Shown piece after piece: positions 1-64,000 of a DNA stretch of 64,000 bases. The stretch comes from a virus. Numbering within the stretch: the first letter of the stretch is position 1; each line of letters opens with the position of its first letter. A program made the position numbers and the translations under genes. The stretch lies in the IMG/VR virus record IMGVR_UViG_3300025154_000005, positions 28,304 through 92,303 of that record; one strand, 5' to 3'. The notes under the pieces are model-generated. The model had not been told where the DNA came from, made no database searches, and worked only from the letters and a program-made list of their open reading frames with translations.

Positions 1-58
1 TTCCTGTCCTGGCTAGATGTACATATATAATAGCGTCTACCAATTCCGCCATCTGATC
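1..58 (-). tRNA. partial tRNA-Leu-like gene, 5' half only
   Basis: Read on the minus strand from 58 downward, the sequence has an acceptor-like 7-mer followed by TGGCGGAATTGGTAGACGC, which is the D-arm of bacterial tRNA-Leu base for base as I remember it. The 3' half lies beyond the window edge. After the D-arm the expected short anticodon arm does not close: the 5' stem candidate ATTAT finds no partner in the roughly 26 bases left. The gene is therefore either decayed or carries an insertion in the anticodon loop. This stretch contains TATGTACAT, also present in the anticodon-loop insertion of the tRNA at 3273-3376. Confidence 0.55.
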
Positions 59-250
59 ATTATTATAAAACAACTAATACAATTACTTCTACTACCATTA
101 CTATACTCTGGTAACTCGAAAGTATATCTATAACTAGTATATATTTCATAGATATTATAGGTCTCTTTCTGTGTATATAGTAGCTACTGATCAACACTCC
201 AAGAGAAATGGCAAATTGTAATTAGTTGTTTATATTGTTTATAAATTAAT

Positions 251-315
251 AAGTGAAATTGGTAGCTTTGGCATCTCAATCCACTGTAAGGAAGTAAAGA
301 CTACCAAAATCACTT
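251..315. repeat. 65-nt inverted repeat (stem-loop)
   Basis: The arm AAGTGAAATTGGTAG (251-265) faces CTACCAAAATCACTT (301-315), giving a 15-position stem with two A-A mismatches and a 35-nt loop. There is no T-tract on either side, so it does not look like an intrinsic terminator. The first arm resembles a tRNA D-arm, so a decayed tRNA is possible. Confidence 0.6.
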
Positions 316-363
316 ATATTATCAAAATAGTTTGTAATAGTTTATAAAAGAAACATCTTACTT

Positions 364-429
364 ATTGAAGACTTTTAAATCTATACCACTTCTGGTTGCA
401 CTATACTCCTATTCCAACTGTGCTTCAAT
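364..429. repeat. nested stem-loop with ACTCCT loop motif
   Basis: The outer stem is ATTGAAG (364-370) with CTTCAAT (423-429). An inner GTTG (395-398) pairs with CAAC (415-418) and exposes ACTCCT (405-410) in the loop. The same hexamer or its ACTCCA variant is exposed in loops at 2854, 3131 and 3884. Confidence 0.45.
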
Positions 430-749
430 GGATTTTTAATGTTGGATTTGCATTGCTGCATTACAAACTTCCAAATATATAATAATCTGACTTGTATATA
501 ATACTACTATTTCTACTCTACTTTACACCAGATAGTATCCTTTAGTTTGGTTTAGATAGTATTATAACTGGTTTGATAATATTTTAATATTTTAAAAAGA
601 TAGTTTTTAAATTATCCCCAGAACTATCAAACTGTGCTAACATACGATTTAGGCATTCAGTGGCAATACATAGGTATTGACTTTTGCATCTTCGATTCCT
701 TGCGGGACTTATGTCCAAGTTCCAAATACATTTCAGATTTTGGATTAGA

Positions 750-822
750 ATAGGCAACCAGAATCGAACTGGTACGAATGTTATTTTTAACATCCACAGG
801 AAACCGTCCCTGTTATACCTAT
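750..822 (-). tRNA. tRNA, anticodon uncertain
   Basis: On the minus strand the gene folds as a 73-nt cloverleaf. The acceptor stem is ATAGGTA with TGCCTAT (7 bp, one G-T), the D-stem is ACAG/CTGT, and the T-arm is ACCAG-TTCGATT-CTGGT. The anticodon arm is irregular: GATGT with ACATT leaves an 8-nt loop, while ATGTT with AACAT leaves a 6-nt loop. Neither places a U33 before a clear anticodon, so I do not assign an amino acid. CCA is not encoded. It may be a diverged phage tRNA. Confidence 0.65.
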
Positions 823-838
823 TAGTGGTTATTTATAT

Positions 839-1144
839 TTAATCTAATAATTGAACAAGTAATATAAATCCAAATACTATTATTGCGAATATTAAGATTA
901 TTAATATTCCATTATGTACTATTACATAATTACCTTTATCAATATTTGTTACCTTGTATTCAACTGTGTTATCTTCATTGAAAACATATAATTTGTCTTC
1001 ATCAATAGAGATAGCTACAGTATCTTTTGGTAACTGTTGTAAATATACAGTAGTTTTCTTTTCAGGATCCTTTATCTCTTCAATGTTGTTTGTACAACTT
1101 GCAAATATTACAAGTGTAATCAAAAATAAGAATAATTTTTTCAT
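839..1144 (-). CDS. small lipoprotein with C-terminal membrane helix
   Basis: This 101-residue protein begins MKKLFLFLITLVIFASC, a lipoprotein signal peptide ending in a lipobox with Cys17 as the expected lipidated residue. The middle is soluble and rich in Asp and Glu. The last 25 residues are a strongly hydrophobic segment that would span the inner membrane. A lipid anchor plus a C-terminal helix is unusual in so small a protein and suits an envelope role such as superinfection exclusion; that role is inference. No family is recognised. The gene lies just downstream (minus sense) of the 1176-1285 inverted repeat. Confidence 0.7.
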   Translation of the reverse strand: MKKLFLFLITLVIFASCTNNIEEIKDPEKKTTVYLQQLPKDTVAISIDEDKLYVFNEDNTVEYKVTNIDKGNYVIVHNGILIILIFAIIVFGFILLVQLLD

Positions 1145-1175
1145 TGTTATTTGATTTAGATTAGATTAATAATAA

Positions 1176-1285
1176 AATAAAGGCTCTAATGATTCCTTTT
1201 TTGTTTACTCATATACTATGTAGTATAATATGTTTTAGTGTCTGGATGTTCTCATCACTATGTTATTACTTTAAGAGCCTTTATT
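1176..1285. repeat. 110-nt inverted repeat between minus-strand genes
   Basis: AATAAAGGCTCT (1176-1187) pairs perfectly with AGAGCCTTTATT (1274-1285). A smaller hairpin, ATACTATGTAGTAT, lies inside. The element fills most of the 248-nt gap between the genes ending at 1393 and starting at 1144. It is one of the recurring intercistronic structures of the left arm. Confidence 0.6.
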
Positions 1286-1392
1286 ACGTAATTATGGCAC
1301 TTCTGCTTTTACTTATTACGTACATTTAAACGTATATATTTACCTATACTGTAAGTTTCGTGTTTAAGTATAATTACGATTAGTATTTTAAT

Positions 1393-1575
1393 TCAATTCA
1401 GTTCAACTATTACTACTTTCTTTTTCATAATAATTTTAGAGTTTGCTTTATTACAAGCATCAACAAAGTATTTTTCTACCATGTCAAGAGTGTCATTAAC
1501 TATACTTTTCCTATAGTCAAACTTAATAGTTTTATCATGGTCTTTTATTATCACATCTTTGGTTATTATACACAT
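1393..1575 (-). CDS. hypothetical protein, 60 aa
   Basis: This short, Lys/Asp-rich soluble protein has no recognised family. Its start overlaps the end of the small membrane protein at 1566-1751 by 10 bases, which suggests translational coupling and supports it being real. It is the last of a three-gene cluster running 1889 to 1393. Confidence 0.5.
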   Translation of the reverse strand: MCIITKDVIIKDHDKTIKFDYRKSIVNDTLDMVEKYFVDACNKANSKIIMKKKVVIVELN

Positions 1576-1751
1576 ATTTTTACAATTAATCGGATTAGTA
1601 TGTATATTAATCCTAAATCAATAGTGATTAATAATGAGGATTCCATTAAATAATACCACGTGAATGTATAACCGTGTTTTATATATTTAATGATTAATGA
1701 TGTAAAGATTACAATAACCATCAATAAAAAGAACGCAATAAAATGTAACAT
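1566..1751 (-). CDS. small membrane protein, two predicted helices
   Basis: This 61-residue protein has two hydrophobic stretches (about residues 3-22 and 36-58) separated by a short polar Lys/His/Tyr loop. It starts 3 bases after the 44-residue Cys-rich gene (1755-1889) and overlaps the next gene by 10 bases, so the three look like one transcript. The function is unknown; small two-helix phage proteins of this kind can act as host membrane modulators. Confidence 0.55.
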   Translation of the reverse strand: MLHFIAFFLLMVIVIFTSLIIKYIKHGYTFTWYYLMESSLLITIDLGLIYILIRLIVKICV

Positions 1752-1754
1752 AAT

Positions 1755-1889
1755 TTAATTATTAGGGTTATTACTAAGAAACTCTGGATTCTTAATACAC
1801 TTAGTTAAACTGCAACCAGAACAGTTATTAATATCTTTACAAAAGGATAAAACTATTCTATCCAATTGATGCTTTAAAAATTTTCTCAT
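1755..1889 (-). CDS. short Cys-rich protein, 44 aa
   Basis: A complete ATG-to-TAA frame on the minus strand encodes 44 residues beginning MRKFLKHQLDRIVLSFCKD. Four cysteines sit in the pattern C-x5-C-x2-C-x5-C, which could bind a metal such as zinc. The stop lies 3 bases before the next gene's start. It is small enough that chance cannot be excluded, but the tight packing and Cys spacing favour a real gene. Confidence 0.45.
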   Translation of the reverse strand: MRKFLKHQLDRIVLSFCKDINNCSGCSLTKCIKNPEFLSNNPNN

Positions 1890-1958
1890 TAATTATTAAT
1901 TTGTTATATGTAGTGCTTAAAAATAATTGTCAAATTGATTGATTATGTTATTTTTTTT

Positions 1959-1990
1959 ACGTAACTTTGCGTATACTTAAGTTACTACGT
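1959..1990. repeat. stem-loop in the 1890-2048 gap
   Basis: ACGTAACTT (1959-1967) faces AAGTTACTACGT (1979-1990), a 9-bp stem with one bulged base. It is preceded on the plus strand by eight T residues, which is the wrong side for a minus-strand terminator. It continues the one-structure-per-gap pattern of the left arm. Confidence 0.45.
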
Positions 1991-2048
1991 AGCCACTGTC
2001 ATACATAGAGGAGGTTGTTTTTCTTTTGGTTACTTTTCTTAAACTAAA

Positions 2049-2243
2049 TTATTCATCAAAACTATATTCTCTTATAATTACAATTTTAGATTCCGTTTTT
2101 GTATCTATTTCATAACAATTATTTGTATCCCAAACATAACTACATGTTTTGGCTAATTTGATAGCTTTGTCTTTAGTTTCAGCATATACTATTGCTGCCC
2201 CTAAATCATAATTTGTGCTATATGCAAATATAAATGCTCTCAT
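2049..2243 (-). CDS. hypothetical protein, 64 aa
   Basis: This soluble protein (MRAFIFAYSTNYDLGAA...) has an alternating strand-helix-strand feel: a beta-like start, a Lys-rich helix (about residues 22-34) and a beta-like end. No family is recognised. It is followed by a perfect 11-bp inverted repeat at 2274-2315 on its upstream side. Confidence 0.5.
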   Translation of the reverse strand: MRAFIFAYSTNYDLGAAIVYAETKDKAIKLAKTCSYVWDTNNCYEIDTKTESKIVIIREYSFDE

Positions 2244-2273
2244 ATATTTATTTATTAAGTTTAAATTAATTGT

Positions 2274-2315
2274 AAAGGACTCAGTTGAATAGATTCTTTA
2301 TCATCTGAGTCCTTT
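2274..2315. terminator. perfect 11-bp hairpin, terminator-like
   Basis: AAAGGACTCAG (2274-2284) pairs perfectly with CTGAGTCCTTT (2305-2315) over a 20-nt loop. T runs at the 3' side on the plus strand and the matching short T run on the minus strand make it a plausible terminator in either direction. On the minus strand it lies between the gene starting at 2602 and the gene starting at 2243. Confidence 0.55.
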
Positions 2316-2323
2316 TAGCATCT

Positions 2324-2602
2324 TTATTTGGTAGGTGCTTTACCTTTTTCAATCATCTTATCTAATCCTTTATTGATTAAATCTTCAGGAGATTCATCAA
2401 GTTTTGGATCAATATCTTCATCACTACCTTTTTCAAGTTCATTGCTTTTTTCTGATATCTTTTGCATAGCAGTAGTCATAGAATTTATTGCAATGGTTCT
2501 AATTTCATCCAATGTAAAAGATTCTTTACCTGTCTTTTTTAAATCTATCATTAATTGACTAATCAATGCAAGATTTGCTAAAGAAAACATTATTTCCATC
2601 AT
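2324..2602 (-). CDS. hypothetical acidic protein, 92 aa
   Basis: The N-terminal half looks like two amphipathic helices and the C-terminal half is strongly charged (Glu/Asp/Lys-rich, about residues 50-92). There are two possible starts (Met1 or Met2, three bases apart). No family is recognised. It sits 18 bases downstream of the small gene at 2621-2776. Confidence 0.5.
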   Translation of the reverse strand: MMEIMFSLANLALISQLMIDLKKTGKESFTLDEIRTIAINSMTTAMQKISEKSNELEKGSDEDIDPKLDESPEDLINKGLDKMIEKGKAPTK

Positions 2603-2620
2603 AATTTTAAGAGTTAATTG

Positions 2621-2776
2621 TTAATTAATATAGTTCAATTCTTCATTGGTTTGAACTGTGACCATTTTTAATAATTCAGTATATTTTAGATGATTATCTA
2701 ATTGAAGGTTTGCTTCAACATAATCAAATAATTGTATTTGTTTAAGTGATCTACAGATTCTAATAAATGTTTTCAT
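2621..2776 (-). CDS. hypothetical helical protein, 51 aa
   Basis: A complete minus-strand frame of 51 residues (MKTFIRICRSLKQIQLFDYV...) ends shortly before the 92-residue gene. The sequence is mostly helix-forming and has no recognised family. Tight spacing to the next gene supports it. Confidence 0.45.
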   Translation of the reverse strand: MKTFIRICRSLKQIQLFDYVEANLQLDNHLKYTELLKMVTVQTNEELNYIN

Positions 2777-3180
2777 GTTGGTATAGTTTAGTTAATATCT
2801 CTCAACGTATTAATAGTTGAGTCGCACAATTAGTTTAATAATAAGATACGAACACTCCTATCAGGTGCATCAGCTTCATTATTAAACTATACGATAGCAT
2901 ATTTCTATACTAAAGGCTAACATATCTAATACAATTATCTCTAGTTAGATCAAGTGTTAGCTGCCAATACAATCATCTCAATGCTTTGATATGCATGTAC
3001 AAGACATTGTATTATATTATCACTATATCAATCAGCGCATCTCTGATTAATTGATTTAAGTGTAATTATTAATAGTCCAATCTACTCTATTGAGATATAT
3101 TTCGACTGGACTATGTTATAGTATCATTATACTCCTATAATGATAATTATATTGTATTAATGCTATATTATTACAAATTT
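2777..3180. ncRNA. tandem array of six stem-loops, no gene
   Basis: About 400 nt without a usable reading frame hold back-to-back inverted repeats: 2831-2889 (12 bp, AGTTTAATAAT with ATTATTAAACT), 2915-2965, 2966-3013 (AATACAAT/ATTGTATT), 3028-3054 (AATCAG/CTGATT), 3072-3114 (ATAGTCCA/TGGACTAT) and 3123-3144 (8-bp stem, 6-nt loop ACTCCT). None has a proper U-tract. The array lies immediately ahead, in plus coordinates, of a further 11-bp inverted repeat and a tRNA. I read it as structured RNA; typing it as ncRNA is inference from folding alone. Confidence 0.5.
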
Positions 3181-3269
3181 AAAGGGATTAGAGTACTCTT
3201 AAAAACATGAAATTACTAATATTAATTAACCCTAATTAACTAAAAACCTATTTTATCCCTAATCCCTTT
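3181..3269. repeat. 89-nt inverted repeat next to a tRNA
   Basis: AAAGGGATTAG (3181-3191) pairs perfectly with CTAATCCCTTT (3259-3269). It starts 3 bases beyond the 3' end of the minus-strand tRNA at 3273, so it would be transcribed right after the tRNA. It could serve in 3' processing or termination of that transcript. Confidence 0.55.
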
Positions 3270-3272
3270 TGA

Positions 3273-3376
3273 ATGTCTAGTTGGGCTCGAACCAACGACC
3301 TAATTCCGAACTTAGGATTTAGTATGTACATACTTATTCCGTCAAAAAATTTGCTCTACCTCTGAGCTATAGACAT
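3273..3376 (-). tRNA. tRNA with about 33 extra nt in the anticodon loop
   Basis: On the minus strand the cloverleaf elements are clear: acceptor ATGTCTA/TAGACAT (7 bp perfect), TA at 8-9, D-arm GCTC-AGAGGTA-GAGC, variable AGGTC, and T-arm GTTGG-TTCGAGC-CCAAC. The anticodon stem is best taken as AATTT with GAATT (4 pairs plus a T-G), which leaves a loop of 40 nt instead of 7. The surplus contains the palindrome AGTATGTACATACT. No position for a 7-nt mature loop gives a conventional base 37, so I assign no anticodon. No fold as a long-variable-arm tRNA gave a good anticodon stem. CCA is not encoded. Confidence 0.6.
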
Positions 3377-3385
3377 TACCATAAA

Positions 3386-3480
3386 ATAACCTGACACTAT
3401 TTCAACTTCACTAACTAACAATGGTGTGTTTAATTAAAAATGAGTAACTTCGAGATGTATTCAACACTAGTGTCAGGTAT
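3386..3480. repeat. 95-nt inverted repeat between tRNA and lipoprotein gene
   Basis: ACCTGACACTA (3389-3399) pairs perfectly with TAGTGTCAGGT (3468-3477 region), and the stem extends by AATA/TATT with one bulge. It abuts the stop codon of the lipoprotein gene at 3480 and fills the whole gap to the tRNA. Confidence 0.6.
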
Positions 3481-3776
3481 TATTTTATTGTATCTCCAAT
3501 TTGTCTTGAAGCTCCTATATTATTAGCAAATGTACTCATATTACCATATGTAGCAATTATATTATTACTATCTTTTATAGTAATATTATAAAGTCCCATA
3601 TTTTTTTCCTTCCCTATCAATATAACAGGTGAAGTTAATGAATTAATATGAGCTACAGTATAATGTGTATAATCACTGTAATATACACCATTAACTGTTC
3701 TACGATTAATGTCTTCTTGAGATGGATCACAAGATATGGCTGTTATTAATATTATTAGCGTTAATAATTTTTTCAT
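3480..3776 (-). CDS. small lipoprotein, 98 aa
   Basis: The protein starts MKKLLTLIILITAISC, a lipoprotein signal peptide with Cys16 as the likely lipidation site, followed by Asp. The mature part (about 82 residues) is polar and beta-rich, with no membrane helix. No family is recognised. It is the second lipoprotein of this arm. An envelope role such as blocking adsorption of other phages is possible but inferred. Confidence 0.65.
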   Translation of the reverse strand: MKKLLTLIILITAISCDPSQEDINRRTVNGVYYSDYTHYTVAHINSLTSPVILIGKEKNMGLYNITIKDSNNIIATYGNMSTFANNIGASRQIGDTIK

Positions 3777-3857
3777 AAGTTTATATTTTAATTTACTATA
3801 TAAATGTAATGGTAGTGGCTAAGCTCTTAACCGACTTTCACGGATACCATTAGGTTA

Positions 3858-3939
3858 AACATCAACAGTATCAAATTACAGACACTCCAATCGTGTTATC
3901 TGTAACAATTATTGAATACCAGGGTGATACTGTTGATGT
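3858..3939. repeat. 15-bp perfect inverted repeat with inner hairpin
   Basis: ACATCAACAGTATCA (3859-3873) pairs perfectly with TGATACTGTTGATGT (3925-3939). Inside, TTACAGA (3876-3882) pairs with TCTGTAA (3899-3905) and exposes ACTCCA. It fills the gap between the genes at 3480-3776 and 3951-4241. It is the strongest structure in the left arm and has no T-tract. Confidence 0.65.
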
Positions 3940-3950
3940 AATGTTTAATA

Positions 3951-4241
3951 TTATTTCTTAATTTTTAATTGATCTACAGAGATATTGAATTTATCTGCTA
4001 TTTCTTCAAGGGTTAGTTCAATTGAAGATTGAGGTTCTTGAGCGTATTTAAAAAAACCCCCAGACCCCGCCCCCGGAATATTTTCAATATCTTTTGATGT
4101 TTTGATATTTGAAGAATAAGTAAAGTAAGGGTAGTAGAATTTAGGATTATGCGCCCAAACAACTCTTAATTGTCCAGGATTAGTTTTAGTAATAGGGTAA
4201 TCAGATACCATCATTACTTTTGGAAATGTTAATGTTGACAT
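3951..4241 (-). CDS. hypothetical protein, 96 aa
   Basis: The N-terminal 60 residues are beta-like and rich in Tyr/Phe/Pro. A Gly-rich linker (about residues 54-63) then leads to a C-terminal helical segment, TLEEIADKFNISVDQLK, which resembles one helix-turn-helix unit. A C-rich patch in the plus strand (4044-4075) codes the Gly/Pro linker. No family is recognised. Confidence 0.5.
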   Translation of the reverse strand: MSTLTFPKVMMVSDYPITKTNPGQLRVVWAHNPKFYYPYFTYSSNIKTSKDIENIPGAGSGGFFKYAQEPQSSIELTLEEIADKFNISVDQLKIKK

Positions 4242-4252
4242 AATATTAGTTA

Positions 4253-4462
4253 TTAAAGGTTTGATTCATTATTTAACATATATTTAAATCCTATATATAA
4301 CGCTATTATTATTAAAAAGAAATATATAGTTGGAAATAATAGTATTGCTACATAAGGATGATTAAACCATTTATTCTTATTCATATGAATGAGTGGTTTA
4401 TAAGAAATTATCATTAATAATATGTAAATGACAATTAATAAAAATACAATTAGTGGTGTCAT
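4253..4462 (-). CDS. small membrane protein, two predicted helices
   Basis: The 69 residues contain two hydrophobic segments (about 3-21 and 38-61) joined by a basic loop (HMNKNKW). Positive residues in the loop suggest both ends face the periplasm. It lies 11 bases upstream, in minus sense, of the 96-residue gene, so they are probably co-transcribed. The function is unknown. Confidence 0.55.
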   Translation of the reverse strand: MTPLIVFLLIVIYILLMIISYKPLIHMNKNKWFNHPYVAILLFPTIYFFLIIIALYIGFKYMLNNESNL

Positions 4463-4528
4463 ATAATTATGTTTTAGTTATAATATAAATTCGGGGTAAA
4501 TTCAATAATGTTTATGAGCAAGGTTATT

Positions 4529-4562
4529 GTGTGGTGTTGGGTAATGTCACCAACTATCACAC
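4529..4562. repeat. compact hairpin
   Basis: GTGTG plus GTTGG (4529-4540) pair with CCAAC plus CACAC (4550-4562), separated by a 2-nt internal loop and closed by a 9-nt loop. It lies in the 271-nt gap between the genes at 4253-4462 and 4735-5034. Confidence 0.5.
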
Positions 4563-4613
4563 TCTAAAACTACTATATCTATTGATACTTAGCCAACTTC
4601 AATGTAGATTGAT

Positions 4614-4686
4614 AACATTCTAACCCTAAACTTCGTAATATCCTCTTAACTACTGCTAAGATTGTTTCTGTATAGAGTTAGGATGT
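4614..4686. repeat. 73-nt imperfect inverted repeat
   Basis: AACATTCTAACCCT (4614-4627) faces AGAGTTAGGATGTT (4673-4686) with one mismatch and one G-T. It is the second structure in this gap, just beyond the stop of the gene at 4735. Confidence 0.5.
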
Positions 4687-4734
4687 TTAATATGGTGAAT
4701 TGTGTGCCATAATTATTGACTCAAAAAAGAGAGA

Positions 4735-5034
4735 CTATGCTCTCTTTGCTACTAGATACTTCAAAGTACCAGTAACTTCTTCACCTGATTCTTTATCAGT
4801 CCAGGTACGCACACGAGCTACTATCTCAAATTGTTCTAGGTCTAGCTTACCTTGCTTGTTCAGCTTTTTGGTAGCATCGCCTTTAACAAATCTGAAGTAA
4901 CTAACAGCATTCTCTGAAGTACCCCAATCATCCTTAACAGATGCTGAATCTTGGAACTTAAGTAGAGTATTAGTATCGCCGTTATTATCTGTGCATAACG
5001 TAGCTTTAACGCAAGAAACTGTAATTTCTGACAT
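4735..5034 (-). CDS. hypothetical protein, 99 aa, first gene of the left arm
   Basis: I place the start at the internal Met (MSEITVSCVKATLCTD...) because the 16 residues of the longer frame cover the GTAC-rich leader and look non-coding. The product is beta-rich, with a Lys-rich middle and a C-terminal region ending in a Lys/Arg tail. No family is recognised. Its base composition is less AT-biased than its neighbours. It is the gene next to the minus-strand promoter at 5127-5157 and so is probably the first expressed of this arm. Confidence 0.6.
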   Translation of the reverse strand: MSEITVSCVKATLCTDNNGDTNTLLKFQDSASVKDDWGTSENAVSYFRFVKGDATKKLNKQGKLDLEQFEIVARVRTWTDKESGEEVTGTLKYLVAKRA

Positions 5035-5052
5035 AGTAGTATAGATTATATG

Positions 5053-5180
5053 GGTACCGCTATTAAATCGGGTACGGTACATCCCCTTTTGGATTTAGTA
5101 CGGGTGGGTGAAAGGTAGGTACCCCACAAAATTATACGCATACAAAACTTTTTCAAAATATAAAAAATTTTATACGGTAC
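5053..5180. promoter_or_regulatory. cluster of GTAC-centred repeats, possible operators
   Basis: The tetramer GTAC occurs six times in about 125 bases (near 5054, 5072, 5077, 5098, 5119 and 5177), mostly as GGTAC or CGGTAC and twice as the palindrome GGTACC. The copies flank the minus-strand promoter on both sides. Such clustering in a divergent control region suggests a repressor or activator binding array; no cognate regulator is evident in the window. Confidence 0.4.
5127..5157 (-). promoter_or_regulatory. Bacteroidetes-type promoter for the left arm
   Basis: On the minus strand TTTG (5157-5154) is followed after 19 nt by TAATTTTG (5134-5127), matching the Bacteroidetes primary sigma consensus of TTTG and TAnnTTTG. 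It points at the gene starting at 5034, leaving a leader of about 90 nt. I found no comparable promoter further left, so it may serve the whole left arm. Confidence 0.6.
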
Positions 5181-5226
5181 TATATAATAAATAAAAGTAG
5201 TTTTCCTAAAAATAATTGTTAAAATA

Positions 5227-5258
5227 TTTGGAAATCAATTTTAACTACATTATATTTG
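5227..5258 (+). promoter_or_regulatory. Bacteroidetes-type promoter for the plus-strand block
   Basis: TTTG (5227-5230), a 20-nt spacer and TATATTTG (5251-5258) match the Bacteroidetes consensus exactly. The first plus-strand gene starts 22 bases later at 5281. Confidence 0.75.
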
Positions 5259-5280
5259 TAGAGAATTAAAATAAGGATAT

Positions 5281-5559
5281 ATGAAACGAAATGGATTAAA
5301 TGAGCAAATGAAAGCAGTGGAATCAGGTACAATTACTTACACTCCACTCACACTGGAGATGTTGGAGGAATTTATAAAAGAACTTTCTGAGACAGCAATA
5401 CCACCTGCACAACCTATGCAAATTCATGCAACTAAGACATTCCTAGAATCACACGATGATGAATTATTCTTAAGTTTATGTAATAACTATAAAATTATAG
5501 GTGGTTCAGAAGCCATTGATTATGCAATAGAAAGATATAATAAATTAACAAATAAATAA
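5281..5559 (+). CDS. hypothetical protein, 92 aa
   Basis: This is the first gene of the plus-strand block, directly behind a strong host-type promoter, so it is likely expressed by host RNA polymerase. The protein is mostly helical and acidic in the middle, with a Pro-rich turn near residue 40. No family is recognised. The next gene follows after 11 bases. Confidence 0.6.
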   Translation: MKRNGLNEQMKAVESGTITYTPLTLEMLEEFIKELSETAIPPAQPMQIHATKTFLESHDDELFLSLCNNYKIIGGSEAIDYAIERYNKLTNK

Positions 5560-5570
5560 AAACTAAAAGT

Positions 5571-5948
5571 ATGGCAAAGCAAGAAGCAATTAAAGGACCA
5601 GTTACTAATAAGTTATCTGAGAAGATACGAGACATTAGTAAGATTATTATTCCAAGAGGATCAGTTCTCTTAGAGATTGTAGAAAAGAATGATACCGGAT
5701 TGTATCTACCAGAAGGATTTGATAAGACTGGATATGTATTTTTTAAAGTAGTTAAAACAGGTAATGCAGATTTTGCAATAACTCATAAAGAGTTTAAGGA
5801 TGAAGGAATAACTAAGGAAGGTAATATAGTATTGTACTTAAGACCTAATCAATCTCCTATTCTTGTCAATAAAGGCAAAGAATATATTATTGTATCAGAG
5901 AGTCTAATAGAATCTCAGGTAACATCAGATAATTTCAGTTTAAGCTAA
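5571..5948 (+). CDS. GroES-like co-chaperonin (probable)
   Basis: Residues about 25-115 follow the layout of the 10-kDa co-chaperonin fold: an opening IPRGSVLLEIVEK, a short LYLPEGF element where GroES has its mobile loop and 'lP' strand, a glycine-marked strand (FFKVVKTGN), then NIVLYLR and a closing KGKEYIIVSESLI, comparable to GroES ending '...eyliv.e.dI'. Length (125 aa) is slightly above the usual 95-105 because of an N-terminal extension. Phage co-chaperonins (T4 gp31 type) replace host GroES to fold the major capsid protein. No GroEL-like partner is seen, so it would work with host GroEL. The match is by pattern only. Confidence 0.5.
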   Translation: MAKQEAIKGPVTNKLSEKIRDISKIIIPRGSVLLEIVEKNDTGLYLPEGFDKTGYVFFKVVKTGNADFAITHKEFKDEGITKEGNIVLYLRPNQSPILVNKGKEYIIVSESLIESQVTSDNFSLS

Positions 5949-6002
5949 GGAATCAGAAAGAGGATACTATAATAGGTGTCCTCTTTTAAAAATTAAAAGA
6001 TT

Positions 6003-6263
6003 ATGAAAAAGAATAAAATAATAGCATATGATATAGTATCAGCTCCTAGTGGAATGGATCTAGAACATATGGTTAAGATTAAGAATGGTACAGGATTTAT
6101 ATTATGGGATAGAGATAAAGGTGGAATGGAGCCTAAGAGTATTGATGGTAGTAAATTAGAATTTGCACTCGATGTTTCAATACCTAAAAATAAGGAATTG
6201 TTAGATAAACTAATGAAAGAATTAGATGGCGAAGATAACAATACCACTCAGTCAACTGAGTAA
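6003..6263 (+). CDS. hypothetical protein, 86 aa
   Basis: A Lys-rich N-terminus precedes a glycine-containing beta-like centre (KIKNGTGFILWDRDKGG) and an acidic helical tail ending DGEDNNTTQSTE. The last 38 bases overlap the start of the next gene. The same overlap sequence recurs at the following gene junction (6415-6434). The function is unknown. Confidence 0.55.
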   Translation: MKKNKIIAYDIVSAPSGMDLEHMVKIKNGTGFILWDRDKGGMEPKSIDGSKLEFALDVSIPKNKELLDKLMKELDGEDNNTTQSTE

Positions 6264-6447
6264 GAGAGAGTTTGATGAAGCATATGGAGAAGTATATGGA
6301 GTACGCAAACATTTAGGTAAGTCTGTATTAAGTAAAGATATAATAATTTATATAGCTTTACAATTGGGACAAATAACACAAGAGAAAGCAATAGAATTTC
6401 AAACAACTATACAAGATGGAGATAACAATACCACAACCAAAGTTTAA
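6226..6447 (+). CDS. hypothetical protein, 73 aa, overlapping both neighbours
   Basis: It starts MAKITIPLSQLSKREFDEAYG inside the previous gene, in another frame, and ends with DGDNNTTTKV, which echoes the DGEDNNTT end of the previous protein. It overlaps the next gene by 32 bases in the same way. The body is helical. The function is unknown, but the repeated overlap suggests it arose by duplication or recombination at that sequence. Confidence 0.5.
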   Translation: MAKITIPLSQLSKREFDEAYGEVYGVRKHLGKSVLSKDIIIYIALQLGQITQEKAIEFQTTIQDGDNNTTTKV

Positions 6448-6613
6448 TATAAATGATGATATTTATCATATAACTCCAGGTTCAAATAAAGGAATAATAC
6501 TTGATATATCATATTCATTCAGATTGAAGATGTACAGATATAGAGTAGTATTTGGAATAGGAGATGATAATTGGTATGATGAAGAAGAAATTAATAAAGA
6601 TAAAAGGAGATAA
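6416..6613 (+). CDS. hypothetical protein, 65 aa
   Basis: It starts MEITIPQPKFNINDDIYHI, close to the MAKITIP start of the previous gene. The centre (GIILDISYSFRLKMYRYRVVFG...WYDEEEI) resembles a small SH3-like beta barrel of the kind often found in short phage proteins ('ykV...d.....w..e.eL'). That fold call is tentative. Confidence 0.5.
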   Translation: MEITIPQPKFNINDDIYHITPGSNKGIILDISYSFRLKMYRYRVVFGIGDDNWYDEEEINKDKRR

Positions 6614-6617
6614 ATAA

Positions 6618-6935
6618 ATGAAAATACAAATAACAATAAACGATACCTATAAAGGTATAAGAATATTAGAAAGTGCAACATTCGAGAAAGTTATAGAAGC
6701 ATTAGATAAGATGTTTCCTAACAATTCTTGGAAAGAGTTTACATTAGAAATAACTAATGATATTATATATTGGCAAGACCCTTTAGTTTATTCGGTATAT
6801 CCTTCATATCCAACTTATCCCTGGTATGCCGGTTATACAACTGCAATTAACGTAGTTGATAATATTGAAGTTACAAGTAATACTACACATACATATTATA
6901 ATAATGGTACATATAATGTACAGACAGGAGAATAA
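6618..6935 (+). CDS. hypothetical protein with Tyr/Pro-rich segment, 105 aa
   Basis: The first 55 residues look like a small alpha/beta domain. Residues about 58-76 are a run rich in Tyr, Pro, Ser and Trp (VYPSYPTYPWYAGY), followed by a Thr/Asn-rich tail. The low-complexity aromatic segment is unusual among these small genes. The next gene begins 1 base after the stop. Confidence 0.5.
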   Translation: MKIQITINDTYKGIRILESATFEKVIEALDKMFPNNSWKEFTLEITNDIIYWQDPLVYSVYPSYPTYPWYAGYTTAINVVDNIEVTSNTTHTYYNNGTYNVQTGE

Positions 6936-6936
6936 T

Positions 6937-7317
6937 ATGGAAACAATCACTAATATTATAAAAACTTTAAATAATATTTATAAGAAGCAAAATCCTAAAG
7001 GAACTGGAGAATTTCAAGTAGAATGTTTTTCAAACACTTACGTACTAGAACATGTAGAGTATAAAGAAATACGACTAGAATTTACTTTTATAAAAAGACA
7101 TGAAGACCCTTATATTATTTTACAATTTATGTATAAGATTAGATTATCTGAATGGAATGAAGATATTATAATGAATAATATTTATAGTCAATTCTTAGAA
7201 GAACTTATAAGATTCATGCTATTTGCTAAAGATACTGACAACTTAAGGGATTCAGAAAATAATCCATTATGTATTAAATTTATTCAAACTTTAATACGAA
7301 AAGAAAATGGAAAATAA
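6937..7317 (+). CDS. hypothetical protein, 126 aa
   Basis: I start it at METITNII (6937), directly behind the previous stop; a longer frame would add 27 hydrophobic residues lying inside the previous gene. The product is an alpha/beta protein of ordinary composition and no recognised family. It overlaps the next gene by 11 bases. Confidence 0.55.
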   Translation: METITNIIKTLNNIYKKQNPKGTGEFQVECFSNTYVLEHVEYKEIRLEFTFIKRHEDPYIILQFMYKIRLSEWNEDIIMNNIYSQFLEELIRFMLFAKDTDNLRDSENNPLCIKFIQTLIRKENGK

Positions 7318-7783
7318 ATATTACATTCCTACAATTGAAGAATTGTTAAAACATATAATAGATGAGAAGTTCATATATACTCATTTAAACCCATCTAGTA
7401 ATGATGGGAATATGGTAGAGATAAGATTTGAATCAGATACTGTTAATTCAATTCATTTCTTTATAGAAGTGAATGATGTTGATGGAAATATTTATAGTAT
7501 AAACACTGAGTTATATAGAATTAAATACTTAGATCAAGAAGATATTGAGAGTTTAGAATTAAAATACACTGGTAAAGCAACACATATATGGTTTGAAAAA
7601 GAAGGTTCCTTTAATATGGGAAGTTGGACATCTTATAAAATAAGATTACATTATGGATTGCGTGATCAGAGAATGTTTATAGTTGCCTTGGATAGTGGAG
7701 ATGAATATACAATATTCCAAGGAATTGTTAAAAATAAATCAGAATTAAAACAAGTACTTAAAATGATAGGAGTAATAGAATAA
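7307..7783 (+). CDS. hypothetical protein, 158 aa
   Basis: This soluble protein has a helical N-terminus followed by a long beta-rich region (residues about 35-150). No family is recognised. It overlaps the previous gene by 11 bases and the next by one base (TAATG), so translation is probably coupled. Confidence 0.55.
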   Translation: MENKYYIPTIEELLKHIIDEKFIYTHLNPSSNDGNMVEIRFESDTVNSIHFFIEVNDVDGNIYSINTELYRIKYLDQEDIESLELKYTGKATHIWFEKEGSFNMGSWTSYKIRLHYGLRDQRMFIVALDSGDEYTIFQGIVKNKSELKQVLKMIGVIE

Positions 7784-8010
7784 TGAAAGAAACAGTAATT
7801 GAGAACAAATACAATTGTTCTAAACCAATATGGAGAAAGTTTAGTAATGAACAGAAATTATTATGGAATATGATAATGGAATGTACATTAGATTATCAGA
7901 AGATAATAATACATCCAGCAGGTCCAGTATTAGAACAAGCTCATTGGCATACAATATGCTACAACATAGCCTGTGAAGCTACTTGGGCATTAGAAAGGAT
8001 TGAGGAATAA
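7783..8010 (+). CDS. hypothetical protein, 75 aa
   Basis: The sequence is rich in Trp, Cys and His (WRKF, LLWNM, AHWHTICYNIACEATW) and mostly helical. The His/Cys pattern could bind a metal, but no known motif fits. It is coupled to the previous gene by a TAATG overlap and followed by the zinc-ribbon gene after 2 bases. Confidence 0.5.
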   Translation: MKETVIENKYNCSKPIWRKFSNEQKLLWNMIMECTLDYQKIIIHPAGPVLEQAHWHTICYNIACEATWALERIEE

Positions 8011-8012
8011 TT

Positions 8013-8219
8013 ATGGGAAAATATAAATGTTTAAATAAAGAGTGCAAGAAATACAATGAGATTGTAACAGCACCCACACATATAATATATGAACAAGGAA
8101 AGGATGACATTGACAAAGGAGCTCCTTGTCCCGAGTGTAACACAATAAGAGAAATGATATTTGAAGGAACTTATGCTAGAACTCTAGCAAGAGGTAATCC
8201 TAATATATGCACTAAATAA
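8013..8219 (+). CDS. zinc-ribbon protein, 68 aa
   Basis: Two cysteine knuckles, KCLNKECKKYN near the N-terminus (C-x4-C) and CPECN about 30 residues later (C-x2-C), fit a single zinc ribbon as found in small nucleic-acid-binding or adaptor proteins. The rest is short and basic. The partner and role are unknown. Confidence 0.6.
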   Translation: MGKYKCLNKECKKYNEIVTAPTHIIYEQGKDDIDKGAPCPECNTIREMIFEGTYARTLARGNPNICTK

Positions 8220-8227
8220 ATAAAGTA

Positions 8228-8587
8228 ATGTTAAAATTAAATGTAAAGACAAATAGTAAGTTGGAATTCTTTATCAAACTGGTTACTATTCTTTCATTAG
8301 CTGATCCAATAAAGAAACTACGACCTAAAGAAAGGTTGTTGTTTGCATACGTATTATATTACAATGATAAGTATAAGATGTTGGATATAGAAGAAAGGTC
8401 ACGTATAGTGTTTGATAAAAAGACTAGAATTGACATCTGTGAAGCGATGGGAATTGATCAACAAACTTTTTATAATAATAAATCTCAATTAAAAATAAAA
8501 GGTTTATTAAAAGATGATTATTTAACGAAAAATTTCGTAAGTTTGTACCATAAAGAAAATTATGAGGTTATATTCACATTCGACTAG
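8228..8587 (+). CDS. winged-helix-like DNA-binding protein (probable)
   Basis: After a helical N-terminal half, residues about 75-105 (ICEAMGIDQQTFYNNKSQLKIKGLL) look like a helix-turn-helix with a recognition helix and an approach to a wing, as in phage replication-initiator or regulator domains. Its place between small genes and the packaging cassette suggests a regulator or accessory DNA-binding protein. It ends in TAG. Confidence 0.5.
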   Translation: MLKLNVKTNSKLEFFIKLVTILSLADPIKKLRPKERLLFAYVLYYNDKYKMLDIEERSRIVFDKKTRIDICEAMGIDQQTFYNNKSQLKIKGLLKDDYLTKNFVSLYHKENYEVIFTFD

Positions 8588-8591
8588 TTAT

Positions 8592-8801
8592 ATGCTAAAG
8601 AAATTTGAAGGTAGTGGTATTCTATACACTGAAGCAACATTTGATAACATAGATGATATGTTAGACGCCAAAAGAGATTTTGAGGAAATTCTGGAAGAGA
8701 ATAAAGATTCTCTTGATGAATTAGTAGTTAACTCAAGACTTAATATAGGTACAGAATATACCTTCATTGTTGAAGCCTATAAAAAATATATGCTAAATTA
8801 A
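8592..8801 (+). CDS. hypothetical protein, 69 aa
   Basis: I start at MLKKFEGSG (8592), 4 bases after the previous stop; an alternative start at 8562 would add 10 residues and overlap it. The product is small, acidic, helical in the middle and of no known family. Confidence 0.5.
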   Translation: MLKKFEGSGILYTEATFDNIDDMLDAKRDFEEILEENKDSLDELVVNSRLNIGTEYTFIVEAYKKYMLN

Positions 8802-8814
8802 TTTAAATAAATAT

Positions 8815-9792
8815 ATGACTAACAATAAAATTGTTGAAGCAAAAGAATTTTTGGAAAAACATCCTGGATATGTTAAATGGGGATGCCAAAAACTTGCAAA
8901 TAAATTTGATATAAATAAAGAGGATGTTAAAAGAATAAAAAAGTTATTAGAAAAAATTACAGATTTTATAAATGAAGTAGATAATGTAGCATCTGTAGAA
9001 GAATTACCGCATACGATTCAAATGCCTAATATTTTAATATTAGATATAGAAACTGCTCCTATTAAGGCTAGTGTTTGGGGATTATGGAATCAAAATATTT
9101 ATATAGATCAAATTATATCTGATTGGTTTATGTTAACTTGGAGTGCAAAATGGTTAAACTCTCCTAATGTAATGTCTAATAAACTTACAAGTACAGAAGC
9201 TCTTAATGAAGATGACAGTAGAATAGTTAAAAATCTTTGGAATTTATTAAATGATGCAGATATAGTTATTGCTCATAATGGGGAAAAATTTGATATTCCT
9301 AAGATAAAGGCTAGATGTTTAATTCATAACTTACCTCCTACAAGTTTTTATCAACAAATAGATACTTTAAAAGTTGCCAGGAAAGAATTTGGATTTAGTT
9401 CAAATAAACTAGATCATTTGGCAAAACAATTAGGAGTAGGATGTAAAATTAAAACTACTTTTGAATTATGGACCAAATGCGTTAATGGCGATGAAAATGC
9501 ACTAAGTGAGATGAGTACATATAATGACGAGGACGTAAGAGTTCTTGAAAGAGTATATATGAAATTAAGACCTTATATTAAGAATCATCCAAATGTTACT
9601 TTATTTGATGATGTTGTAACAGCTCATAGATGCCCTACTTGTGGAGGAGTACATCTAGTTGAAGAGGATTATTATTATACCACAGTTGGACAGTTTCAAG
9701 TATATAGATGTACTGATTGCAAAGCTTTAAGTAGAGGAAGAAAGGCTTTAAAGAGAGGTATTATTACAGCAAATTTAAGTTTAGGAAAATAA
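8815..9792 (+). CDS. DEDDy 3'-5' exonuclease with N-terminal HTH and C-terminal zinc ribbon
   Basis: The RNase-H-fold exonuclease motifs are visible: Exo I LDIETA (D77, E79), Exo II AHNGEKFD (D160) and Exo III YNDED (Y236, D240), the DEDDy pattern seen in DNA polymerase proofreading domains and RNase_H_2-like proteins. Residues 1-50 (HPGYVKWGCQKLANKFDIN) look like a helix-turn-helix. Residues 273-302 carry two C-x2-C knuckles (CPTC, CTDC), a zinc ribbon. The protein is therefore a free-standing exonuclease (325 aa) with two likely DNA-binding parts rather than a polymerase domain. Its position upstream of the terminase suggests DNA end processing or recombination, but that is inference. Confidence 0.8.
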   Translation: MTNNKIVEAKEFLEKHPGYVKWGCQKLANKFDINKEDVKRIKKLLEKITDFINEVDNVASVEELPHTIQMPNILILDIETAPIKASVWGLWNQNIYIDQIISDWFMLTWSAKWLNSPNVMSNKLTSTEALNEDDSRIVKNLWNLLNDADIVIAHNGEKFDIPKIKARCLIHNLPPTSFYQQIDTLKVARKEFGFSSNKLDHLAKQLGVGCKIKTTFELWTKCVNGDENALSEMSTYNDEDVRVLERVYMKLRPYIKNHPNVTLFDDVVTAHRCPTCGGVHLVEEDYYYTTVGQFQVYRCTDCKALSRGRKALKRGIITANLSLGK

Positions 9793-9794
9793 TT

Positions 9795-9995
9795 ATGACA
9801 CAAAAAGAGTTGCTAACATTAGTTACTATTCAGGTTCAACTGACTAAGTTACAAAAGCAGATTTCTAATTCTTCTTTACACCCAAGAGAATATCAACTGA
9901 TGGATACAACTCTTTCTCCAGTATTACATAAGTTATTGGATATTATAGAATCAAATAAAAATAAACAATATGACTACAAGAAGACGGGCGAATAA
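9795..9995 (+). CDS. hypothetical coiled-coil-like protein, 66 aa
   Basis: This is a helical protein with regular Leu spacing in its first 40 residues (LLTLVTIQVQLTKLQKQI), suggestive of a short coiled coil. It overlaps the end of the next small gene's start by 26 bases. The function is unknown. Confidence 0.5.
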   Translation: MTQKELLTLVTIQVQLTKLQKQISNSSLHPREYQLMDTTLSPVLHKLLDIIESNKNKQYDYKKTGE

Positions 9996-10116
9996 ATTTC
10001 TATCTACTATTAGTAAAGTAGACAGAGCAACTCTATTAGCTAATTTGGCTAATAACAGTTTAGTTATCTCGCTCAAGAAAAAGTTTAAATTAAATAGTAA
10101 AATCCAGAGGGTCTAG
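9970..10116 (+). CDS. small basic protein, 48 aa
   Basis: An ATG-to-TAG frame encodes MTTRRRANKFLSTISKVDRA... ending in KKKFKLNSKIQRV. It fills the otherwise empty gap between the genes ending at 9995 and starting at 10127. The high Arg/Lys content suggests nucleic-acid binding. It is too short to place in a family. Confidence 0.45.
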   Translation: MTTRRRANKFLSTISKVDRATLLANLANNSLVISLKKKFKLNSKIQRV

Positions 10117-10126
10117 TAGTGTTTTT

Positions 10127-10384
10127 ATGCATAGCAACGAAATGAGGGATGAGATTAAGCAACTCTCCCTAAAACACAATGTACATCAGGATGCAATCAA
10201 GGAACTTGTATACCTGGTATTTAAATTTGTCAGAACTATAATTACTAGTACTGATAAAAATAAAGAATATTACCCAACCATTAGATTAATGGGTCTGGGT
10301 ATATTCTTTGTAAGTAAACATAGACAGAAACGATTACGTGATAAATTATTACTAGCAAATGACGAAAATAATAGTAAGGGATAA
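10127..10384 (+). CDS. IHF/HU-like DNA-binding protein (probable)
   Basis: Residues about 48-70 (TIRLMGLGIFFVSKHRQKR) resemble the strand-turn 'i.lpGlG.f.v..r..R' before the DNA-binding arm of IHF/HU proteins. IHF-like proteins are commonly annotated near the terminase in crAss-like phages. The length (85 aa) is close to the usual 90. The arm itself is shortened and very basic. A role in DNA bending during packaging or transcription is inferred. Confidence 0.5.
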   Translation: MHSNEMRDEIKQLSLKHNVHQDAIKELVYLVFKFVRTIITSTDKNKEYYPTIRLMGLGIFFVSKHRQKRLRDKLLLANDENNSKG

Positions 10385-10541
10385 TAATCATCCTGTAAGT
10401 ATATTAAGTACATATGAAACTCAACTTGTACCTATGATGGGAGATTTGATAGATATTCCTAAGATGGGAGCAATGACAGTATGTAAAAGAGTGTTCGATG
10501 TAACACTACCAGATGAAATAACAATTTTTGTAAAATATTAA
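10359..10541 (+). CDS. hypothetical protein, 60 aa
   Basis: This small beta-rich protein starts inside the end of the IHF-like gene (26-base overlap) and stops 3 bases before the next gene. No family is recognised. The compact packing supports a real, translationally coupled gene. Confidence 0.45.
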   Translation: MTKIIVRDNNHPVSILSTYETQLVPMMGDLIDIPKMGAMTVCKRVFDVTLPDEITIFVKY

Positions 10542-10544
10542 TTT

Positions 10545-11087
10545 ATGGCAGAAGCAAGTGTACTAGCTAATTATGAACCTCTAAATAACTTTTGGAAAAT
10601 ATTTCCATCATTTAGAGCACCTAAGATATACAATGATTTATATGAAGAAGATAAGTCTAAGGGTAAGAAACAATCCAGTGATATAATGTGGGCCCTGGCA
10701 TTCATGTTTGATAAGACCGAATACAATCCTTACAAGACATTACAGATGTCAGATAAGATTGAGGTTATCAACGAAGATATCCTGGACAATGCTAAGTTTG
10801 ACTGGGAGCCATATAGAAGATTAATAGTCTTTACAGAACTTATATTTATGTCAGAGATTGAGAGAACATATTATGCTTATCTTGAGAAGATGGAACAAAG
10901 GCGTAAACTTATTGAGAACTCTCCTTATAATTTAGCAACTGCAGAAGACTTAGATAAAATTATAAAGAGTACTGATAGCATACGTAAAGAGCTAGATAAT
11001 CTTAAGAAGATTGTTGATCAACAGGAAGCGGACGGTAGAACTAAAGGTGATATAATTGAATCAGCTAGAGAAAGAAAGTTATTTTAA
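10545..11087 (+). CDS. possible small terminase subunit
   Basis: This 180-residue protein lies directly before the large terminase gene and overlaps it by one base (TAATG). The N-terminal half contains Trp/Tyr-rich helices, and the C-terminal half (about 100-165) is a long charged helix with heptad-like spacing that could oligomerise. Position, size and helical character fit a small terminase, but I cannot see a definite DNA-binding motif, so the assignment rests mainly on context. Confidence 0.45.
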   Translation: MAEASVLANYEPLNNFWKIFPSFRAPKIYNDLYEEDKSKGKKQSSDIMWALAFMFDKTEYNPYKTLQMSDKIEVINEDILDNAKFDWEPYRRLIVFTELIFMSEIERTYYAYLEKMEQRRKLIENSPYNLATAEDLDKIIKSTDSIRKELDNLKKIVDQQEADGRTKGDIIESARERKLF

Positions 11088-14000
11088 TGGAGTTCATAAG
11101 AATAAACAATAGGAAGAATTTCCTACTCGAAGAAGTCCCTACAATTAATCCTCACTCACGTAAATATCTGAGTTGGTGGAAGGAACAAACTATGCGTTGT
11201 ATTGAGGGATTCTGGTCAATAGATGATGAGAATGTGAAAGTAAATGTAATGTTAGAACATCCAGAATATCCAGATAAATCTTTTGCATGGAGATGGTTAA
11301 CGCCAACAGCATATTTCTATTGTAACTATGGAACAATACTTGCTAATCCAATAGGAGCAACTTCCGGAGCTAAGATTCCTATGAGACCATCACTTGATGA
11401 TATTGAATGGGAGTTCGGGTATAACTGGATGGAAGCTAGAGGATTTAGTGGATTTGAAGATGATCCAGATTTCTCATGTAATATACATCTTCTTAATAAG
11501 GATCTTACAGATAAGGATTTACTAAGAAAATGTGAAAATGAGAATGGAGAAATTATAGACTATCTACAAAAGAATTATTTTAATTCCAGTGGTAAACGTA
11601 AACAGTTTGTTCCTTGCCGACAATATGTTAGACAATTATTTTCAAAGAATATGGGTCGACCAGTATATGCTAATCCGCCTGAAAACCTTATGATACTAGC
11701 CACCCGCGACGGAGGGAAAGCAATAGCTTGTGATTCAGGTAGTTACGTTTGGACAACTAATGGAAGACTTCAGCTAAAAGATATTAAGGTAAATGATAAA
11801 ATATATGGAGCTGATGGGGAACTTACAAATGTTACAGGAATTTTTCATCAAGATCCTACTAATCTATTTAGAGTTACTTTTATGGATGGTAGATACTTAG
11901 ATGTGCATCCAGATCATTTATGGGAAGTTAAAAAATTTGAGAAAAAAGGATTAATTATAGATACAAAAACTATGTATGAAAAATTTATGTATCAAGGAAA
12001 TGACAAAGGAGGAAATACATATATTTATTCTGTTAAACAAAATAAACCTATAAATTATCCAGAACAAGATTTACCAATTCATCCATATATTCTAGGAGCA
12101 ATGTTAGGAGATGGTACTATGACAACAAATACTCCTAAAATAGCATGTAATGACCTTGATATATTAGATAAATTTAAAGAATTATTACCAGAATATAAAT
12201 TTAATTATGATAAACACAGTAATAATAATTATAATATAGTTTGGAAGAAAAGAGCATGTATAAATAATAAAAGTCCTTTTGTTAATGCTTTACGTGATAA
12301 TAATTTAGTGGTAAAGGGAAATAATAAATATATTCCAGATATTTATAAAACATCTTCTGTTGAACAACGATTGGAATTAATAAAAGGATTGATGGATACA
12401 GATGGATCTGCAAATAAAGATGGGGCATGTGAATTTACAAATAAGAGTAAAAAATTAATATATGATTTAGCAGAAGTATTCAGAAGTTTAGGGATTAAAT
12501 GTCAGATAGGAATTGATAATAGAACAGGATGCGAGGGTAATATAAAAGGACATAAATATATAAGAGGAATATATTATAGATTATATATAAATACAACTAT
12601 TCCTATTTTTCATTTAAAACGTAAATTAGATAAACAAATTAATAAGAAGTATAGATCAGCGCATGACTATACATCAATTATTAATATAGAGAAGTTAAGG
12701 AAAAAAAGGAAAAGTTTATGTATAACTATTGATAATTTAGATCATTGTTTTGTTACGGATGATTATATAGTTACACACAATTCATATTTAACAGCCAATC
12801 AAGTAATAGCGCATGAATTAATATTTGATGGTATTCGTAGATATAGTCCTGATAATGTTAATAATCCACCATTAGCTGAAATTGTAGTTGGTGCTAGTAT
12901 ATCAGATAAGTCTAAAGATTTATTGAATAAGGTATCTCTTACAATGAATAATCTTAAAGGCGCGTGGAAGAAAGGTACAAATGAAGAAATTCCTTCACCA
13001 TTCTTTAAACACATGTCTGGTAGTATAACCCCTAATAAAGATTGGGAGCATAAGTATAAAAAGAAAATTGGATCGGATTGGAAAGATATAGGTACCGGTT
13101 CTAAAATTAAGCATAGAATATTTACTACTGAGAATCCTGAGGCTGCAGCCGGAGGTAGACCAGGTACTATTGTAATAGAGGAAGTTGGATTAGTAAGCAA
13201 TATTCTTACTATTCACCAATCTAATGATGCCGCGCAAAACAACTCCGGAGAAAAATTTGGTAGTTCGGTATACATTGGTACTGCCGGTAATATGGAAAAG
13301 ATTGTTGAAGCCGAAATGATATTCAATGATCCTAAAGGTTATAACTTCTTGGCATTCGAGAATCAAGAAGAGAATGACAGAGGTACGGAGATATGTTGGT
13401 TTATACCAGCTACTCATATGGCTAGGAAGTTTAAAGATGCTAATGGTAATACTATGGTTAAAGAAGCTACTGAACATTTCCTTAAACGTAGAGCTCTTAA
13501 AGAGAAGTCAGCATCTAAACGCGGTCTTGAAGGAGAAATGATGAACTATCCTTTGAAACCATCTGAAATGTTTCTTAATAAAACTAATAATGCTTTTCCA
13601 GTTGCTGATATCAAAGTAAGAATAAGAGATTTAATGAGTACGCTTAATGATGAACTTAAACTTACTCTTAAAGGTAGAATGAATCTTAGTGAAGATGGTG
13701 GAGTTAGCTTTGAGAAATTAAACATAATACCAATTCGCGAATTTCCTCTTAAGAAAGAGGATATTAATATTGAGGGTTGTGTAGAAATATTTGAACTTCC
13801 TATGAAAGATGGTGAAGGTAAAGTTCCATCAGGACTATATATTGCAGCACTTGACCCTGTGGATGATGATGGTAATGATGACAATAGTAGATCATTACAA
13901 TCAACATTTATAATGAATACTCTTACGGATAGAGTGGTTGCCGAATATTCAGGTAGAACTAAGTTTGCTAAAGAATATTATGAACAGGTTAGAAGAATGC

Positions 14001-14506
14001 TCATATTCTATAATGCTACAATACTTTATGAGAATCAGAAGAAAGGATTCTTTACATACTTCGATAATAAGAATTGTTTATACTTATTGGAAGATACTCC
14101 ACCAGCTCTTAGAGATGTTGATATACAAAAAGGTACTATTATAGGAAATAAAGGTAAAGGTATATATGCAACGGATACTATCAACTATTGGGGTAGACAA
14201 CAACTATTACCTAACTATCTTGAATTACCGGCATACGGTAATAATGATATTATGAATCTTCAAACATTCAAATCTCTTGCAGGACTTAAGGAAATGATAT
14301 ATTATAATGGTAAACTTAATACAGATAGAATATCATCATTAGGTTTATTAATGATTCATAGAGAATTAAAACTTAAGTTTAAAACAGATACTAAGAAGAA
14401 GATTCATAAGATAACATCTGATCCTTTCTTTAATAGACATCTAACCAAGGGTATGCGAAAATATGAAGAAGTTAGAAAACAATTAATGGAGAATGACCAA
14501 ACTTAA
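11087..14506 (+). CDS. terL: large terminase subunit interrupted by an intein
   Basis: This is the packaging motor ATPase and nuclease. The 1139-residue precursor is split by an in-frame intein (residues 212-565), leaving a 785-residue mature protein. The P-loop TRDGGK-S is formed only after splicing, joining K211 to S566. Walker B is the hydrophobic run GTIVIEE (acidic residues about 698-699). The C-terminal nuclease domain starts with LYIAALDP (D about 923), and a later ILYENQ gives a further acidic ligand. The gene overlaps its predecessor by one base and is followed by a 69-nt gap before the portal gene. Because the intein sits in the ATP-binding loop, packaging depends on splicing. Confidence 0.9.
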   Translation: MEFIRINNRKNFLLEEVPTINPHSRKYLSWWKEQTMRCIEGFWSIDDENVKVNVMLEHPEYPDKSFAWRWLTPTAYFYCNYGTILANPIGATSGAKIPMRPSLDDIEWEFGYNWMEARGFSGFEDDPDFSCNIHLLNKDLTDKDLLRKCENENGEIIDYLQKNYFNSSGKRKQFVPCRQYVRQLFSKNMGRPVYANPPENLMILATRDGGKAIACDSGSYVWTTNGRLQLKDIKVNDKIYGADGELTNVTGIFHQDPTNLFRVTFMDGRYLDVHPDHLWEVKKFEKKGLIIDTKTMYEKFMYQGNDKGGNTYIYSVKQNKPINYPEQDLPIHPYILGAMLGDGTMTTNTPKIACNDLDILDKFKELLPEYKFNYDKHSNNNYNIVWKKRACINNKSPFVNALRDNNLVVKGNNKYIPDIYKTSSVEQRLELIKGLMDTDGSANKDGACEFTNKSKKLIYDLAEVFRSLGIKCQIGIDNRTGCEGNIKGHKYIRGIYYRLYINTTIPIFHLKRKLDKQINKKYRSAHDYTSIINIEKLRKKRKSLCITIDNLDHCFVTDDYIVTHNSYLTANQVIAHELIFDGIRRYSPDNVNNPPLAEIVVGASISDKSKDLLNKVSLTMNNLKGAWKKGTNEEIPSPFFKHMSGSITPNKDWEHKYKKKIGSDWKDIGTGSKIKHRIFTTENPEAAAGGRPGTIVIEEVGLVSNILTIHQSNDAAQNNSGEKFGSSVYIGTAGNMEKIVEAEMIFNDPKGYNFLAFENQEENDRGTEICWFIPATHMARKFKDANGNTMVKEATEHFLKRRALKEKSASKRGLEGEMMNYPLKPSEMFLNKTNNAFPVADIKVRIRDLMSTLNDELKLTLKGRMNLSEDGGVSFEKLNIIPIREFPLKKEDINIEGCVEIFELPMKDGEGKVPSGLYIAALDPVDDDGNDDNSRSLQSTFIMNTLTDRVVAEYSGRTKFAKEYYEQVRRMLIFYNATILYENQKKGFFTYFDNKNCLYLLEDTPPALRDVDIQKGTIIGNKGKGIYATDTINYWGRQQLLPNYLELPAYGNNDIMNLQTFKSLAGLKEMIYYNGKLNTDRISSLGLLMIHRELKLKFKTDTKKKIHKITSDPFFNRHLTKGMRKYEEVRKQLMENDQT
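11720..12781 (+). other. class 3-type intein with LAGLIDADG endonuclease inside terL
   Basis: The intein is 354 residues (211 flanking residues before it) and interrupts GGK|S. Residue 1 is Ala (AIACDSGSYVWTTNG), not Cys or Ser. The block B region is VHPDHLWEV (W at intein position 68), block F is SLCITIDNLDHCF (C at 334) and block G is VTHN followed by Ser (T at 352). Ala1 with a W-C-T triad is the signature of class 3 inteins, which start splicing from the block F Cys. Two LAGLIDADG motifs, LGAMLGDG (precursor 336-343) and LIKGLMDTDG (D437, D439), mark a homing endonuclease with intact acidic residues, so it may still be mobile. Confidence 0.85.
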
Positions 14507-14524
14507 AGCTATATAGAAATTAAA
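14503..14524 (+). repeat. 22-nt intergenic direct repeat, copy 1
   Basis: This copy begins TTAAAGCTATATAG and ends AAATTAAA. It matches 20 of 22 bases with the copy at 16948-16969. It spans the terminase stop codon and lies before the portal gene. Confidence 0.5.
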
Positions 14525-14575
14525 TTTATTAGTTAATAATTAAAATATTACATACTTTTATAAAAATTTTATCAT

Positions 14576-16945
14576 ATGATATTATCAATGAATGCAGGAG
14601 TACCACAGATATTCCCACCTCAAAAGAAATCTGATGCAGAGAAGACTACTAAGTTTTTAAAGTCTTGCGTAGATTCAGGAGTAGAATTAGTTAATTGGGA
14701 ACTAAGTTCAGGATTTAGGAAAAGTAAATCTGAAATGGTTCGCTTATATAATATTGTAAATGGAGTGGTAGATGCTGAAGATAAGAAGATGATTACTAAT
14801 CCTCTTAACCTACAAGGATATGAATTTCCTGGAACAGCACAGACCTATCCACTTATAACACCATTGTTATCAGTACTTACAGGTGAAGAAAGAAATAGAG
14901 TACATTTCTTTGATGTAAGTGTTGTAAATCATGATGCTATCTCCGAGAAACAAGCATTTCTTAAACAACAGATTGATGGAATAGTTATGCAGGGAATACA
15001 AGATACTTCTGCATCACAAGAGGAACTTGAAGCTAAGATTAAGAAGTTTGGAATGTTTGCTAAATTTGAATATCGCGATATGCGAGAACGTATGGCACAT
15101 CAGACTCTTACATACTTAAAGAAACATCTTGATTTAGACTTCCAATTCAGTCGCGGATTTGAAGACCAATTAATTGTTGGTGAACAAATATATGTAAGTG
15201 ATATTGTAGGTGGAGAACCTATATGCAGAAAAGGAAATGGACTAAACTTTACATTTGTAAGATCCAATGATTCAGTATATCCTGAAGATTCAGATATGAT
15301 TATAGAAGATGGGTATTTATCCCTCGGTAAAATAATAGATGAATATTATGATGTACTTAAAGATAGCGATATAAAGAAACTTGAAAGTGGTAGTGGACTA
15401 AATAATAGTTTATCAAATTCAATGTTCTCTCATCAAAATGTACAACCAGATTTTAATCTTGACGACCTAATTGAACAACGTGGTGGACTAGGATTAATAC
15501 TTGGTGCTCCATCTGGAATGGCAAGTTATGGATTATCAGGATCATTTGATCAATATGGACGAATACGCCGTACACGTGTACTATGGAAATCAATGAGAAA
15601 AATTGGATTCTTAACATATGTAGATGAGAATGAAGAAACTCAGAAGATAGTTGTTCCAGAACAGTATGTTCCTAATAAGGAAAGAAATGAAGTTGTAGAA
15701 TGGAAATGGATCAATGAATGGTGGGAAGGTACTAGAATTGCAAATGACATTTATGTTAAGATGCAACCAAGACCTATTCAATTTAGAGAGATGGTTAATA
15801 TGGCTAAATGTGGTCCAGGTATTATAGGTATTGTAAATAATATAAATAGTTCTAAAGTAACATCCTTTGTTTCTTCTTTGAAACCAATTCAATATCTATA
15901 TGATGAATTCGTATACAGATTAGAAAGAAACTTTATGACATCTTATGGTGCAATAGCCAGGTTAGACGTATCACAAATTCCTGATGGTTGGGATATGGAC
16001 AAATGGTTGTATTATGCAACTACGTTTAAGTGGGCTATACAAGATCCATTTAAAGAAGGTAATGAAGGACAAGCACGTGGTAAACTTGCCGGTACAATGA
16101 ACCAACCTTCCAACGTATTTAATCTTGACCAGGGTAATATGATTCAGCAGAATATTGAGATGTTGAACTACCTTGAGAATAGGGCTAATGATATTGCGGG
16201 TATTACACCTCAACGTAAAGGTTCTACTTCTAGTAGAGAAACTATGGGTGGAATAGAACGTTCAGTTGTACAATCATCCCATCGTACTGAAAAACATTTT
16301 AGTCTCCACGATCATGTTAAGATGCGCGTATATAAAGCATTACTTGAAACAGCTAAAGTTGCATGGAGAGAAGAGAAATTTAAACGTTCATTCTTGATGG
16401 ATGATTTAACTCAAACTGTACTAGATTTTGATGGACAAGTATTTAATGAAGCTGAATATGGTGTAATGGTTAACAATTCTAAAGAAGATACTAAATTAAA
16501 GAATCTACTTGAAAGTTCAACTAATATTTTATTACAGAATGGAATAAACTTCTCTACAATTCTTGGTATAATGCGTACTGATAACCTTAGTACAATGCAA
16601 CGTAAGATTGAACAACTTGAAGAAGAATCTGCACAACGTCAACAAGAACTTGAGCAAGCTACTATTCAACAGAAAGAAGCAGATAGTCAACGAAGATTTG
16701 AATCTGAGCAAGCTGATAGAGATTTAAAGGATCGTATGAATATTCGAGATAACACAACTAAGATTCTATTAGATAAAGAACCTGATAATACAGCAAATGA
16801 TGCTAAGTCAGCTGCTGATATGCAGAAACATATAGATAAGATGGCATTAGATGAAAAGAAATTATCAGAGTCTATTAGGACAAATAAAGCTAATGAACAA
16901 TTAAAAAAGGAAAGTATTAATAAACCTAGACCAGCTTCAAAGTAA
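14576..16945 (+). CDS. portal protein
   Basis: This 789-residue protein directly follows the large terminase and precedes the scaffold-like and capsid genes, the standard place for the portal. The size agrees with crAss-like portals, which are large (about 700-900 residues). The central part is alpha/beta with many aromatic residues (e.g. WINEWWEGTRI). The C-terminal 130 residues are a long Gln/Glu/Lys-rich helix, like the barrel or crown region of portals. The start is uncertain between Met1 and Met5 (14588). It would form the dodecameric ring through which DNA passes. Confidence 0.85.
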   Translation: MILSMNAGVPQIFPPQKKSDAEKTTKFLKSCVDSGVELVNWELSSGFRKSKSEMVRLYNIVNGVVDAEDKKMITNPLNLQGYEFPGTAQTYPLITPLLSVLTGEERNRVHFFDVSVVNHDAISEKQAFLKQQIDGIVMQGIQDTSASQEELEAKIKKFGMFAKFEYRDMRERMAHQTLTYLKKHLDLDFQFSRGFEDQLIVGEQIYVSDIVGGEPICRKGNGLNFTFVRSNDSVYPEDSDMIIEDGYLSLGKIIDEYYDVLKDSDIKKLESGSGLNNSLSNSMFSHQNVQPDFNLDDLIEQRGGLGLILGAPSGMASYGLSGSFDQYGRIRRTRVLWKSMRKIGFLTYVDENEETQKIVVPEQYVPNKERNEVVEWKWINEWWEGTRIANDIYVKMQPRPIQFREMVNMAKCGPGIIGIVNNINSSKVTSFVSSLKPIQYLYDEFVYRLERNFMTSYGAIARLDVSQIPDGWDMDKWLYYATTFKWAIQDPFKEGNEGQARGKLAGTMNQPSNVFNLDQGNMIQQNIEMLNYLENRANDIAGITPQRKGSTSSRETMGGIERSVVQSSHRTEKHFSLHDHVKMRVYKALLETAKVAWREEKFKRSFLMDDLTQTVLDFDGQVFNEAEYGVMVNNSKEDTKLKNLLESSTNILLQNGINFSTILGIMRTDNLSTMQRKIEQLEEESAQRQQELEQATIQQKEADSQRRFESEQADRDLKDRMNIRDNTTKILLDKEPDNTANDAKSAADMQKHIDKMALDEKKLSESIRTNKANEQLKKESINKPRPASK

Positions 16946-16947
16946 TA

Positions 16948-16969
16948 TTAAAGCTATACAGGAATTAAA
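16948..16969 (+). repeat. 22-nt intergenic direct repeat, copy 2
   Basis: This copy begins TTAAAGCTATACAG and lies 3 bases after the portal stop codon, in the 87-nt gap before the scaffold-like gene. Both copies follow a late structural gene, so a phage promoter or RNA-processing signal is possible. Confidence 0.5.
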
Positions 16970-16984
16970 AACTTACCTAATTTC

Positions 16985-17015
16985 TTGGAGTTAATATAAA
17001 GTAAAATTATTTTTG
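16985..17015 (+). promoter_or_regulatory. Bacteroidetes-type promoter before the scaffold-like gene
   Basis: TTG (16985-16987), a 20-nt spacer and TATTTTTG (17008-17015) fit the TAnnTTTG consensus. The gene starts at 17033. It may give the scaffold and capsid genes extra transcription. Confidence 0.5.
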
Positions 17016-17032
17016 AACTAAATTAAATTTTT

Positions 17033-18256
17033 ATGGCAGAGCAAGCTAAGAAACAGGAAACAGCAACATTTGATCAAGATCTAGGAATAACATTAGATTT
17101 TGGAAACAACGAAGAAATTGAGGATAATCTTATATTTGATAATCCCCCAACGAAAGATACTGATGATTCTGGAGAAGATGATCTATTTAAAACACCAGAA
17201 GGTATAACCAAAGGTGACGATGATATAGATCTAAACGCAGAATTTGAAAAATTATTAAACACTTCAGATACCCCTGAGCAGGTAGTAATTAAACGGGCAG
17301 AAGATAAGAAGGAGTCAGCAAATACAGAAGCTAATAAACAGAAGGAAACTAAAGATGTTTCTGATTCCTTAACTGTTGCTTTTGCTAAGACGCTACTTGA
17401 ACTTCAGGGGTTATCTGATTTTAAAGAAGATGAATACAAAGCACTTGTCAAGGAAAAAGGGGAAGCTGCAGCATTCATTGAATTAATGGAAAACGAAGCT
17501 ACTAAGAAAGTTGAGAATTACAGAAAGAGTATAGATGAATATGCTCAGGAATATACTCAATTAAGAGAAGTAGGTTTCACTAAAGAAGAAGCATCTACTA
17601 TAGTAGGCAATAAAGAAACTATAAATGCAATATCTGATGAACAACTTAAAGAAGATGAGGAATTGCAAATAGATGTTGTTAGAGAAGTTGGTAAATTAAA
17701 AGGTGAATCTGAAGAAGAAATTGAAGAAAATATTCAACTTCTTAAAGAAACTGATAAATTAGCAACTCGTGCAAAAACTAATCTAGTTCAACTTAAGAAC
17801 TATTATGGTAAAGTAGCTGAACAGGAATTAGTTAGAAAAAAAGATGAGGTTAAAGCTAAGGAACAATCACAAGTTGAATTCTTAAAGAGCTTAAAAACTG
17901 ATATTGATTCTACAGAAGAGATATTAAAAGATAAGAAGATTAATCAACCTACTAAAGATAAAATTTATTCAATGCTTACAACTCCCATTAAACAGGAAGA
18001 TGGTACAATATTAAATGAAGTTTGGACTAAAAGAAAGGCTGATGTTAAGGCATTTGATAAGAAATTGGCATATTTTATTCATATAGGATTATTTGATGGA
18101 AAGACAGATTCACTAATAAAGGATTCTAAAACTAAAGCTGCTTCGGAATTACAGAAGTTACTTGATGGTGGAAGAGTTCATACAGCCGGTGATCCAATAA
18201 TACATGATGAAAAGTTAAATGATAGAGTAAGTGCAATGAAAGACTTTTTAGATTAA
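17033..18256 (+). CDS. scaffolding-like protein
   Basis: This 407-residue protein is strongly acidic in its first 100 residues (many Asp/Glu, FDNPPTKDTDDSGEDDLF) and predicted helical and coiled after that, with long Lys/Glu stretches. It sits between portal and major capsid genes. Acidic, coiled proteins in that position are normally internal scaffolds that guide capsid assembly. A short basic C-terminal part could contact the capsid protein. No protease domain is visible in it. Confidence 0.65.
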   Translation: MAEQAKKQETATFDQDLGITLDFGNNEEIEDNLIFDNPPTKDTDDSGEDDLFKTPEGITKGDDDIDLNAEFEKLLNTSDTPEQVVIKRAEDKKESANTEANKQKETKDVSDSLTVAFAKTLLELQGLSDFKEDEYKALVKEKGEAAAFIELMENEATKKVENYRKSIDEYAQEYTQLREVGFTKEEASTIVGNKETINAISDEQLKEDEELQIDVVREVGKLKGESEEEIEENIQLLKETDKLATRAKTNLVQLKNYYGKVAEQELVRKKDEVKAKEQSQVEFLKSLKTDIDSTEEILKDKKINQPTKDKIYSMLTTPIKQEDGTILNEVWTKRKADVKAFDKKLAYFIHIGLFDGKTDSLIKDSKTKAASELQKLLDGGRVHTAGDPIIHDEKLNDRVSAMKDFLD

Positions 18257-18280
18257 GAAAATTTTTAAATTATATAAAGA

Positions 18281-19774
18281 ATGAAAATAAGTAAATTACA
18301 AATTGTTGATCCAAAGTATTGGTCAAGTTTACAACGCGAGGATCACTTAGGTGCTATTGGAGCACAACAGCCAGAACTTATCTCTAAGACAATTGAGAAA
18401 GTTTATAAGGCTACATATGGTGGTGAAGATTTTGTGTCGTTTATCAATAAATTTCCTAAGAGATATATTGATGATGATGTTCCTTATCAATGGATGTTAC
18501 AAGGTCCAGATGAGAGAAACTTCCCATTAGTAAAAGCAACTAGTGATGCTGCTGGTACTACATCAGTTACATCAGCTGACCGTTTCGGTTTAGGATACGG
18601 TAAATTCTACTTGTGGTATGCAGAGAGAGCTTTCTCAGCCACATCAGTTATTGTTGGTGAAAACCCAGATAACTTTGCATTACGTTGTGCTACTGATCCT
18701 ATTGAACAAGGTGACTTGTATGGATATGAAGTAGAACTAGTAACAGGTAACTCAGCATTATATGTTCCTTATGAGGATCTTGTTGGTGGTACATTATGGT
18801 CAGAAGAATATGGTTTGGTTGAACAAACACTTTCTAAAAGAGGTAATGACATTCAAGGAGCATCACATTTCATGATGGAAAATATTCTTTCTCAAATTCG
18901 TAAAAACTACGAGGTTCCAGGTAATATGTTAATGAAAGGTCGTAACAAACCTATGGCATTTGCATTCATGGACTCTAGTGGTAATTTACATAAGAGATGG
19001 ATTGATATGTTAGGTTGGAACTTTATGATCCAGATGCGTAGAGATATAGCTCGTCTATTACTTTATGGGAAATCTAATCGTAAAGATGATGGTACCTTTG
19101 CAAATAAAGGTGAATCTAAAAATACCATCAGAGCTGGATTTGGTATGTATGAACAACTAGAAGGTTCAAATGAAGGTTATTATAACACATTTGACTTAGA
19201 TGCTCTTACAGACTTTGCACTTGATATTTCAGTAGGTAAAGTAACTGAAGATGACAGAACTTTCTTGTTATCAACTGGTGAATACGGAGCTTACGAGTTC
19301 CATAAAGCTGCTGAGAATAAAGCTTCAAGAATTACTTATATCCAAGATAGTAATCGTATTAAAGTTGTTGACGGTAAGATGAAACTTATGGGTGGACAAT
19401 TTGCAGAATACGAAACTGTAAACGGATTGAAATTCAAAGTAATGATTGATCCTATTAAAGACAATCCTGTTCGTAATAAGAAACGCGACAAAAAAGGCAG
19501 ATTATTAAGTTCATTAGTATATGAATTACTTGACTTTGGAACATCTAACGGTACTTCCAATATTCAACGTGTTTGTATTAAAGGTGACGAGGAAATCTAT
19601 GGTTACAGACCAGGTATGAGAGATCCTTTCAATCCTTATAATAACTTGACTTCTCCACGTATGATCGTGTCTCCAGTAGACGGATATGAGGTATACGGTA
19701 TGTTTACAGGCGGAATACAGGTAAACAATCCTTTAAAAACTTTCAAATATATTCCTTCGGAATTATTAGCATAG
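18281..19774 (+). CDS. major capsid protein
   Basis: This 497-residue protein lies immediately downstream of the scaffold-like gene, in the place and size range of the crAss-like HK97-fold major capsid protein. The N-terminal region (MKISKLQIVDPKYWSSLQRE) is arm-like. The body is rich in Gly/Phe/Tyr beta segments, including FGLGYGKFYLWYAERAFSAT, and the C-terminus holds GYRPGMRDPFNPYN. Codon use is less AT-biased than in flanking genes, as expected for a highly expressed gene. It ends in TAG and is followed directly by a strong terminator. The phage's GroES-like protein may assist its folding. Confidence 0.88.
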   Translation: MKISKLQIVDPKYWSSLQREDHLGAIGAQQPELISKTIEKVYKATYGGEDFVSFINKFPKRYIDDDVPYQWMLQGPDERNFPLVKATSDAAGTTSVTSADRFGLGYGKFYLWYAERAFSATSVIVGENPDNFALRCATDPIEQGDLYGYEVELVTGNSALYVPYEDLVGGTLWSEEYGLVEQTLSKRGNDIQGASHFMMENILSQIRKNYEVPGNMLMKGRNKPMAFAFMDSSGNLHKRWIDMLGWNFMIQMRRDIARLLLYGKSNRKDDGTFANKGESKNTIRAGFGMYEQLEGSNEGYYNTFDLDALTDFALDISVGKVTEDDRTFLLSTGEYGAYEFHKAAENKASRITYIQDSNRIKVVDGKMKLMGGQFAEYETVNGLKFKVMIDPIKDNPVRNKKRDKKGRLLSSLVYELLDFGTSNGTSNIQRVCIKGDEEIYGYRPGMRDPFNPYNNLTSPRMIVSPVDGYEVYGMFTGGIQVNNPLKTFKYIPSELLA

Positions 19775-19789
19775 TTTCAAAAAAGATTA

Positions 19790-19823
19790 GATAAGGTATT
19801 GTATTATACCTTATCTTTTCTTA
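19790..19823 (+). terminator. intrinsic terminator after the capsid gene
   Basis: GATAAGGTAT (19790-19799) pairs perfectly with ATACCTTATC (19806-19815) over a 6-nt loop and runs into TTTTCTTAT. It begins 15 bases after the capsid stop. The -33 box of the next promoter lies in its loop. Confidence 0.8.
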
Positions 19824-19829
19824 TATTTG
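19799..19829 (+). promoter_or_regulatory. Bacteroidetes-type promoter overlapping the terminator
   Basis: TTG (19799-19801), a 20-nt spacer and TATATTTG (19822-19829) match the consensus. The next gene starts 27 bases on at 19857. Termination of the capsid transcript and restart of the next unit share the same 40 bases. Confidence 0.65.
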
Positions 19830-19856
19830 TAAAATTAATTAATTAATAAATAATTT

Positions 19857-20789
19857 ATGACAAGAGAGCAAGCACTGGAAAAAGGAATTCTAGAAAACAA
19901 AATTGTTAAATTAAAGCCTATTTTAAAGGCGGGTAAGATGATTAAGGACAAAGCACACATTGGATATTTTATGTTTGATGATGCTTTCAAAAATTATCCA
20001 TTACCAAGAGACCCTAAGACCGGTTCATTTAAACCGATTCTTACGACTGAAGAACTTTCATATTTTAATGAAGCATTACAACAAGATTTATCCTTCACTA
20101 AACGTGTAGATAACTTTTGGGATAAGTATTCTGTTAGGATTAGAAAGACTAAAGATTTATTAGTAAATGGTGTAGTATTTGATATGAGTGATCCTTATCA
20201 AAATTTAGACTGTAGAATAATGAAATCTTTAAAGATTACAGCTGCTTCATTTGCAGAGAAAGATAATAGTCCAAACTATATGTGGTATCTAGCTGAAGAA
20301 AATGAGGAGCATGTACACGAAGCTAAAGAAATTTCTAAAATTAAAGATGTTTGGTTATTTTTTGGAACTATAATGAATTCTAAGAAGAAACTAATGGATA
20401 TTCTTTCTGTATACAATGCTGAAAAAGCACGTTCAAAAGATATTGATCCAAATGCAACTGTAGAATTCTTTGTGGGAGAAGTAGAGAAGATAGTATCTAC
20501 AGATCCTGATTTTATTTTGGAATGTAAAAACAGTCCAATGTATGAATTGAAAGCTATGATTCTCGATGGTGTTAGAGCTGGTGCTATTAACAAATCTGGA
20601 AGAAATAAATATAATATTGTAAGTGACTCTTCAATATATGATTACATGGGAATGACTAAACTTCTATTGAAGTTAAAAGAAGAATCTGATGATGATTATA
20701 TAAGAGTTAAAGAACAGATTGACAAATTCCATAAGGATAAAGAAGTTGGTTCTCTATCTACAAAGAAAACGAATGATGAATCTAAATAA
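19857..20789 (+). CDS. capsid-cassette protein, 310 aa, function unknown
   Basis: This is the first gene behind the capsid terminator and a host-type promoter. The product is a mixed alpha/beta protein (MTREQALEKGILENKIVKL...) with a Lys/Glu-rich C-terminus. It has no membrane segment or catalytic motif that I can see. Its place suggests a virion or assembly factor conserved in this phage group; no function is claimed. Confidence 0.6.
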   Translation: MTREQALEKGILENKIVKLKPILKAGKMIKDKAHIGYFMFDDAFKNYPLPRDPKTGSFKPILTTEELSYFNEALQQDLSFTKRVDNFWDKYSVRIRKTKDLLVNGVVFDMSDPYQNLDCRIMKSLKITAASFAEKDNSPNYMWYLAEENEEHVHEAKEISKIKDVWLFFGTIMNSKKKLMDILSVYNAEKARSKDIDPNATVEFFVGEVEKIVSTDPDFILECKNSPMYELKAMILDGVRAGAINKSGRNKYNIVSDSSIYDYMGMTKLLLKLKEESDDDYIRVKEQIDKFHKDKEVGSLSTKKTNDESK

Positions 20790-20800
20790 TACTTAGTACT

Positions 20801-21562
20801 ATGACTGCTGTTGAAATGAAATACGAAGCTGAAATACTTTATGAAAGTATTGCTAGTGCTGATGCTCCTGGTTATACTAACAAGGAATGGTCATATTTAT
20901 TGACAGCAGGTCAAGAAAAGGTTATTAAAGAAATTATAGACAAAGGTTTGGACAGAGAGGAGAAGTATAAAAAAGCTATCTCCCCTCTATTAACTCCTGA
21001 AAATTTAGCAGGAACAATAACAACTAATGTTTCAAATTTGCCAAATTCCGTAAAAGTACCAATAACAAGTACTTTGACATATCCAGTATTAGGCGTCACT
21101 ATGGAAAGATGTGTTGTGGGAACTGCTGGTAAAATTGTACCTATTAAACCAATTACTCACGATTACTATCTTATCAATATAAGGAATCCTCATAAGAAAC
21201 CTAATAAGAAATATGTATACTGGAGACTTGATGAATATGTAGGTGGTGCAAAAGTACATGTACTTATAACTGATATAGCAGATGCTGATGTATTATCGGC
21301 AACAAGTGGAATTACCAGTTATAAATATGTGGCTATAGCTAAGCCTAGACCAATCATTGTACCAGATGCAACTTATACAACAGGCTCTATAGATGGTGAG
21401 AATTTTAGTGCTCATACGGCATCTGCATGGAATTGTATATTAGGTGAAATGGTACACAGATGGATTGTGCAGGAAGCTGTTAATATAGCCTATGCATCAG
21501 ACAGAGATCAGATTGGATACCAAATATCTAATAATGAGAATATTGAAAATATTAAAGAATAG
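20801..21562 (+). CDS. probable head-tail connector protein
   Basis: The first 60 residues (YEAEILYESIASADAPGYTNKEWSYLLTAGQEKVIKEII) are helical and resemble the start of small connector or ring proteins that dock on a portal. The rest is beta-rich and ends with a helical tail. The neighbouring genes are virion genes. The connector role is an inference from layout and size (253 aa). Confidence 0.45.
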   Translation: MTAVEMKYEAEILYESIASADAPGYTNKEWSYLLTAGQEKVIKEIIDKGLDREEKYKKAISPLLTPENLAGTITTNVSNLPNSVKVPITSTLTYPVLGVTMERCVVGTAGKIVPIKPITHDYYLINIRNPHKKPNKKYVYWRLDEYVGGAKVHVLITDIADADVLSATSGITSYKYVAIAKPRPIIVPDATYTTGSIDGENFSAHTASAWNCILGEMVHRWIVQEAVNIAYASDRDQIGYQISNNENIENIKE

Positions 21563-21587
21563 TATATAAACTTAAAATGAAAAAATT

Positions 21588-22616
21588 ATGAATAGTACAA
21601 AACTATTGAGTTACACTGGTAGAAATGCTGTGAAAACTCCTGCAGATGCTTTAGGTGTAAGAGCTGTGCATCACAATGATTTATTAGCTGATGTTGCAGT
21701 TATTGATGCTAAAGTTGCCCTTTTAGAACCTACCACTGGTACAACTAGTGTAGATACAATATCTGAAAGAACTTCAGGTGCAGGTGTTACTGTAGATAGT
21801 GTATTACTTAAAGATGGTACAATAGATCTAAATGGTGTTGCCGATGCATTAATTTTAGATGCTGATGGTGATACCTCAATTTCTGCTTCAACAGATGATC
21901 AAATTGATATTGAAATTAGTAGTGCAGACGACTTCAGAATTACTGCTAATACATTTACTGCTTTATCTGGTAGTGTAATTGCTACGGATAATATTACAGA
22001 AACAACTACTGGTTCTGGTATTACTGCAGATGGAGTACTTTTAAAAGATGCTTCTGTATCTGCTGCATCTATTAAACATACTACTATGTTTGGTACAGCA
22101 GCTTCAAATGTTACTACAGTAGAATACGGTGATGGGAGACATATAACAACTACTTTATCATTTACTAACCTTGTATTAGGTGCTCCTACTGCCGGCGGAA
22201 ACAGTGCACATGGAATTCTTCTTCATACCTTAGCTACAACAGCAATAACACATCTAGTTAAATGTGTAATGGTTGAAGTAGGACTTACAATTGGAACTAC
22301 TACTACAGATACTCCTGACGTAGGTCTTGGAACAGTTATAGCAAGTGGAGCGGTAGCTACTTTAGACGGAACTGCTACATTTGAAGATATTATAACAGGA
22401 CAAACTTGGGACAAGGCTTTGGATGGAACAACAGACAGATTTGCTAGTATATTCACAGGAGTAGTAACAGAGGCAACTGAATTTCCTCTTATTAATGCTG
22501 CAGGATCTGCTACAGCAATTTATCTAAATGCTGCTGATGGATGGGCAGCAGGTGTTACCGGTAATTTAACAGCTACAGGAACTGTAGTGATTGAATATAT
22601 TGTTGTAACTCCTTAA
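21588..22616 (+). CDS. capsid-associated fibre-like protein with internal repeats
   Basis: The 342-residue sequence is poor in aromatic and charged residues and rich in Thr/Ser/Gly/Ala/Val. A unit of the form 'I-[ST]-E-x-T-[ST]-G-x-G-[VI]-T-[VA]-D-x-V-L-L-K-D' occurs twice (near residues 57 and 135), typical of beta-structured phage surface fibres. The C-terminal half looks like a compact beta domain. It is probably a head fibre or decoration protein. Confidence 0.6.
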   Translation: MNSTKLLSYTGRNAVKTPADALGVRAVHHNDLLADVAVIDAKVALLEPTTGTTSVDTISERTSGAGVTVDSVLLKDGTIDLNGVADALILDADGDTSISASTDDQIDIEISSADDFRITANTFTALSGSVIATDNITETTTGSGITADGVLLKDASVSAASIKHTTMFGTAASNVTTVEYGDGRHITTTLSFTNLVLGAPTAGGNSAHGILLHTLATTAITHLVKCVMVEVGLTIGTTTTDTPDVGLGTVIASGAVATLDGTATFEDIITGQTWDKALDGTTDRFASIFTGVVTEATEFPLINAAGSATAIYLNAADGWAAGVTGNLTATGTVVIEYIVVTP

Positions 22617-22669
22617 TAATAATAAATAAGTAATAAATAATAAATAAGTCTAATTTAAAATTAAAGACG

Positions 22670-24220
22670 ATGAATCAAAAATTTGTAAAATACCTAATGC
22701 TAAGCAAGAGTGATATAACTCTTATGGCTGCTGGTACTGTAATTAACGAACCTAGTGACTTAACTGAAGGTCAATTAGCAATTGTAAATAGCGCTAATAC
22801 AACTGTTGTAGCGGATCAAACTGGTACAGCTCCCTATTTAGTAAGAGTGGTTCAAAGAGTAGGTGATGAATTAATTTTCTCTCCTTGGATAGATGCAAGT
22901 AAATTGCGTAAAGTAAGTGCTGTTACAGGTGTTAAATCAACTGAACAAGTATCATTTGTTGGATACAATGGTACAAGTGGTTCCCTAGGCGGTGCTCCTG
23001 CATCAATTGCTGATTATATCTTAAAAGGTATTATCAAGAATACTAAAACTACTTATAACTGTACTCCTTTTATTGCACATTGGTCATATCAAGCTGCTGC
23101 TTCAGCAACTGAACAAACCATTGCTGCAGGATTACTTACTAGTTTTAATACTTGGGCAAAAAGATTTCCTGAGAAAGTATTAGCTTGTGAATTAGTAGCT
23201 GCTACAACTTCTGTTGCTGCATTTACAGGATCAAGTACCATTATTAAAGTTACTAATGGTAGTAAATCTGTTGCAACTTATATTAAAGCTGCTGCTGGTA
23301 ATGTTACACTAACTGCTTCTACAGCAAGTGTAGTTACTAGTGCTGTTGTAAACATTCCTTCATGGAATGGTAGAACATTTACTTTTAGTGCTGTTGCCCT
23401 TGGTAGTGGTGCTGGTAGACATGTGGTTTATATTGGTGGAACTACGTATAATGTAGCTGATGCTGGTACAGATGCTCAAAATGCAACTGCTATTGCTGCT
23501 TCTATTAATGCTGGAACTCAAGCAACTGCTTCAGTTGATACTGCTGCATTAACAATAACTTATAATGAAGGTCAGTACTTTTTACCTCCTATGGTATTAT
23601 CAAGTGATGATGACTCTACATTTAGTAATGTAGCTGTAACTATCGCTTCTGGTGATGCTATTCCAGTTAAGTATATTAATGGTGCTGCTACTTCAGCTGC
23701 TGCTACTTTTACATTGGCTACTGAATGGCAAGGACCAACAGGTTATGTATATGAAGGAACAACTGCTGCTACTAATGCTGGTATTACAACTCTTAATGGA
23801 GATGACTTTGGATTAAAATTCACTGGTAAAGCACTTCCTGTAAACTTTGAAAAACGTAATTATGAAAAAGTACGTTTTGAATTAGGATTAGATGGTGACT
23901 TCCCCACTGCTGCTTTAGTAACAGATTCTGTTGCTGCTTCAGAAGGTATTGGTGTATATGCTCAGATCGGAACTCTTGAACGTCAAGCTCAAATGAATGA
24001 AGGTCAAGCATGGTTAAGCGCTTATCCATCTGTTAACTACAGAAATGAAACAGCTAAAATGGCTGCTGAAGATTTTCCATTGTATCAAACAATTGTAGAT
24101 TTCTACGATGATGCAATGACTCCTGTTTTAGGTGATACAGTGAAGTCTTACGCTACAGTTATTATAGCTACTCCTAATGCTACTGGACATGGATTAATTG
24201 GTGATGTATTTGGTATCTAG
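22670..24220 (+). CDS. capsid auxiliary / structural protein, 516 aa
   Basis: The sequence has a conserved-looking N-terminal part (about 1-200), a middle low in charge and very rich in Ala/Thr/Ser/Val (about 205-370), and a C-terminal part with normal composition (about 385-516, GLKFTGKALPVNFEKRNYEK...). The middle looks like an inserted Ig-like or beta-sandwich domain exposed on the virion. It is followed by a strong hairpin terminator at 24253, so it ends a transcription unit. Crassvirales encode an abundant auxiliary capsid protein of about this kind. Confidence 0.6.
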   Translation: MNQKFVKYLMLSKSDITLMAAGTVINEPSDLTEGQLAIVNSANTTVVADQTGTAPYLVRVVQRVGDELIFSPWIDASKLRKVSAVTGVKSTEQVSFVGYNGTSGSLGGAPASIADYILKGIIKNTKTTYNCTPFIAHWSYQAAASATEQTIAAGLLTSFNTWAKRFPEKVLACELVAATTSVAAFTGSSTIIKVTNGSKSVATYIKAAAGNVTLTASTASVVTSAVVNIPSWNGRTFTFSAVALGSGAGRHVVYIGGTTYNVADAGTDAQNATAIAASINAGTQATASVDTAALTITYNEGQYFLPPMVLSSDDDSTFSNVAVTIASGDAIPVKYINGAATSAAATFTLATEWQGPTGYVYEGTTAATNAGITTLNGDDFGLKFTGKALPVNFEKRNYEKVRFELGLDGDFPTAALVTDSVAASEGIGVYAQIGTLERQAQMNEGQAWLSAYPSVNYRNETAKMAAEDFPLYQTIVDFYDDAMTPVLGDTVKSYATVIIATPNATGHGLIGDVFGI

Positions 24221-24252
24221 TAGATAACCTATATTTACTATATATACGTTCT

Positions 24253-24300
24253 GAAAGCAGGAGTATTTTCATACAAAATGAAAGTACCCTGCTTTCTTTA
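24253..24300 (+). terminator. long hairpin terminator
   Basis: GAAAGCAGGAGTATTTTCAT pairs almost completely with ATGAAAGTACCCTGCTTTC (24253-24296) over a 5-nt loop and is followed by a short T-rich stretch. It lies 33 bases after the stop of the 516-residue structural gene. Confidence 0.75.
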
Positions 24301-24327
24301 CTTAACAAAATAATTATACTATGAAAC

Positions 24328-24651
24328 ATGTACATAATAAAAGAACTTCATAAAATGGAACAAATATTGAATACCACATGGTTTGCTGCCAATCTTGGTG
24401 CCCTTTACGTAGGATTAAAAACTAAACTAATTCTATTACAATTAAATATTATACATTCTGATGTAGAAACTTTACGCTATATAGCCTTGATAATAGGTAT
24501 TATATCAAGTATTGTATTCTTAGGATATAATATATCAAAGTGGTATCATCAAGTATTAGTAACAAAAAAGTTAAAAGAAGATAATAATATAGAAAATTTG
24601 TTTACCTTTGTAAGAAGTAAACGTAGTAATAATATTAAAAATAAGAAATAA
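24328..24651 (+). CDS. membrane protein with one or two helices, 107 aa
   Basis: A helix at about residues 20-40 (WFAANLGALYVGLKTKLILL) and a stronger one at 51-68 (YIALIIGIISSIVFLGYNI) are followed by a basic cytosolic-type tail (KRSNNIKNKK). The start may instead be Met10 (24355). It lies among virion genes, far from the endolysin, and may be a second holin-like or an envelope protein; I cannot decide. Confidence 0.5.
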   Translation: MYIIKELHKMEQILNTTWFAANLGALYVGLKTKLILLQLNIIHSDVETLRYIALIIGIISSIVFLGYNISKWYHQVLVTKKLKEDNNIENLFTFVRSKRSNNIKNKK

Positions 24652-25211
24652 TGCCAGCTTCAACATTAGCAATAGATATTAACTTGTATATTTCATCTGA
24701 TGCCACCTCAATAACTATTACGGATGATACCCAAGCTTGGGGAACAGACGGAATAGAAAAGACTAATATTCTTGTAGCAACTTTAGAAATATACGATGAT
24801 GAGATATATACTACTCTATTACATACTGAGGATGTTGTAGATATTCTTGGAGTAGACAGTAGTATTGAAATAGATATAGCAGATTTTTCAGAATCCTCCC
24901 TAGGTACAGAATTACCTAATGGAGTTTATGGATATAAACTTTCTTATACACATGATGTTGTAGGATTTGATAGCCCTGTAGTAAAGACTGATGGCGTATT
25001 CTTTTCAACAAGATTACTTGAACAAGGAATTAATGATGATTTATTAGAGTTATTAACTGGAGTTCAAGCTTATAATTATAAAATGGATTTTCCTAAACTA
25101 GAGGAATTACGAAGACGAGATAACATTTTATTTGCGATAGAAGCTGCCGAGTTTCTTTCACAAATAGATAATGTTAAGACTTTAATAGATTTCTCAGAAA
25201 GATTAGAATAA
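24651..25211 (+). CDS. hypothetical virion-region protein, 186 aa
   Basis: The first 120 residues are beta-rich and acidic and look like an Ig-like sandwich (ITITDDTQAWGTDG...). The last 60 are helical. It overlaps both neighbours by one base (AATGCC start; TAATGA end). It is probably a structural accessory protein of the fibre region; the function is unknown. Confidence 0.5.
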   Translation: MPASTLAIDINLYISSDATSITITDDTQAWGTDGIEKTNILVATLEIYDDEIYTTLLHTEDVVDILGVDSSIEIDIADFSESSLGTELPNGVYGYKLSYTHDVVGFDSPVVKTDGVFFSTRLLEQGINDDLLELLTGVQAYNYKMDFPKLEELRRRDNILFAIEAAEFLSQIDNVKTLIDFSERLE

Positions 25212-25486
25212 TGACTGCACAAGAACTATCAACATATAAGACACTTGTACTAAGTTCATATGTTAATTATGTACTCGAATTGGATAATAGATCTAAAGTA
25301 TCAACATTAGACTTAAAATACGAATTTGATAGCAAACTATGGATATTAGGTAAAGCTATAGGAATTATATTAGAATATGATGTTTTAGGCGGAAATTACT
25401 ATAGTGCTGTTGATATGATGAAATGGCAGGATATTATGAACGACATAATGAAAAGTAAATGGTATATTGATTTTGATATAACTTAA
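25211..25486 (+). CDS. hypothetical helical protein, 91 aa
   Basis: This all-helical small protein has many Tyr/Leu residues. It is coupled to the previous gene by TAATG and precedes the collagen-like fibre gene by 1 base. It could be an assembly partner of the fibre, but nothing in the sequence proves it. Confidence 0.5.
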   Translation: MTAQELSTYKTLVLSSYVNYVLELDNRSKVSTLDLKYEFDSKLWILGKAIGIILEYDVLGGNYYSAVDMMKWQDIMNDIMKSKWYIDFDIT

Positions 25487-25487
25487 T

Positions 25488-26744
25488 ATGAGTACAAAAT
25501 TAACTGGTATAGACTTCCGAAAGGAATTAGATAAATTATCATTTATTAATGAAAGTGGTGTTCCTGGTGCAGATGGTACAGATGGAACTGACGGTGCAGA
25601 TGGTAGAAGTATTGTTTCCATTATCAGAACTGTTGGTGATGGAAGTCCTGGTACTACGGATACTTATACAATTACTTATAGCATAGCTCCATTAACATCT
25701 ACATTTAATGTATATCATGGTGCAGATGGTGAAGCTGGAGTAATTGGTTTAACAGGTGCTACAGGAGAAACGGGTCTTACTGGAGCAACTGGTGCAGCAG
25801 GAGCTGACGGTGCTGATGGAGTTGATGGTAAAACATTGTATTATGAAAACTATGATCCTACAGATGAGGGAGTAGACGACGATGGATGGATTAACTTTCT
25901 AACATGGGATTTCTTTAAAAAGGAAGCTGGAACTTGGGGAACAATAGGTAATATATTAGGTGCTACAGGTGCTGCAGGTACTGATGGTACTGCTGGGGAT
26001 CAATGGACTAATAGTGCAACAGATCCAACCAATGATACAGTATTAGATTATAATCTATATTGTATTCAAACAGTAACTGATCATGTGTGGGTTAAATATA
26101 TAAATACATCAGAGTGGGTAGACTTATTTTCTATATCAGGAGATAAATATTATGGAACATCTGTTACTGCAACTAACTTAAGTGCTTATACTGTAGGAGA
26201 TGATATCACATTGACTGTAGAAGCAGGATTATCTTATTCTATAGGACAATTTCTAGTTATTGCTAGTTCGACATCTTTATACTTTGTAGGTAAAGTAGTA
26301 TCTTATTCAAGTACAACTCTTGTAGTTGAAATGACATATAAAGTAGGTAATACAACATCTAGTTCATGGACAGTTAATTTAGCAGGTATTACTGAATCCT
26401 TATCTAACCCTAGATTTTATTATATAGAATTACCTAATGCTGCAACTCTTTCTCAAAGATGTGATACAATTGCAGAACAACCTGTAGGATGGACAATAGA
26501 TAGTGGGGATCAATTAAGTAATCCTTTATCATCCAATTCTATAGATTTAATAGTTTATCATAATTTAGGTAAAGAAGTAGTAGATGTAATGGTTAAATCA
26601 ATTACTGTAGATAAACAAGTTAAACTCATTGGACCGGTAGCTTATGCTACATTTGAAGATAATGATACTAAAACTTATTTATGTATAAAATCTTTTAGCG
26701 AAACAGCTACTTCTTTAGGAATTTTTATTACATTTGAAGATTAA
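25488..26744 (+). CDS. collagen-like fibre protein
   Basis: Three Gly-x-y tracts are visible: residues about 24-42 (GVPGADGTDGTDGADG), about 84-121 and about 160-172 (GATGAAGTDGTAG). They are separated by beta segments, and one includes the typical phage module YENYDPTDEG...W. The C-terminal 200 residues form a beta-rich globular part ending in a domain of the type '..YHNLGKEVVDVMVK...'. Collagen-like tracts form trimeric rods in phage fibres and can help bind mucus or the host surface. At 418 residues it is a short fibre, perhaps one of the head fibres. Confidence 0.8.
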   Translation: MSTKLTGIDFRKELDKLSFINESGVPGADGTDGTDGADGRSIVSIIRTVGDGSPGTTDTYTITYSIAPLTSTFNVYHGADGEAGVIGLTGATGETGLTGATGAAGADGADGVDGKTLYYENYDPTDEGVDDDGWINFLTWDFFKKEAGTWGTIGNILGATGAAGTDGTAGDQWTNSATDPTNDTVLDYNLYCIQTVTDHVWVKYINTSEWVDLFSISGDKYYGTSVTATNLSAYTVGDDITLTVEAGLSYSIGQFLVIASSTSLYFVGKVVSYSSTTLVVEMTYKVGNTTSSSWTVNLAGITESLSNPRFYYIELPNAATLSQRCDTIAEQPVGWTIDSGDQLSNPLSSNSIDLIVYHNLGKEVVDVMVKSITVDKQVKLIGPVAYATFEDNDTKTYLCIKSFSETATSLGIFITFED

Positions 26745-26760
26745 TTTAAAACAAAATAAT

Positions 26761-27188
26761 ATGAATGATTTATTTAAAAGCTTAATATCATTGTTTGGTA
26801 GAAATACTCAAAAAGGATTTGCTGAAGCAGGGTGTCAATTAATTAGTGGTGCTACAACAATAAAAGGAAACTTCTATGGGTTTTCTATTGGTGCAACTAA
26901 ACCCGATACTTTAAAATTGTAACAGCCAATGTAAAATTAAATGGTGTATTATTTAAGAATCCAATAACTGCTGCAACCAAACTATTATATGCAGCCGAGG
27001 GACTAACAACATTAAGTCTTACAAATTGTAGAACAGAAGGAACAAATATGGATTATATTACAGATGTTGTAACTGGTAAAACATTTACAAATTTTACGCA
27101 TATTGGAAATGATTGTGTGGGATTGGTAGGGGCACACAAAACGCAAACCCCAACAAATACATTAACAAGTGGAAGCGTAGGAATTTAA
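26761..27188 (+). CDS. virion-region protein requiring a -1 frameshift
   Basis: The 0 frame (26761-26922) stops after 53 residues, but the -1 frame continues without a stop for 90 codons from 26916 to 27188. The switch point is the heptamer T-TTA-AAA (26910-26916), a canonical -1 slippery sequence in the correct phase. The joined 142-residue product starts MNDLFKSLISLFGRNTQKG and continues after the slip as IVTANVKLNGVLFKNP. Both parts have normal composition and the downstream part has no start of its own near the slip. Programmed frameshifting or a recent indel in the A run would both explain it. The start at 26761 is chosen because 26734 lies inside the previous gene. No family is recognised. 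Confidence 0.6.
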
Positions 27189-27229
27189 TAACACTTTAAA
27201 CTAAATGTAATGACAAACGAATATAAAAT

Positions 27230-30200
27230 ATGAGTGAATATACATCCTTAGTTTCTTGGGAAACAAAACTTATTGATGTTCAAGTTGTACTTGGGGAACC
27301 ATTTTATTATACCTGCAAAGTTGCAAGTGTTAATCCAAATGATTTTGCTCCAAATACTCTTGGTATTGATAGATTTTATGTAGTTGATTATACAGGTAAA
27401 ATTTACCAAATTACGGAGATAGTCGATGTCCCAACTAAGACAATTAAGATATATGACTTAATAGAAGATGCTGATGAAGGTCCGTATATTTCCGAATCAG
27501 CATTTGTTTACCAAACAAGAACTGGTATAAATGTTCTCACTCAGGCGCAACGTAAAAGATTACATCCTTCTGCAATGGATCAGATATGGAATATTGAAAA
27601 CAATATTATTGGAGGTGATTACTTTTGGAACAAAGCATGGGGTGCTGCAAGAATATATGGTGGTATAATATCATCCAATGGTGATGGAACTATAGATATA
27701 ACCGCAGGAAAAGGATTTATTAAAGCATCTGATGATGTAATTGAAATGATTCCAGATGATGATCTTGATGCTCCTATCTCAAAGAATAGTTATGTTGAAT
27801 GGGACGTAGTATCTTCATTAGCATTAGTTGATAATGCTTATAATTACATTTATTATGATGGTGTTGATGCTCAGATAAAAGTTACAACAGACTTATATAC
27901 AATGTCTTTTTACCAAGACTTTTCATTAGGTAGATGTTATAGAACAGGTAACGATGTGGTTGTTAGATTATGTGGTACGAATGTTTGGAATTTTAATCGT
28001 AGAGTTCAATTATTTGGAGAAGAAAGGTTTCCAGTTGAACATGCTAAAGGATTAATGATAGGCAATCCTAGTGGTTTATATATCAGTATGACAGAAGGTA
28101 TTCTATGGGCTGAATTAGTTAATAGATTCACTGTCGATGCGTTTGATTCAAGTGGTACAGATAGATTTACTTATTGGTATAGGGATGGTGCAGGTGATTG
28201 GACAAGTGTTGCAACTCAGTCGGTAATAGATAATACTAACTGGGATGATAATACGGGCACACTTAATGAATTAACAGCAAATAGATATGGTGTACATTGG
28301 GTATATGTTGTACACAATTCAACAATACATGTTGTTTATGGACAAAGTGATTATACATTGGCTAATGCAACTGAAGCAACACCGCCAAGTTCTATCCCAG
28401 GACTATTGGCAGCTTACTCCACTTTAATCGGTAAGATTATAGTACAAAAGGGTGACGTAGTATTTTATTCTGTTGAAAGTCCTTTTGTTGAAAGATTTAG
28501 TGTGTCAGGAATAACAGATCATAGTGAACTGTCAGGATTAACAACAGGTGATCCACATACACAATATCCTTTATTATTAGGTAGATCGGGAGATATATTA
28601 AAGATCGATGAATTGCAGGAATTTACTTTAGATAATGGTATAACATTAGATTCAGGTTTAATAAAAGATGGCAGATTCTTTAATTCAACAGATGCTGCCC
28701 CAACATTAGATACAGAACTAGTCAATTTAAAATATTTAACAGATACCATTAATAGTGCAAGTAACTATCAATATAAAGGCTACATAAATGTAAACACAGA
28801 TTTTCCCTTAATAGCAGACGTAGTTGATGGGGATTGGTACACAATAGGTACGGATGTAACCGATGATGCAGGCGCAACTTATACCAATACAGGATTAAGT
28901 TTTACCATTGACCAGACTATATATTGGGATGGTTCAACATGGCAAGATTATGCCACAATAAATGATTCAAACTATTTATTATTAGGCGGCAGAGCAGGCG
29001 GACAAATAGCAGCAGGTGGTACTGCTGTAACTGATAGATTGATATTAAAAGGTACGACAGGCAATGGTACATTAACGAGTCCTGCGATACAATTTAATGT
29101 AGGTAATAATGGGGCAACTAACGCATTGACTATTTTAAATAATGGAGTAGTAACGCTTGGTTACACTTCTACTAATAGATTATTACTACCTTTAAGAAAT
29201 GCCCCTGCTACTCCAACTATTGCCTTTGGAGATGGAGATAGTGGTTTTTATGAAGGTTCAGACGACTTATTATATTGTTCAATAGCAGGAACATCTTCTT
29301 TTGTTTTTTCATCCATAGGATTAGCAGCAGGATCGGGTACAACGGGTAATGCATATATGCTAAAACAGGTATCTTCAAATGTATTACCATGTTGGTCATT
29401 TGCAGGAGATACAAATACGGGAATAGGTAGAGGAGGAGTAGATATATTATCATTAATTGCAGGAGGTATTGAATCAGTTAGAATAACTACTACTGCTTTA
29501 TTAACAAATACTATTTCAGAATACACGGCATCCAATGGTGTATGGATAGATGGTTTAGGAATAAAAGATACAGGTATAAACTTCGAGGTTGGTGCAACAA
29601 CCAGGATATTCAAAGACGGTAGTAATAATTTAAACTTTACCGATGCTGTTTTAGGAACTAAAACTTTAACTGAGTTATTTAACAATATTGCTTCACATAC
29701 ACATGGTAATATATCTAATGATGGTAAGATAGGTTCTACAACAGGGTTGATGATTAAGACCGGTGCTAGTGGTGTATTAGAAGCATTAGCAGCAGGTTCA
29801 GCAGGACAATTTTTGAAATATGATGGTACTTGGGATATGCCAGCAGGCGGTATTACATTTCCTTATATAGTAGATGATGCTTCTACTAATACGGCTATAG
29901 AAATAGCCGAATTCAGAAGAACTTCTTCAGGAGCTCCTAGTAGTGGTATTGGTGGATATTTAAGTTTAGGTGTTGAAGATGATTCAGGTACAACACGCTA
30001 TTTACGACTTATGCACATTTTAACCGACGCTGTTGGAGCAGGTTCTCCTAATTCTATGATTAAATTACAAGGATATACAGGAAGTGCAATATCTGACTTT
30101 TTAGCTATAAATTCATCTGGAACAGGAGTTGCTGGGTATGGTAATGATTCTATAGCTATAGGATCAGGGGCGTCCGCTACAGCAGCTAAATCTATAATGT

Positions 30201-30781
30201 TAGGTAGCGGCTCTAACTCATTAGCTAATTCATTTAAAATTATACTTAACGGAAGTACAGTATTTCATGCCGGCACAACATTAGGAACACAAATAACAGT
30301 AAATGCTGATCCAGATACAAATTTAATAAATGTCGTCAATGGTGTTATTGCTTACGATAGTACAGATCATGAAATTAGAGCATATAAAAATGGTTCTTGG
30401 GGAAGTATTGTTTCTGGAGAAAAGAATGTTATTCATATAGCCAAAGCAGAAGTACTTTACACAAATCAAACTCAAACAACTATTATTACATTACCTGCTA
30501 ATGCTGTAGTATGGAGTATGGGATTAGAAGTAATAACAGTGTTTAATGATAGTGGAACGGACTTTTTAAATATTGGAACCACAAGTGAGCCTAATAGATA
30601 CTTAGACTCAGGAGTTTTGTCAAGTCTCTTGTTTACCTTTGCGACGTTAGATATCTATAGTTATTCCCAAAGTGCAGAAAGATTATCTGCTACAACAAAT
30701 ATTACATTTACTTACGACGGTCAAAATAATGATGCAACCCAAGGACAAACATTCGTTTACATACATTATAGTTTACACTAA
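27230..30781 (+). CDS. large tail fibre / receptor-binding protein
   Basis: This 1183-residue, Gly/Ser/Thr/Asn-rich beta protein has several phage-fibre hallmarks. The segment DHSELSGLTTGDPHTQYPLL (about residues 429-448) is a linker common in tail fibres. 'SDGxxDGTxD...G' repeats occur, along with a late SIAIGSGASATAAKSIMLGS stretch typical of head-domain-like fibre repeats. The N-terminal 250 residues differ and probably anchor it to the virion. The last 120 residues look like a compact beta domain. It most likely decides host specificity. Confidence 0.8.
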   Translation: MSEYTSLVSWETKLIDVQVVLGEPFYYTCKVASVNPNDFAPNTLGIDRFYVVDYTGKIYQITEIVDVPTKTIKIYDLIEDADEGPYISESAFVYQTRTGINVLTQAQRKRLHPSAMDQIWNIENNIIGGDYFWNKAWGAARIYGGIISSNGDGTIDITAGKGFIKASDDVIEMIPDDDLDAPISKNSYVEWDVVSSLALVDNAYNYIYYDGVDAQIKVTTDLYTMSFYQDFSLGRCYRTGNDVVVRLCGTNVWNFNRRVQLFGEERFPVEHAKGLMIGNPSGLYISMTEGILWAELVNRFTVDAFDSSGTDRFTYWYRDGAGDWTSVATQSVIDNTNWDDNTGTLNELTANRYGVHWVYVVHNSTIHVVYGQSDYTLANATEATPPSSIPGLLAAYSTLIGKIIVQKGDVVFYSVESPFVERFSVSGITDHSELSGLTTGDPHTQYPLLLGRSGDILKIDELQEFTLDNGITLDSGLIKDGRFFNSTDAAPTLDTELVNLKYLTDTINSASNYQYKGYINVNTDFPLIADVVDGDWYTIGTDVTDDAGATYTNTGLSFTIDQTIYWDGSTWQDYATINDSNYLLLGGRAGGQIAAGGTAVTDRLILKGTTGNGTLTSPAIQFNVGNNGATNALTILNNGVVTLGYTSTNRLLLPLRNAPATPTIAFGDGDSGFYEGSDDLLYCSIAGTSSFVFSSIGLAAGSGTTGNAYMLKQVSSNVLPCWSFAGDTNTGIGRGGVDILSLIAGGIESVRITTTALLTNTISEYTASNGVWIDGLGIKDTGINFEVGATTRIFKDGSNNLNFTDAVLGTKTLTELFNNIASHTHGNISNDGKIGSTTGLMIKTGASGVLEALAAGSAGQFLKYDGTWDMPAGGITFPYIVDDASTNTAIEIAEFRRTSSGAPSSGIGGYLSLGVEDDSGTTRYLRLMHILTDAVGAGSPNSMIKLQGYTGSAISDFLAINSSGTGVAGYGNDSIAIGSGASATAAKSIMLGSGSNSLANSFKIILNGSTVFHAGTTLGTQITVNADPDTNLINVVNGVIAYDSTDHEIRAYKNGSWGSIVSGEKNVIHIAKAEVLYTNQTQTTIITLPANAVVWSMGLEVITVFNDSGTDFLNIGTTSEPNRYLDSGVLSSLLFTFATLDIYSYSQSAERLSATTNITFTYDGQNNDATQGQTFVYIHYSLH

Positions 30782-30825
30782 AGAAAGTTGAATTAACATA
30801 ACTTATATAAACAATTAAATAGATA

Positions 30826-30855
30826 TTGTTAATTAAAATAAATATTGTATATTTG
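30826..30855 (+). promoter_or_regulatory. Bacteroidetes-type promoter before the lysis genes
   Basis: TTG (30826-30828), a 19-nt spacer and TATATTTG (30848-30855) match the consensus. The first gene downstream starts at 30880. It could separate lysis gene expression from the fibre transcript. Confidence 0.65.
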
Positions 30856-30879
30856 TAAAATAAAGTAATAATTAAAATT

Positions 30880-31038
30880 ATGACAAAAGAAACATTGGAG
30901 ATTAGGAAACAGGAATTAATGCAACAACGTGAACAAGCTATTGCACAGTTAAATCAAATTATAGGAGCTATTGCTATAATAGATGAAATGATTCAAAAAT
31001 GTGATATTGAAGAACCTATTAAGAAAGTTAAGGAGTAA
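30880..31038 (+). CDS. small coiled-coil protein before the endolysin, 52 aa
   Basis: A complete frame encodes MTKETLEIRKQELMQQREQA... ending VKKVKE-like (EEPIKKVKE). It is almost wholly helical, with Gln/Glu-rich heptads in residues 4-35, suggesting a coiled coil. It lies 25 bases behind a promoter and 2 bases before the endolysin gene. Similar short coiled proteins occur upstream of lysis genes in Bacteroidetes phages, but the role is unknown. Confidence 0.6.
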   Translation: MTKETLEIRKQELMQQREQAIAQLNQIIGAIAIIDEMIQKCDIEEPIKKVKE

Positions 31039-31040
31039 TT

Positions 31041-31469
31041 ATGTATAACTTTGGTAAAGTATCTAAAGATAGATTAAATACTTGTCATGTAGATTTGAAA
31101 CTTATTATGACTACTGCTATTGCAATTTCCAATATAGATTTTGGTATTGCAGAAGGATATAGGTCCATCGAAGATCAGTATAAGTATTTTAAGGAAGGTA
31201 AAAGCAAAATAGATGGTATTGCAAAGATGGGTAAACATAATTATAAGCCGTCTTTAGCTGTTGACATTTATATATTTGTAAATGGAAAAGCTGTTTGGGA
31301 TAATGAACACCTTAGTTATATTGCAGGAGTAATCCATGCAGTTACAGAATTACTTTTTGAACAAGGTAAAATAACTCATAGAGTTAGATGGGGTGGAAAC
31401 TTTGATATGGATGGTGAATTATTAGAAGAAACCTTTGATGATAGACCTCATTTTGAATTAATAAATTAA
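31041..31469 (+). CDS. M15 family peptidase endolysin
   Basis: This is a peptidoglycan peptidase of the VanY / L-alanyl-D-glutamate type (M15, T5 lys and Ply500 relatives). The zinc motif H-x4-S-x-A-x-D is present as H66-NYKP-S71-LAVD75, and the second part DRPHFEL supplies H137. The RWGGNFD stretch upstream of it is also typical. Its 142 residues are the normal length for a single-domain enzyme, and there is no signal peptide or cell-wall-binding domain, so export depends on the holin-like protein next door. Confidence 0.9.
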   Translation: MYNFGKVSKDRLNTCHVDLKLIMTTAIAISNIDFGIAEGYRSIEDQYKYFKEGKSKIDGIAKMGKHNYKPSLAVDIYIFVNGKAVWDNEHLSYIAGVIHAVTELLFEQGKITHRVRWGGNFDMDGELLEETFDDRPHFELIN

Positions 31470-31480
31470 ATATAAATTAT

Positions 31481-31678
31481 ATGAAAAGTAGATTAAAAAG
31501 TTGGATGACAAGTCTTATTGGATTTGTAATAATAATCTTTGCAGGTGTTATGTTCTATATGGATAAAATTGATCTTACAGCATTTGGAACAATGATAGCA
31601 TTAGGATTTACGTATTTTGTAGCCAAAGACACTCTATTAAATGGAGTAACTCTTGGAGCAACTAATATTAAAGAGTAA
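31481..31678 (+). CDS. holin-like membrane protein
   Basis: The 65 residues have two hydrophobic helices (about 9-27 and 33-48), a basic N-terminus and a short polar tail. It is placed between endolysin and spanin-like genes, the usual holin site, and overlaps the next gene by one base (TAATG). It would form the inner-membrane lesion that releases the endolysin. Confidence 0.75.
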   Translation: MKSRLKSWMTSLIGFVIIIFAGVMFYMDKIDLTAFGTMIALGFTYFVAKDTLLNGVTLGATNIKE

Positions 31679-32250
31679 TGAAAAAAATACTTAATTGGTT
31701 AGTAGTTATAGTTATTATAATAGGATGTTTATTTATTCAACGTAAATTTTTTCCTACTGTAATAACTACAACTACTTCCGATACTGTTTGGCAAGATAGT
31801 ATATATGTATTTAATTATATTCCTAAGCCTTATCCTGTATATATTGACACAACAACTGTTGATTCAGTTATATTACCTATAGATAGTGCTGCAATAGTAG
31901 CTGCATATTTAAAAGTAAATAAACTTTATTATTCAACATATACTTATAAAGACACTTTAAAAAATGATAGTATAGCATATATTGAGTTAACACAAAGAAT
32001 TACACAAAATAAACCTATTGAATATAATCTCACTTACTTAAATAAAATACCTTCAGTAATTAATAATACAACTAATATTTATAGTCAAAATGAACTTTAT
32101 CTTGGTGCAGGAATAGGATTACATAGTTTTACTCCTGGATTGAAATTTAAGCATAAAAAGGGCTATATAATTGAAGGCAATTATGATGTACTAAATAGTA
32201 GTATTACAGTAGGTGCTTATGTTAATATTAATAAATTAAAATTATGGTAA
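31678..32250 (+). CDS. spanin-like membrane-anchored periplasmic protein
   Basis: An N-terminal helix (residues about 4-22, WLVVIVIIIGCLFIQ) anchors the protein in the inner membrane. A Thr/Asp/Tyr-rich periplasmic domain follows (about 30-130), and the C-terminal 55 residues are beta-rich and amphipathic (ELYLGAGIGLHSF...GAYVNINKLKLW), resembling outer-membrane strands. Position in the lysis cassette and topology suggest a one-protein spanin linking inner and outer membranes. The lack of a classic lipobox argues against a two-component system. Confidence 0.5.
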   Translation: MKKILNWLVVIVIIIGCLFIQRKFFPTVITTTTSDTVWQDSIYVFNYIPKPYPVYIDTTTVDSVILPIDSAAIVAAYLKVNKLYYSTYTYKDTLKNDSIAYIELTQRITQNKPIEYNLTYLNKIPSVINNTTNIYSQNELYLGAGIGLHSFTPGLKFKHKKGYIIEGNYDVLNSSITVGAYVNINKLKLW

Positions 32251-32945
32251 CACGTAACCAGATGACGTATGATATATTGGAAACTTTACGTTCTGAGCTT
32301 AAGGATGATGAAGCAATTGATTTACGTCAAATAGAAGAATATGTAAAGGATTACAGAGCAGATTTTGCCAAACAACATTTTGAAAAGGATCCATTTGCAA
32401 TTGATTATTCTTTTATACAACCTATTACACAATTGTTTGTATCTAAGGTAGATATATCATCTGTAACAGGAGTAACATTAGGCAAATATCTTATACGTAC
32501 TGCAGTTACTATTCCTAATACAATAACTCGTCATGGATATGTAGGGACATTACTATCAGTTAGTCCCGCAAATATAATGGGACAATCATTTGAAGTGGTA
32601 GATCATTCTAAGGCTATTGCATCAGGATTTGGAAGATTTAATAGTAGACAAATATATGCCTTTCCTTATAATGGATATATCTATTTAATATCCAATAGTG
32701 ATGATTTCAAGATGCTACGCTATGTTAATATAACAGGTGTATTTGATAATCCTGAAGAAGCTTATATAGCTAATAAGGTTGCTAGTGGAATACCTACATA
32801 TGATTATACAGGGGATGAAGATTACTATACTCCACAATATCTAAAGAGATATATTATAGCAAGTATATTGAAGGATAAGTATGGAATTATATTAAACCCG
32901 CCTAGTGACAAGAAAGATAATGGAGTTCACGAATTAGAAAAGTAA
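32244..32945 (+). CDS. connector/ring protein (probable)
   Basis: This 233-residue protein overlaps the spanin-like gene by 7 bases and opens the tail-gene group. Its N-terminal helical half and central beta region resemble the head-completion or ring proteins of podoviruses (P22 gp4-like), which stack below the portal. It ends in a helical tail with Pro and Lys. It looks related in plan to the protein at 33767. The assignment is inferred from size and context. Confidence 0.5.
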   Translation: MVTRNQMTYDILETLRSELKDDEAIDLRQIEEYVKDYRADFAKQHFEKDPFAIDYSFIQPITQLFVSKVDISSVTGVTLGKYLIRTAVTIPNTITRHGYVGTLLSVSPANIMGQSFEVVDHSKAIASGFGRFNSRQIYAFPYNGYIYLISNSDDFKMLRYVNITGVFDNPEEAYIANKVASGIPTYDYTGDEDYYTPQYLKRYIIASILKDKYGIILNPPSDKKDNGVHELEK

Positions 32946-33487
32946 TGGTTTATATAGGAAGAGGTATTAATAAAATACCAGTTGATTATGGAATAAAAGA
33001 TTTTTATAGGTATTATAAGGAGAATGCCAAGCATCCACTGGAATTTAAACAATTTAAAGAGATATGGTTGGATGTAGCAAAAGTAATAATTAGACTTATA
33101 GTATATAGAAACTTAGACTTCATGATTCCTGCAAGAATGGGAACATTATGTGTAAGAAAGATTTTAACAAAACCTATAGTTCGCGAAGATGGAACTGTAG
33201 ATAAAAGTAAATTGAGTATTAATTATAAAGCATCTTGGGAGAAATGGTTCAGAGAATATCCTGAATTAACTAAAGAAGAGATTGCTAAGTTAGAACATAA
33301 GAAACCTATATATTATTTGAATGAACATTCAGATGGATATAAGGTAAAATATAAGTGGGATAAATATACATGTACTGTAAAGAATCAATCTATATATAAT
33401 TTACAGATTACAAGGGATAACAAGAAGGAATTATCAGAAGCATTTAGAAATTTTAAAACTGATTACTATGAGTACACGAGAAAATAG
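32945..33487 (+). CDS. hypothetical conserved-type protein, 180 aa
   Basis: This basic, Lys/Tyr-rich protein is coupled to the previous gene by TAATG. Residues about 57-75 (YRNLDFMIPARMGTLCVRKI) have the 'ip..lG.l.v.K' feel of IHF-like DNA-binding proteins and of the gene at 10127. The second half is rich in Tyr/Trp/Lys. It overlaps the next gene by 20 bases. It could be a DNA-binding protein acting in the connector region, but this is tentative. Confidence 0.45.
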   Translation: MVYIGRGINKIPVDYGIKDFYRYYKENAKHPLEFKQFKEIWLDVAKVIIRLIVYRNLDFMIPARMGTLCVRKILTKPIVREDGTVDKSKLSINYKASWEKWFREYPELTKEEIAKLEHKKPIYYLNEHSDGYKVKYKWDKYTCTVKNQSIYNLQITRDNKKELSEAFRNFKTDYYEYTRK

Positions 33488-33764
33488 CCTGTTTGCAGGT
33501 GATAAAAAAAAGAAGCAATCTTGGTCTAAAGAGATAGAGAAGAATGGAATAAGAAAGAGTATTAGAGTTAGAGAAGCGGATAATGGTGGATATATCATTA
33601 GACTAGAAGCAAGTGGTGAGATACCTAAGAAAGATGGAGATGGAACAGAATATAAGTATATTGAAAAAGAAATTGTTTCTAAAACTAATCCACTTGCAAG
33701 TACTAAGGAAATTGATCCAATGGATGAATTTTTATCAGACGATATAGAACTTAATGAAATATAA
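33468..33764 (+). CDS. hypothetical protein, 98 aa
   Basis: A basic N-terminal half (KKKKQSWSKEIEKNG) is followed by a beta-like middle and an acidic tail (DPMDEFLSDDIELNEI). It overlaps the previous gene by 20 bases. The bipolar charge suggests a bridging or chaperone role, but nothing is recognised. Confidence 0.5.
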   Translation: MSTRENSLFAGDKKKKQSWSKEIEKNGIRKSIRVREADNGGYIIRLEASGEIPKKDGDGTEYKYIEKEIVSKTNPLASTKEIDPMDEFLSDDIELNEI

Positions 33765-33766
33765 CT

Positions 33767-34558
33767 ATGGCATTTACAGGTAAATACGTAAGTATAGATT
33801 TAGTAAGAGAGAAGGCTCTTGACACATCAGGATTTGATGATGTTATCAGTAAATTTCAAATTGCTGAGATGGCTTGGAATCTTATTGCAAGACTAGGTGA
33901 TCCATCTATTCTCATAACAAGAGTTACAGATGGAATCAATGGTCCTAAACCAATTGAAATAATAAATTATAGAGGATTACTCCCTGCTGATTTATTTGAA
34001 ATTATTAATGGTACAGTAAGAAATTATGAAACTAAGGCTAAATTATCGCCTACAAGTAATCCATATTTCCTTGCAGACAGATTGGAGACAATACCTGTAG
34101 ATGAAAGTTTAGATGACGAATTTACTTTTACAGCAAGAAAGACCGGTAGTACTTTAGTTACTCGCGATGAATATTTATTGCAAGATAATGAGATACTAAC
34201 TACAATGGATGAAGGCTATCTTGAGATGTCTTATAAAGCATTCCCATTAGATGACAATGGATTTCCTAAAGTACCTGATCATGAGAAAGTTATTATGATG
34301 TTGGTGTATGCTGTAATAGAACGTACTGCAATTAAATTATGGTACAAAGGAAAGATTACAGAAGCAATATATAAGGATTTGGAACAGAAGTATTTATATT
34401 TTAAAGCATCTGCAAGTAGTAGTTTGAAACTTAGAACTATAGATACTACAGAAGTATTTAAGAATAGACACCTTAGACTTAATCCTGATTTCAATCAATA
34501 TAGCAATGACTTTAGAGATTTCGGATATCCTGAAAATTATAATAAACACGGATTTTAA
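33767..34558 (+). CDS. ring / tail adaptor protein (probable)
   Basis: The 263 residues are alpha/beta, with a helical N-terminus (SIDLVREKALDTSGFDDVISKFQI), a beta-rich middle and a C-terminal helix that ends in Tyr/Phe/Asn-rich sequence (RHLRLNPDFNQYSNDFRD). It lies 2 bases from its neighbours on either side, directly before the giant tail protein. Crassvirales tails contain several stacked ring proteins of this size. Confidence 0.5.
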   Translation: MAFTGKYVSIDLVREKALDTSGFDDVISKFQIAEMAWNLIARLGDPSILITRVTDGINGPKPIEIINYRGLLPADLFEIINGTVRNYETKAKLSPTSNPYFLADRLETIPVDESLDDEFTFTARKTGSTLVTRDEYLLQDNEILTTMDEGYLEMSYKAFPLDDNGFPKVPDHEKVIMMLVYAVIERTAIKLWYKGKITEAIYKDLEQKYLYFKASASSSLKLRTIDTTEVFKNRHLRLNPDFNQYSNDFRDFGYPENYNKHGF

Positions 34559-34560
34559 TT

Positions 34561-37500
34561 ATGGCAAATCAACCTAATACCTTTAAACATATCAATGGAT
34601 ATAACAAGGCGATGAATAAAGATTTATCTCCTCGTCTATATGATAATCAACATTATCCAGATGCTGAATGGATGTCTCCTGTAAGCAATGAAGAAGGTAA
34701 GGTTGGACCAATGACTAATCCTAAAGGTAATATCTCTAAAATTACTTTTCCTTATTCAGGTATTACACAAACAAAATATACTATTCTAGCAAGTGTAAAA
34801 TTAAGGGATAAATTAATTATATGTACTCATAAAATAAAAACTAAATTTATTCCTCCTAGTACTTCGGCTACTTATACCGTATGTTCAATATTTGAATTTG
34901 TTGATGATGGTACTCTTAATCCTCAAATACCAGATATAACTGTTATGGGAGATGTAAGTATGGGAGATTTTAGACTATTATGGTGTGATGATCCTGATGT
35001 TAATACTAGTATTACAGACAGTAGCACTCAAGGATTAGGATGGACTGCTACTACGGAATTGGAATTAGTTTCTAGATATGAATCTGAAGATATTCAAAAA
35101 ATATATATTACCGATGGAGTACATCCATTAAGGTCTCTTAATACTGTATATAATGCTAATACAAATGACTATATTCATTATACTCAAAAAGATTTTAACA
35201 TAGTTCCAGATGTAGATTTGTCAAAGCCAACATTTAGTTCTTATACTACAGGTAATTTAAGTGCCGGAGTAGTATTCTATGCTTATCAACTTTATAGAGT
35301 TAATGGTGTTGAGACAGCATTCAGTGAAACGAGTGAACCTATAGTATTATCAACAACTGTCAATAAAGCTACTACACTTGAATTAAATGGTTCTGATTTA
35401 GAAACCAATACTGGTATAGGGGTTAATTTATCTATAAGTAGTATAGATTCTACTTATGATAGAATACGTTGTATAGCAATAGAGTATTCTGAATATGATG
35501 CAATACCAACAATACGTATATTTTTTGAAGGAACAGTAGTTTCTTCTATATCATTAACTGATACAGGTGTATCTATAGGTACGTATGATCTTGCGGAGTT
35601 TAGAACATTAAATCAATATTATATAATTCCTAATTATCTTACTACTAAAAATAATATATTATTTGCAGGAGGCATAATTGAAAAATATTTTGACTTAGAT
35701 GAATATCTTATTGATTCTGGACAAGCATCTATAATGACAACAGATGCTGGTGGAACAGGTAAACAGTTTTGGGATAGTAGAAGTTATAGATTTAATAGTA
35801 CAAATTGTACATTATATGATGGTACAAATAATAGTATGGTGTTATCAAAAACGACTCCAGATTATGCTTCTGTTCCACATGATTATGATTGTCTTAATGC
35901 TTATAACATAACTACTCAAAACGATTACTGGTATAATAATCCAACTATAGCAAATAAATATACTACAGATGGAGTTATAGGATCCTCTGGTGCTAATATA
36001 GGTATTAAATTTAATAGTCCTACACTTCATAAAATAGATGAAGGAACTGAATATCAAACCTTTCAAGCCCCTTTAACTCAAGAGTTATTGGGTAGAAGGA
36101 AGACTTATCAAGAGGATGAAATATATAGATTATCAATTCAATTTAGAGATAATAAAGGTAGAGAATCTTTTCCTAAATGGATAATAGATATGAGAATGCC
36201 TGATTATTTAGACAGAAGTGGTTCTTACATATATATATCCGGAATAGCAACATATACATCAAATTTACATCCTACATTAAAAGTAAATAATTTACCGGTT
36301 AATGATGATGGTACAAATATGGATTGGAGAATACTTAGAGTTAAACGTGATGGTAAAGATAAAACTGTTCTTGGTGAAGCTGTAATATCTCCCACACTTA
36401 ATGGAAGTATATCAGGAACTGGAACAGGAAATCATGAAACAGATATTTATGGCGCCGGTAAAATAATGAATGCATCCGAATATGCAGGTGGTACTTATTT
36501 AAGATATGATAATGTGCCGGATGTAGGAGTAAATCATGGTTTTATACAAATATATACTCCTGAAGCATTCTTTTCAGATTTAAATCTGGATGGTTGTTAT
36601 TTAAATCATCAAGGATTTCTACGAAATACAGTCGGTGCTGGTACAGGACTATATGCGGGTAGAGGAAAATATAGAGATATTTCTCATACTTCTTGGACAA
36701 ATGTTCCTACTAGTACAACAGCAACTTCTGTTAATCAGGTATTAAAAAAGTATTCAGCTTTCTATCCAGCTACATCTCCATACTACACTGGTACTGGAGC
36801 TAATCGTCCATCTGCAAGATTGATCGATGTTAAAAATTGGAAACGAATTAAAGCGCAACCTTTGGAAAACTATGATTCTAAGTTATCACACCATATCATA
36901 GGGTCTAAGACATATAGAAATATAAATTTCTTTGACAATGGTGATGGAACACAAGGAGAGAATGGTACATGTTTTATAGTTGAAACTGATGTTAGAAGTG
37001 ACTCTTATAAATTTAATTTTGTTAGTAATGCTTCTGTAGATCCAATGCAAATAATTTATGTCTTAATTAAAAAGGATGGCTATCCTTATGGTGGAAGTAG
37101 TTTTGAATCAAGATTTAATAATATATATGTTCCTGCATCAGATTATAGTAGTTTAGAAAATACAAGTGTCACAGCACATTATGGTGATTGTATTACAGCA
37201 TATTTTGATTACTTAAGAACAATATATGATATTCATGGGGATGTATCAGAAGGAGATGAGACACAAGAAATATTATATCTTCCTGTGAAAAGTCAAGCTA
37301 ATCTTAATTTAAGATTAGATACTGGATTTAATAAAATTGCAAATACAGATTTTACAACTAGTAGAAAACTTACTGAAGAGGGACTTGCTGATATAGAGGC
37401 TGGAATAGAAATTGCAGCATTGTATAGATATAATACCGTTTATAGTGTAGATAATAATACAAGAGAATACTCAGCAATACCATTTGACTCAGTAACTACA

Positions 37501-38541
37501 GAAGAATATGATACAAGGATAAGACGTTCAGAAGTTAAATCTAATGGAGAGTATTCAGATTCCTGGTTACAATTTAAAATAAATAATTATTTAGATGTTG
37601 ACTCACAATATGGAAAGTTAACTAAACTTGCAGTATTCAAGGACAAGTTATTATTTTGGCAACCTAATGCCTTTGGTACAGTTCCAGTTGGAGAGAAGGA
37701 ATTAATTCCATCAAGTACATCTGCTACTCTTGCTTTAGGTTCAAGCGGTATATTAGATAGATATGATTATCTTGATACATTTGCTGGAGCTTCAGATAAA
37801 CATTCTGTTTTAATTACACCTAATAATATATTGATGTATAGTAGTGTAAAGAATACGATGTACAGATTTACTGGTGGATTGGAGCCTATATCTGATGTAC
37901 AAGGAATGAACAGTTGGTTTGATCAATATGTAACTACAAGTAATAGAGTACGTTCAGGATATAATCCTTTAATGTATGAAGCTTGGTGGACATTTGGTAA
38001 CTACACACTTGTATACAGTGAACTTAATAATGGATTTATTTATAGGCTACCTACTAATGGAAATATTGTTATACCTGTTGACTACATAACATTTAATAAT
38101 AATTTTTACAGTACAACTGATGGTAATCTTATATACAAACATAACTTGGGTAACTATGGGCAATTGTACGGACAATATTTAACATCCTCTGTTACAATTC
38201 TTGTTAATCCAAGAGGTACTATAATGAATGTATATGATGCAATTGAAATGTTAACCGAGAAGTATGATAGTAGTGGTAATGAAATACAGGAAACATTTGA
38301 CTCAATAAGAATATATAATGATTATCAAGATACTGATACATTAACTCTTACTCCTGACGATAATATTAAGAGAAGACTTCGTACATGGAGATTTAATAAG
38401 ATACGTGATATAGATACAAATGATCCTAAGATACGTGGAAGTTATGTTAAAATTGAACTTAAATTTCTTAACAATGCTAATAAGGAATTAATACTTCATA
38501 ATCTAACAACTAATTATAAACTATCTAAGATGATGGGTTAA
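34561..38541 (+). CDS. large tail protein, stabilisation / muzzle-like
   Basis: This 1326-residue beta-rich protein has a start (MANQPNTFKHINGYNKAMNKDLSP...YPDAEWMSP) like that of P22 gp10-like tail stabilisation proteins, which fold as beta-propellers closing the tail tip. Many YxxNxF and Gly/Thr/Asp turns are spread through it, with a conserved-looking late section (LAVFKDKLLFWQPNAFGTVPV, GGLEPISDVQGMNSWF). In crAss-like virions a protein of this size forms the distal tail ('muzzle'). It ends the tail group; a terminator-like hairpin follows. Confidence 0.65.
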   Translation: MANQPNTFKHINGYNKAMNKDLSPRLYDNQHYPDAEWMSPVSNEEGKVGPMTNPKGNISKITFPYSGITQTKYTILASVKLRDKLIICTHKIKTKFIPPSTSATYTVCSIFEFVDDGTLNPQIPDITVMGDVSMGDFRLLWCDDPDVNTSITDSSTQGLGWTATTELELVSRYESEDIQKIYITDGVHPLRSLNTVYNANTNDYIHYTQKDFNIVPDVDLSKPTFSSYTTGNLSAGVVFYAYQLYRVNGVETAFSETSEPIVLSTTVNKATTLELNGSDLETNTGIGVNLSISSIDSTYDRIRCIAIEYSEYDAIPTIRIFFEGTVVSSISLTDTGVSIGTYDLAEFRTLNQYYIIPNYLTTKNNILFAGGIIEKYFDLDEYLIDSGQASIMTTDAGGTGKQFWDSRSYRFNSTNCTLYDGTNNSMVLSKTTPDYASVPHDYDCLNAYNITTQNDYWYNNPTIANKYTTDGVIGSSGANIGIKFNSPTLHKIDEGTEYQTFQAPLTQELLGRRKTYQEDEIYRLSIQFRDNKGRESFPKWIIDMRMPDYLDRSGSYIYISGIATYTSNLHPTLKVNNLPVNDDGTNMDWRILRVKRDGKDKTVLGEAVISPTLNGSISGTGTGNHETDIYGAGKIMNASEYAGGTYLRYDNVPDVGVNHGFIQIYTPEAFFSDLNLDGCYLNHQGFLRNTVGAGTGLYAGRGKYRDISHTSWTNVPTSTTATSVNQVLKKYSAFYPATSPYYTGTGANRPSARLIDVKNWKRIKAQPLENYDSKLSHHIIGSKTYRNINFFDNGDGTQGENGTCFIVETDVRSDSYKFNFVSNASVDPMQIIYVLIKKDGYPYGGSSFESRFNNIYVPASDYSSLENTSVTAHYGDCITAYFDYLRTIYDIHGDVSEGDETQEILYLPVKSQANLNLRLDTGFNKIANTDFTTSRKLTEEGLADIEAGIEIAALYRYNTVYSVDNNTREYSAIPFDSVTTEEYDTRIRRSEVKSNGEYSDSWLQFKINNYLDVDSQYGKLTKLAVFKDKLLFWQPNAFGTVPVGEKELIPSSTSATLALGSSGILDRYDYLDTFAGASDKHSVLITPNNILMYSSVKNTMYRFTGGLEPISDVQGMNSWFDQYVTTSNRVRSGYNPLMYEAWWTFGNYTLVYSELNNGFIYRLPTNGNIVIPVDYITFNNNFYSTTDGNLIYKHNLGNYGQLYGQYLTSSVTILVNPRGTIMNVYDAIEMLTEKYDSSGNEIQETFDSIRIYNDYQDTDTLTLTPDDNIKRRLRTWRFNKIRDIDTNDPKIRGSYVKIELKFLNNANKELILHNLTTNYKLSKMMG

Positions 38542-38593
38542 TAAGATGTATAAAATATATTTGGAACTAATAAAATAAAGATTTAACTTTACA

Positions 38594-38625
38594 CCTAATA
38601 ATATCTAATATTATTAGGTTTAATA
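38594..38625 (+). terminator. hairpin with 11-bp stem and 3-nt loop
   Basis: CCTAATAATAT (38594-38604) pairs perfectly with ATATTATTAGG (38608-38618), followed by TTTAATAATTT. It separates the large tail gene from the cargo genes. A lone TATATTTG lies at 38556-38563 without a good -33 box. Confidence 0.6.
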
Positions 38626-38637
38626 ATTTATAAGAGA

Positions 38638-39921
38638 ATGGCTAAAAAATGTAAAAGTAAGAAATTAAACTTACGTAAATATAAGAGTGGTAGTCAATTA
38701 CCTAAACTAAGTCCAGGTGGTGTAGTATCTTACAATCAAGAAAATGCTGGAATGTTTACTCCACAACAGGAACAGACATTACAAAGTAATTTAGGTACAG
38801 CATCTACAGTAGCTAATGTTGCAGGAGAATTAATAGATGGCTCTAATAAAGCTCCTAATAATGTTCAATATGCAAATAATACATCTAGTCTTGCTAGTAC
38901 AGTATATAATGCAACTCCTGTAGGCGGTGCAGTAAATGCAGTATTAGGTACTGTTGGAGAAGCTGTTAAGACAAATAAAAATTATGTTAACTACGATGAA
39001 TTTGGACATAACGAAGTTGCCGCTGGCAAAGGAATTGGATATGAAGTAGGTAGTGAGTCGTTAGATCCTTTAACAGCATCTAGTGAGTATCTTGATGAAG
39101 GTCAATACGGAAAGTCTGCATTGGCTGCAGCTGGATTTGGTTGGATGACTGGAATGGATGATTATAGGGATAATGAAGCTGATGCTGATAAAGCTGAAGC
39201 TAAAGCTCGTGCACAAGAGATGAATGTTATCAACAAAAACACTTTGAACAATTTAAATAATAATAATTTAAATTATACAAAGTTTGCTAAATTTGGTGGA
39301 CAATTAAGAAAGTATCAAAATGGTGGTATTGTAGACGATCCACTTTCTCCATTAGTTCCTAGAAATATATCAGTTTCTGCACCAAAGAATAAGGTTATTA
39401 TGGAACCTACAATAGTAAGTCCTTATAAAACTTTTACACAAACACCTAATCAACTTCAGAATATAGCAAGAGAATTAAATTATGATTTGAATGATCCTAC
39501 TTTGACAACCAAAATTATACAATCTAATCCTGAATTATATGAACGTGTACAACCTAGTAACGGATCATCTGATTTAGGTGTAAGAGATAGCAATATTTTA
39601 TCTAAAATACCTGCACATGGTTCTGTTAGAAACAGATTTGTTCCAGAGAATACTCCAGTAGATGTAAATATTAATGATTTAAATTTACAAGCTAAACAAT
39701 ATGGTGGAGAATTAAATAATAATAAACGATTAGTTAAGAAACCTATAGTTAGGAAATATGGTGGCCAGACACATGAAGGCCCAGATGAAGGAATTCCTGT
39801 TGACCAAAACGGTAATCCTTCTGCAATGACTGGTAGAAAACCTATTGCCCTGACTGAAAAAGGCGAAGTTGTGTATAATTCTTATGTGTTTAGTGACAGT
39901 ATAAAATATAAAAATAAGTAA
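38638..39921 (+). CDS. cargo-like virion protein, N-terminal part of a split pair
   Basis: The 427-residue protein starts with a very basic segment (MAKKCKSKKLNLRKYKSGSQ) and has low-complexity linkers. It carries repeated K-[YF]-G-G motifs near residues 218, 353 and 373 (KFGGQLRKYQNGG, KQYGGEL, RKYGGQ). The C-terminus (ALTEKGEVVYNSYVFSDSI) matches the first part of a module I know from Bacteroidetes phage proteins ('veeGEv.yn.yvFSd.i...'), whose second part appears at the start of the next gene. The stop is TAA followed by T-ATG. It probably travels in the virion. Confidence 0.6.
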   Translation: MAKKCKSKKLNLRKYKSGSQLPKLSPGGVVSYNQENAGMFTPQQEQTLQSNLGTASTVANVAGELIDGSNKAPNNVQYANNTSSLASTVYNATPVGGAVNAVLGTVGEAVKTNKNYVNYDEFGHNEVAAGKGIGYEVGSESLDPLTASSEYLDEGQYGKSALAAAGFGWMTGMDDYRDNEADADKAEAKARAQEMNVINKNTLNNLNNNNLNYTKFAKFGGQLRKYQNGGIVDDPLSPLVPRNISVSAPKNKVIMEPTIVSPYKTFTQTPNQLQNIARELNYDLNDPTLTTKIIQSNPELYERVQPSNGSSDLGVRDSNILSKIPAHGSVRNRFVPENTPVDVNINDLNLQAKQYGGELNNNKRLVKKPIVRKYGGQTHEGPDEGIPVDQNGNPSAMTGRKPIALTEKGEVVYNSYVFSDSIKYKNK

Positions 39922-39922
39922 T

Positions 39923-40879
39923 ATGAAAGATAGCTATAGCGCTCAGGCATCACGCATAATGAGCAAATATAAAATTAGATTAGGTAAGGACTTCGATAAA
40001 GATGACACATTAGCTCGACAAGGACTAGAACTTGAAATGAATGCTCTTAAGGAGAAACAAGAGGCTACTAAAATTACTATGGTCAGTAGGAAAAAGAAAT
40101 ATGGTGGTAGTATATTACCTAAGTATGATGACACACAGCCTTATTCTAGTCAATTAGATGAAATAGATGCAAATTATATTGATCCTGAAGCTGAGGCATT
40201 AATGAATACTTATAGGACTAATGAAGATATTGACCAGCAACAAGATGAATTATATAAACCAACATTAAGTGCAATTCCTTTAGCCACAAGTCTATTAGGT
40301 AATGCATTATTACTTGGTGATAATAAAGCTGAGAATATTAAATATGATAGAGTTAATATTAAACCTGAACTAATTAGTTTGGCTAGAGAAAGGGAAGCTG
40401 CCCGTAGAACAGCTGAACTTAATAGAAACAGCGCTAGTCGTACTGCTCGTAACTTAGGTCTTAGTGGCGGTGCTGCTGCTACTATAGCTAATGCTGCTAA
40501 TGTTGATATTAGTAGAGGATTAGGTGAACAGGTTGGTAAGAGTTACTTGAATGAAGAATTAAGTAATAAGGAAGCAATCAATAGGGCAAGTATGATGAAT
40601 AGTCAAATGAATGCTGAAATTGGTATGCGTGAGAAGGATGCTAATCTTCGTGAAAAGGATTCTGTTAAGAATACTAAGACTGCTGCTATTCAAGGTATAA
40701 TTGGTAATATAGGTGACTACTTTGCAGATACAAGTAAAGCTAGACAATATAATGATTTAACTCAGATGATATCTGATGACTACAAATATTATGAAGATCC
40801 AGAACAGAGTCTTTGGAATAAAGTTACTCTTGGTAGCCGAAAGAAACAGAAATATACGGGCACTTATAAACAACCTTAA
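39923..40879 (+). CDS. cargo-like virion protein, C-terminal part of a split pair
   Basis: The 318 residues start MKDSYSAQASRIMSKYKIRLGKDFDKDD, which reads as the continuation of the module broken off in the previous gene ('...sfA..a..i..kyk.r..d..d'). A further KKYGGSILPKYDD follows at about residue 55. The rest is helical and Ala/Arg/Asn-rich, with a strongly helical middle (REREAARRTAELNRNSASRTARNLG). The start is the ATG one base after the previous stop, in another frame, so reinitiation is likely. Confidence 0.55.
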   Translation: MKDSYSAQASRIMSKYKIRLGKDFDKDDTLARQGLELEMNALKEKQEATKITMVSRKKKYGGSILPKYDDTQPYSSQLDEIDANYIDPEAEALMNTYRTNEDIDQQQDELYKPTLSAIPLATSLLGNALLLGDNKAENIKYDRVNIKPELISLAREREAARRTAELNRNSASRTARNLGLSGGAAATIANAANVDISRGLGEQVGKSYLNEELSNKEAINRASMMNSQMNAEIGMREKDANLREKDSVKNTKTAAIQGIIGNIGDYFADTSKARQYNDLTQMISDDYKYYEDPEQSLWNKVTLGSRKKQKYTGTYKQP

Positions 40880-40881
40880 TT

Positions 40882-42654
40882 ATGGCACAATATAGACAAC
40901 TAGCACAACCAGTAAAATACACTTCTCAATTTGATCCTGGTATGGAACAAATGAGTCAACAAATATTATTGCGTTCTCAAAATAAATATGATACTGCATT
41001 TGGTGGTACAGCAGACGAACAAGCTAAACTTAATAGTATATTCTCTTTAGATGAAGAGGCTAAGCAACAAGTTATGAATAGGTTTGAACAGAATAAACAA
41101 GATATTCTTAAACGTTATAATGGTGATTATGGAGCTGCTTCAAAGGATTTAGCTAATCTTATTGTTAAGGAAAGAAATAACCCTTTCTATGGATTAAATG
41201 CTCTTCAACAAAAGAAGGTAGCTGAATATCAAGATCAAGTGAATCGTATTGGTGCTGAGAATGTACTTGAATTAAAAGCTCCTTCAATGAGTTTATCAAA
41301 AGATGGTAAGTTGGCTAGTCCAGAAGATTTTGAATATAAATTATATGACAAGTCTAAAATACAGGCTAAAGGTAGAAATTGGTTAGATCCTCAAGTTCAA
41401 GGTAAACAAAGTGAATGGAAAGTAGATGGGAAGAATCCTTGGCTATTAAGAAGCACTATAGGTTTTTCACAAGCTGAAGCTGATAGAGTATTGTCAGATG
41501 AAAATGTTGCTAAGTTTTTAGAAACTGCTCCTGAGATGGCAGAGATAGCTAAATCACAAGGAAAGGATCCACTTAAATATGCTAAGGATTATTTATATGG
41601 AGAGATAGCTGGTAAGGTAGGTACTTGGAAAGTAGATGTTATGGGTAATCCAAATTACAAACCTAGTACAGATACTCCAGATAAATCTAATTATTGGGAA
41701 ACTACAAGTATTCCTAGATCACTTCAAAAGAATACACAGACAGATAAACTTCCTACAGATCCTGATAAGTATGATGAAACTCAAGGAGCTTTTGGAGTAA
41801 AAGAAGGTTGGGGAGGAATTGATGCCTTAGTTCCTAGAAATGCTAAAGCTTTGGAAAATAAAAAGAAGGTTGCAACATTTGCAAATAAACATCCTGAATT
41901 AAACTTATCTAATACTCCAGTGGAAAAAGTTGCAGAAATATATAATACAATGCAAGATTATTATAGTGGAGAATATGGAAGTTTAACTCAACCATCTTTT
42001 AAATATAAACTTCAACAAGGAGATGAATTATTCTTTAAAGGTACTAAAGAAACTGGTAAACATGGAGATATTGTTTTACGTAAGTTTAATGTATATGATA
42101 CTGATAATAATAAGCATCCTATGATTGGTAAGGATAATATTAAAGACTTCACAAAATTATCAGGTTATGATAATTCTAAGGATGCTTTAATTAATACATC
42201 TTATCAAGGAATTACATTCACTGGTGATATGCCGGGTGCAATTCTAGCAACAACATTACGTCCTGATGGAAGTACTTTGGAATTACAGGTGTCTCCGGGA
42301 ACTGAAGTTGAAGGAATTAGTTCTTCTGTATGGGCAGTTGCCGAAGCAATTAGAACTGATAATAATAGTAGCAAACTTGATAAACTAGGAAGTAAATATG
42401 GAATTGTTAAAGAGAATGGTGATAGTTATAAAATTCAGAATAGTATTCCAACTCTAGCTGATCACGGTATAGATTATTTCAAAGTTAGAAATGAAATACA
42501 ATTTAATGGTGAAGGATATCAATTTGTTCCAATTATAGAAGCTTATACTAAAGACAATAGAAAGTTTTCTAATTTAAATTTGACAGTAGATGATTTGGCT
42601 GATTATACATTAGGTATATTGGAAGATACTAACTTTTTACAACCAGAAAAATAA
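40882..42654 (+). CDS. cargo-like virion protein, 590 aa
   Basis: The N-terminal 150 residues are helical and Gln-rich (GMEQMSQQILLRSQNKYDTAF) and the C-terminal 250 residues are beta-rich. No catalytic motif is evident. It starts 2 bases after the previous gene and precedes the 1430-residue protein by 4 bases, within the gene block that encodes ejected cargo proteins in crAss-like phages. Confidence 0.55.
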   Translation: MAQYRQLAQPVKYTSQFDPGMEQMSQQILLRSQNKYDTAFGGTADEQAKLNSIFSLDEEAKQQVMNRFEQNKQDILKRYNGDYGAASKDLANLIVKERNNPFYGLNALQQKKVAEYQDQVNRIGAENVLELKAPSMSLSKDGKLASPEDFEYKLYDKSKIQAKGRNWLDPQVQGKQSEWKVDGKNPWLLRSTIGFSQAEADRVLSDENVAKFLETAPEMAEIAKSQGKDPLKYAKDYLYGEIAGKVGTWKVDVMGNPNYKPSTDTPDKSNYWETTSIPRSLQKNTQTDKLPTDPDKYDETQGAFGVKEGWGGIDALVPRNAKALENKKKVATFANKHPELNLSNTPVEKVAEIYNTMQDYYSGEYGSLTQPSFKYKLQQGDELFFKGTKETGKHGDIVLRKFNVYDTDNNKHPMIGKDNIKDFTKLSGYDNSKDALINTSYQGITFTGDMPGAILATTLRPDGSTLELQVSPGTEVEGISSSVWAVAEAIRTDNNSSKLDKLGSKYGIVKENGDSYKIQNSIPTLADHGIDYFKVRNEIQFNGEGYQFVPIIEAYTKDNRKFSNLNLTVDDLADYTLGILEDTNFLQPEK

Positions 42655-42658
42655 TATT

Positions 42659-45600
42659 ATGGAACTTGATATCAACATAACTAAAGATAACTTAATTGAT
42701 CCAAGGAGTAAGAGTACTAATCCTAAAACAACTGATATAAATCTTAATTTAAGTAAAGAAGATTTATATTCTTTAGTACCTTCCTCTTATAGTGGAGAAC
42801 AACAAGGTTTTATGGGTAATATTGGAGCTGGTCAATCAAAGTATGATGCACGTACTTTACCTTCCGATATAGAGGAATATGGGCTAGATTATATAAGAGC
42901 ATCACAACAACCTTGGACTGAACAAGCAGGTAGAGCTATAGGTGGTGGTTTATATAAAGGAGTACTTACAGCTTTAGAAGATACAAGTTATTTATTAGAC
43001 TTTGAATCTCATATTAACAGTTTCACTGGAGTTGATGATATGGAAGGAAATGCTATATCTAATTTTGCTAAGAGTGTTAAGGATAGTTTTGACAAGAATC
43101 ATCCTATTTTTAGATATAATCCTGAAGACCCTATAGATATGAGTGATCCTGGTTTTTACTGGACTGCACTACAAGGAATAGTGGATAGTGCTGTAGGCTT
43201 TGGAATAGTTGGAGCCGGAGTTGGAGCTACTGTAGGTAGAGGAGCTAAATTCCTAACATCATTAGGTAAGTTTGGTGCCCCCATAGAAAATGCTATTGCC
43301 ACAGGAACTACCGCACTAGTTACTAATTATGCAGAGGGTAAGATGATGGCTGTTGAATCATTCGGTAAAATTGTAAACGATAGAATGTCTCAAGTAGACG
43401 ATCAATTATACAAGACAGCCTTTGAACAAGTTAAATCTATTAATCCAACATTAGATAATAGAACTGTATCTGAAAAGGCTCTTGAATTAGTAAACAGTGA
43501 TGAATTCCTTGCTCAACGCGATAAAGCTGAAAAAGAGATTAGAAGTTATGCTGGAGAGGAAATGAGTAAGTTTATTGATCGTAATAGAATATTCATGATA
43601 TCCGATGCGCTAGCAATTAATGGAATGTTTAGGGGACAAGGATTTACAAGGAACTTATTGAAAGAAAAGTCTATTAAGAATACAGCAATGATGATTGCTA
43701 AACAAGCTCCTACAGAATACGCGGAGGAAGTTGGTCAAGGATTATTTCAAAAGGAAGGTGAGTATCAGGCAATGAAGAATGCTGGTATGGACGTTAGTGA
43801 TATATCTAGTGATCCTATTAAACGAACATGGGATTTCTTTACAGATCCTTCTACTCAATTGGAAGGTTTCATGGGTTTATTCGGTGGACCAGTACAACAT
43901 GTATTAGTACAAGCTCCTGTGGATTTAGCTAATAGAAATGATGATAAGGAATATAGAAATAGACAGACTCAGCAGGTTAAAGAAAATGAACAACTATTAA
44001 ATGGATTAATAGCCCAACGTACAAAGAATGAGCAGCTTAAAAACGATGCTTTCAAAAGAGGAAATACAGCTGTTTATAATTTGATCAAAGATGATGAATT
44101 TTCTCAATTAGCTTATAGGAATTTTACATCTGGTACTACAGAAAATTTAGAAACTGACCTTAAAGAGGTGTCTGAAATGACTCCTGAAGAAGCTACTGCT
44201 AAAGGATATGAACCTACTTATAAACAAGATGCCGATGATAGACTTTCTCAATTATTAGAATTGGAGAAAGATTATACCAAGATAGCAAGAAAGTTTAGCG
44301 GCGAAAAAGAAAACTTGTTGCACAACAAATTATATACTATTAATGCTAGGCGTAATGCTATAACCAATGAGATTGGTAAACTTAAACAGGAACAATCTGA
44401 CTTGGTTAATAAACTTAAGAATGAAATACAAACATTGGACAATACAACAGTTTCCAGTGATCAAATGCGTCTCAAGAATATTGAATCTAGTATTCAGTTA
44501 TTAGGTAAAACTAAAGCTAAGGTTACAGCGGCTAGAAATGAAGCATTATTAAAACCTAATGCTAGACTTAAGAAAGCTGAATTGACATATTATAATGAAT
44601 TAGCTATTCTAAATAATATGAAGGCTAGTAAGGATAAGTTTACTCAAGATGAATTATTGACTAAGAATAATGAGGTTGTAGCCTTACGCGATAATTATAA
44701 TAGATTATCTAATTTTGCAGGTGAAGAAACTAAGAATCAGGATACTGTAGATAGAGTTAACAAATTACATGATGGTAGAATAAAAGGTATTGGCGACCAA
44801 ATTGAACAACTGCAGAAAGAGAAGGATGAAGTTAAAAATAAGTTAAAGGATAATAAGGAAAAGATTAGCGCCTTTAATGAAAAGGACTATTCCAAATGGG
44901 AAGATATTAAGGAACTAGAAGAGTTCATAACTGACTTATCTGAAGTTAAAAAGGCTTATGACACTGAATACTCTAACATAGTTTCTAAGAAAGCTCAATA
45001 CATTAGTGAAATTACAAAAGCTCAAGCTGAAGCAGAGGCTAAAGCTGTACAGGAAGATGTTAATAAAGCTAAGACTACACAGGATAAAAAGGATATAATA
45101 GATGGACAATCTAATCCGGAAGTGAAAGATAATTTACATAAGGATAACGATAAAAAGATTCAGGATGATGAACGGGCCAATAGGGAAGAAGCTGGTAAGA
45201 GAGCTGTAGTAACTAATCCTAAAGTTGTAGAAGAAACTAAAGCTACCCAGGAAACTCATGAGAAAATTTCTGAACCTCCTCTTGATGGAGAAGTAATTAG
45301 GGATATTGAAAAAGATGTTAAAAATACTGAGGACTTTGTACGAGATTTAAATAGGGAACCTTCAGGAAGCGATCAAGGTGAAATAACTTATGAATATAAA
45401 CGTTCTAAAAAAGGATGGGATATATTAGCCTATCTTTCAAGAATGTATGAAAAGTTTATGATAGGTAAAGCAGTATATATAAAAGATATTGATGATGCTT
45501 TAAATGAAGAAAGTTTTATAAAAATACTTAATCCTAATAAGTATGGTGCTGGAACTAAAGTTATATTGAAAGAAGTGAATAATTTAACAACTGTTATTAA

Positions 45601-46951
45601 CTTTACAACTAAAGAAACCTGGGGAGAATTTGTTGAAAAGATTAAGACTAGTGATGATATTGAAAATTTATATAGAGACAATGTACCAATCGGATTGTAT
45701 GATGAAAATGACAACTTAATAGGATATTTACATACTGACGAATGGATTAGTGAGGAACATATTTATGGAGATGTTGAGAAAGCTAAAAATAATCTACGTA
45801 CAATTAGGGAATATATCACAAAAAATACTAAATTTGCTACTACAATTAAATCTAAAGCAACTGGTTATTTATTTAGAAGTATAGAAGGAGCACAAAAATT
45901 GTCTAAAATTAATAATGATCCTAATGTTATTTATGCTGTTGGTGGTAGAGATGACTTCTTTACAACTGAAGGTATAGAACATTTGAATATTAAAAATAGA
46001 GATAAGGTAATTAGTGGTAGACCTTATATGATAGTACAAACAGGAATAGATGAAAAAGGTAAAGTTTATATTGCATTTCCTGTAGTTAATGATATGCTTA
46101 TTAATAGTAAAAATGTTGAGAAAATAACTGAAAGTATTCTTAATGCTATTAGAATATATTATAAACGTGCTAGGAATGAGGATCTTACTACTGATGAAAA
46201 GAATGTTGAGAAAGCTATAGGCGATCTAGGTACATATACTGGATTAACAGAATATATAAATCAGTTTGTTCAAGTATATTTTAATGCAGGTAACTTACTT
46301 AAAGATGAAGTTAGAAAATTTAAAAATGCAAGTACTAAGACTTTATTTTCTATTGATAGACAGCAAATACGATTTATAACTGAAGGTGCTGAAAGTTTTC
46401 TAAATCCTTTAAATACAACTCCTCAACAATTGGAGAAGTTATTAGACAAACTTGCTACAAAAATATTACCTGTAATGTATTCTAACATTTCAAAAAATAC
46501 TTTGATTAATCCTAATAAACCAGTTAAAGCAATTATTAAGACGGATGAAGGGTATGCTACAGAAGATATATATAATAATTATGTAGATTATATGAAAGAG
46601 AATACAAAGACTGATATACTATCTAAGGAAATTGACAATGTTGATGGTAAGCCTGTATTTAGTTATACAATACAACCAAGAATAGTAATTGACTTTGATG
46701 AAATAGTTCCACCTGAGATAGATAAACCTTCTACTAAGGAAGATACTACAGTAACTGAAAATGTAACGACATCTGAACAGGTTGATGACGGATATGTAGA
46801 TATGAATTTCACAGATACATTCGGTAATCCTGATATAGATGGATTTACATTTGGAACAGATGAATCTCCTTTCTTACCAGAAGAAGTATTAGAAAAAGTT
46901 AAAACAATTACAGATGACGAAGTAACAGATAGAATTAATAAATGTAAATAA
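42659..46951 (+). CDS. giant virion cargo protein, 1430 aa
   Basis: Four parts are seen: a polar N-terminus (1-90); a segment with hydrophobic Gly/Ala helices (about 175-230, IVDSAVGFGIVGAGVGATVG) that could enter a membrane during ejection; a very long Lys/Glu/Asn coiled region (about 430-880); and a C-terminal mixed domain (about 915-1370). The extreme C-terminus, SPFLPEEVLEKV...NKCK, is echoed in the next protein (PAPFLPDF...MKQCK). It is directly followed by the virion RNA polymerase gene, so it is likely packaged and ejected with it. Confidence 0.6.
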   Translation: MELDINITKDNLIDPRSKSTNPKTTDINLNLSKEDLYSLVPSSYSGEQQGFMGNIGAGQSKYDARTLPSDIEEYGLDYIRASQQPWTEQAGRAIGGGLYKGVLTALEDTSYLLDFESHINSFTGVDDMEGNAISNFAKSVKDSFDKNHPIFRYNPEDPIDMSDPGFYWTALQGIVDSAVGFGIVGAGVGATVGRGAKFLTSLGKFGAPIENAIATGTTALVTNYAEGKMMAVESFGKIVNDRMSQVDDQLYKTAFEQVKSINPTLDNRTVSEKALELVNSDEFLAQRDKAEKEIRSYAGEEMSKFIDRNRIFMISDALAINGMFRGQGFTRNLLKEKSIKNTAMMIAKQAPTEYAEEVGQGLFQKEGEYQAMKNAGMDVSDISSDPIKRTWDFFTDPSTQLEGFMGLFGGPVQHVLVQAPVDLANRNDDKEYRNRQTQQVKENEQLLNGLIAQRTKNEQLKNDAFKRGNTAVYNLIKDDEFSQLAYRNFTSGTTENLETDLKEVSEMTPEEATAKGYEPTYKQDADDRLSQLLELEKDYTKIARKFSGEKENLLHNKLYTINARRNAITNEIGKLKQEQSDLVNKLKNEIQTLDNTTVSSDQMRLKNIESSIQLLGKTKAKVTAARNEALLKPNARLKKAELTYYNELAILNNMKASKDKFTQDELLTKNNEVVALRDNYNRLSNFAGEETKNQDTVDRVNKLHDGRIKGIGDQIEQLQKEKDEVKNKLKDNKEKISAFNEKDYSKWEDIKELEEFITDLSEVKKAYDTEYSNIVSKKAQYISEITKAQAEAEAKAVQEDVNKAKTTQDKKDIIDGQSNPEVKDNLHKDNDKKIQDDERANREEAGKRAVVTNPKVVEETKATQETHEKISEPPLDGEVIRDIEKDVKNTEDFVRDLNREPSGSDQGEITYEYKRSKKGWDILAYLSRMYEKFMIGKAVYIKDIDDALNEESFIKILNPNKYGAGTKVILKEVNNLTTVINFTTKETWGEFVEKIKTSDDIENLYRDNVPIGLYDENDNLIGYLHTDEWISEEHIYGDVEKAKNNLRTIREYITKNTKFATTIKSKATGYLFRSIEGAQKLSKINNDPNVIYAVGGRDDFFTTEGIEHLNIKNRDKVISGRPYMIVQTGIDEKGKVYIAFPVVNDMLINSKNVEKITESILNAIRIYYKRARNEDLTTDEKNVEKAIGDLGTYTGLTEYINQFVQVYFNAGNLLKDEVRKFKNASTKTLFSIDRQQIRFITEGAESFLNPLNTTPQQLEKLLDKLATKILPVMYSNISKNTLINPNKPVKAIIKTDEGYATEDIYNNYVDYMKENTKTDILSKEIDNVDGKPVFSYTIQPRIVIDFDEIVPPEIDKPSTKEDTTVTENVTTSEQVDDGYVDMNFTDTFGNPDIDGFTFGTDESPFLPEEVLEKVKTITDDEVTDRINKCK

Positions 46952-46958
46952 GAATAAT

Positions 46959-49900
46959 ATGATAGCTTGTCCAAACAAAAGTAGCGCAGAATATAAATAT
47001 TTAGTAGATCAAGTAGGTGAAAAAGAAGCCTATAGATTATTTATTGCAAATGATAATAGCCTTCCAAATATGGATACTATTGTTAAGTATGCAAATAATT
47101 TTAAGAATTCATCAGATTTACCATCTTTAGAACCATCTCTTATAGATGACTTTAAGAAGTTATCTGAAAAGATTATTATTAAGAATTTAGATGTTTCTAA
47201 ACAACAAGCTATCGTAGATGTACTATACAAGGATGCACTGTTAGCATTGATTGGGAAAAAGAGTATTAAGACTATATATGATAATACTTTTAAAGAGATT
47301 GAAGATAACTTAGTTAGTAGACAATCTCTTATAGAGAATATTAATACCAATATTAAAATAGCTACTAAGAAAAAGGATGTTAATTCTTTAGCAAAACTTA
47401 ATGACTTACTTGCATACAATGAGAGGATTATAGATTTATACAAGACATATTTATTGAATAAGGATACTATTATTGAATTAGTTAAAAATAAACTTAAGGC
47501 TGATAGTATTATTGATAAAATGAATCTTAATGAAGATGGTCATATAAGTGAAGATGAAACTGCTGAGAACGAGAAGACTAATGATAAATCTAGCTATGAA
47601 ACTGATAGAATAGATAAGGCTTCTCGAAAAATTAAACGTTTCCTTGCTGACATTAGAGTATACAATCAGAATGGTACAGTGAAGAAGAATATACTTAATC
47701 GTGATGAACTTATGGGTTATGACGATGTATATAAGCAACTTCAAGTACTTACAAAAAATATAGTTCCGGATTATAATGTTATACTTGCCAAACTAGAATC
47801 TTATCAAGAAACTTTTCCATTTCTAAAAGATGTAGTAGGTAAACTTAAGGATAATAATACCCCTAATATTGATATCATCAGAAACCAATTAACTACATTA
47901 TTAACTAATCACTATAGTAATAGTGTATTAGTAATGTGGAGAGATAATGGTACTAATAAACAATTAACTGTAATGGAATCTAACTCAAATTCTATTGAAT
48001 CAGCAATTCGTGAAGGATGGACAAATAAATTCTATGAGTCAGATTTAGTGCAGGTTAATGAAGATGGTACTGAAATAGTTAGTTTAGAGACAGCTAAAAA
48101 ACTTATTAGTCAATATGATAAATGGAGAGCCAATCCACCCAAGGAAGTTACTACTGAAATAAAAGCTTGGTTAATGCATTTTGGAATTGAACTAGATGCT
48201 AAGACATGGAATGAATTACATAAAGGATACTTCAAATATAATGGTAAGAAATACTCCTGGGCAAATCAATTTAAAGGTGGTATATTCAATATATTAGCTA
48301 CTCAATATTTAAAGACACAGCAAGGTAGAAGTATATATGAGGCTTTACCTGCTGAAGAAGGAATAGTTTCTACTCTTGCATACAAAGAAGGACAATTTAC
48401 AACTAACTTTTTATCTCACTCACATAGAGAGGGTAATAAAACTGTATTCTCTTATGGAGCAAATAAGGACTTAACTGATATAACTCGCGATTTACATATA
48501 TTAAATAGAGTTGAGGAAGACGGAGTTGAAGTATTTACGAATACTCTTGTTACCGATATATTGTCAGACCGATTTGCAACCAATTCAAGTTGGTTAAGGG
48601 ATATGATTCAAAAGGATGATAATGGCGAATTAATGAAAGCTTCAAATGGTGAATATATAGTTGACCAGGAAAGTGCCACATTTTCAAATTTAGAATTCTT
48701 TACTACATCATTAGAACCATTGAAGAAACAAGGTTCTGCTACAAGAGATGGAAAAGACTTTAATAAGTTATCATCTGGGGAACAAGAACTTGTAAAGATA
48801 GGGTTATTGCAAGCACGTCAGAAAGATAAATCTGGTAATAAGAATAGAATAATTAAGTTATTATTTCCTACAATATTTGGTAAAACCACTGTGATGGGAT
48901 TAGCTGCTAAAGCAGTTGACATTCAGTATGATTATGAAACTGGTAGGATAACTGAAGATACCATTGACATGTTATATGAAAGTTTAGTAGTTCCTGAGAT
49001 TAATAGAATGGAATTAGTAAATGGCCTTATAACACGCGGAGAATCTATTAATTTAAATAAGGAATATTTAGAAGGATCTAAAAAATTCTTATTCCTATCA
49101 GAATTGAATGATCCCAAATATGGATTATTTAATATTGACGGGACTCTTAATTCTAATGTCAGAACAGAATTTAGAGAAGTTATCAACACTGTAATTAGAG
49201 AATACATTAACCAACTTACAAATGAGAAACTGGAAGTTTGGCAACGTGAAGGTATTATTAAGGATATTAAAACAAATCAATATATAGATGCTAACTTTTA
49301 TAATGAATTTAAAAAAGTTAATAATGATGCTAAACTTACAGCTATTGCTACAGATATGGTTATTCAATATCTTGTAGGAAATGCTAATATATATCAAATC
49401 TATATAGGTGATCCAGCATTATATTATAAAAAGAATACAAAGGAAACTTTCTTAAATGTTGGTAAACGTCTTGCTTCTTCTATTGCTCCAAGAGAACAAT
49501 TTAATGAGAGTACTACAAATAGTTATAAACAAGGATTTATACGAGATAGAAAGATAGTTAGTTCTGCGTATGAACAATTGGAAAAGTTATTAGATGATGA
49601 GGCAAAGTTAAAAAAGTATAAGGAAATTAATTCAACAGATGCCCAGGAGTATGTTACTTTATTAGAAGACTTGTATATTAAAGACAAGAAGGGTAGAATT
49701 GAAATAAAAGGATTATATAATAAAGTTTATAAGATTGTAACAAACGAATTATCTGAATCAAATTACGATTATATATCTGTATTAGAGAAGAGTTTAAGTA
49801 AAGAGGAATACGATTATTTAAAAAATATTGTATTACAACCTGAGAAACCTATTTATGTAAAAAATATATTTGATAAGAAATTAGGTATACGTAGACGGGT

Positions 49901-52900
49901 TTATATTAAATCGGCATCATTTGCATTAAGTCCTTTTTTAACCAGGAACACTGAATTAGATAACATAAGAATATCCATGGAAAAACATGGTATATCTAGA
50001 ATTGCATATGATAGCGCCGTGAAGTTAGGTAATGTAACTAATCCATTAGAAATTTGGAATGAGGATGGTACAATCAAAAGTGAAATTATATTTGATGAAA
50101 GTAATAGTATATTACTTCCACGTTCAGGATTTGGAATACAACAAGAAGTACCTTATGATCCATTAAAGGATTCCATTACTAAAGTTAGTCAAGCATCTAA
50201 AAACTTATTTATTAATATGTTAGGTATTGATGGCTTTAAAGTTCCATGGTACAAAAATGGTAAATCGGTTAAAGGTAGAGAATTACAAAAACAATATTTA
50301 GGCTTTTATAATCAATTGTTTAGAATTCAACATGATGAATTAGTAAAGGAATTAAATTACAATGAGAAAACTGGACAATTAGATGTCGAGAAATTAAAAG
50401 AACTTTTAAAGGAAGAAGCTGTTAAACGTAATTATCCTTTATCTGATTTGCAGTCACTTGATTTAGACACAGAATTACAATTTCTAATGTTTAGTCCATC
50501 CGCTGATAAATTTGAGGCTCTACTTAATTCTATTGTAACAAATAGAGTTTTAAAAGTAAAGTTTCCAGGCAAATCTTATGTATTAGGTTCGGAAGCAGGC
50601 TTTAGAAATGTTAGGGAATTAAGCGAAACTGATTTCAAAGACAGTAATATTGTATTTACTAAAAATTGGAATAGTAAAGAATTACAAGCTGCTGATGGTT
50701 CTGGTAGACCAGATCAAATAATATTGCCTTGGGATTTTGCAGAGGATATAAATAAATACATTGATTCGGAAACTAATTTAATTGATACTAATAAAATTCC
50801 TGATGAATTATTACAACGTTTTGGTATGCGTATTCCTAATCAAGGACCAAACTCTCAAGCTAAAATTGAAGTGGTTGGATTCTTCAGATCAAGTGTCGGA
50901 GATTTGCTTATAGCACCTAAAGAGTTTATAGTACGTATGGGATCTGACTTTGACGTAGATAAATTATATATTTATAAACATACTTACCTGCATACTGAAA
51001 CAGGATTGAAGAAATTAGAGATGTCAGATTATGACAATACTAATATTCAACAAGATATTAATGTAGCTAAAGAAAATTTAAAGGCTTTAATTGAATCTAA
51101 AAAAGGATTGAAAGATATTATAAAGGATAAACAATCTTGGGTAGATATTGTTGAAGAAATGTTAGGTAAAAAAGAATGGGGAGATATTGCTGAATTACAA
51201 TTATTAAGAGAAGATTTAAGTGCAACATATGACGATATCTTTTATTATGTAAAAAGACTAGATAACTTCAAGAAACTTAATAATGCTAAATATGGTTTAC
51301 TTAATAATATTCTTGATATACATCTAGCAATTCATTTTAATCCTAGTTCTGCTGTACAAAAACAAATACATCAACCACTTGGATTTTGGGAGCTTGAAAA
51401 TGTTGCTAAAGACATTATAGAATTAAGAAATAGACGTGATATTAAAGAAGGTAAATATTTTACGGGATTATCAGATGAATACAATAAACAGAAGGCTCTG
51501 GAGTCTGCTGTAGGTAAGGAACTAGTTGGTATATTCAGTACTGATTCAATGTTTAATGCTACAGTACAAGGTTTAGATGTTAGAATGGTTGGTAACAAAA
51601 ACAATCCTTTTAATGTAACATTTGGTTCGCGTACATCAATAGGAGATTTATCAAGTCCTTATACTTTACGTACCCAGAAGTTGTTAAGAAAAGCTATTAT
51701 TGAGCAAACAACAATGACTGAAAAGGATGTAGATGTAAAGAAATATGTTGACATAGATAATATTAATCCTTATAAATTTTTGGATGCAAAAGATGTCACA
51801 TTCAAATCTGAAGTTATTTCCGGATATCAATCAGCAGCTGTTGACCATGATAAGGAACAACTTGTTGATAAGTTTAACATTAGTTCCGAAACATCGGCCA
51901 TTGTAAAAATACTTAACCAATTAGGATTTGAGAAAGAAGTGCCTTACTTCTTAGCACAAGATATTATAATAGATTACGTAAACGAAATGAAACGATTACG
52001 TGGTATAGGGGACTTTGTATCAAATATTGACATGGTAGCTTATGAAAATTTGATAACTAGTGATAAGTATAAAGCTGAATATGATTCTACTCAACATAGT
52101 AAATATGGTGATGAATTACTTACTATAGATAAAATGCGTGATATGATTGAAGGAGTTCCTGTAGATAATTACAAACTTACTCAGATTGCCATATTGGACA
52201 AATATATTGCTCTTAAACCTAAGGGTAGAACTATAGGTAAAGTACAGAGTTTATTAAATCTGGATAGTCAAGGATTAGGTAAATCCTTTATATCTACATT
52301 ATTACGTGAGAATGACTTAGATGAATTAAAAGTTAATATAGCAAATATTGATTCTTTAATTTCTGAAAAGACTATTCAAGGATTGGTAATTAAATCAGGA
52401 TTAAAACTTAATAATTCATTATGGAGTAAATTCTTTAAATATGATAGAGTTACTTTAGAAGAGAACTTCAGATTATTGGAATCTATTTTTAATAAAGTAG
52501 ATGCCAATAGAGAAACTAAGGCTGACTTTAGAAAAAAGATGTGGAATAAAATGAAGGAATACAGATTTACTGATCCTAATTTATTCTCAAAAGAACCTAT
52601 AACTGATCCTAATTATCTTGATAATGAACGTAAACGATTATTAATTAGTACTAAGGAAAATAAATCATTAGCCAAAGTATTACAGGAGATTAAAAGGAAC
52701 TTCCCTAATAATAGATTCTTAAACAATCTAGATATTGTAATTAAGAAGAATAACTTGCCAAGTATTATTAAGTTTAGAGCTTCTGTTAAAGAGAATACAA
52801 ATGAAACTAAACTATATGAGGCAATAGTTGACCTATTAGTTAATGAAAAGAATTTAGGTCCTAATGGAGAAGTATATTCAGTTTATGGTAAAGATAATTA

Positions 52901-54746
52901 TACATCTAGAGATTTATTTCAAGATTTAGTATGGTCTGCATATCTTAATGGTGGTGTACAACAGGCTTCACAATACATTAAATATATTCCTGCTGCATAT
53001 TTACATCTATTACCATTTGTGAAAAACATTACAAATTGGATAAATGATATACATGAAGATAATAGATTTTCAATAAATGAAACAGATGCTGGTTACATTG
53101 TATCGGATGCTGTATTACAGATTGTGCAAAATGATCCTGATAGTTTGCCTAAAGTAAGTGAAAATTCATTCATTAAAAATAATGACGAATTTCTATATAA
53201 AGGTACAGATGTTCCATTATTTTTCAGTCAATATATACAGGATAAAGCTATTATTCAGGTTGGATTAAAAAGATTTAAACTTTATCAATATGCTGGAAGA
53301 GACGGAGAATATAAAGGTAAATATTATCCTGTATATGTAGAAATTCCTACAGTTGGAACATCCGGTAGAGATAAAGTTTCTGAATATAATTATTTGAGAA
53401 AAGGATTAACTACAAGTATATTTGGTAACAAGAATCAAATTGCTGATGATAGAACTAAATCTAATACAAGTGTTAAACCTGTTGCAGATGTTGCAACTAA
53501 ACCTAAAGAAGTAGTTAATAATGAAAAATCCTCACAGTCTAGTTTTGAAGTATTAAATATACAAGATAGTTATAAACCAGAATTAACAGGTAAAAGTGTA
53601 AGTATTAATGTACTTAATAAAATATTTAATAATTCTACTGATCCTTTCAATAAAATAGTATCTAAACTTATTCTTGATAAAATTGAATCTTTAAATTTGG
53701 ATAAGTTTGATATAAAACCGGTATCTAAATTACTTACTAATTGGGGAATAGAGGCTGCTGGAAAATCAACTACATTTCCAAGCGGTAAACGTCTTATTGA
53801 ACTGAATACAAATATTACAAGTCACAAACAAGTAGATAAATTAGAACATACTTTTTTACATGAATTTATACATTTAATTACTCAGGATGCTATTAAACAT
53901 CCTAAGAATGATGAACAGAGGAAAATTGTTAAAAATTTAGGATCATTGCGAGATGAAATAACTAAATATATTAACAGTAATCCAAAGTTAAAAGATAAGT
54001 ATGATGTATTTAAAGTGGATAGGAAATTAACATCTGATAAAGATACCTATGTATTTTATGCGTTACAAGATAATGTAGAATTTACAGCATTAATGTTGAG
54101 CAATCAATACGTACAGGAATTTGCTAGTAATATTACAGTACAAGATAAAAATATATTTGAGAAATTTATTGAAAATATTATAGATATATTGAACTCATTA
54201 GGATTTGATGTAAAGAAAGATAGTGTTGCTGAATCGGCATTAGATTCTATTATTAAACTAATAGATACCAATATTATTGCTAAATCTATTGTATTACCTA
54301 ATCAATCTGCGGCTAAACAAACTACTGTTAATCCTATTGATAATAATAATTCAGATGATGTTGATGACTTTAATGATATGGAAGATGCTGATATAGATCA
54401 AGCTCCAATGGATGATGATCCAGCACCATTCTTACCAGATTTTATTCCATCAGTTAATGATATATTAAAGGAATTTAAAGAATTGGATAATAATGGCAAT
54501 TCTAAGAAACTTATACGAACTCAAGATAACTATGAGATTATGCGTAAGAGAGCTGCAGCAATTAATCAAGGTCAACGTTATTATAAAGCTACTGTAGGAT
54601 TAACTAATGGTGAGAATGTTTCAAGTAAGAGTACTGAATTCTGGAAGATACAATTGACTCCAAAAGAAGATTTATCCAGTATATCCTATTTAGTTGATAT
54701 AGTACCAAATGATCTTTTAGAAAATGTTATGAAACAATGTAAATAA
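46959..54746 (+). CDS. virion RNA polymerase, fused to a zincin-like domain
   Basis: This 2595-residue protein carries MGSDFDVDKLYIYKH with the catalytic D-F-D-V-D triad at D1330, D1332 and D1334, matching the DxDxD motif of the single-subunit, two-barrel type RNA polymerases of crAss-like virions (phi14:2 gp66). The polymerase is injected with the DNA and transcribes early genes. Near the C-terminus a zinc protease motif HEFIH (2301-2305) is followed by NVEFTALM with E2374 as a possible third ligand. The N-terminus, MIACPNKSSAEYKYLV, and the end KQCK are shared with neighbouring giant proteins. Crassvirales RNA polymerases are usually 1900-2500 residues, so this is at the long end. Confidence 0.85.
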   Translation: MIACPNKSSAEYKYLVDQVGEKEAYRLFIANDNSLPNMDTIVKYANNFKNSSDLPSLEPSLIDDFKKLSEKIIIKNLDVSKQQAIVDVLYKDALLALIGKKSIKTIYDNTFKEIEDNLVSRQSLIENINTNIKIATKKKDVNSLAKLNDLLAYNERIIDLYKTYLLNKDTIIELVKNKLKADSIIDKMNLNEDGHISEDETAENEKTNDKSSYETDRIDKASRKIKRFLADIRVYNQNGTVKKNILNRDELMGYDDVYKQLQVLTKNIVPDYNVILAKLESYQETFPFLKDVVGKLKDNNTPNIDIIRNQLTTLLTNHYSNSVLVMWRDNGTNKQLTVMESNSNSIESAIREGWTNKFYESDLVQVNEDGTEIVSLETAKKLISQYDKWRANPPKEVTTEIKAWLMHFGIELDAKTWNELHKGYFKYNGKKYSWANQFKGGIFNILATQYLKTQQGRSIYEALPAEEGIVSTLAYKEGQFTTNFLSHSHREGNKTVFSYGANKDLTDITRDLHILNRVEEDGVEVFTNTLVTDILSDRFATNSSWLRDMIQKDDNGELMKASNGEYIVDQESATFSNLEFFTTSLEPLKKQGSATRDGKDFNKLSSGEQELVKIGLLQARQKDKSGNKNRIIKLLFPTIFGKTTVMGLAAKAVDIQYDYETGRITEDTIDMLYESLVVPEINRMELVNGLITRGESINLNKEYLEGSKKFLFLSELNDPKYGLFNIDGTLNSNVRTEFREVINTVIREYINQLTNEKLEVWQREGIIKDIKTNQYIDANFYNEFKKVNNDAKLTAIATDMVIQYLVGNANIYQIYIGDPALYYKKNTKETFLNVGKRLASSIAPREQFNESTTNSYKQGFIRDRKIVSSAYEQLEKLLDDEAKLKKYKEINSTDAQEYVTLLEDLYIKDKKGRIEIKGLYNKVYKIVTNELSESNYDYISVLEKSLSKEEYDYLKNIVLQPEKPIYVKNIFDKKLGIRRRVYIKSASFALSPFLTRNTELDNIRISMEKHGISRIAYDSAVKLGNVTNPLEIWNEDGTIKSEIIFDESNSILLPRSGFGIQQEVPYDPLKDSITKVSQASKNLFINMLGIDGFKVPWYKNGKSVKGRELQKQYLGFYNQLFRIQHDELVKELNYNEKTGQLDVEKLKELLKEEAVKRNYPLSDLQSLDLDTELQFLMFSPSADKFEALLNSIVTNRVLKVKFPGKSYVLGSEAGFRNVRELSETDFKDSNIVFTKNWNSKELQAADGSGRPDQIILPWDFAEDINKYIDSETNLIDTNKIPDELLQRFGMRIPNQGPNSQAKIEVVGFFRSSVGDLLIAPKEFIVRMGSDFDVDKLYIYKHTYLHTETGLKKLEMSDYDNTNIQQDINVAKENLKALIESKKGLKDIIKDKQSWVDIVEEMLGKKEWGDIAELQLLREDLSATYDDIFYYVKRLDNFKKLNNAKYGLLNNILDIHLAIHFNPSSAVQKQIHQPLGFWELENVAKDIIELRNRRDIKEGKYFTGLSDEYNKQKALESAVGKELVGIFSTDSMFNATVQGLDVRMVGNKNNPFNVTFGSRTSIGDLSSPYTLRTQKLLRKAIIEQTTMTEKDVDVKKYVDIDNINPYKFLDAKDVTFKSEVISGYQSAAVDHDKEQLVDKFNISSETSAIVKILNQLGFEKEVPYFLAQDIIIDYVNEMKRLRGIGDFVSNIDMVAYENLITSDKYKAEYDSTQHSKYGDELLTIDKMRDMIEGVPVDNYKLTQIAILDKYIALKPKGRTIGKVQSLLNLDSQGLGKSFISTLLRENDLDELKVNIANIDSLISEKTIQGLVIKSGLKLNNSLWSKFFKYDRVTLEENFRLLESIFNKVDANRETKADFRKKMWNKMKEYRFTDPNLFSKEPITDPNYLDNERKRLLISTKENKSLAKVLQEIKRNFPNNRFLNNLDIVIKKNNLPSIIKFRASVKENTNETKLYEAIVDLLVNEKNLGPNGEVYSVYGKDNYTSRDLFQDLVWSAYLNGGVQQASQYIKYIPAAYLHLLPFVKNITNWINDIHEDNRFSINETDAGYIVSDAVLQIVQNDPDSLPKVSENSFIKNNDEFLYKGTDVPLFFSQYIQDKAIIQVGLKRFKLYQYAGRDGEYKGKYYPVYVEIPTVGTSGRDKVSEYNYLRKGLTTSIFGNKNQIADDRTKSNTSVKPVADVATKPKEVVNNEKSSQSSFEVLNIQDSYKPELTGKSVSINVLNKIFNNSTDPFNKIVSKLILDKIESLNLDKFDIKPVSKLLTNWGIEAAGKSTTFPSGKRLIELNTNITSHKQVDKLEHTFLHEFIHLITQDAIKHPKNDEQRKIVKNLGSLRDEITKYINSNPKLKDKYDVFKVDRKLTSDKDTYVFYALQDNVEFTALMLSNQYVQEFASNITVQDKNIFEKFIENIIDILNSLGFDVKKDSVAESALDSIIKLIDTNIIAKSIVLPNQSAAKQTTVNPIDNNNSDDVDDFNDMEDADIDQAPMDDDPAPFLPDFIPSVNDILKEFKELDNNGNSKKLIRTQDNYEIMRKRAAAINQGQRYYKATVGLTNGENVSSKSTEFWKIQLTPKEDLSSISYLVDIVPNDLLENVMKQCK

Positions 54747-54781
54747 TAAGTACCTTTGTGTTAAATTAAAATATATTCAAT

Positions 54782-57700
54782 ATGCAATGTCCTAATAAAA
54801 GTAGCAACGAGTGGAAAGAATTGGTAGTATTTGCAGGATCAGAATCCAGAGCTTATGCTTATTACATAGTTAATAATTTTGATATACCTTCAGTATCACA
54901 ACTTACTGATAAGGGTATTAAACCTGAAACTAACATGAAGAAATTTAATAGATTTCTTCCTATTGTAGAAAATAATTTACGTGAAATTGAAAGATTAAAT
55001 AAATTATTATCTGATAAGAATTCTGAATTATCTTCTTCTAAGAATAAACCTGAATTACGTACTCAAATTCAAACTTTGCGTGGTAAGATAGAGAAATTAC
55101 AACAAGATAATATAGATTTAAGTAAGAAAACTGCTCTTGAAGAAATTGAACAATATGCTAATGAAGATTTAATTAATGCAGAGGTTCTAATGACTCGTTA
55201 TTATGAAGATGGTCTTAGCGCAAATGATTTAAATGCCTTAGTAAAGACTATTAAGTTATGGCAACAAGCCGGAGATTTCTCTCGAACAGACCATCTATTT
55301 TTTACATCAAGTGAAATGGAGCAGTTGGATAATCCAGATAATGAGATTATAGGAGAAATACGTACTAAGTTTTCAGCTTGGAGAGATAGAGCTGACAGAT
55401 TACAAAGTAGATATATACGTATTGCTGAAGATGTTCTCAATCGTGAAGCTAAACAAATGTTTGGGGATGATGCGGAAGTTGAGTTACAAAAAGCAATGAA
55501 AGATGTAAATATGCTATTTAAAAATACTATAGATATTTCAGAGGTCGATAGTACATTATTTCAGTTAATGTCTCAATGGAATCGTAAGGCTAATTTTGAT
55601 GCTCATGAAGATGTTAAAGAAGATTTTGAAACAGTTGAAAAATTGATAGAAGGATTACGTAGCAAGAATAAATTACAAGACTTCATACGTTTTTTAAAGC
55701 AACGACAATCTAATACAGATTTGCGTGAAACAGGAGATATTACATGGAGATTTAGTCAGAAATGGTTTGAAGATGAAAAATACATTTATGGTAGATGGAA
55801 ACGCAAAATAGCAAGTGCTGATAAAGAAGATGATATTGTTAAGCAAAAGAAAATGCAACAAGATGCCTATAAGGAACTTAAGGATGCTTTAAAGAATACT
55901 ACCTTGACTTTAGATACAAGAAAATTATTTTATGATCATCCATTATTTGCAGAATATGCAAAAATTGTTGGTGACGAAATAGAAGAAATGGATGTCAACT
56001 TTACGGAGTCTGATAAACAGGAACATATTAAGTATTTAAAAACTCATTTAGGTGAAGAAGGTTATCAATATTATTATGATCAATTACAGGATAAATTAGT
56101 AAGATTCCAGGAAGATGCTACAGCACAACGAGATTCCCTTAGTGCATTAAATGAGGGAGATGATGCAACAGTAGAAAGGGAAATGATTGCATGGAATTTA
56201 AAATTTAATCCTTTCTGGAATGCCCATTATGCTCATGAAGGTTATCCTAAGAAGAAAATACTCAATTCTTGGGCAGCAAGTTCAAAACAATATACAACTA
56301 CAGTTGCAAGAAAATATGACAAGGATGGAAAGAATTTGGGGTATTATGATGATAATTTTGCACAGATTTCACAAGATAAAGATATGTTTGAAGTGTATAC
56401 TTATATTGTTGAAAGTATAAATGAATATGTTAAATTTTTACCGGAACATGAAACTGATTTCTTTCAAGTAAATACACTTCCTAATATACGAAAATCAATA
56501 TTAGAATCTTTTATGAAAGACGGTATGATAGAAGGATTAAATTCTACATGGAGTCAGATAAAGGAATCTACAAGAGAGGATGTATTTACAGCAGTAACTC
56601 CATTAGATGTTAATGAAAAACAATTACAAGCGAATTTCATAACTAATAATAGTGCAGCTATTTCTGATTATATTGATAGGAAGTCTATTCAGTATAAATT
56701 AGAGCATCCTAAATATGATATTGAAGAATTGTATAAAATGAAAGAGGAATGGCGTAAGGATATTCAGCATGACCTAGCTCAGAATAAGTCATGGGATTTG
56801 GAAAGAACACTTAAAGCTTTTATGTTGCATACTTCTACTTACAAACATAAGGCTAAGATTGAGGATTCTATAAAGATTTGTCGTAATATGATTGACGAAT
56901 TAATAGAACAACAACTTAGTGCTGCTGAGGAACCTACTTATAGCAAGATGAGTAACCGATTACGTTGGAAAACAGATGATCTAAAGAATGTTAGAGATAT
57001 GGCAGATCATTTTATGGATAACTTCTTCGGGTACAGAGTGAAGAAAATTGAGGGTAAAAGTAAGACAAAAAAGGTATTAACTGCTAAGGAAAAAGAGACT
57101 AAAACTGAACTTTTATCTGCTATAGAAAAGAATGCTGAGAAATTATCTAAGAGTGAAATTAGTGTAGATGAATTTACAAAAAATGATAATAGATTACAAG
57201 GGCAATTAGAGAAATTAGGTGGAATGCGTACATGGAGTAATGTGTTTGACATGTTACTTAAATATGTGCAATTAAAAGGATTAGGTTGGAATATATTTTC
57301 AGGAATATCCAATAGAGCTTTTGGAATGATGGGTAATTGGATTGAATCTGCAGGTGGACAACGCTTTAACCAGGATGAGTTGAGAAAAGCTACAACTGTA
57401 ATGATGCAAAGTACGTTACACACTAACCCCGAAGTTAGTCAAAAAGTTAGAGCTTTAATGACAAGATTGGATGTTCTTAAGGAAGCCAAGAATGAAATTT
57501 TTCAACAGAAGATTAATAAAATAGGTAAACGTTTTAAATGGATGGCTCCATATGCAGCTCAGTCTGCTGGAGAGTATATGAACCAGGGAGAGATAATGAT
57601 AGCGATGCTATTACATAATAAGGTTACATTAGATGGTAAGGAAGTTAGTCTATGGGAAGCATTTAATTCAGATGGTAGTATAAAAGAAGAAGCTAATTTA

Positions 57701-58504
57701 CCTGCTGAATCTGAATTTAGTGACATGAACTCTTACATATTTAGTATTAAGAGTAAAATTGATGAAGCTGTAAGAACTGTTCATGGCAATTATGATTTTG
57801 AAAATGCACCACTAATGATTAAAAAAACAATGATTGGTAGAGGGTTAGCTCAATTTAGAACCTGGGCATTTATGGGATTTTATGATAGATTCGGAAGTAC
57901 TAAAGATTCTAAAATAGCAGGATTTGAAAAGAAAGGTAGATACACAAGTTATGCAACATTGTTTAGAGAGTTTGGTCCATTTCAAGCAACTATAGAAATA
58001 ACTAAAAATTTAGCACGTAAATTAGCATTTCAAAATACTAAATTTGATGACTTTGTAGGCTATGGAAAATTTACTGAAACTGATGCTGCTAATTTACGAA
58101 AGAACCTACAGGAATTATTATTATATATGACTACTACAGCAATAGGATTATTATTAAGAGCTTCTATTGTGGATGACGATGAAGAGCAAGATCCGCGTTA
58201 TAAATATTTAACTGTATTCTGGATTAATCAAATGGGTAGGTTACAAACTGATATAATGTTTTATACTAATCCAATGGAGTTTGAGAAGCTTCAAAGACAG
58301 GCATTACCTATATTCAATTTAGTACAAGATGTGTCAAGATTAACAACTCATGGATTTAAATTAGCTACAGGTCAAACAACTGATATCTATGAAACAGGAA
58401 TATATGCACATCAACGTAAATCTACAAGATATGTTAGAAACGTATTCCCATTTATTAATCAGATAAATAGACTGGAAAGTTTAGGCAATCAGGTAATTTA
58501 TTAA
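54782..58504 (+). CDS. giant virion cargo protein with shared N-terminal tag, 1240 aa
   Basis: It starts MQCPNKSSNEWKELVVFAGS, a near copy of the RNA polymerase N-terminus. A coiled Lys/Glu/Asn region follows (about 65-140), then mostly helical sequence with many Trp/Tyr. The C-terminal 250 residues have a different, Arg/Phe/Gly-rich composition (GRGLAQFRTWAFMGFYDRFG...) and one hydrophobic helix at about 1113-1128. No enzyme motif is seen. It closes the long plus-strand block, and its stop is 14 bases from a strong terminator. Confidence 0.6.
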   Translation: MQCPNKSSNEWKELVVFAGSESRAYAYYIVNNFDIPSVSQLTDKGIKPETNMKKFNRFLPIVENNLREIERLNKLLSDKNSELSSSKNKPELRTQIQTLRGKIEKLQQDNIDLSKKTALEEIEQYANEDLINAEVLMTRYYEDGLSANDLNALVKTIKLWQQAGDFSRTDHLFFTSSEMEQLDNPDNEIIGEIRTKFSAWRDRADRLQSRYIRIAEDVLNREAKQMFGDDAEVELQKAMKDVNMLFKNTIDISEVDSTLFQLMSQWNRKANFDAHEDVKEDFETVEKLIEGLRSKNKLQDFIRFLKQRQSNTDLRETGDITWRFSQKWFEDEKYIYGRWKRKIASADKEDDIVKQKKMQQDAYKELKDALKNTTLTLDTRKLFYDHPLFAEYAKIVGDEIEEMDVNFTESDKQEHIKYLKTHLGEEGYQYYYDQLQDKLVRFQEDATAQRDSLSALNEGDDATVEREMIAWNLKFNPFWNAHYAHEGYPKKKILNSWAASSKQYTTTVARKYDKDGKNLGYYDDNFAQISQDKDMFEVYTYIVESINEYVKFLPEHETDFFQVNTLPNIRKSILESFMKDGMIEGLNSTWSQIKESTREDVFTAVTPLDVNEKQLQANFITNNSAAISDYIDRKSIQYKLEHPKYDIEELYKMKEEWRKDIQHDLAQNKSWDLERTLKAFMLHTSTYKHKAKIEDSIKICRNMIDELIEQQLSAAEEPTYSKMSNRLRWKTDDLKNVRDMADHFMDNFFGYRVKKIEGKSKTKKVLTAKEKETKTELLSAIEKNAEKLSKSEISVDEFTKNDNRLQGQLEKLGGMRTWSNVFDMLLKYVQLKGLGWNIFSGISNRAFGMMGNWIESAGGQRFNQDELRKATTVMMQSTLHTNPEVSQKVRALMTRLDVLKEAKNEIFQQKINKIGKRFKWMAPYAAQSAGEYMNQGEIMIAMLLHNKVTLDGKEVSLWEAFNSDGSIKEEANLPAESEFSDMNSYIFSIKSKIDEAVRTVHGNYDFENAPLMIKKTMIGRGLAQFRTWAFMGFYDRFGSTKDSKIAGFEKKGRYTSYATLFREFGPFQATIEITKNLARKLAFQNTKFDDFVGYGKFTETDAANLRKNLQELLLYMTTTAIGLLLRASIVDDDEEQDPRYKYLTVFWINQMGRLQTDIMFYTNPMEFEKLQRQALPIFNLVQDVSRLTTHGFKLATGQTTDIYETGIYAHQRKSTRYVRNVFPFINQINRLESLGNQVIY

Positions 58505-58517
58505 CGTAGGATAAATT

Positions 58518-58549
58518 TTTTAAAAGCGGATATTACTCCGCTTTTAAAA
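58518..58549. terminator. bidirectional terminator between converging gene blocks
   Basis: TTTTAAAAGCGGA (58518-58530) pairs perfectly with TCCGCTTTTAAAA (58537-58549) over a 6-nt loop, with T runs on both strands. It sits exactly between the converging genes ending at 58504 and 58550. Confidence 0.85.
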
Positions 58550-59029
58550 TTATTCATAATATCTATATAAACTATGTACATTATGTTCCTTTTCCTGACT
58601 ACCATCATAAATTACAAAAGTAAGAACTATTTGAGAAAATGAATCAATTCTATCAATTTCGTTATCAATTGTATTTCTGGTATTTCCAGAGTAAAAAGAG
58701 TCATCTAAGAATATAAAGTCTTTGTTTCCAAAGTCAGTATTATAAAATTCCGGAATATTTCCCTTTCTAACACCTCCAGTTACTATAAATACATTATTAA
58801 AAGTATTGTATAATTCTTTCCCGTAGTTTTGTATTAAGGCCATTCCAAAATTTCCACTTAGTACTAAGTTATACTTTTTAAAGTCCATATTACTTGCATA
58901 AACAAATTTCATAAATTCTCCTAATATATTTCTATCTCCTCGTATAATATAATCTAGTGCATTAAAGAAAGCTTCTCCTTCCTTATGCGTTTTAAGTATC
59001 TCACTTATCTTTTCATTTAGTCTTTCCAT
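58550..59029 (-). CDS. phosphoribosyltransferase-like protein
   Basis: The PRPP-binding signature of type I phosphoribosyltransferases is present as FIFLDDSFYSGNT (D109, D110, S114, G115, T117), preceded by alternating strands and helices as in that fold (VFIVTGGVRKG). At 159 residues it is slightly short, like small nucleobase or regulatory PRTases. The substrate cannot be told from sequence. It overlaps the radical SAM gene by 13 bases, so the two are probably made together. It ends at the shared bidirectional terminator. Confidence 0.65.
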   Translation of the reverse strand: MERLNEKISEILKTHKEGEAFFNALDYIIRGDRNILGEFMKFVYASNMDFKKYNLVLSGNFGMALIQNYGKELYNTFNNVFIVTGGVRKGNIPEFYNTDFGNKDFIFLDDSFYSGNTRNTIDNEIDRIDSFSQIVLTFVIYDGSQEKEHNVHSLYRYYE

Positions 59030-59538
59030 AAAATATGCAATCGTTTAAATTCTTCATTATCTGGTAATGGACAATTCTCTATCCATTCAATATTATCCTT
59101 AACTTTCCAAAGAGAATCCGTATTCTTATAGGATATACCTTTGAACACATTTAATCTTAAAGATTTATCAGGCATATTTGACAAAAATTTAACTTTCCTT
59201 GCAAACTCATTAAATCTTGTAAAAAGTTCAGAATCATTTTTATCGTGTAAAGTTACTGTGATGCCGTCAGTAATTGATATAAGATGTGCTACGTTCGTAA
59301 AACTACTCATATTAGCAGTATATACATAGATTTTAGCATCTGTAACAAGTCTTAATCCCTTAATTAGTTCAAATAGTTTACCAGGAAATTTAAGAGGTTC
59401 TCCACCTGTTATAATAATTTCTTTATAATCAAATCTTTTTGTTATTGGTAGATTTGGTAAATCATAATCTTTATTACAACATCCTTCACAACTACGTGGG
59501 CATTCATCAGTAACTAATAATCTTAAAGTTTTCTTCAT
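59017..59538 (-). CDS. short radical SAM protein
   Basis: The [4Fe-4S] motif C-x3-C-x2-C is CPRSCEGC (C13, C17, C20). The SAM-binding GGEP motif is TGGEPL (residues 44-49). At 173 residues the barrel is minimal, like QueE-type or activating-enzyme-type radical SAM proteins rather than full-length ones. No second cluster motif is evident. It shares its 3' end with the PRTase-like gene and adjoins the 69-residue basic gene on its 5' side (one-base overlap), so a three-gene unit is likely. Possible tasks are base modification or activation of a partner enzyme; the substrate is unknown. Confidence 0.8.
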   Translation of the reverse strand: MKKTLRLLVTDECPRSCEGCCNKDYDLPNLPITKRFDYKEIIITGGEPLKFPGKLFELIKGLRLVTDAKIYVYTANMSSFTNVAHLISITDGITVTLHDKNDSELFTRFNEFARKVKFLSNMPDKSLRLNVFKGISYKNTDSLWKVKDNIEWIENCPLPDNEEFKRLHILWKD

Positions 59539-59747
59539 TATTTTCTCATACTTATTAATTTATCATTTTCATTTCGAGGAAAGAATTTAAACTCACATAT
59601 ATTATATTGATTAAATATCTTTCTATACCAATTGCCTTTAGAAAAGCTAAACATAGATTTAACTCTCTGTCTAACCTTTCTATTGGCTAATTGTTTACTT
59701 CCTCTGTTGTAATCCGTGAATATAGGATATTTATAACTTCTACTCAT
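59538..59747 (-). CDS. small basic protein, 69 aa
   Basis: This strongly basic protein (SKQLANRKVRQRVKSMFSFSKG) has aromatic residues and a C-terminal FFPRNENDK. It overlaps the RNA ligase gene by 8 bases and the radical SAM gene by one base. The charge suggests it binds RNA or DNA, perhaps as a helper of its neighbours. No family is recognised. Confidence 0.55.
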   Translation of the reverse strand: MSRSYKYPIFTDYNRGSKQLANRKVRQRVKSMFSFSKGNWYRKIFNQYNICEFKFFPRNENDKLISMRK

Positions 59748-60855
59748 ATTTAAGTAAAAAATCTGGATTAATCACCTTAAATGAAAGTAACTTCTTACCA
59801 TTCTCAATGCATCTAACCACAATACCTTCTCTGGGAATATCTGCTAATACAGATTTATATTTACTAAACTCAACTAGTTCTTGTACAGACGAACCTAATT
59901 TTAATAACTTATCAGTGCCTAAGAAGGGAACACTTTCTAAATCGTATTTAATACAAAATTTAGCTATTTCTTCAAAGTTATAGTGGTAATTCTTTTCATG
60001 ATCTATAATGTTGAATACCCAAAATGAGGGTTCCTTAACACCATATTTATTACCTTGTACACTTGTATCACCTTGTTCACCTTGAATAGTTAATGTAGGA
60101 TTTTCACGTAGAATTTGTTCAATGTTATACTTCTTAGCAATCTTCCAATATAGACTATTCTTGTCATTATTAACGAGGTTCCTACTGCATACTACAAACT
60201 TAAACTTCTTAGGTAAGAATTTGCCAATTATAGGAGTGGTATTAGGTATCATTTTACCAGTAAATGTTACACTTTGATAATCAATTTTCTCAGTAATATA
60301 AACTTCCTTATCTGCAAATTGTTGTAATACTTGAGGAATATTTTGAATTCTTTCTTCATCGGTTTTACTTACCCAAAATGGAAATCCTTCTTTTTGCTTT
60401 CTACTAAGGAACAATCTTCTATACCAAGAATATCTTTTCATAAACTTAGTAAGTTTATTCTGATTAATTTCAATTTTACTAATTTCTTCTCTTTCAGAAG
60501 GAGATAAATATTTAATAATCCCTAGCATTTCTGTAACATCTAATCCAACTTCTAATTTTATAGGTTGTGTTAAATATTTATTAATAGGTATTACTAAACC
60601 CTGACTAACTTGTCCTTTAAGTTTAATAGTTCTAATTCTAAATTTTCTATCTCTAAGAAATTCATATTCTGGTTTCTCTGGCATAATAGAATCTACTTCG
60701 CAATAAATAACCTTATCACCTATTTTAAAATTATCTTTTTTAGCGATTACACATTCCCACCCAAGAATTCCACAAACTTCTATTTTATCTGCGCCTTCTA
60801 TAGGTTTAATCCAATCTATAATTTCTATATGTGCTAATTTTCTTGTTTCGTCCAT
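59740..60855 (-). CDS. Rnl5-like RNA ligase
   Basis: The N-terminal 90 residues (KLAHIEIIDWIKPIEGADKI, WECVIAKKDNFKIGDKVIY, CEVDSIMP) are the OB-like domain typical of Deinococcus-type RNA ligase (Rnl5). The nucleotidyltransferase part has motif I as TEKIDYQSVTF with K190 the likely AMP-accepting lysine; Tyr replaces the usual Gly of K-x-D-G. Motif IV is EGIVVR (343-348), and motif V has the lysine-bearing end SFKVINPDFLLKY (K360 and K369). The length of 371 residues fits the family. Such ligases seal nicks in RNA, including repair of cleaved tRNA. Confidence 0.8.
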   Translation of the reverse strand: MDETRKLAHIEIIDWIKPIEGADKIEVCGILGWECVIAKKDNFKIGDKVIYCEVDSIMPEKPEYEFLRDRKFRIRTIKLKGQVSQGLVIPINKYLTQPIKLEVGLDVTEMLGIIKYLSPSEREEISKIEINQNKLTKFMKRYSWYRRLFLSRKQKEGFPFWVSKTDEERIQNIPQVLQQFADKEVYITEKIDYQSVTFTGKMIPNTTPIIGKFLPKKFKFVVCSRNLVNNDKNSLYWKIAKKYNIEQILRENPTLTIQGEQGDTSVQGNKYGVKEPSFWVFNIIDHEKNYHYNFEEIAKFCIKYDLESVPFLGTDKLLKLGSSVQELVEFSKYKSVLADIPREGIVVRCIENGKKLLSFKVINPDFLLKYE

Positions 60856-60870
60856 ATTATTGTATTATGT

Positions 60871-61167
60871 TTATAATTTCTGTTCATCTTCTCTTACATT
60901 TGGGGCACAATCTAAATATATCCATACCCAGCCACGATCTACCATCTTTTTACCAAGTTTGGTAATCTTTCTAACATGTTCCTTAGCCCATTCTTGCCAT
61001 TCATCATGTTGCTTCTGAGTTACTGAATACTTTTGATAGAAATCTCTAGCATGATTACTTGGATTATCCTTCCATTCTGGATTGTGTTCCAAAACTTTTG
61101 TTAAATTAGTATTGTGATATTTATCTAACCACCAATTTACTAAATCATCTGGATTAACCTTTTTCAT
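60871..61167 (-). CDS. hypothetical helical protein, 98 aa
   Basis: The protein is rich in Trp, His and Asn (NWWLDKYHNTNLT, HNPEWKDNPSNHARDFYQKYSVTQKQHDEW) and almost entirely helical. Proteins with this pattern turn up as hypotheticals in Bacteroidetes phages. It overlaps the metallophosphoesterase gene by 14 bases. The function is unknown. Confidence 0.5.
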   Translation of the reverse strand: MKKVNPDDLVNWWLDKYHNTNLTKVLEHNPEWKDNPSNHARDFYQKYSVTQKQHDEWQEWAKEHVRKITKLGKKMVDRGWVWIYLDCAPNVREDEQKL

Positions 61168-61753
61168 CTCTTAATAATTGTTTAGTAATTATTACCTTAA
61201 TTTGCTCATAAGATATAGGTTTAAAATCATTAGCATCTACGCCTATATCGTATCTCATAGGTTTAAATGATAGAATTTCACTTGCTGTAGATAATGGACC
61301 AGAGTGAATATGTCCAAATAAATGAACTGCTCTTCTAGTCCAATATTCACATGGATAATGTGTAATATGAAATCGCATTCTACCATCTTCAAGTTCATCA
61401 TCAGCAACTTCAAAATCAAGTGCATCTGAAGTATGATATAGAGCATGTTGAACTATTAGTCTATCTAACCTATTTTGATAATCATGGTTACCGTATACCA
61501 ACCACATTCTACCATTCAATCTGGATATTAGATTATTAATCACTTCCAAATTACCAGAATGAATAAAATCTCCTGCAATTATTATATCATCATCTTCTTG
61601 TAATAACTTATTCCAGTTTTTAATTAATTGTTCATTCATTTCTTGAACATCTTTAAAAGGGCGATTACAGTATTTGATGATATTGTCATGGCAAAAATGA
61701 AAATCTGCTCCGAACCATAATTTATCTTTATTAAACTTATATTTAATTTTCAT
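61154..61753 (-). CDS. calcineurin-like metallophosphoesterase
   Basis: All main motifs of the family are present: DFH (D17, H19), GDF (D62), GNHD (N89, H90), HYPCEYW and GHIHSG. The 199-residue length fits small bacterial and phage phosphoesterases of the YfcE or YmdB kind. The substrate may be a phosphodiester or nucleotide. Neighbouring RNA ligase and MazG-like genes suggest RNA-end or nucleotide processing; a 2'-3' phosphatase role is possible but unproven. Confidence 0.8.
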   Translation of the reverse strand: MKIKYKFNKDKLWFGADFHFCHDNIIKYCNRPFKDVQEMNEQLIKNWNKLLQEDDDIIIAGDFIHSGNLEVINNLISRLNGRMWLVYGNHDYQNRLDRLIVQHALYHTSDALDFEVADDELEDGRMRFHITHYPCEYWTRRAVHLFGHIHSGPLSTASEILSFKPMRYDIGVDANDFKPISYEQIKVIITKQLLRDEKG

Positions 61754-61756
61754 AAA

Positions 61757-62083
61757 TTATCTATTATCACCATTACCATGAATAACATTTCTAGCATGTC
61801 TAGATTCAAGTTTCTCAATATTTATAGAAGCTATTTGCTTTAAGTCATATCCTAAATCTCTAGCTGCTGCTGTGATATACCATAGTACATCCCCTAACTC
61901 TTTAGCTGTTTCAAATTTAGAATCATCATCAAATACTCCATTCTTATCTCTAAGAACCTTTTTAACTTTTTCCGCTACTTCTCCGGCTTCACCATTTAAT
62001 CCTAATACAGGATATATTATAGCATTTCCTTTACCATATACTGCTAGTGCTAATGCACGATCTTGATATTCTTTAAAATCCAT
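61757..62083 (-). CDS. MazG-like nucleotide pyrophosphohydrolase
   Basis: The MazG/all-alpha NTP pyrophosphatase pattern is visible: GLNGEAGEVAEKVKK gives the E-x2-E element and KELGDVLWYITAAA gives the E-x2-D element, with the usual spacing. It is 108 residues, a single-domain MazG-like protein. Such phage enzymes hydrolyse (d)NTPs or alarmones and can delay starvation responses of the host. It lies 3 bases from the metallophosphoesterase gene. Confidence 0.8.
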   Translation of the reverse strand: MDFKEYQDRALALAVYGKGNAIIYPVLGLNGEAGEVAEKVKKVLRDKNGVFDDDSKFETAKELGDVLWYITAAARDLGYDLKQIASINIEKLESRHARNVIHGNGDNR

Positions 62084-62107
62084 AATTTGTATTTATTAAA
62101 TTTATAT

Positions 62108-62278
62108 TTAATTTTCATATTCAAATACCTCTATTATTTCAACATTACTTTTAGTATAAAAAGCTGCATTTTTAGCTTCTTTATGTCCTGAATATTTGGT
62201 AGCATATTTATAATCTCTAAACAATAATATTTCTTCATCAAAATATTTTAATGTTTCTAAATTTCTTATTACATACAT
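62108..62278 (-). CDS. hypothetical protein, 56 aa
   Basis: A complete minus-strand frame encodes MYVIRNLETLKYFDEEILLF... It is a small beta/alpha protein of normal composition that fills the gap between the MazG-like gene and the 123-residue gene, with only 1 base to the latter. No family is recognised. Confidence 0.55.
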   Translation of the reverse strand: MYVIRNLETLKYFDEEILLFRDYKYATKYSGHKEAKNAAFYTKSNVEIIEVFEYEN

Positions 62279-62279
62279 A

Positions 62280-62651
62280 TTATCTTCCTTTCTTATTATA
62301 CCACTTGATAAATTCGATTACTGCTTCCCATGTAGCCTGTATTTTAGTCTCTATTGTACAATATTTTTCATAATCCTTATGTAAACCTATGTAACAGGAC
62401 TCGTCTGAAATTTCAACCAATACATCTCCATCATATAAATTCTCAATCTTCTCAACTACTGGCATTAACCAATCCCAAGAAAAATTATATCTAAGATTAG
62501 TTATAACTCCATTTACATCATACATAGGTTCTCCAACAAACATTCCTTTTTCTAATCTCTCTTTATCAATTTCTTTAAAAGATTTGTTTTCTAGAATACC
62601 CATAAACTCAGCAATTAGTTTATCATTTTCTTTAATTTCTGTATCTGTCAT
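62280..62651 (-). CDS. hypothetical protein common in Bacteroidetes phages, 123 aa
   Basis: The layout 'LIAEFMG ... YNFSWDWLMPVVEKIE ... TWEAVIEFIKWYN' recurs in uncharacterised proteins of Bacteroidetes phages and mobile elements as I remember them. The protein is helical at both ends with a beta part in the middle. The function is unknown. Its start overlaps the phosphatase stop by one base. Confidence 0.6.
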   Translation of the reverse strand: MTDTEIKENDKLIAEFMGILENKSFKEIDKERLEKGMFVGEPMYDVNGVITNLRYNFSWDWLMPVVEKIENLYDGDVLVEISDESCYIGLHKDYEKYCTIETKIQATWEAVIEFIKWYNKKGR

Positions 62652-63409
62652 TATCTTCCTTTCTCTTCAGGGTACAAAGTTTGTACTAAATTTGATTGGA
62701 AGTATTCCTTTGTATCTACGTTCATTAATGTTAATTTTCCTTCATAACCTGCACCTGTATCCATTGCTATTAGATTGGATGCAAATATAGGTTTATCAGT
62801 ATTCTCATATTTATTATTAAAGTATTTTGCTGCTCCAGTAGTTGTATGTCCAACATAGATTTCATCGTAGTCAGGAAATCTTTCTAATGTTGATTCGGGA
62901 GTAAATTTTGTCTTAATACTTTCATTAAATCTTTGCCATTGTAAAGCTGTTTGAAACATATGTCTATCCCAAATCATATTATCCTCATTCTCTTCTTCAA
63001 TTGGTTTATGCCAATTATATCCACCATGAATAAATAATTTGTTATTTTCAATATAGTAGTAGTTGGATTTGGAAAATAGTAATTCAGCTATATCATCGCT
63101 TACATTATCAGGATGATAATTAAAACTTTTAAGTGTTTTAATACCACCCTGTTTTGTCCATATTTCAGGCATCCTTCTTCCGCCACTTTCCAACCAATCC
63201 ATAAAAAACTTGTCATGATTTCCAATGATATATATAAGATTATTAATCTTAAGCAATGTTTCAAATGTTTCCTTTACTTCTGAAAAGCCATCACATACAT
63301 CTCCTAGACATATTAGTTTATCCTTTTTATAGTCAAATTTAGCACGTTCCAATACTTGTACTAGTGCTTTATTTGCTCCGTGAGGATCTGCTGTTGTAAA
63401 TGTTTTCAT
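62651..63409 (-). CDS. lambda-type Ser/Thr protein phosphatase-like metallophosphoesterase
   Basis: The PP2A-superfamily motifs are in order: DPHG (D8, H10), GDVCDG (D37, D40), GNHD (N64, H65), HGGYNWH and GHTTTG. At 252 residues it is close to the size of lambda phosphatase (221) plus a short extension. It could dephosphorylate proteins or act on nucleotides. It lies 9 bases from the DNA ligase fragment gene. This is the second metallophosphoesterase in the right arm. Confidence 0.8.
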   Translation of the reverse strand: MKTFTTADPHGANKALVQVLERAKFDYKKDKLICLGDVCDGFSEVKETFETLLKINNLIYIIGNHDKFFMDWLESGGRRMPEIWTKQGGIKTLKSFNYHPDNVSDDIAELLFSKSNYYYIENNKLFIHGGYNWHKPIEEENEDNMIWDRHMFQTALQWQRFNESIKTKFTPESTLERFPDYDEIYVGHTTTGAAKYFNNKYENTDKPIFASNLIAMDTGAGYEGKLTLMNVDTKEYFQSNLVQTLYPEEKGR

Positions 63410-63418
63410 ATTTATTAA

Positions 63419-63844
63419 TCATTTATCTAAGCGAAAGCCTACACACACAGGAAATCTTGCTAATCCGTCATCAGTGTACTCGAAAAAGCGTATCTCAGCT
63501 GTCTGACCTATATAATTAGCCTTATTTGTCAGTATCTCTTTCCTTTCAGCATGAGAAAATTTAAGACTAGCTTTACAAGTTCTATCGCCTGGCCACTCAA
63601 TTACTAATACCCCTTGTTCAGGCCTTTTCTCAGAAGAAATAACATCAACTATTCTAGCAGTCACATCTATAAAATCTTTCTTCTTTAATAAATGTTTACT
63701 TCTCTTGTTAATTTCATAACCTTCATTTCCCCAACGTATGATAGTGCCTTCATAACCTTCAGATAAAAATTGGGTATGACAATTATTTATATCATTTTCA
63801 GAACTTACTCTGATAGTTTCTACTAATTTTAAATTTTTTTTCAT
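63419..63844 (-). CDS. ATP-dependent DNA ligase, C-terminal part
   Basis: The 141 residues begin inside the ligase fold: EGYEGTIIRW is motif IV (EGxxxR), KRSKHLLKKKDF is motif V (KxK), and the rest is the OB-fold domain ending GLARFPVCVGFRLDK, as in T7- or T4-type ATP ligases. Motif I (KxDG) and the first 200 or so residues are missing. Its ATG overlaps the stop of an AP2-domain gene (ATGA), which suggests that the ligase gene is split by an inserted homing endonuclease gene, with the N-terminal part outside the window. Confidence 0.75.
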   Translation of the reverse strand: MKKNLKLVETIRVSSENDINNCHTQFLSEGYEGTIIRWGNEGYEINKRSKHLLKKKDFIDVTARIVDVISSEKRPEQGVLVIEWPGDRTCKASLKFSHAERKEILTNKANYIGQTAEIRFFEYTDDGLARFPVCVGFRLDK

Positions 63845-64000
63845 ATGTAATATTTTAATTCTGCTTGTTTTCTAGCATTAATTGCATCATTGATATCTTT
63901 GTATTTTCCAACATAGATTCTCTTTTTATTCAAAAATATCCAAACTTCCCATTTATTATCATAAAGATAAACTCCTTTATATCCAGATGTATTATTTTTA
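63841..64000 (-). CDS. AP2-domain homing endonuclease, C-terminal part (runs off window)
   Basis: The minus-strand frame entering from the window edge reads NTSGYKGVYLYDNKWEVW, then NKKRIYVGKYKDINDAINA and RKQAELKYY, a complete AP2 DNA-binding domain. In phages AP2 domains usually form the C-terminus of HNH homing endonucleases. The catalytic part lies beyond 64000. It stops at TGA overlapping the ATG of the ligase fragment. Confidence 0.7.
   Translation of the reverse strand, partial: KNNTSGYKGVYLYDNKWEVWIFLNKKRIYVGKYKDINDAINARKQAELKYYI

Follow-up and report, generated by a model that had tools for sequence, protein, structure and literature searches.

An RNA ligase, a radical SAM protein and a phosphoribosyltransferase in one gene run of a distant crAss-like phage: possible accessories of phage RNA repair

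The stretch of DNA analysed here (the window, 64,000 nucleotides) comprises bases 28304-92303 of a 92,303-bp virus contig. The portal protein, large terminase, stabilisation protein, vWA protein and helicase of this contig match those of the crAss-like phage PhiCrAssBcn13, and the contig is therefore regarded as a distant crAss-like phage. A packed minus-strand run, convergent with the last virion gene, begins with an ATP-dependent DNA ligase fragment, followed by a NinI-like metallophosphoesterase of the serine/threonine phosphatase type (62651..63409, minus strand), two small open reading frames (ORFs), MazG, a calcineurin-like phosphoesterase (61154..61753, minus), a 98-aa ORF and an RNA ligase (59740..60855, minus). 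The last three genes are a basic ORF of 69 aa (59538..59747, minus), a minimal single-domain radical SAM (rSAM) gene of 173 aa (59017..59538, minus) and a phosphoribosyltransferase (PRTase) family gene of 159 aa (58550..59029, minus). These three, with the motifs LDDSFYSGNT, CPRSCEGC and TGGEP, are present exactly as the original prediction had placed them; the RNA ligase, the fourth gene of the run, was absent from it.

The rSAM and PRTase genes overlap by 13 bases (59017-59029), the rSAM start and the stop of the 69-aa ORF have one base in common, and the RNA ligase stop overlaps the start of the 69-aa ORF by 8 bases. The first two junctions agree with the earlier description, which took them as a sign that the genes are coupled. 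That was an over-reading: of the 63 same-strand (minus) junctions in the contig, 21 are overlaps, in 12 of which at least 10 bases are shared, and the 13-base overlap is thus ordinary. Both enzymes have homologues of 23-52% identity in dozens of phages, dN/dS among their close relatives is 0.06-0.27, indicative of purifying selection, and their folds are predicted with confidence; the two ORFs are therefore genes and not chance. A homologue search with the 69-aa ORF was empty, which makes it the weakest of the three as a gene, although it could be a real small gene.

The RNA ligase combines an N-terminal OB domain with an RNA_ligase domain and matches the Pfam families PHA02142 (6.7e-28, 97.4 bits) and RNA_ligase (3.5e-17, 63.5 bits) well above their cut-offs of 27. 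Its closest solved relative is the RNA ligase of Naegleria gruberi (3e-32), and it is assigned to that type (Rnl5). Elsewhere, at L042:9538-11499, an RNA-ligase-like ORF is broken by an intein-like insertion.

Profile scans of IMG/VR for the rSAM protein returned 59, 44 and 80 mutually overlapping loci, from which 55 distinct members were aligned. Residues C13, C17, C20, C21, N22, G45, G46, E47, G92, W152 and E162 are invariant in all 55. The window protein contains the motifs CPRSCEGCC-N, TGGEP, YT, DGIT-TLH and W-VK-NI-W--CPLP--E, giving a cluster motif CxxxCxxCCN, and the characteristic C-terminal motif of the family is WxVKxxxWIKDCPLPxxE. Its model is a compact single-domain barrel with a pLDDT of 94.4; with CxxxCxxC and GGE retained and a partial TIM barrel, the protein belongs to the radical SAM superfamily. 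Radical_SAM Pfam matches were obtained for 25 members (best 2.9e-11), and the family corresponds to PHROG 31524, to which no function is assigned. The best PDB matches to the model were viperin-like proteins, BlsE and MoaA, at E values of at least 1e-3 and TM scores of about 0.5, with no close solved relative among them, and the best viral structure matches were phage proteins of equal size. A scan of 84,980 genomes, one per species, with a 12-row alignment as profile found only ten relatives, in Bacteroidales, Clostridia and anaerobe archaeal bins. Nearly all of these are anaerobe lineages, and several of the ten sit amid recognisable phage genes; thus, the family is one of phage enzymes of anaerobes. 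The protein belongs to a phage-only family of stand-alone radical enzymes and is probably active, and its description as a minimal radical SAM protein is confirmed by the model and the invariant motifs. Two relatives have unusual surroundings. In the huge-phage contig L057 (151-7299), the member is a 446-aa ORF much extended at its C-terminus, and its neighbours include an EF-G-like GTPase, an RNA ligase and genes for the tRNAs Asn, Tyr, Asp and Val. In another crAss-like contig (L011:3524-5066), the run ahead of the rSAM has nucleoside-deoxyribosyltransferase-like and caspase-like genes.

The PRTase loci in IMG/VR were found by a profile scan, a single-sequence scan having given nothing, and 39 members were aligned. 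Invariant in all of them are D109, D110, S111, G115 and T117 of the PRPP loop, together with G59, G85 and Y141. The window protein has the loop FIFLDDSFYSGNT, which fits the type I pattern of a hydrophobic residue followed by DD-x4-G-x-T within a PRTase fold, and a C-terminal SLYRYY motif. Its model (pLDDT 91.7) matched OPRT, APRT, HGPRT and PurR in Foldseek at E values of about 1e-6. No member reached the cut-off of any curated PRTase subfamily profile, and only weak family matches to HGPRTase were seen. The PRTase-CE immune effector (PF24390) was considered and rejected, with 16.1 bits against a gathering threshold of 27 and weak matches in only three of the 39 members. As judged from alignment and model, the protein is a predicted PRPP-binding type I enzyme of a second phage-only family, and the intact loop and type I fold bear out the class, PRTase-like, that it had been given. 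In one contig (L088), a gene of this family, grouping with those of huge phages, adjoins a second, different rSAM: a 426-aa MoaA/viperin-like protein (L088:4652-5932) with C-terminal Cys/Gly-rich repeats and a PADLOC pVip match of 1.7e-17, which ends 9 bases ahead of the PRTase gene.

The two families are rarely found together. A PRTase of this family was found in 0 of 49 other rSAM-encoding records searched whole, a search that lacked its own positive control; searched locally with a profile, the loci do yield the known pairs. Later scans of 20-kb neighbourhoods placed such a PRTase near the rSAM in crAss001 only. Conversely, an rSAM of this family occurs in four of 38 PRTase records: crAss001, G005, G003 and the 735-kb phage LR756501. 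The order in crAss001 relatives is PNK, HAD, PRTase, Zn-ribbon, gp57, rSAM, HicA and ThyX, which places the pair two genes apart in crAss001, where the PRTase is gp59 and the rSAM gp56; a single HAD gene separates PRTase and rSAM in G005, and the distance grows to about 36 kb in G003 and about 95 kb in LR756501. In cr106_1, the rSAM is kept and the PRTase is absent. The two families co-occur in crAss-like phages and, beyond these, only in one huge phage, where the genes are unlinked. An rSAM tree, made to ask whether the pair had been assembled independently, puts the window branch between the crAss group and the remainder, and the window and crAss001 rSAMs may have a single origin (branch support 94/76).

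Both genes have decayed in one lineage, that of the plaque-forming phages PhiCrAssBcn14/15/16/18 (L016, L117-L119). In these phages, the PRTase carries a frameshift. A deletion has removed the HicA core and all but the first residues of the rSAM, and thereby fuses the rSAM start to the C-terminal part of HicA. At least one laboratory host can therefore be infected without either gene intact. These phages are also without TROVE and SPFH genes; as a correlate, TROVE is missing too from Bcn22 and Bcn23, which retain rSAM and PRTase. In the same four phages, ThyX, RNR and DnaB are also split. Coming from one lineage, the joint decay hints weakly at coupling and could reflect either shared function or shared relaxation.

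Evidence on the surroundings of the rSAM concerns RNA ligases. In LR756501, which is unrelated to the window phage, the rSAM lies directly downstream of the same ligase type as in the window. The rSAM of L057 is sister to that of LR756501, but its adjoining ligase is of a different class; in both phages an EF-G-like GTPase gene adjoins the rSAM. Since these related huge phages differ in ligase class, the ligase was swapped and the rSAM retained. When 46 whole rSAM records were searched for RtcB and RNA_ligase, 12 contained an RNA ligase and 34 contained none, and the rSAM therefore does not depend on a ligase. The distances from the rSAM to the nearest ligase in the 12 records were 0.2, 0.4, 0.7, 1.2, 1.4, 3.1, 3.1, 3.3, 6.9, 7.1, 8.9 and 15.7 kb. 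In a proximity test that was framed after two cases had been seen, and is thus partly post hoc and based on small numbers, five of the 12 ligases lay within 1.5 kb of the rSAM, against a mean of 0.74 under uniform random placement (P = 0.0006). Eight lay within 5 kb against 1.8 expected, a count reached in 0 of 20,000 draws. Limiting placement to the half-genome around the ligase gave P values of 0.008-0.01 for both distances. The ligases near rSAM belong to unrelated classes, namely OB-type, short PF09414 and RtcB. A control gene in the same records, DnaB helicase, was within 5 kb of the ligase in 0 of 5 cases; metallophosphoesterases were within 5 kb of ligases in four of six records, and part of the proximity signal may therefore reflect clustering of nucleic-acid genes. 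Replication in 32 further contigs yielded one ligase only, an RtcB 0.6 kb from the rSAM.

The PRTase, in turn, adjoins RNA end-healing genes in several phages. It is accompanied by PNK and HAD genes in crAss001 relatives, by PNK in L073, L074 and L071, and by PNK3P and PNK in L076 and L079. In huge phages, a HAD gene matching the Swiss-army-knife (SAK) RNA-repair family (2e-25) overlaps the PRTase gene. A HAD gene lies within 300 bp at six of 35 PRTase loci, two of which are crAss001 copies, as against one of 58 rSAM loci. Beyond the crAss-like and huge phages, RNA-repair neighbours are missing from the majority of PRTase loci. SAK and PNK-type HAD phosphatases that stand alone have been described in jumbo phages as enzymes of RNA repair (PMC7824862). 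A longer run occurs in huge phages at L013:619-7234 (also in L101 and L104), with an AsnRS-like gene, a RimK-type ATP-grasp gene, two tandem PRTases, one of them much extended at the C-terminus, and a SAK HAD; it resembles a small biosynthetic or RNA-repair cluster.

The reading favoured here, with a probability of about 0.38, is that a phage RNA-repair neighbourhood is partly contained in the window, and that the rSAM and the PRTase were recruited to it independently as accessories and not as successive steps. The RNA ligase would head this neighbourhood, and each enzyme would have joined phage RNA repair or maintenance separately. We infer that such accessories would most likely maintain the tRNA of host or phage in a usable state while host defence cleaves RNA. 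The rSAM would use a [4Fe-4S] cluster and SAM to generate a 5'-deoxyadenosyl radical, whose target could be either the damaged RNA, at a nucleotide or an end group, or a protein in the repair complex. The PRTase would form nucleotides from PRPP, or run in the opposite direction and break them down, to supply or clear a base, and in several phages a HAD phosphatase would act after it. A stronger form of this proposal, that the rSAM is a true part of RNA repair or tRNA protection that acts by radical chemistry on RNA which is damaged or targeted by host defence, assisted by the PRPP-dependent enzyme in crAss-like and huge phages, is considered unlikely; if true, it would amount to radical-based RNA repair against host RNA-cleaving immunity. 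As to the roles originally suggested, the RNA-repair neighbourhood lends some support to those in tRNA modification and anti-defence, and none to hypermodification of DNA.

crAss-like phages dominate the human gut virome, and the function of most of their early genes is untested. Should either enzyme act on RNA, it would represent a new chemical step in phage RNA repair, likely one that counters host RNases. Even otherwise, two orphan families are set apart from their public mis-annotations as HxsC-like protein and orotate or hypoxanthine PRTase.

Nearly as likely as the RNA-repair accessory reading is that the genes are chance neighbours, the PRTase being a nucleobase salvage enzyme (base + PRPP to NMP), the rSAM having an unrelated role and the vicinity of the ligase being accidental packing. 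Genes are tightly packed throughout the genome, the pair is not conserved, and ThyX, dUTPase or RNR lies nearby in crAss001. The proximity of the PRTase fold to OPRT, APRT, HGPRT and PurR, with the weak HGPRTase matches, also points towards salvage, but all members of the family score under the salvage-family cut-offs. Accidental packing is further opposed by the occurrence of unrelated ligase classes near the rSAM beyond chance, even under the modular null.

It is improbable, at around one chance in ten, that the PRTase and a phosphatase form a module making a nucleoside-like signal or decoy, whose product the rSAM may decorate. In Ter systems, the synthesis of a nucleoside-like signal has been ascribed to PRTase and HAD pairs (PMC7824862), and both the excess of HAD-fold phosphatases directly beside the PRTase relative to the rSAM and the huge-phage run with its AsnRS-like, RimK-type ATP-grasp, PRTase and HAD genes would fit such a module. 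However, the HADs of known class are of RNA-repair types (SAK and PNK3P), no HAD-type gene was seen beside the window PRTase, and no Ter genes were seen among the neighbours.

The original prediction, in which ribosylation and radical remodelling are two steps of one pathway, now appears less likely again. It would account for the adjacency of the pair in the window and its closeness in G005 and crAss001, for the presence of both genes among the few conserved genes that decayed in PhiCrAssBcn14/15/16/18, and for a possible common origin of the window and crAss001 rSAMs. Against it stand the narrow co-occurrence, unlinked in the one huge phage, and the cr106_1 rSAM without a PRTase; the decay, moreover, is that of a single lineage also without TROVE and SPFH. 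The co-occurrence check thus went against a single pathway (0 of 49 rSAM records, four of 38 PRTase records). The accompanying statement that no phage pathway with this pair has been described stands: no paper joining crAss-like phages, radical SAM and PRTase was found among the papers searched, and the text of the crAss001 paper does not discuss the two genes.

That the rSAM is a known type, whether NrdG or another glycyl-radical activase, QueE, an HxsC maturase or viperin, is very improbable: weak profile matches exist to HxsC (52 of 55 members), MoaA, NrdG and viperin, and crAss001 gp56 is annotated as HxsC-like in public records, but scores to all these profiles are far under their cut-offs. 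For HxsC (TIGR03977, an equivalog profile), the window protein scores 15.7 bits against a cut-off of 267.9. The likeness is limited to the N-terminal cluster region; the window protein is about 120 aa shorter, and both an HxsA-type repeat protein and a second rSAM are absent from the contig, in which a search for H-x-S repeat ORFs found none and one for CxxxCxxC ORFs found a single one. Viperin (pVip) is disfavoured by the lack of a PADLOC hit, by NCBIfam viperin matches that are weak and limited to five of 55 members, and by size (173 aa against about 260-300 aa).

The rSAM resembles NrdG and QueE in size, in its CxxxCxGCxN-type cluster motif and in TGGEP. It differs in its own C-terminal motif, and NrdD and QueC are absent from most carriers. 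With respect to phage-encoded partners only, the glycyl-radical domain (PF01228) was found in 0 of 26 rSAM records and NRDD (PF13597) exceeded its cut-off in one of 26, in a phage that has a separate NrdG-like protein. The QueE profile is matched weakly by four of 55 members, and QueC occurs in one of 27 carriers and is absent from the window contig. QueE, like the NrdG-like protein, coexists with the rSAM as a separate gene: phage L007 encodes QueC, QueD and QueE besides its rSAM-family member. Queuosine, named at the outset as a pathway into which the enzymes might fall, is therefore excluded as the role of the rSAM. The cluster in that phage (L007:2481-6753) is of the deazaguanine type, with the rSAM-family member preceding QueC, QueD and QueE and a different PRTase-like gene following them.

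The PRTase shares its fold and PRPP loop with the type I enzymes OPRT, APRT, HGPRT and PyrR/PurR, from which its family differs in having its own motifs (SGxFG, GGLR, YDGS and SLYRYY) and in falling below the cut-offs of the named subfamilies. The RNA ligase has the same OB and ligase domains as Naegleria gruberi Rnl5, of which it is a predicted phage homologue. Among phage RNA-repair sets, such as T4 Pnkp/Rnl1-type systems and the ligase, PNK and HAD genes of jumbo phages (PMC7824862), none was found described with a radical SAM protein or a PRTase. The window run also differs from these in that no PNK is recognised nearby and its phosphatases are metallophosphoesterases; like them, it has an RNA ligase, and in the relatives of the window phage PNK, PNK3P and SAK-HAD genes adjoin the PRTase.
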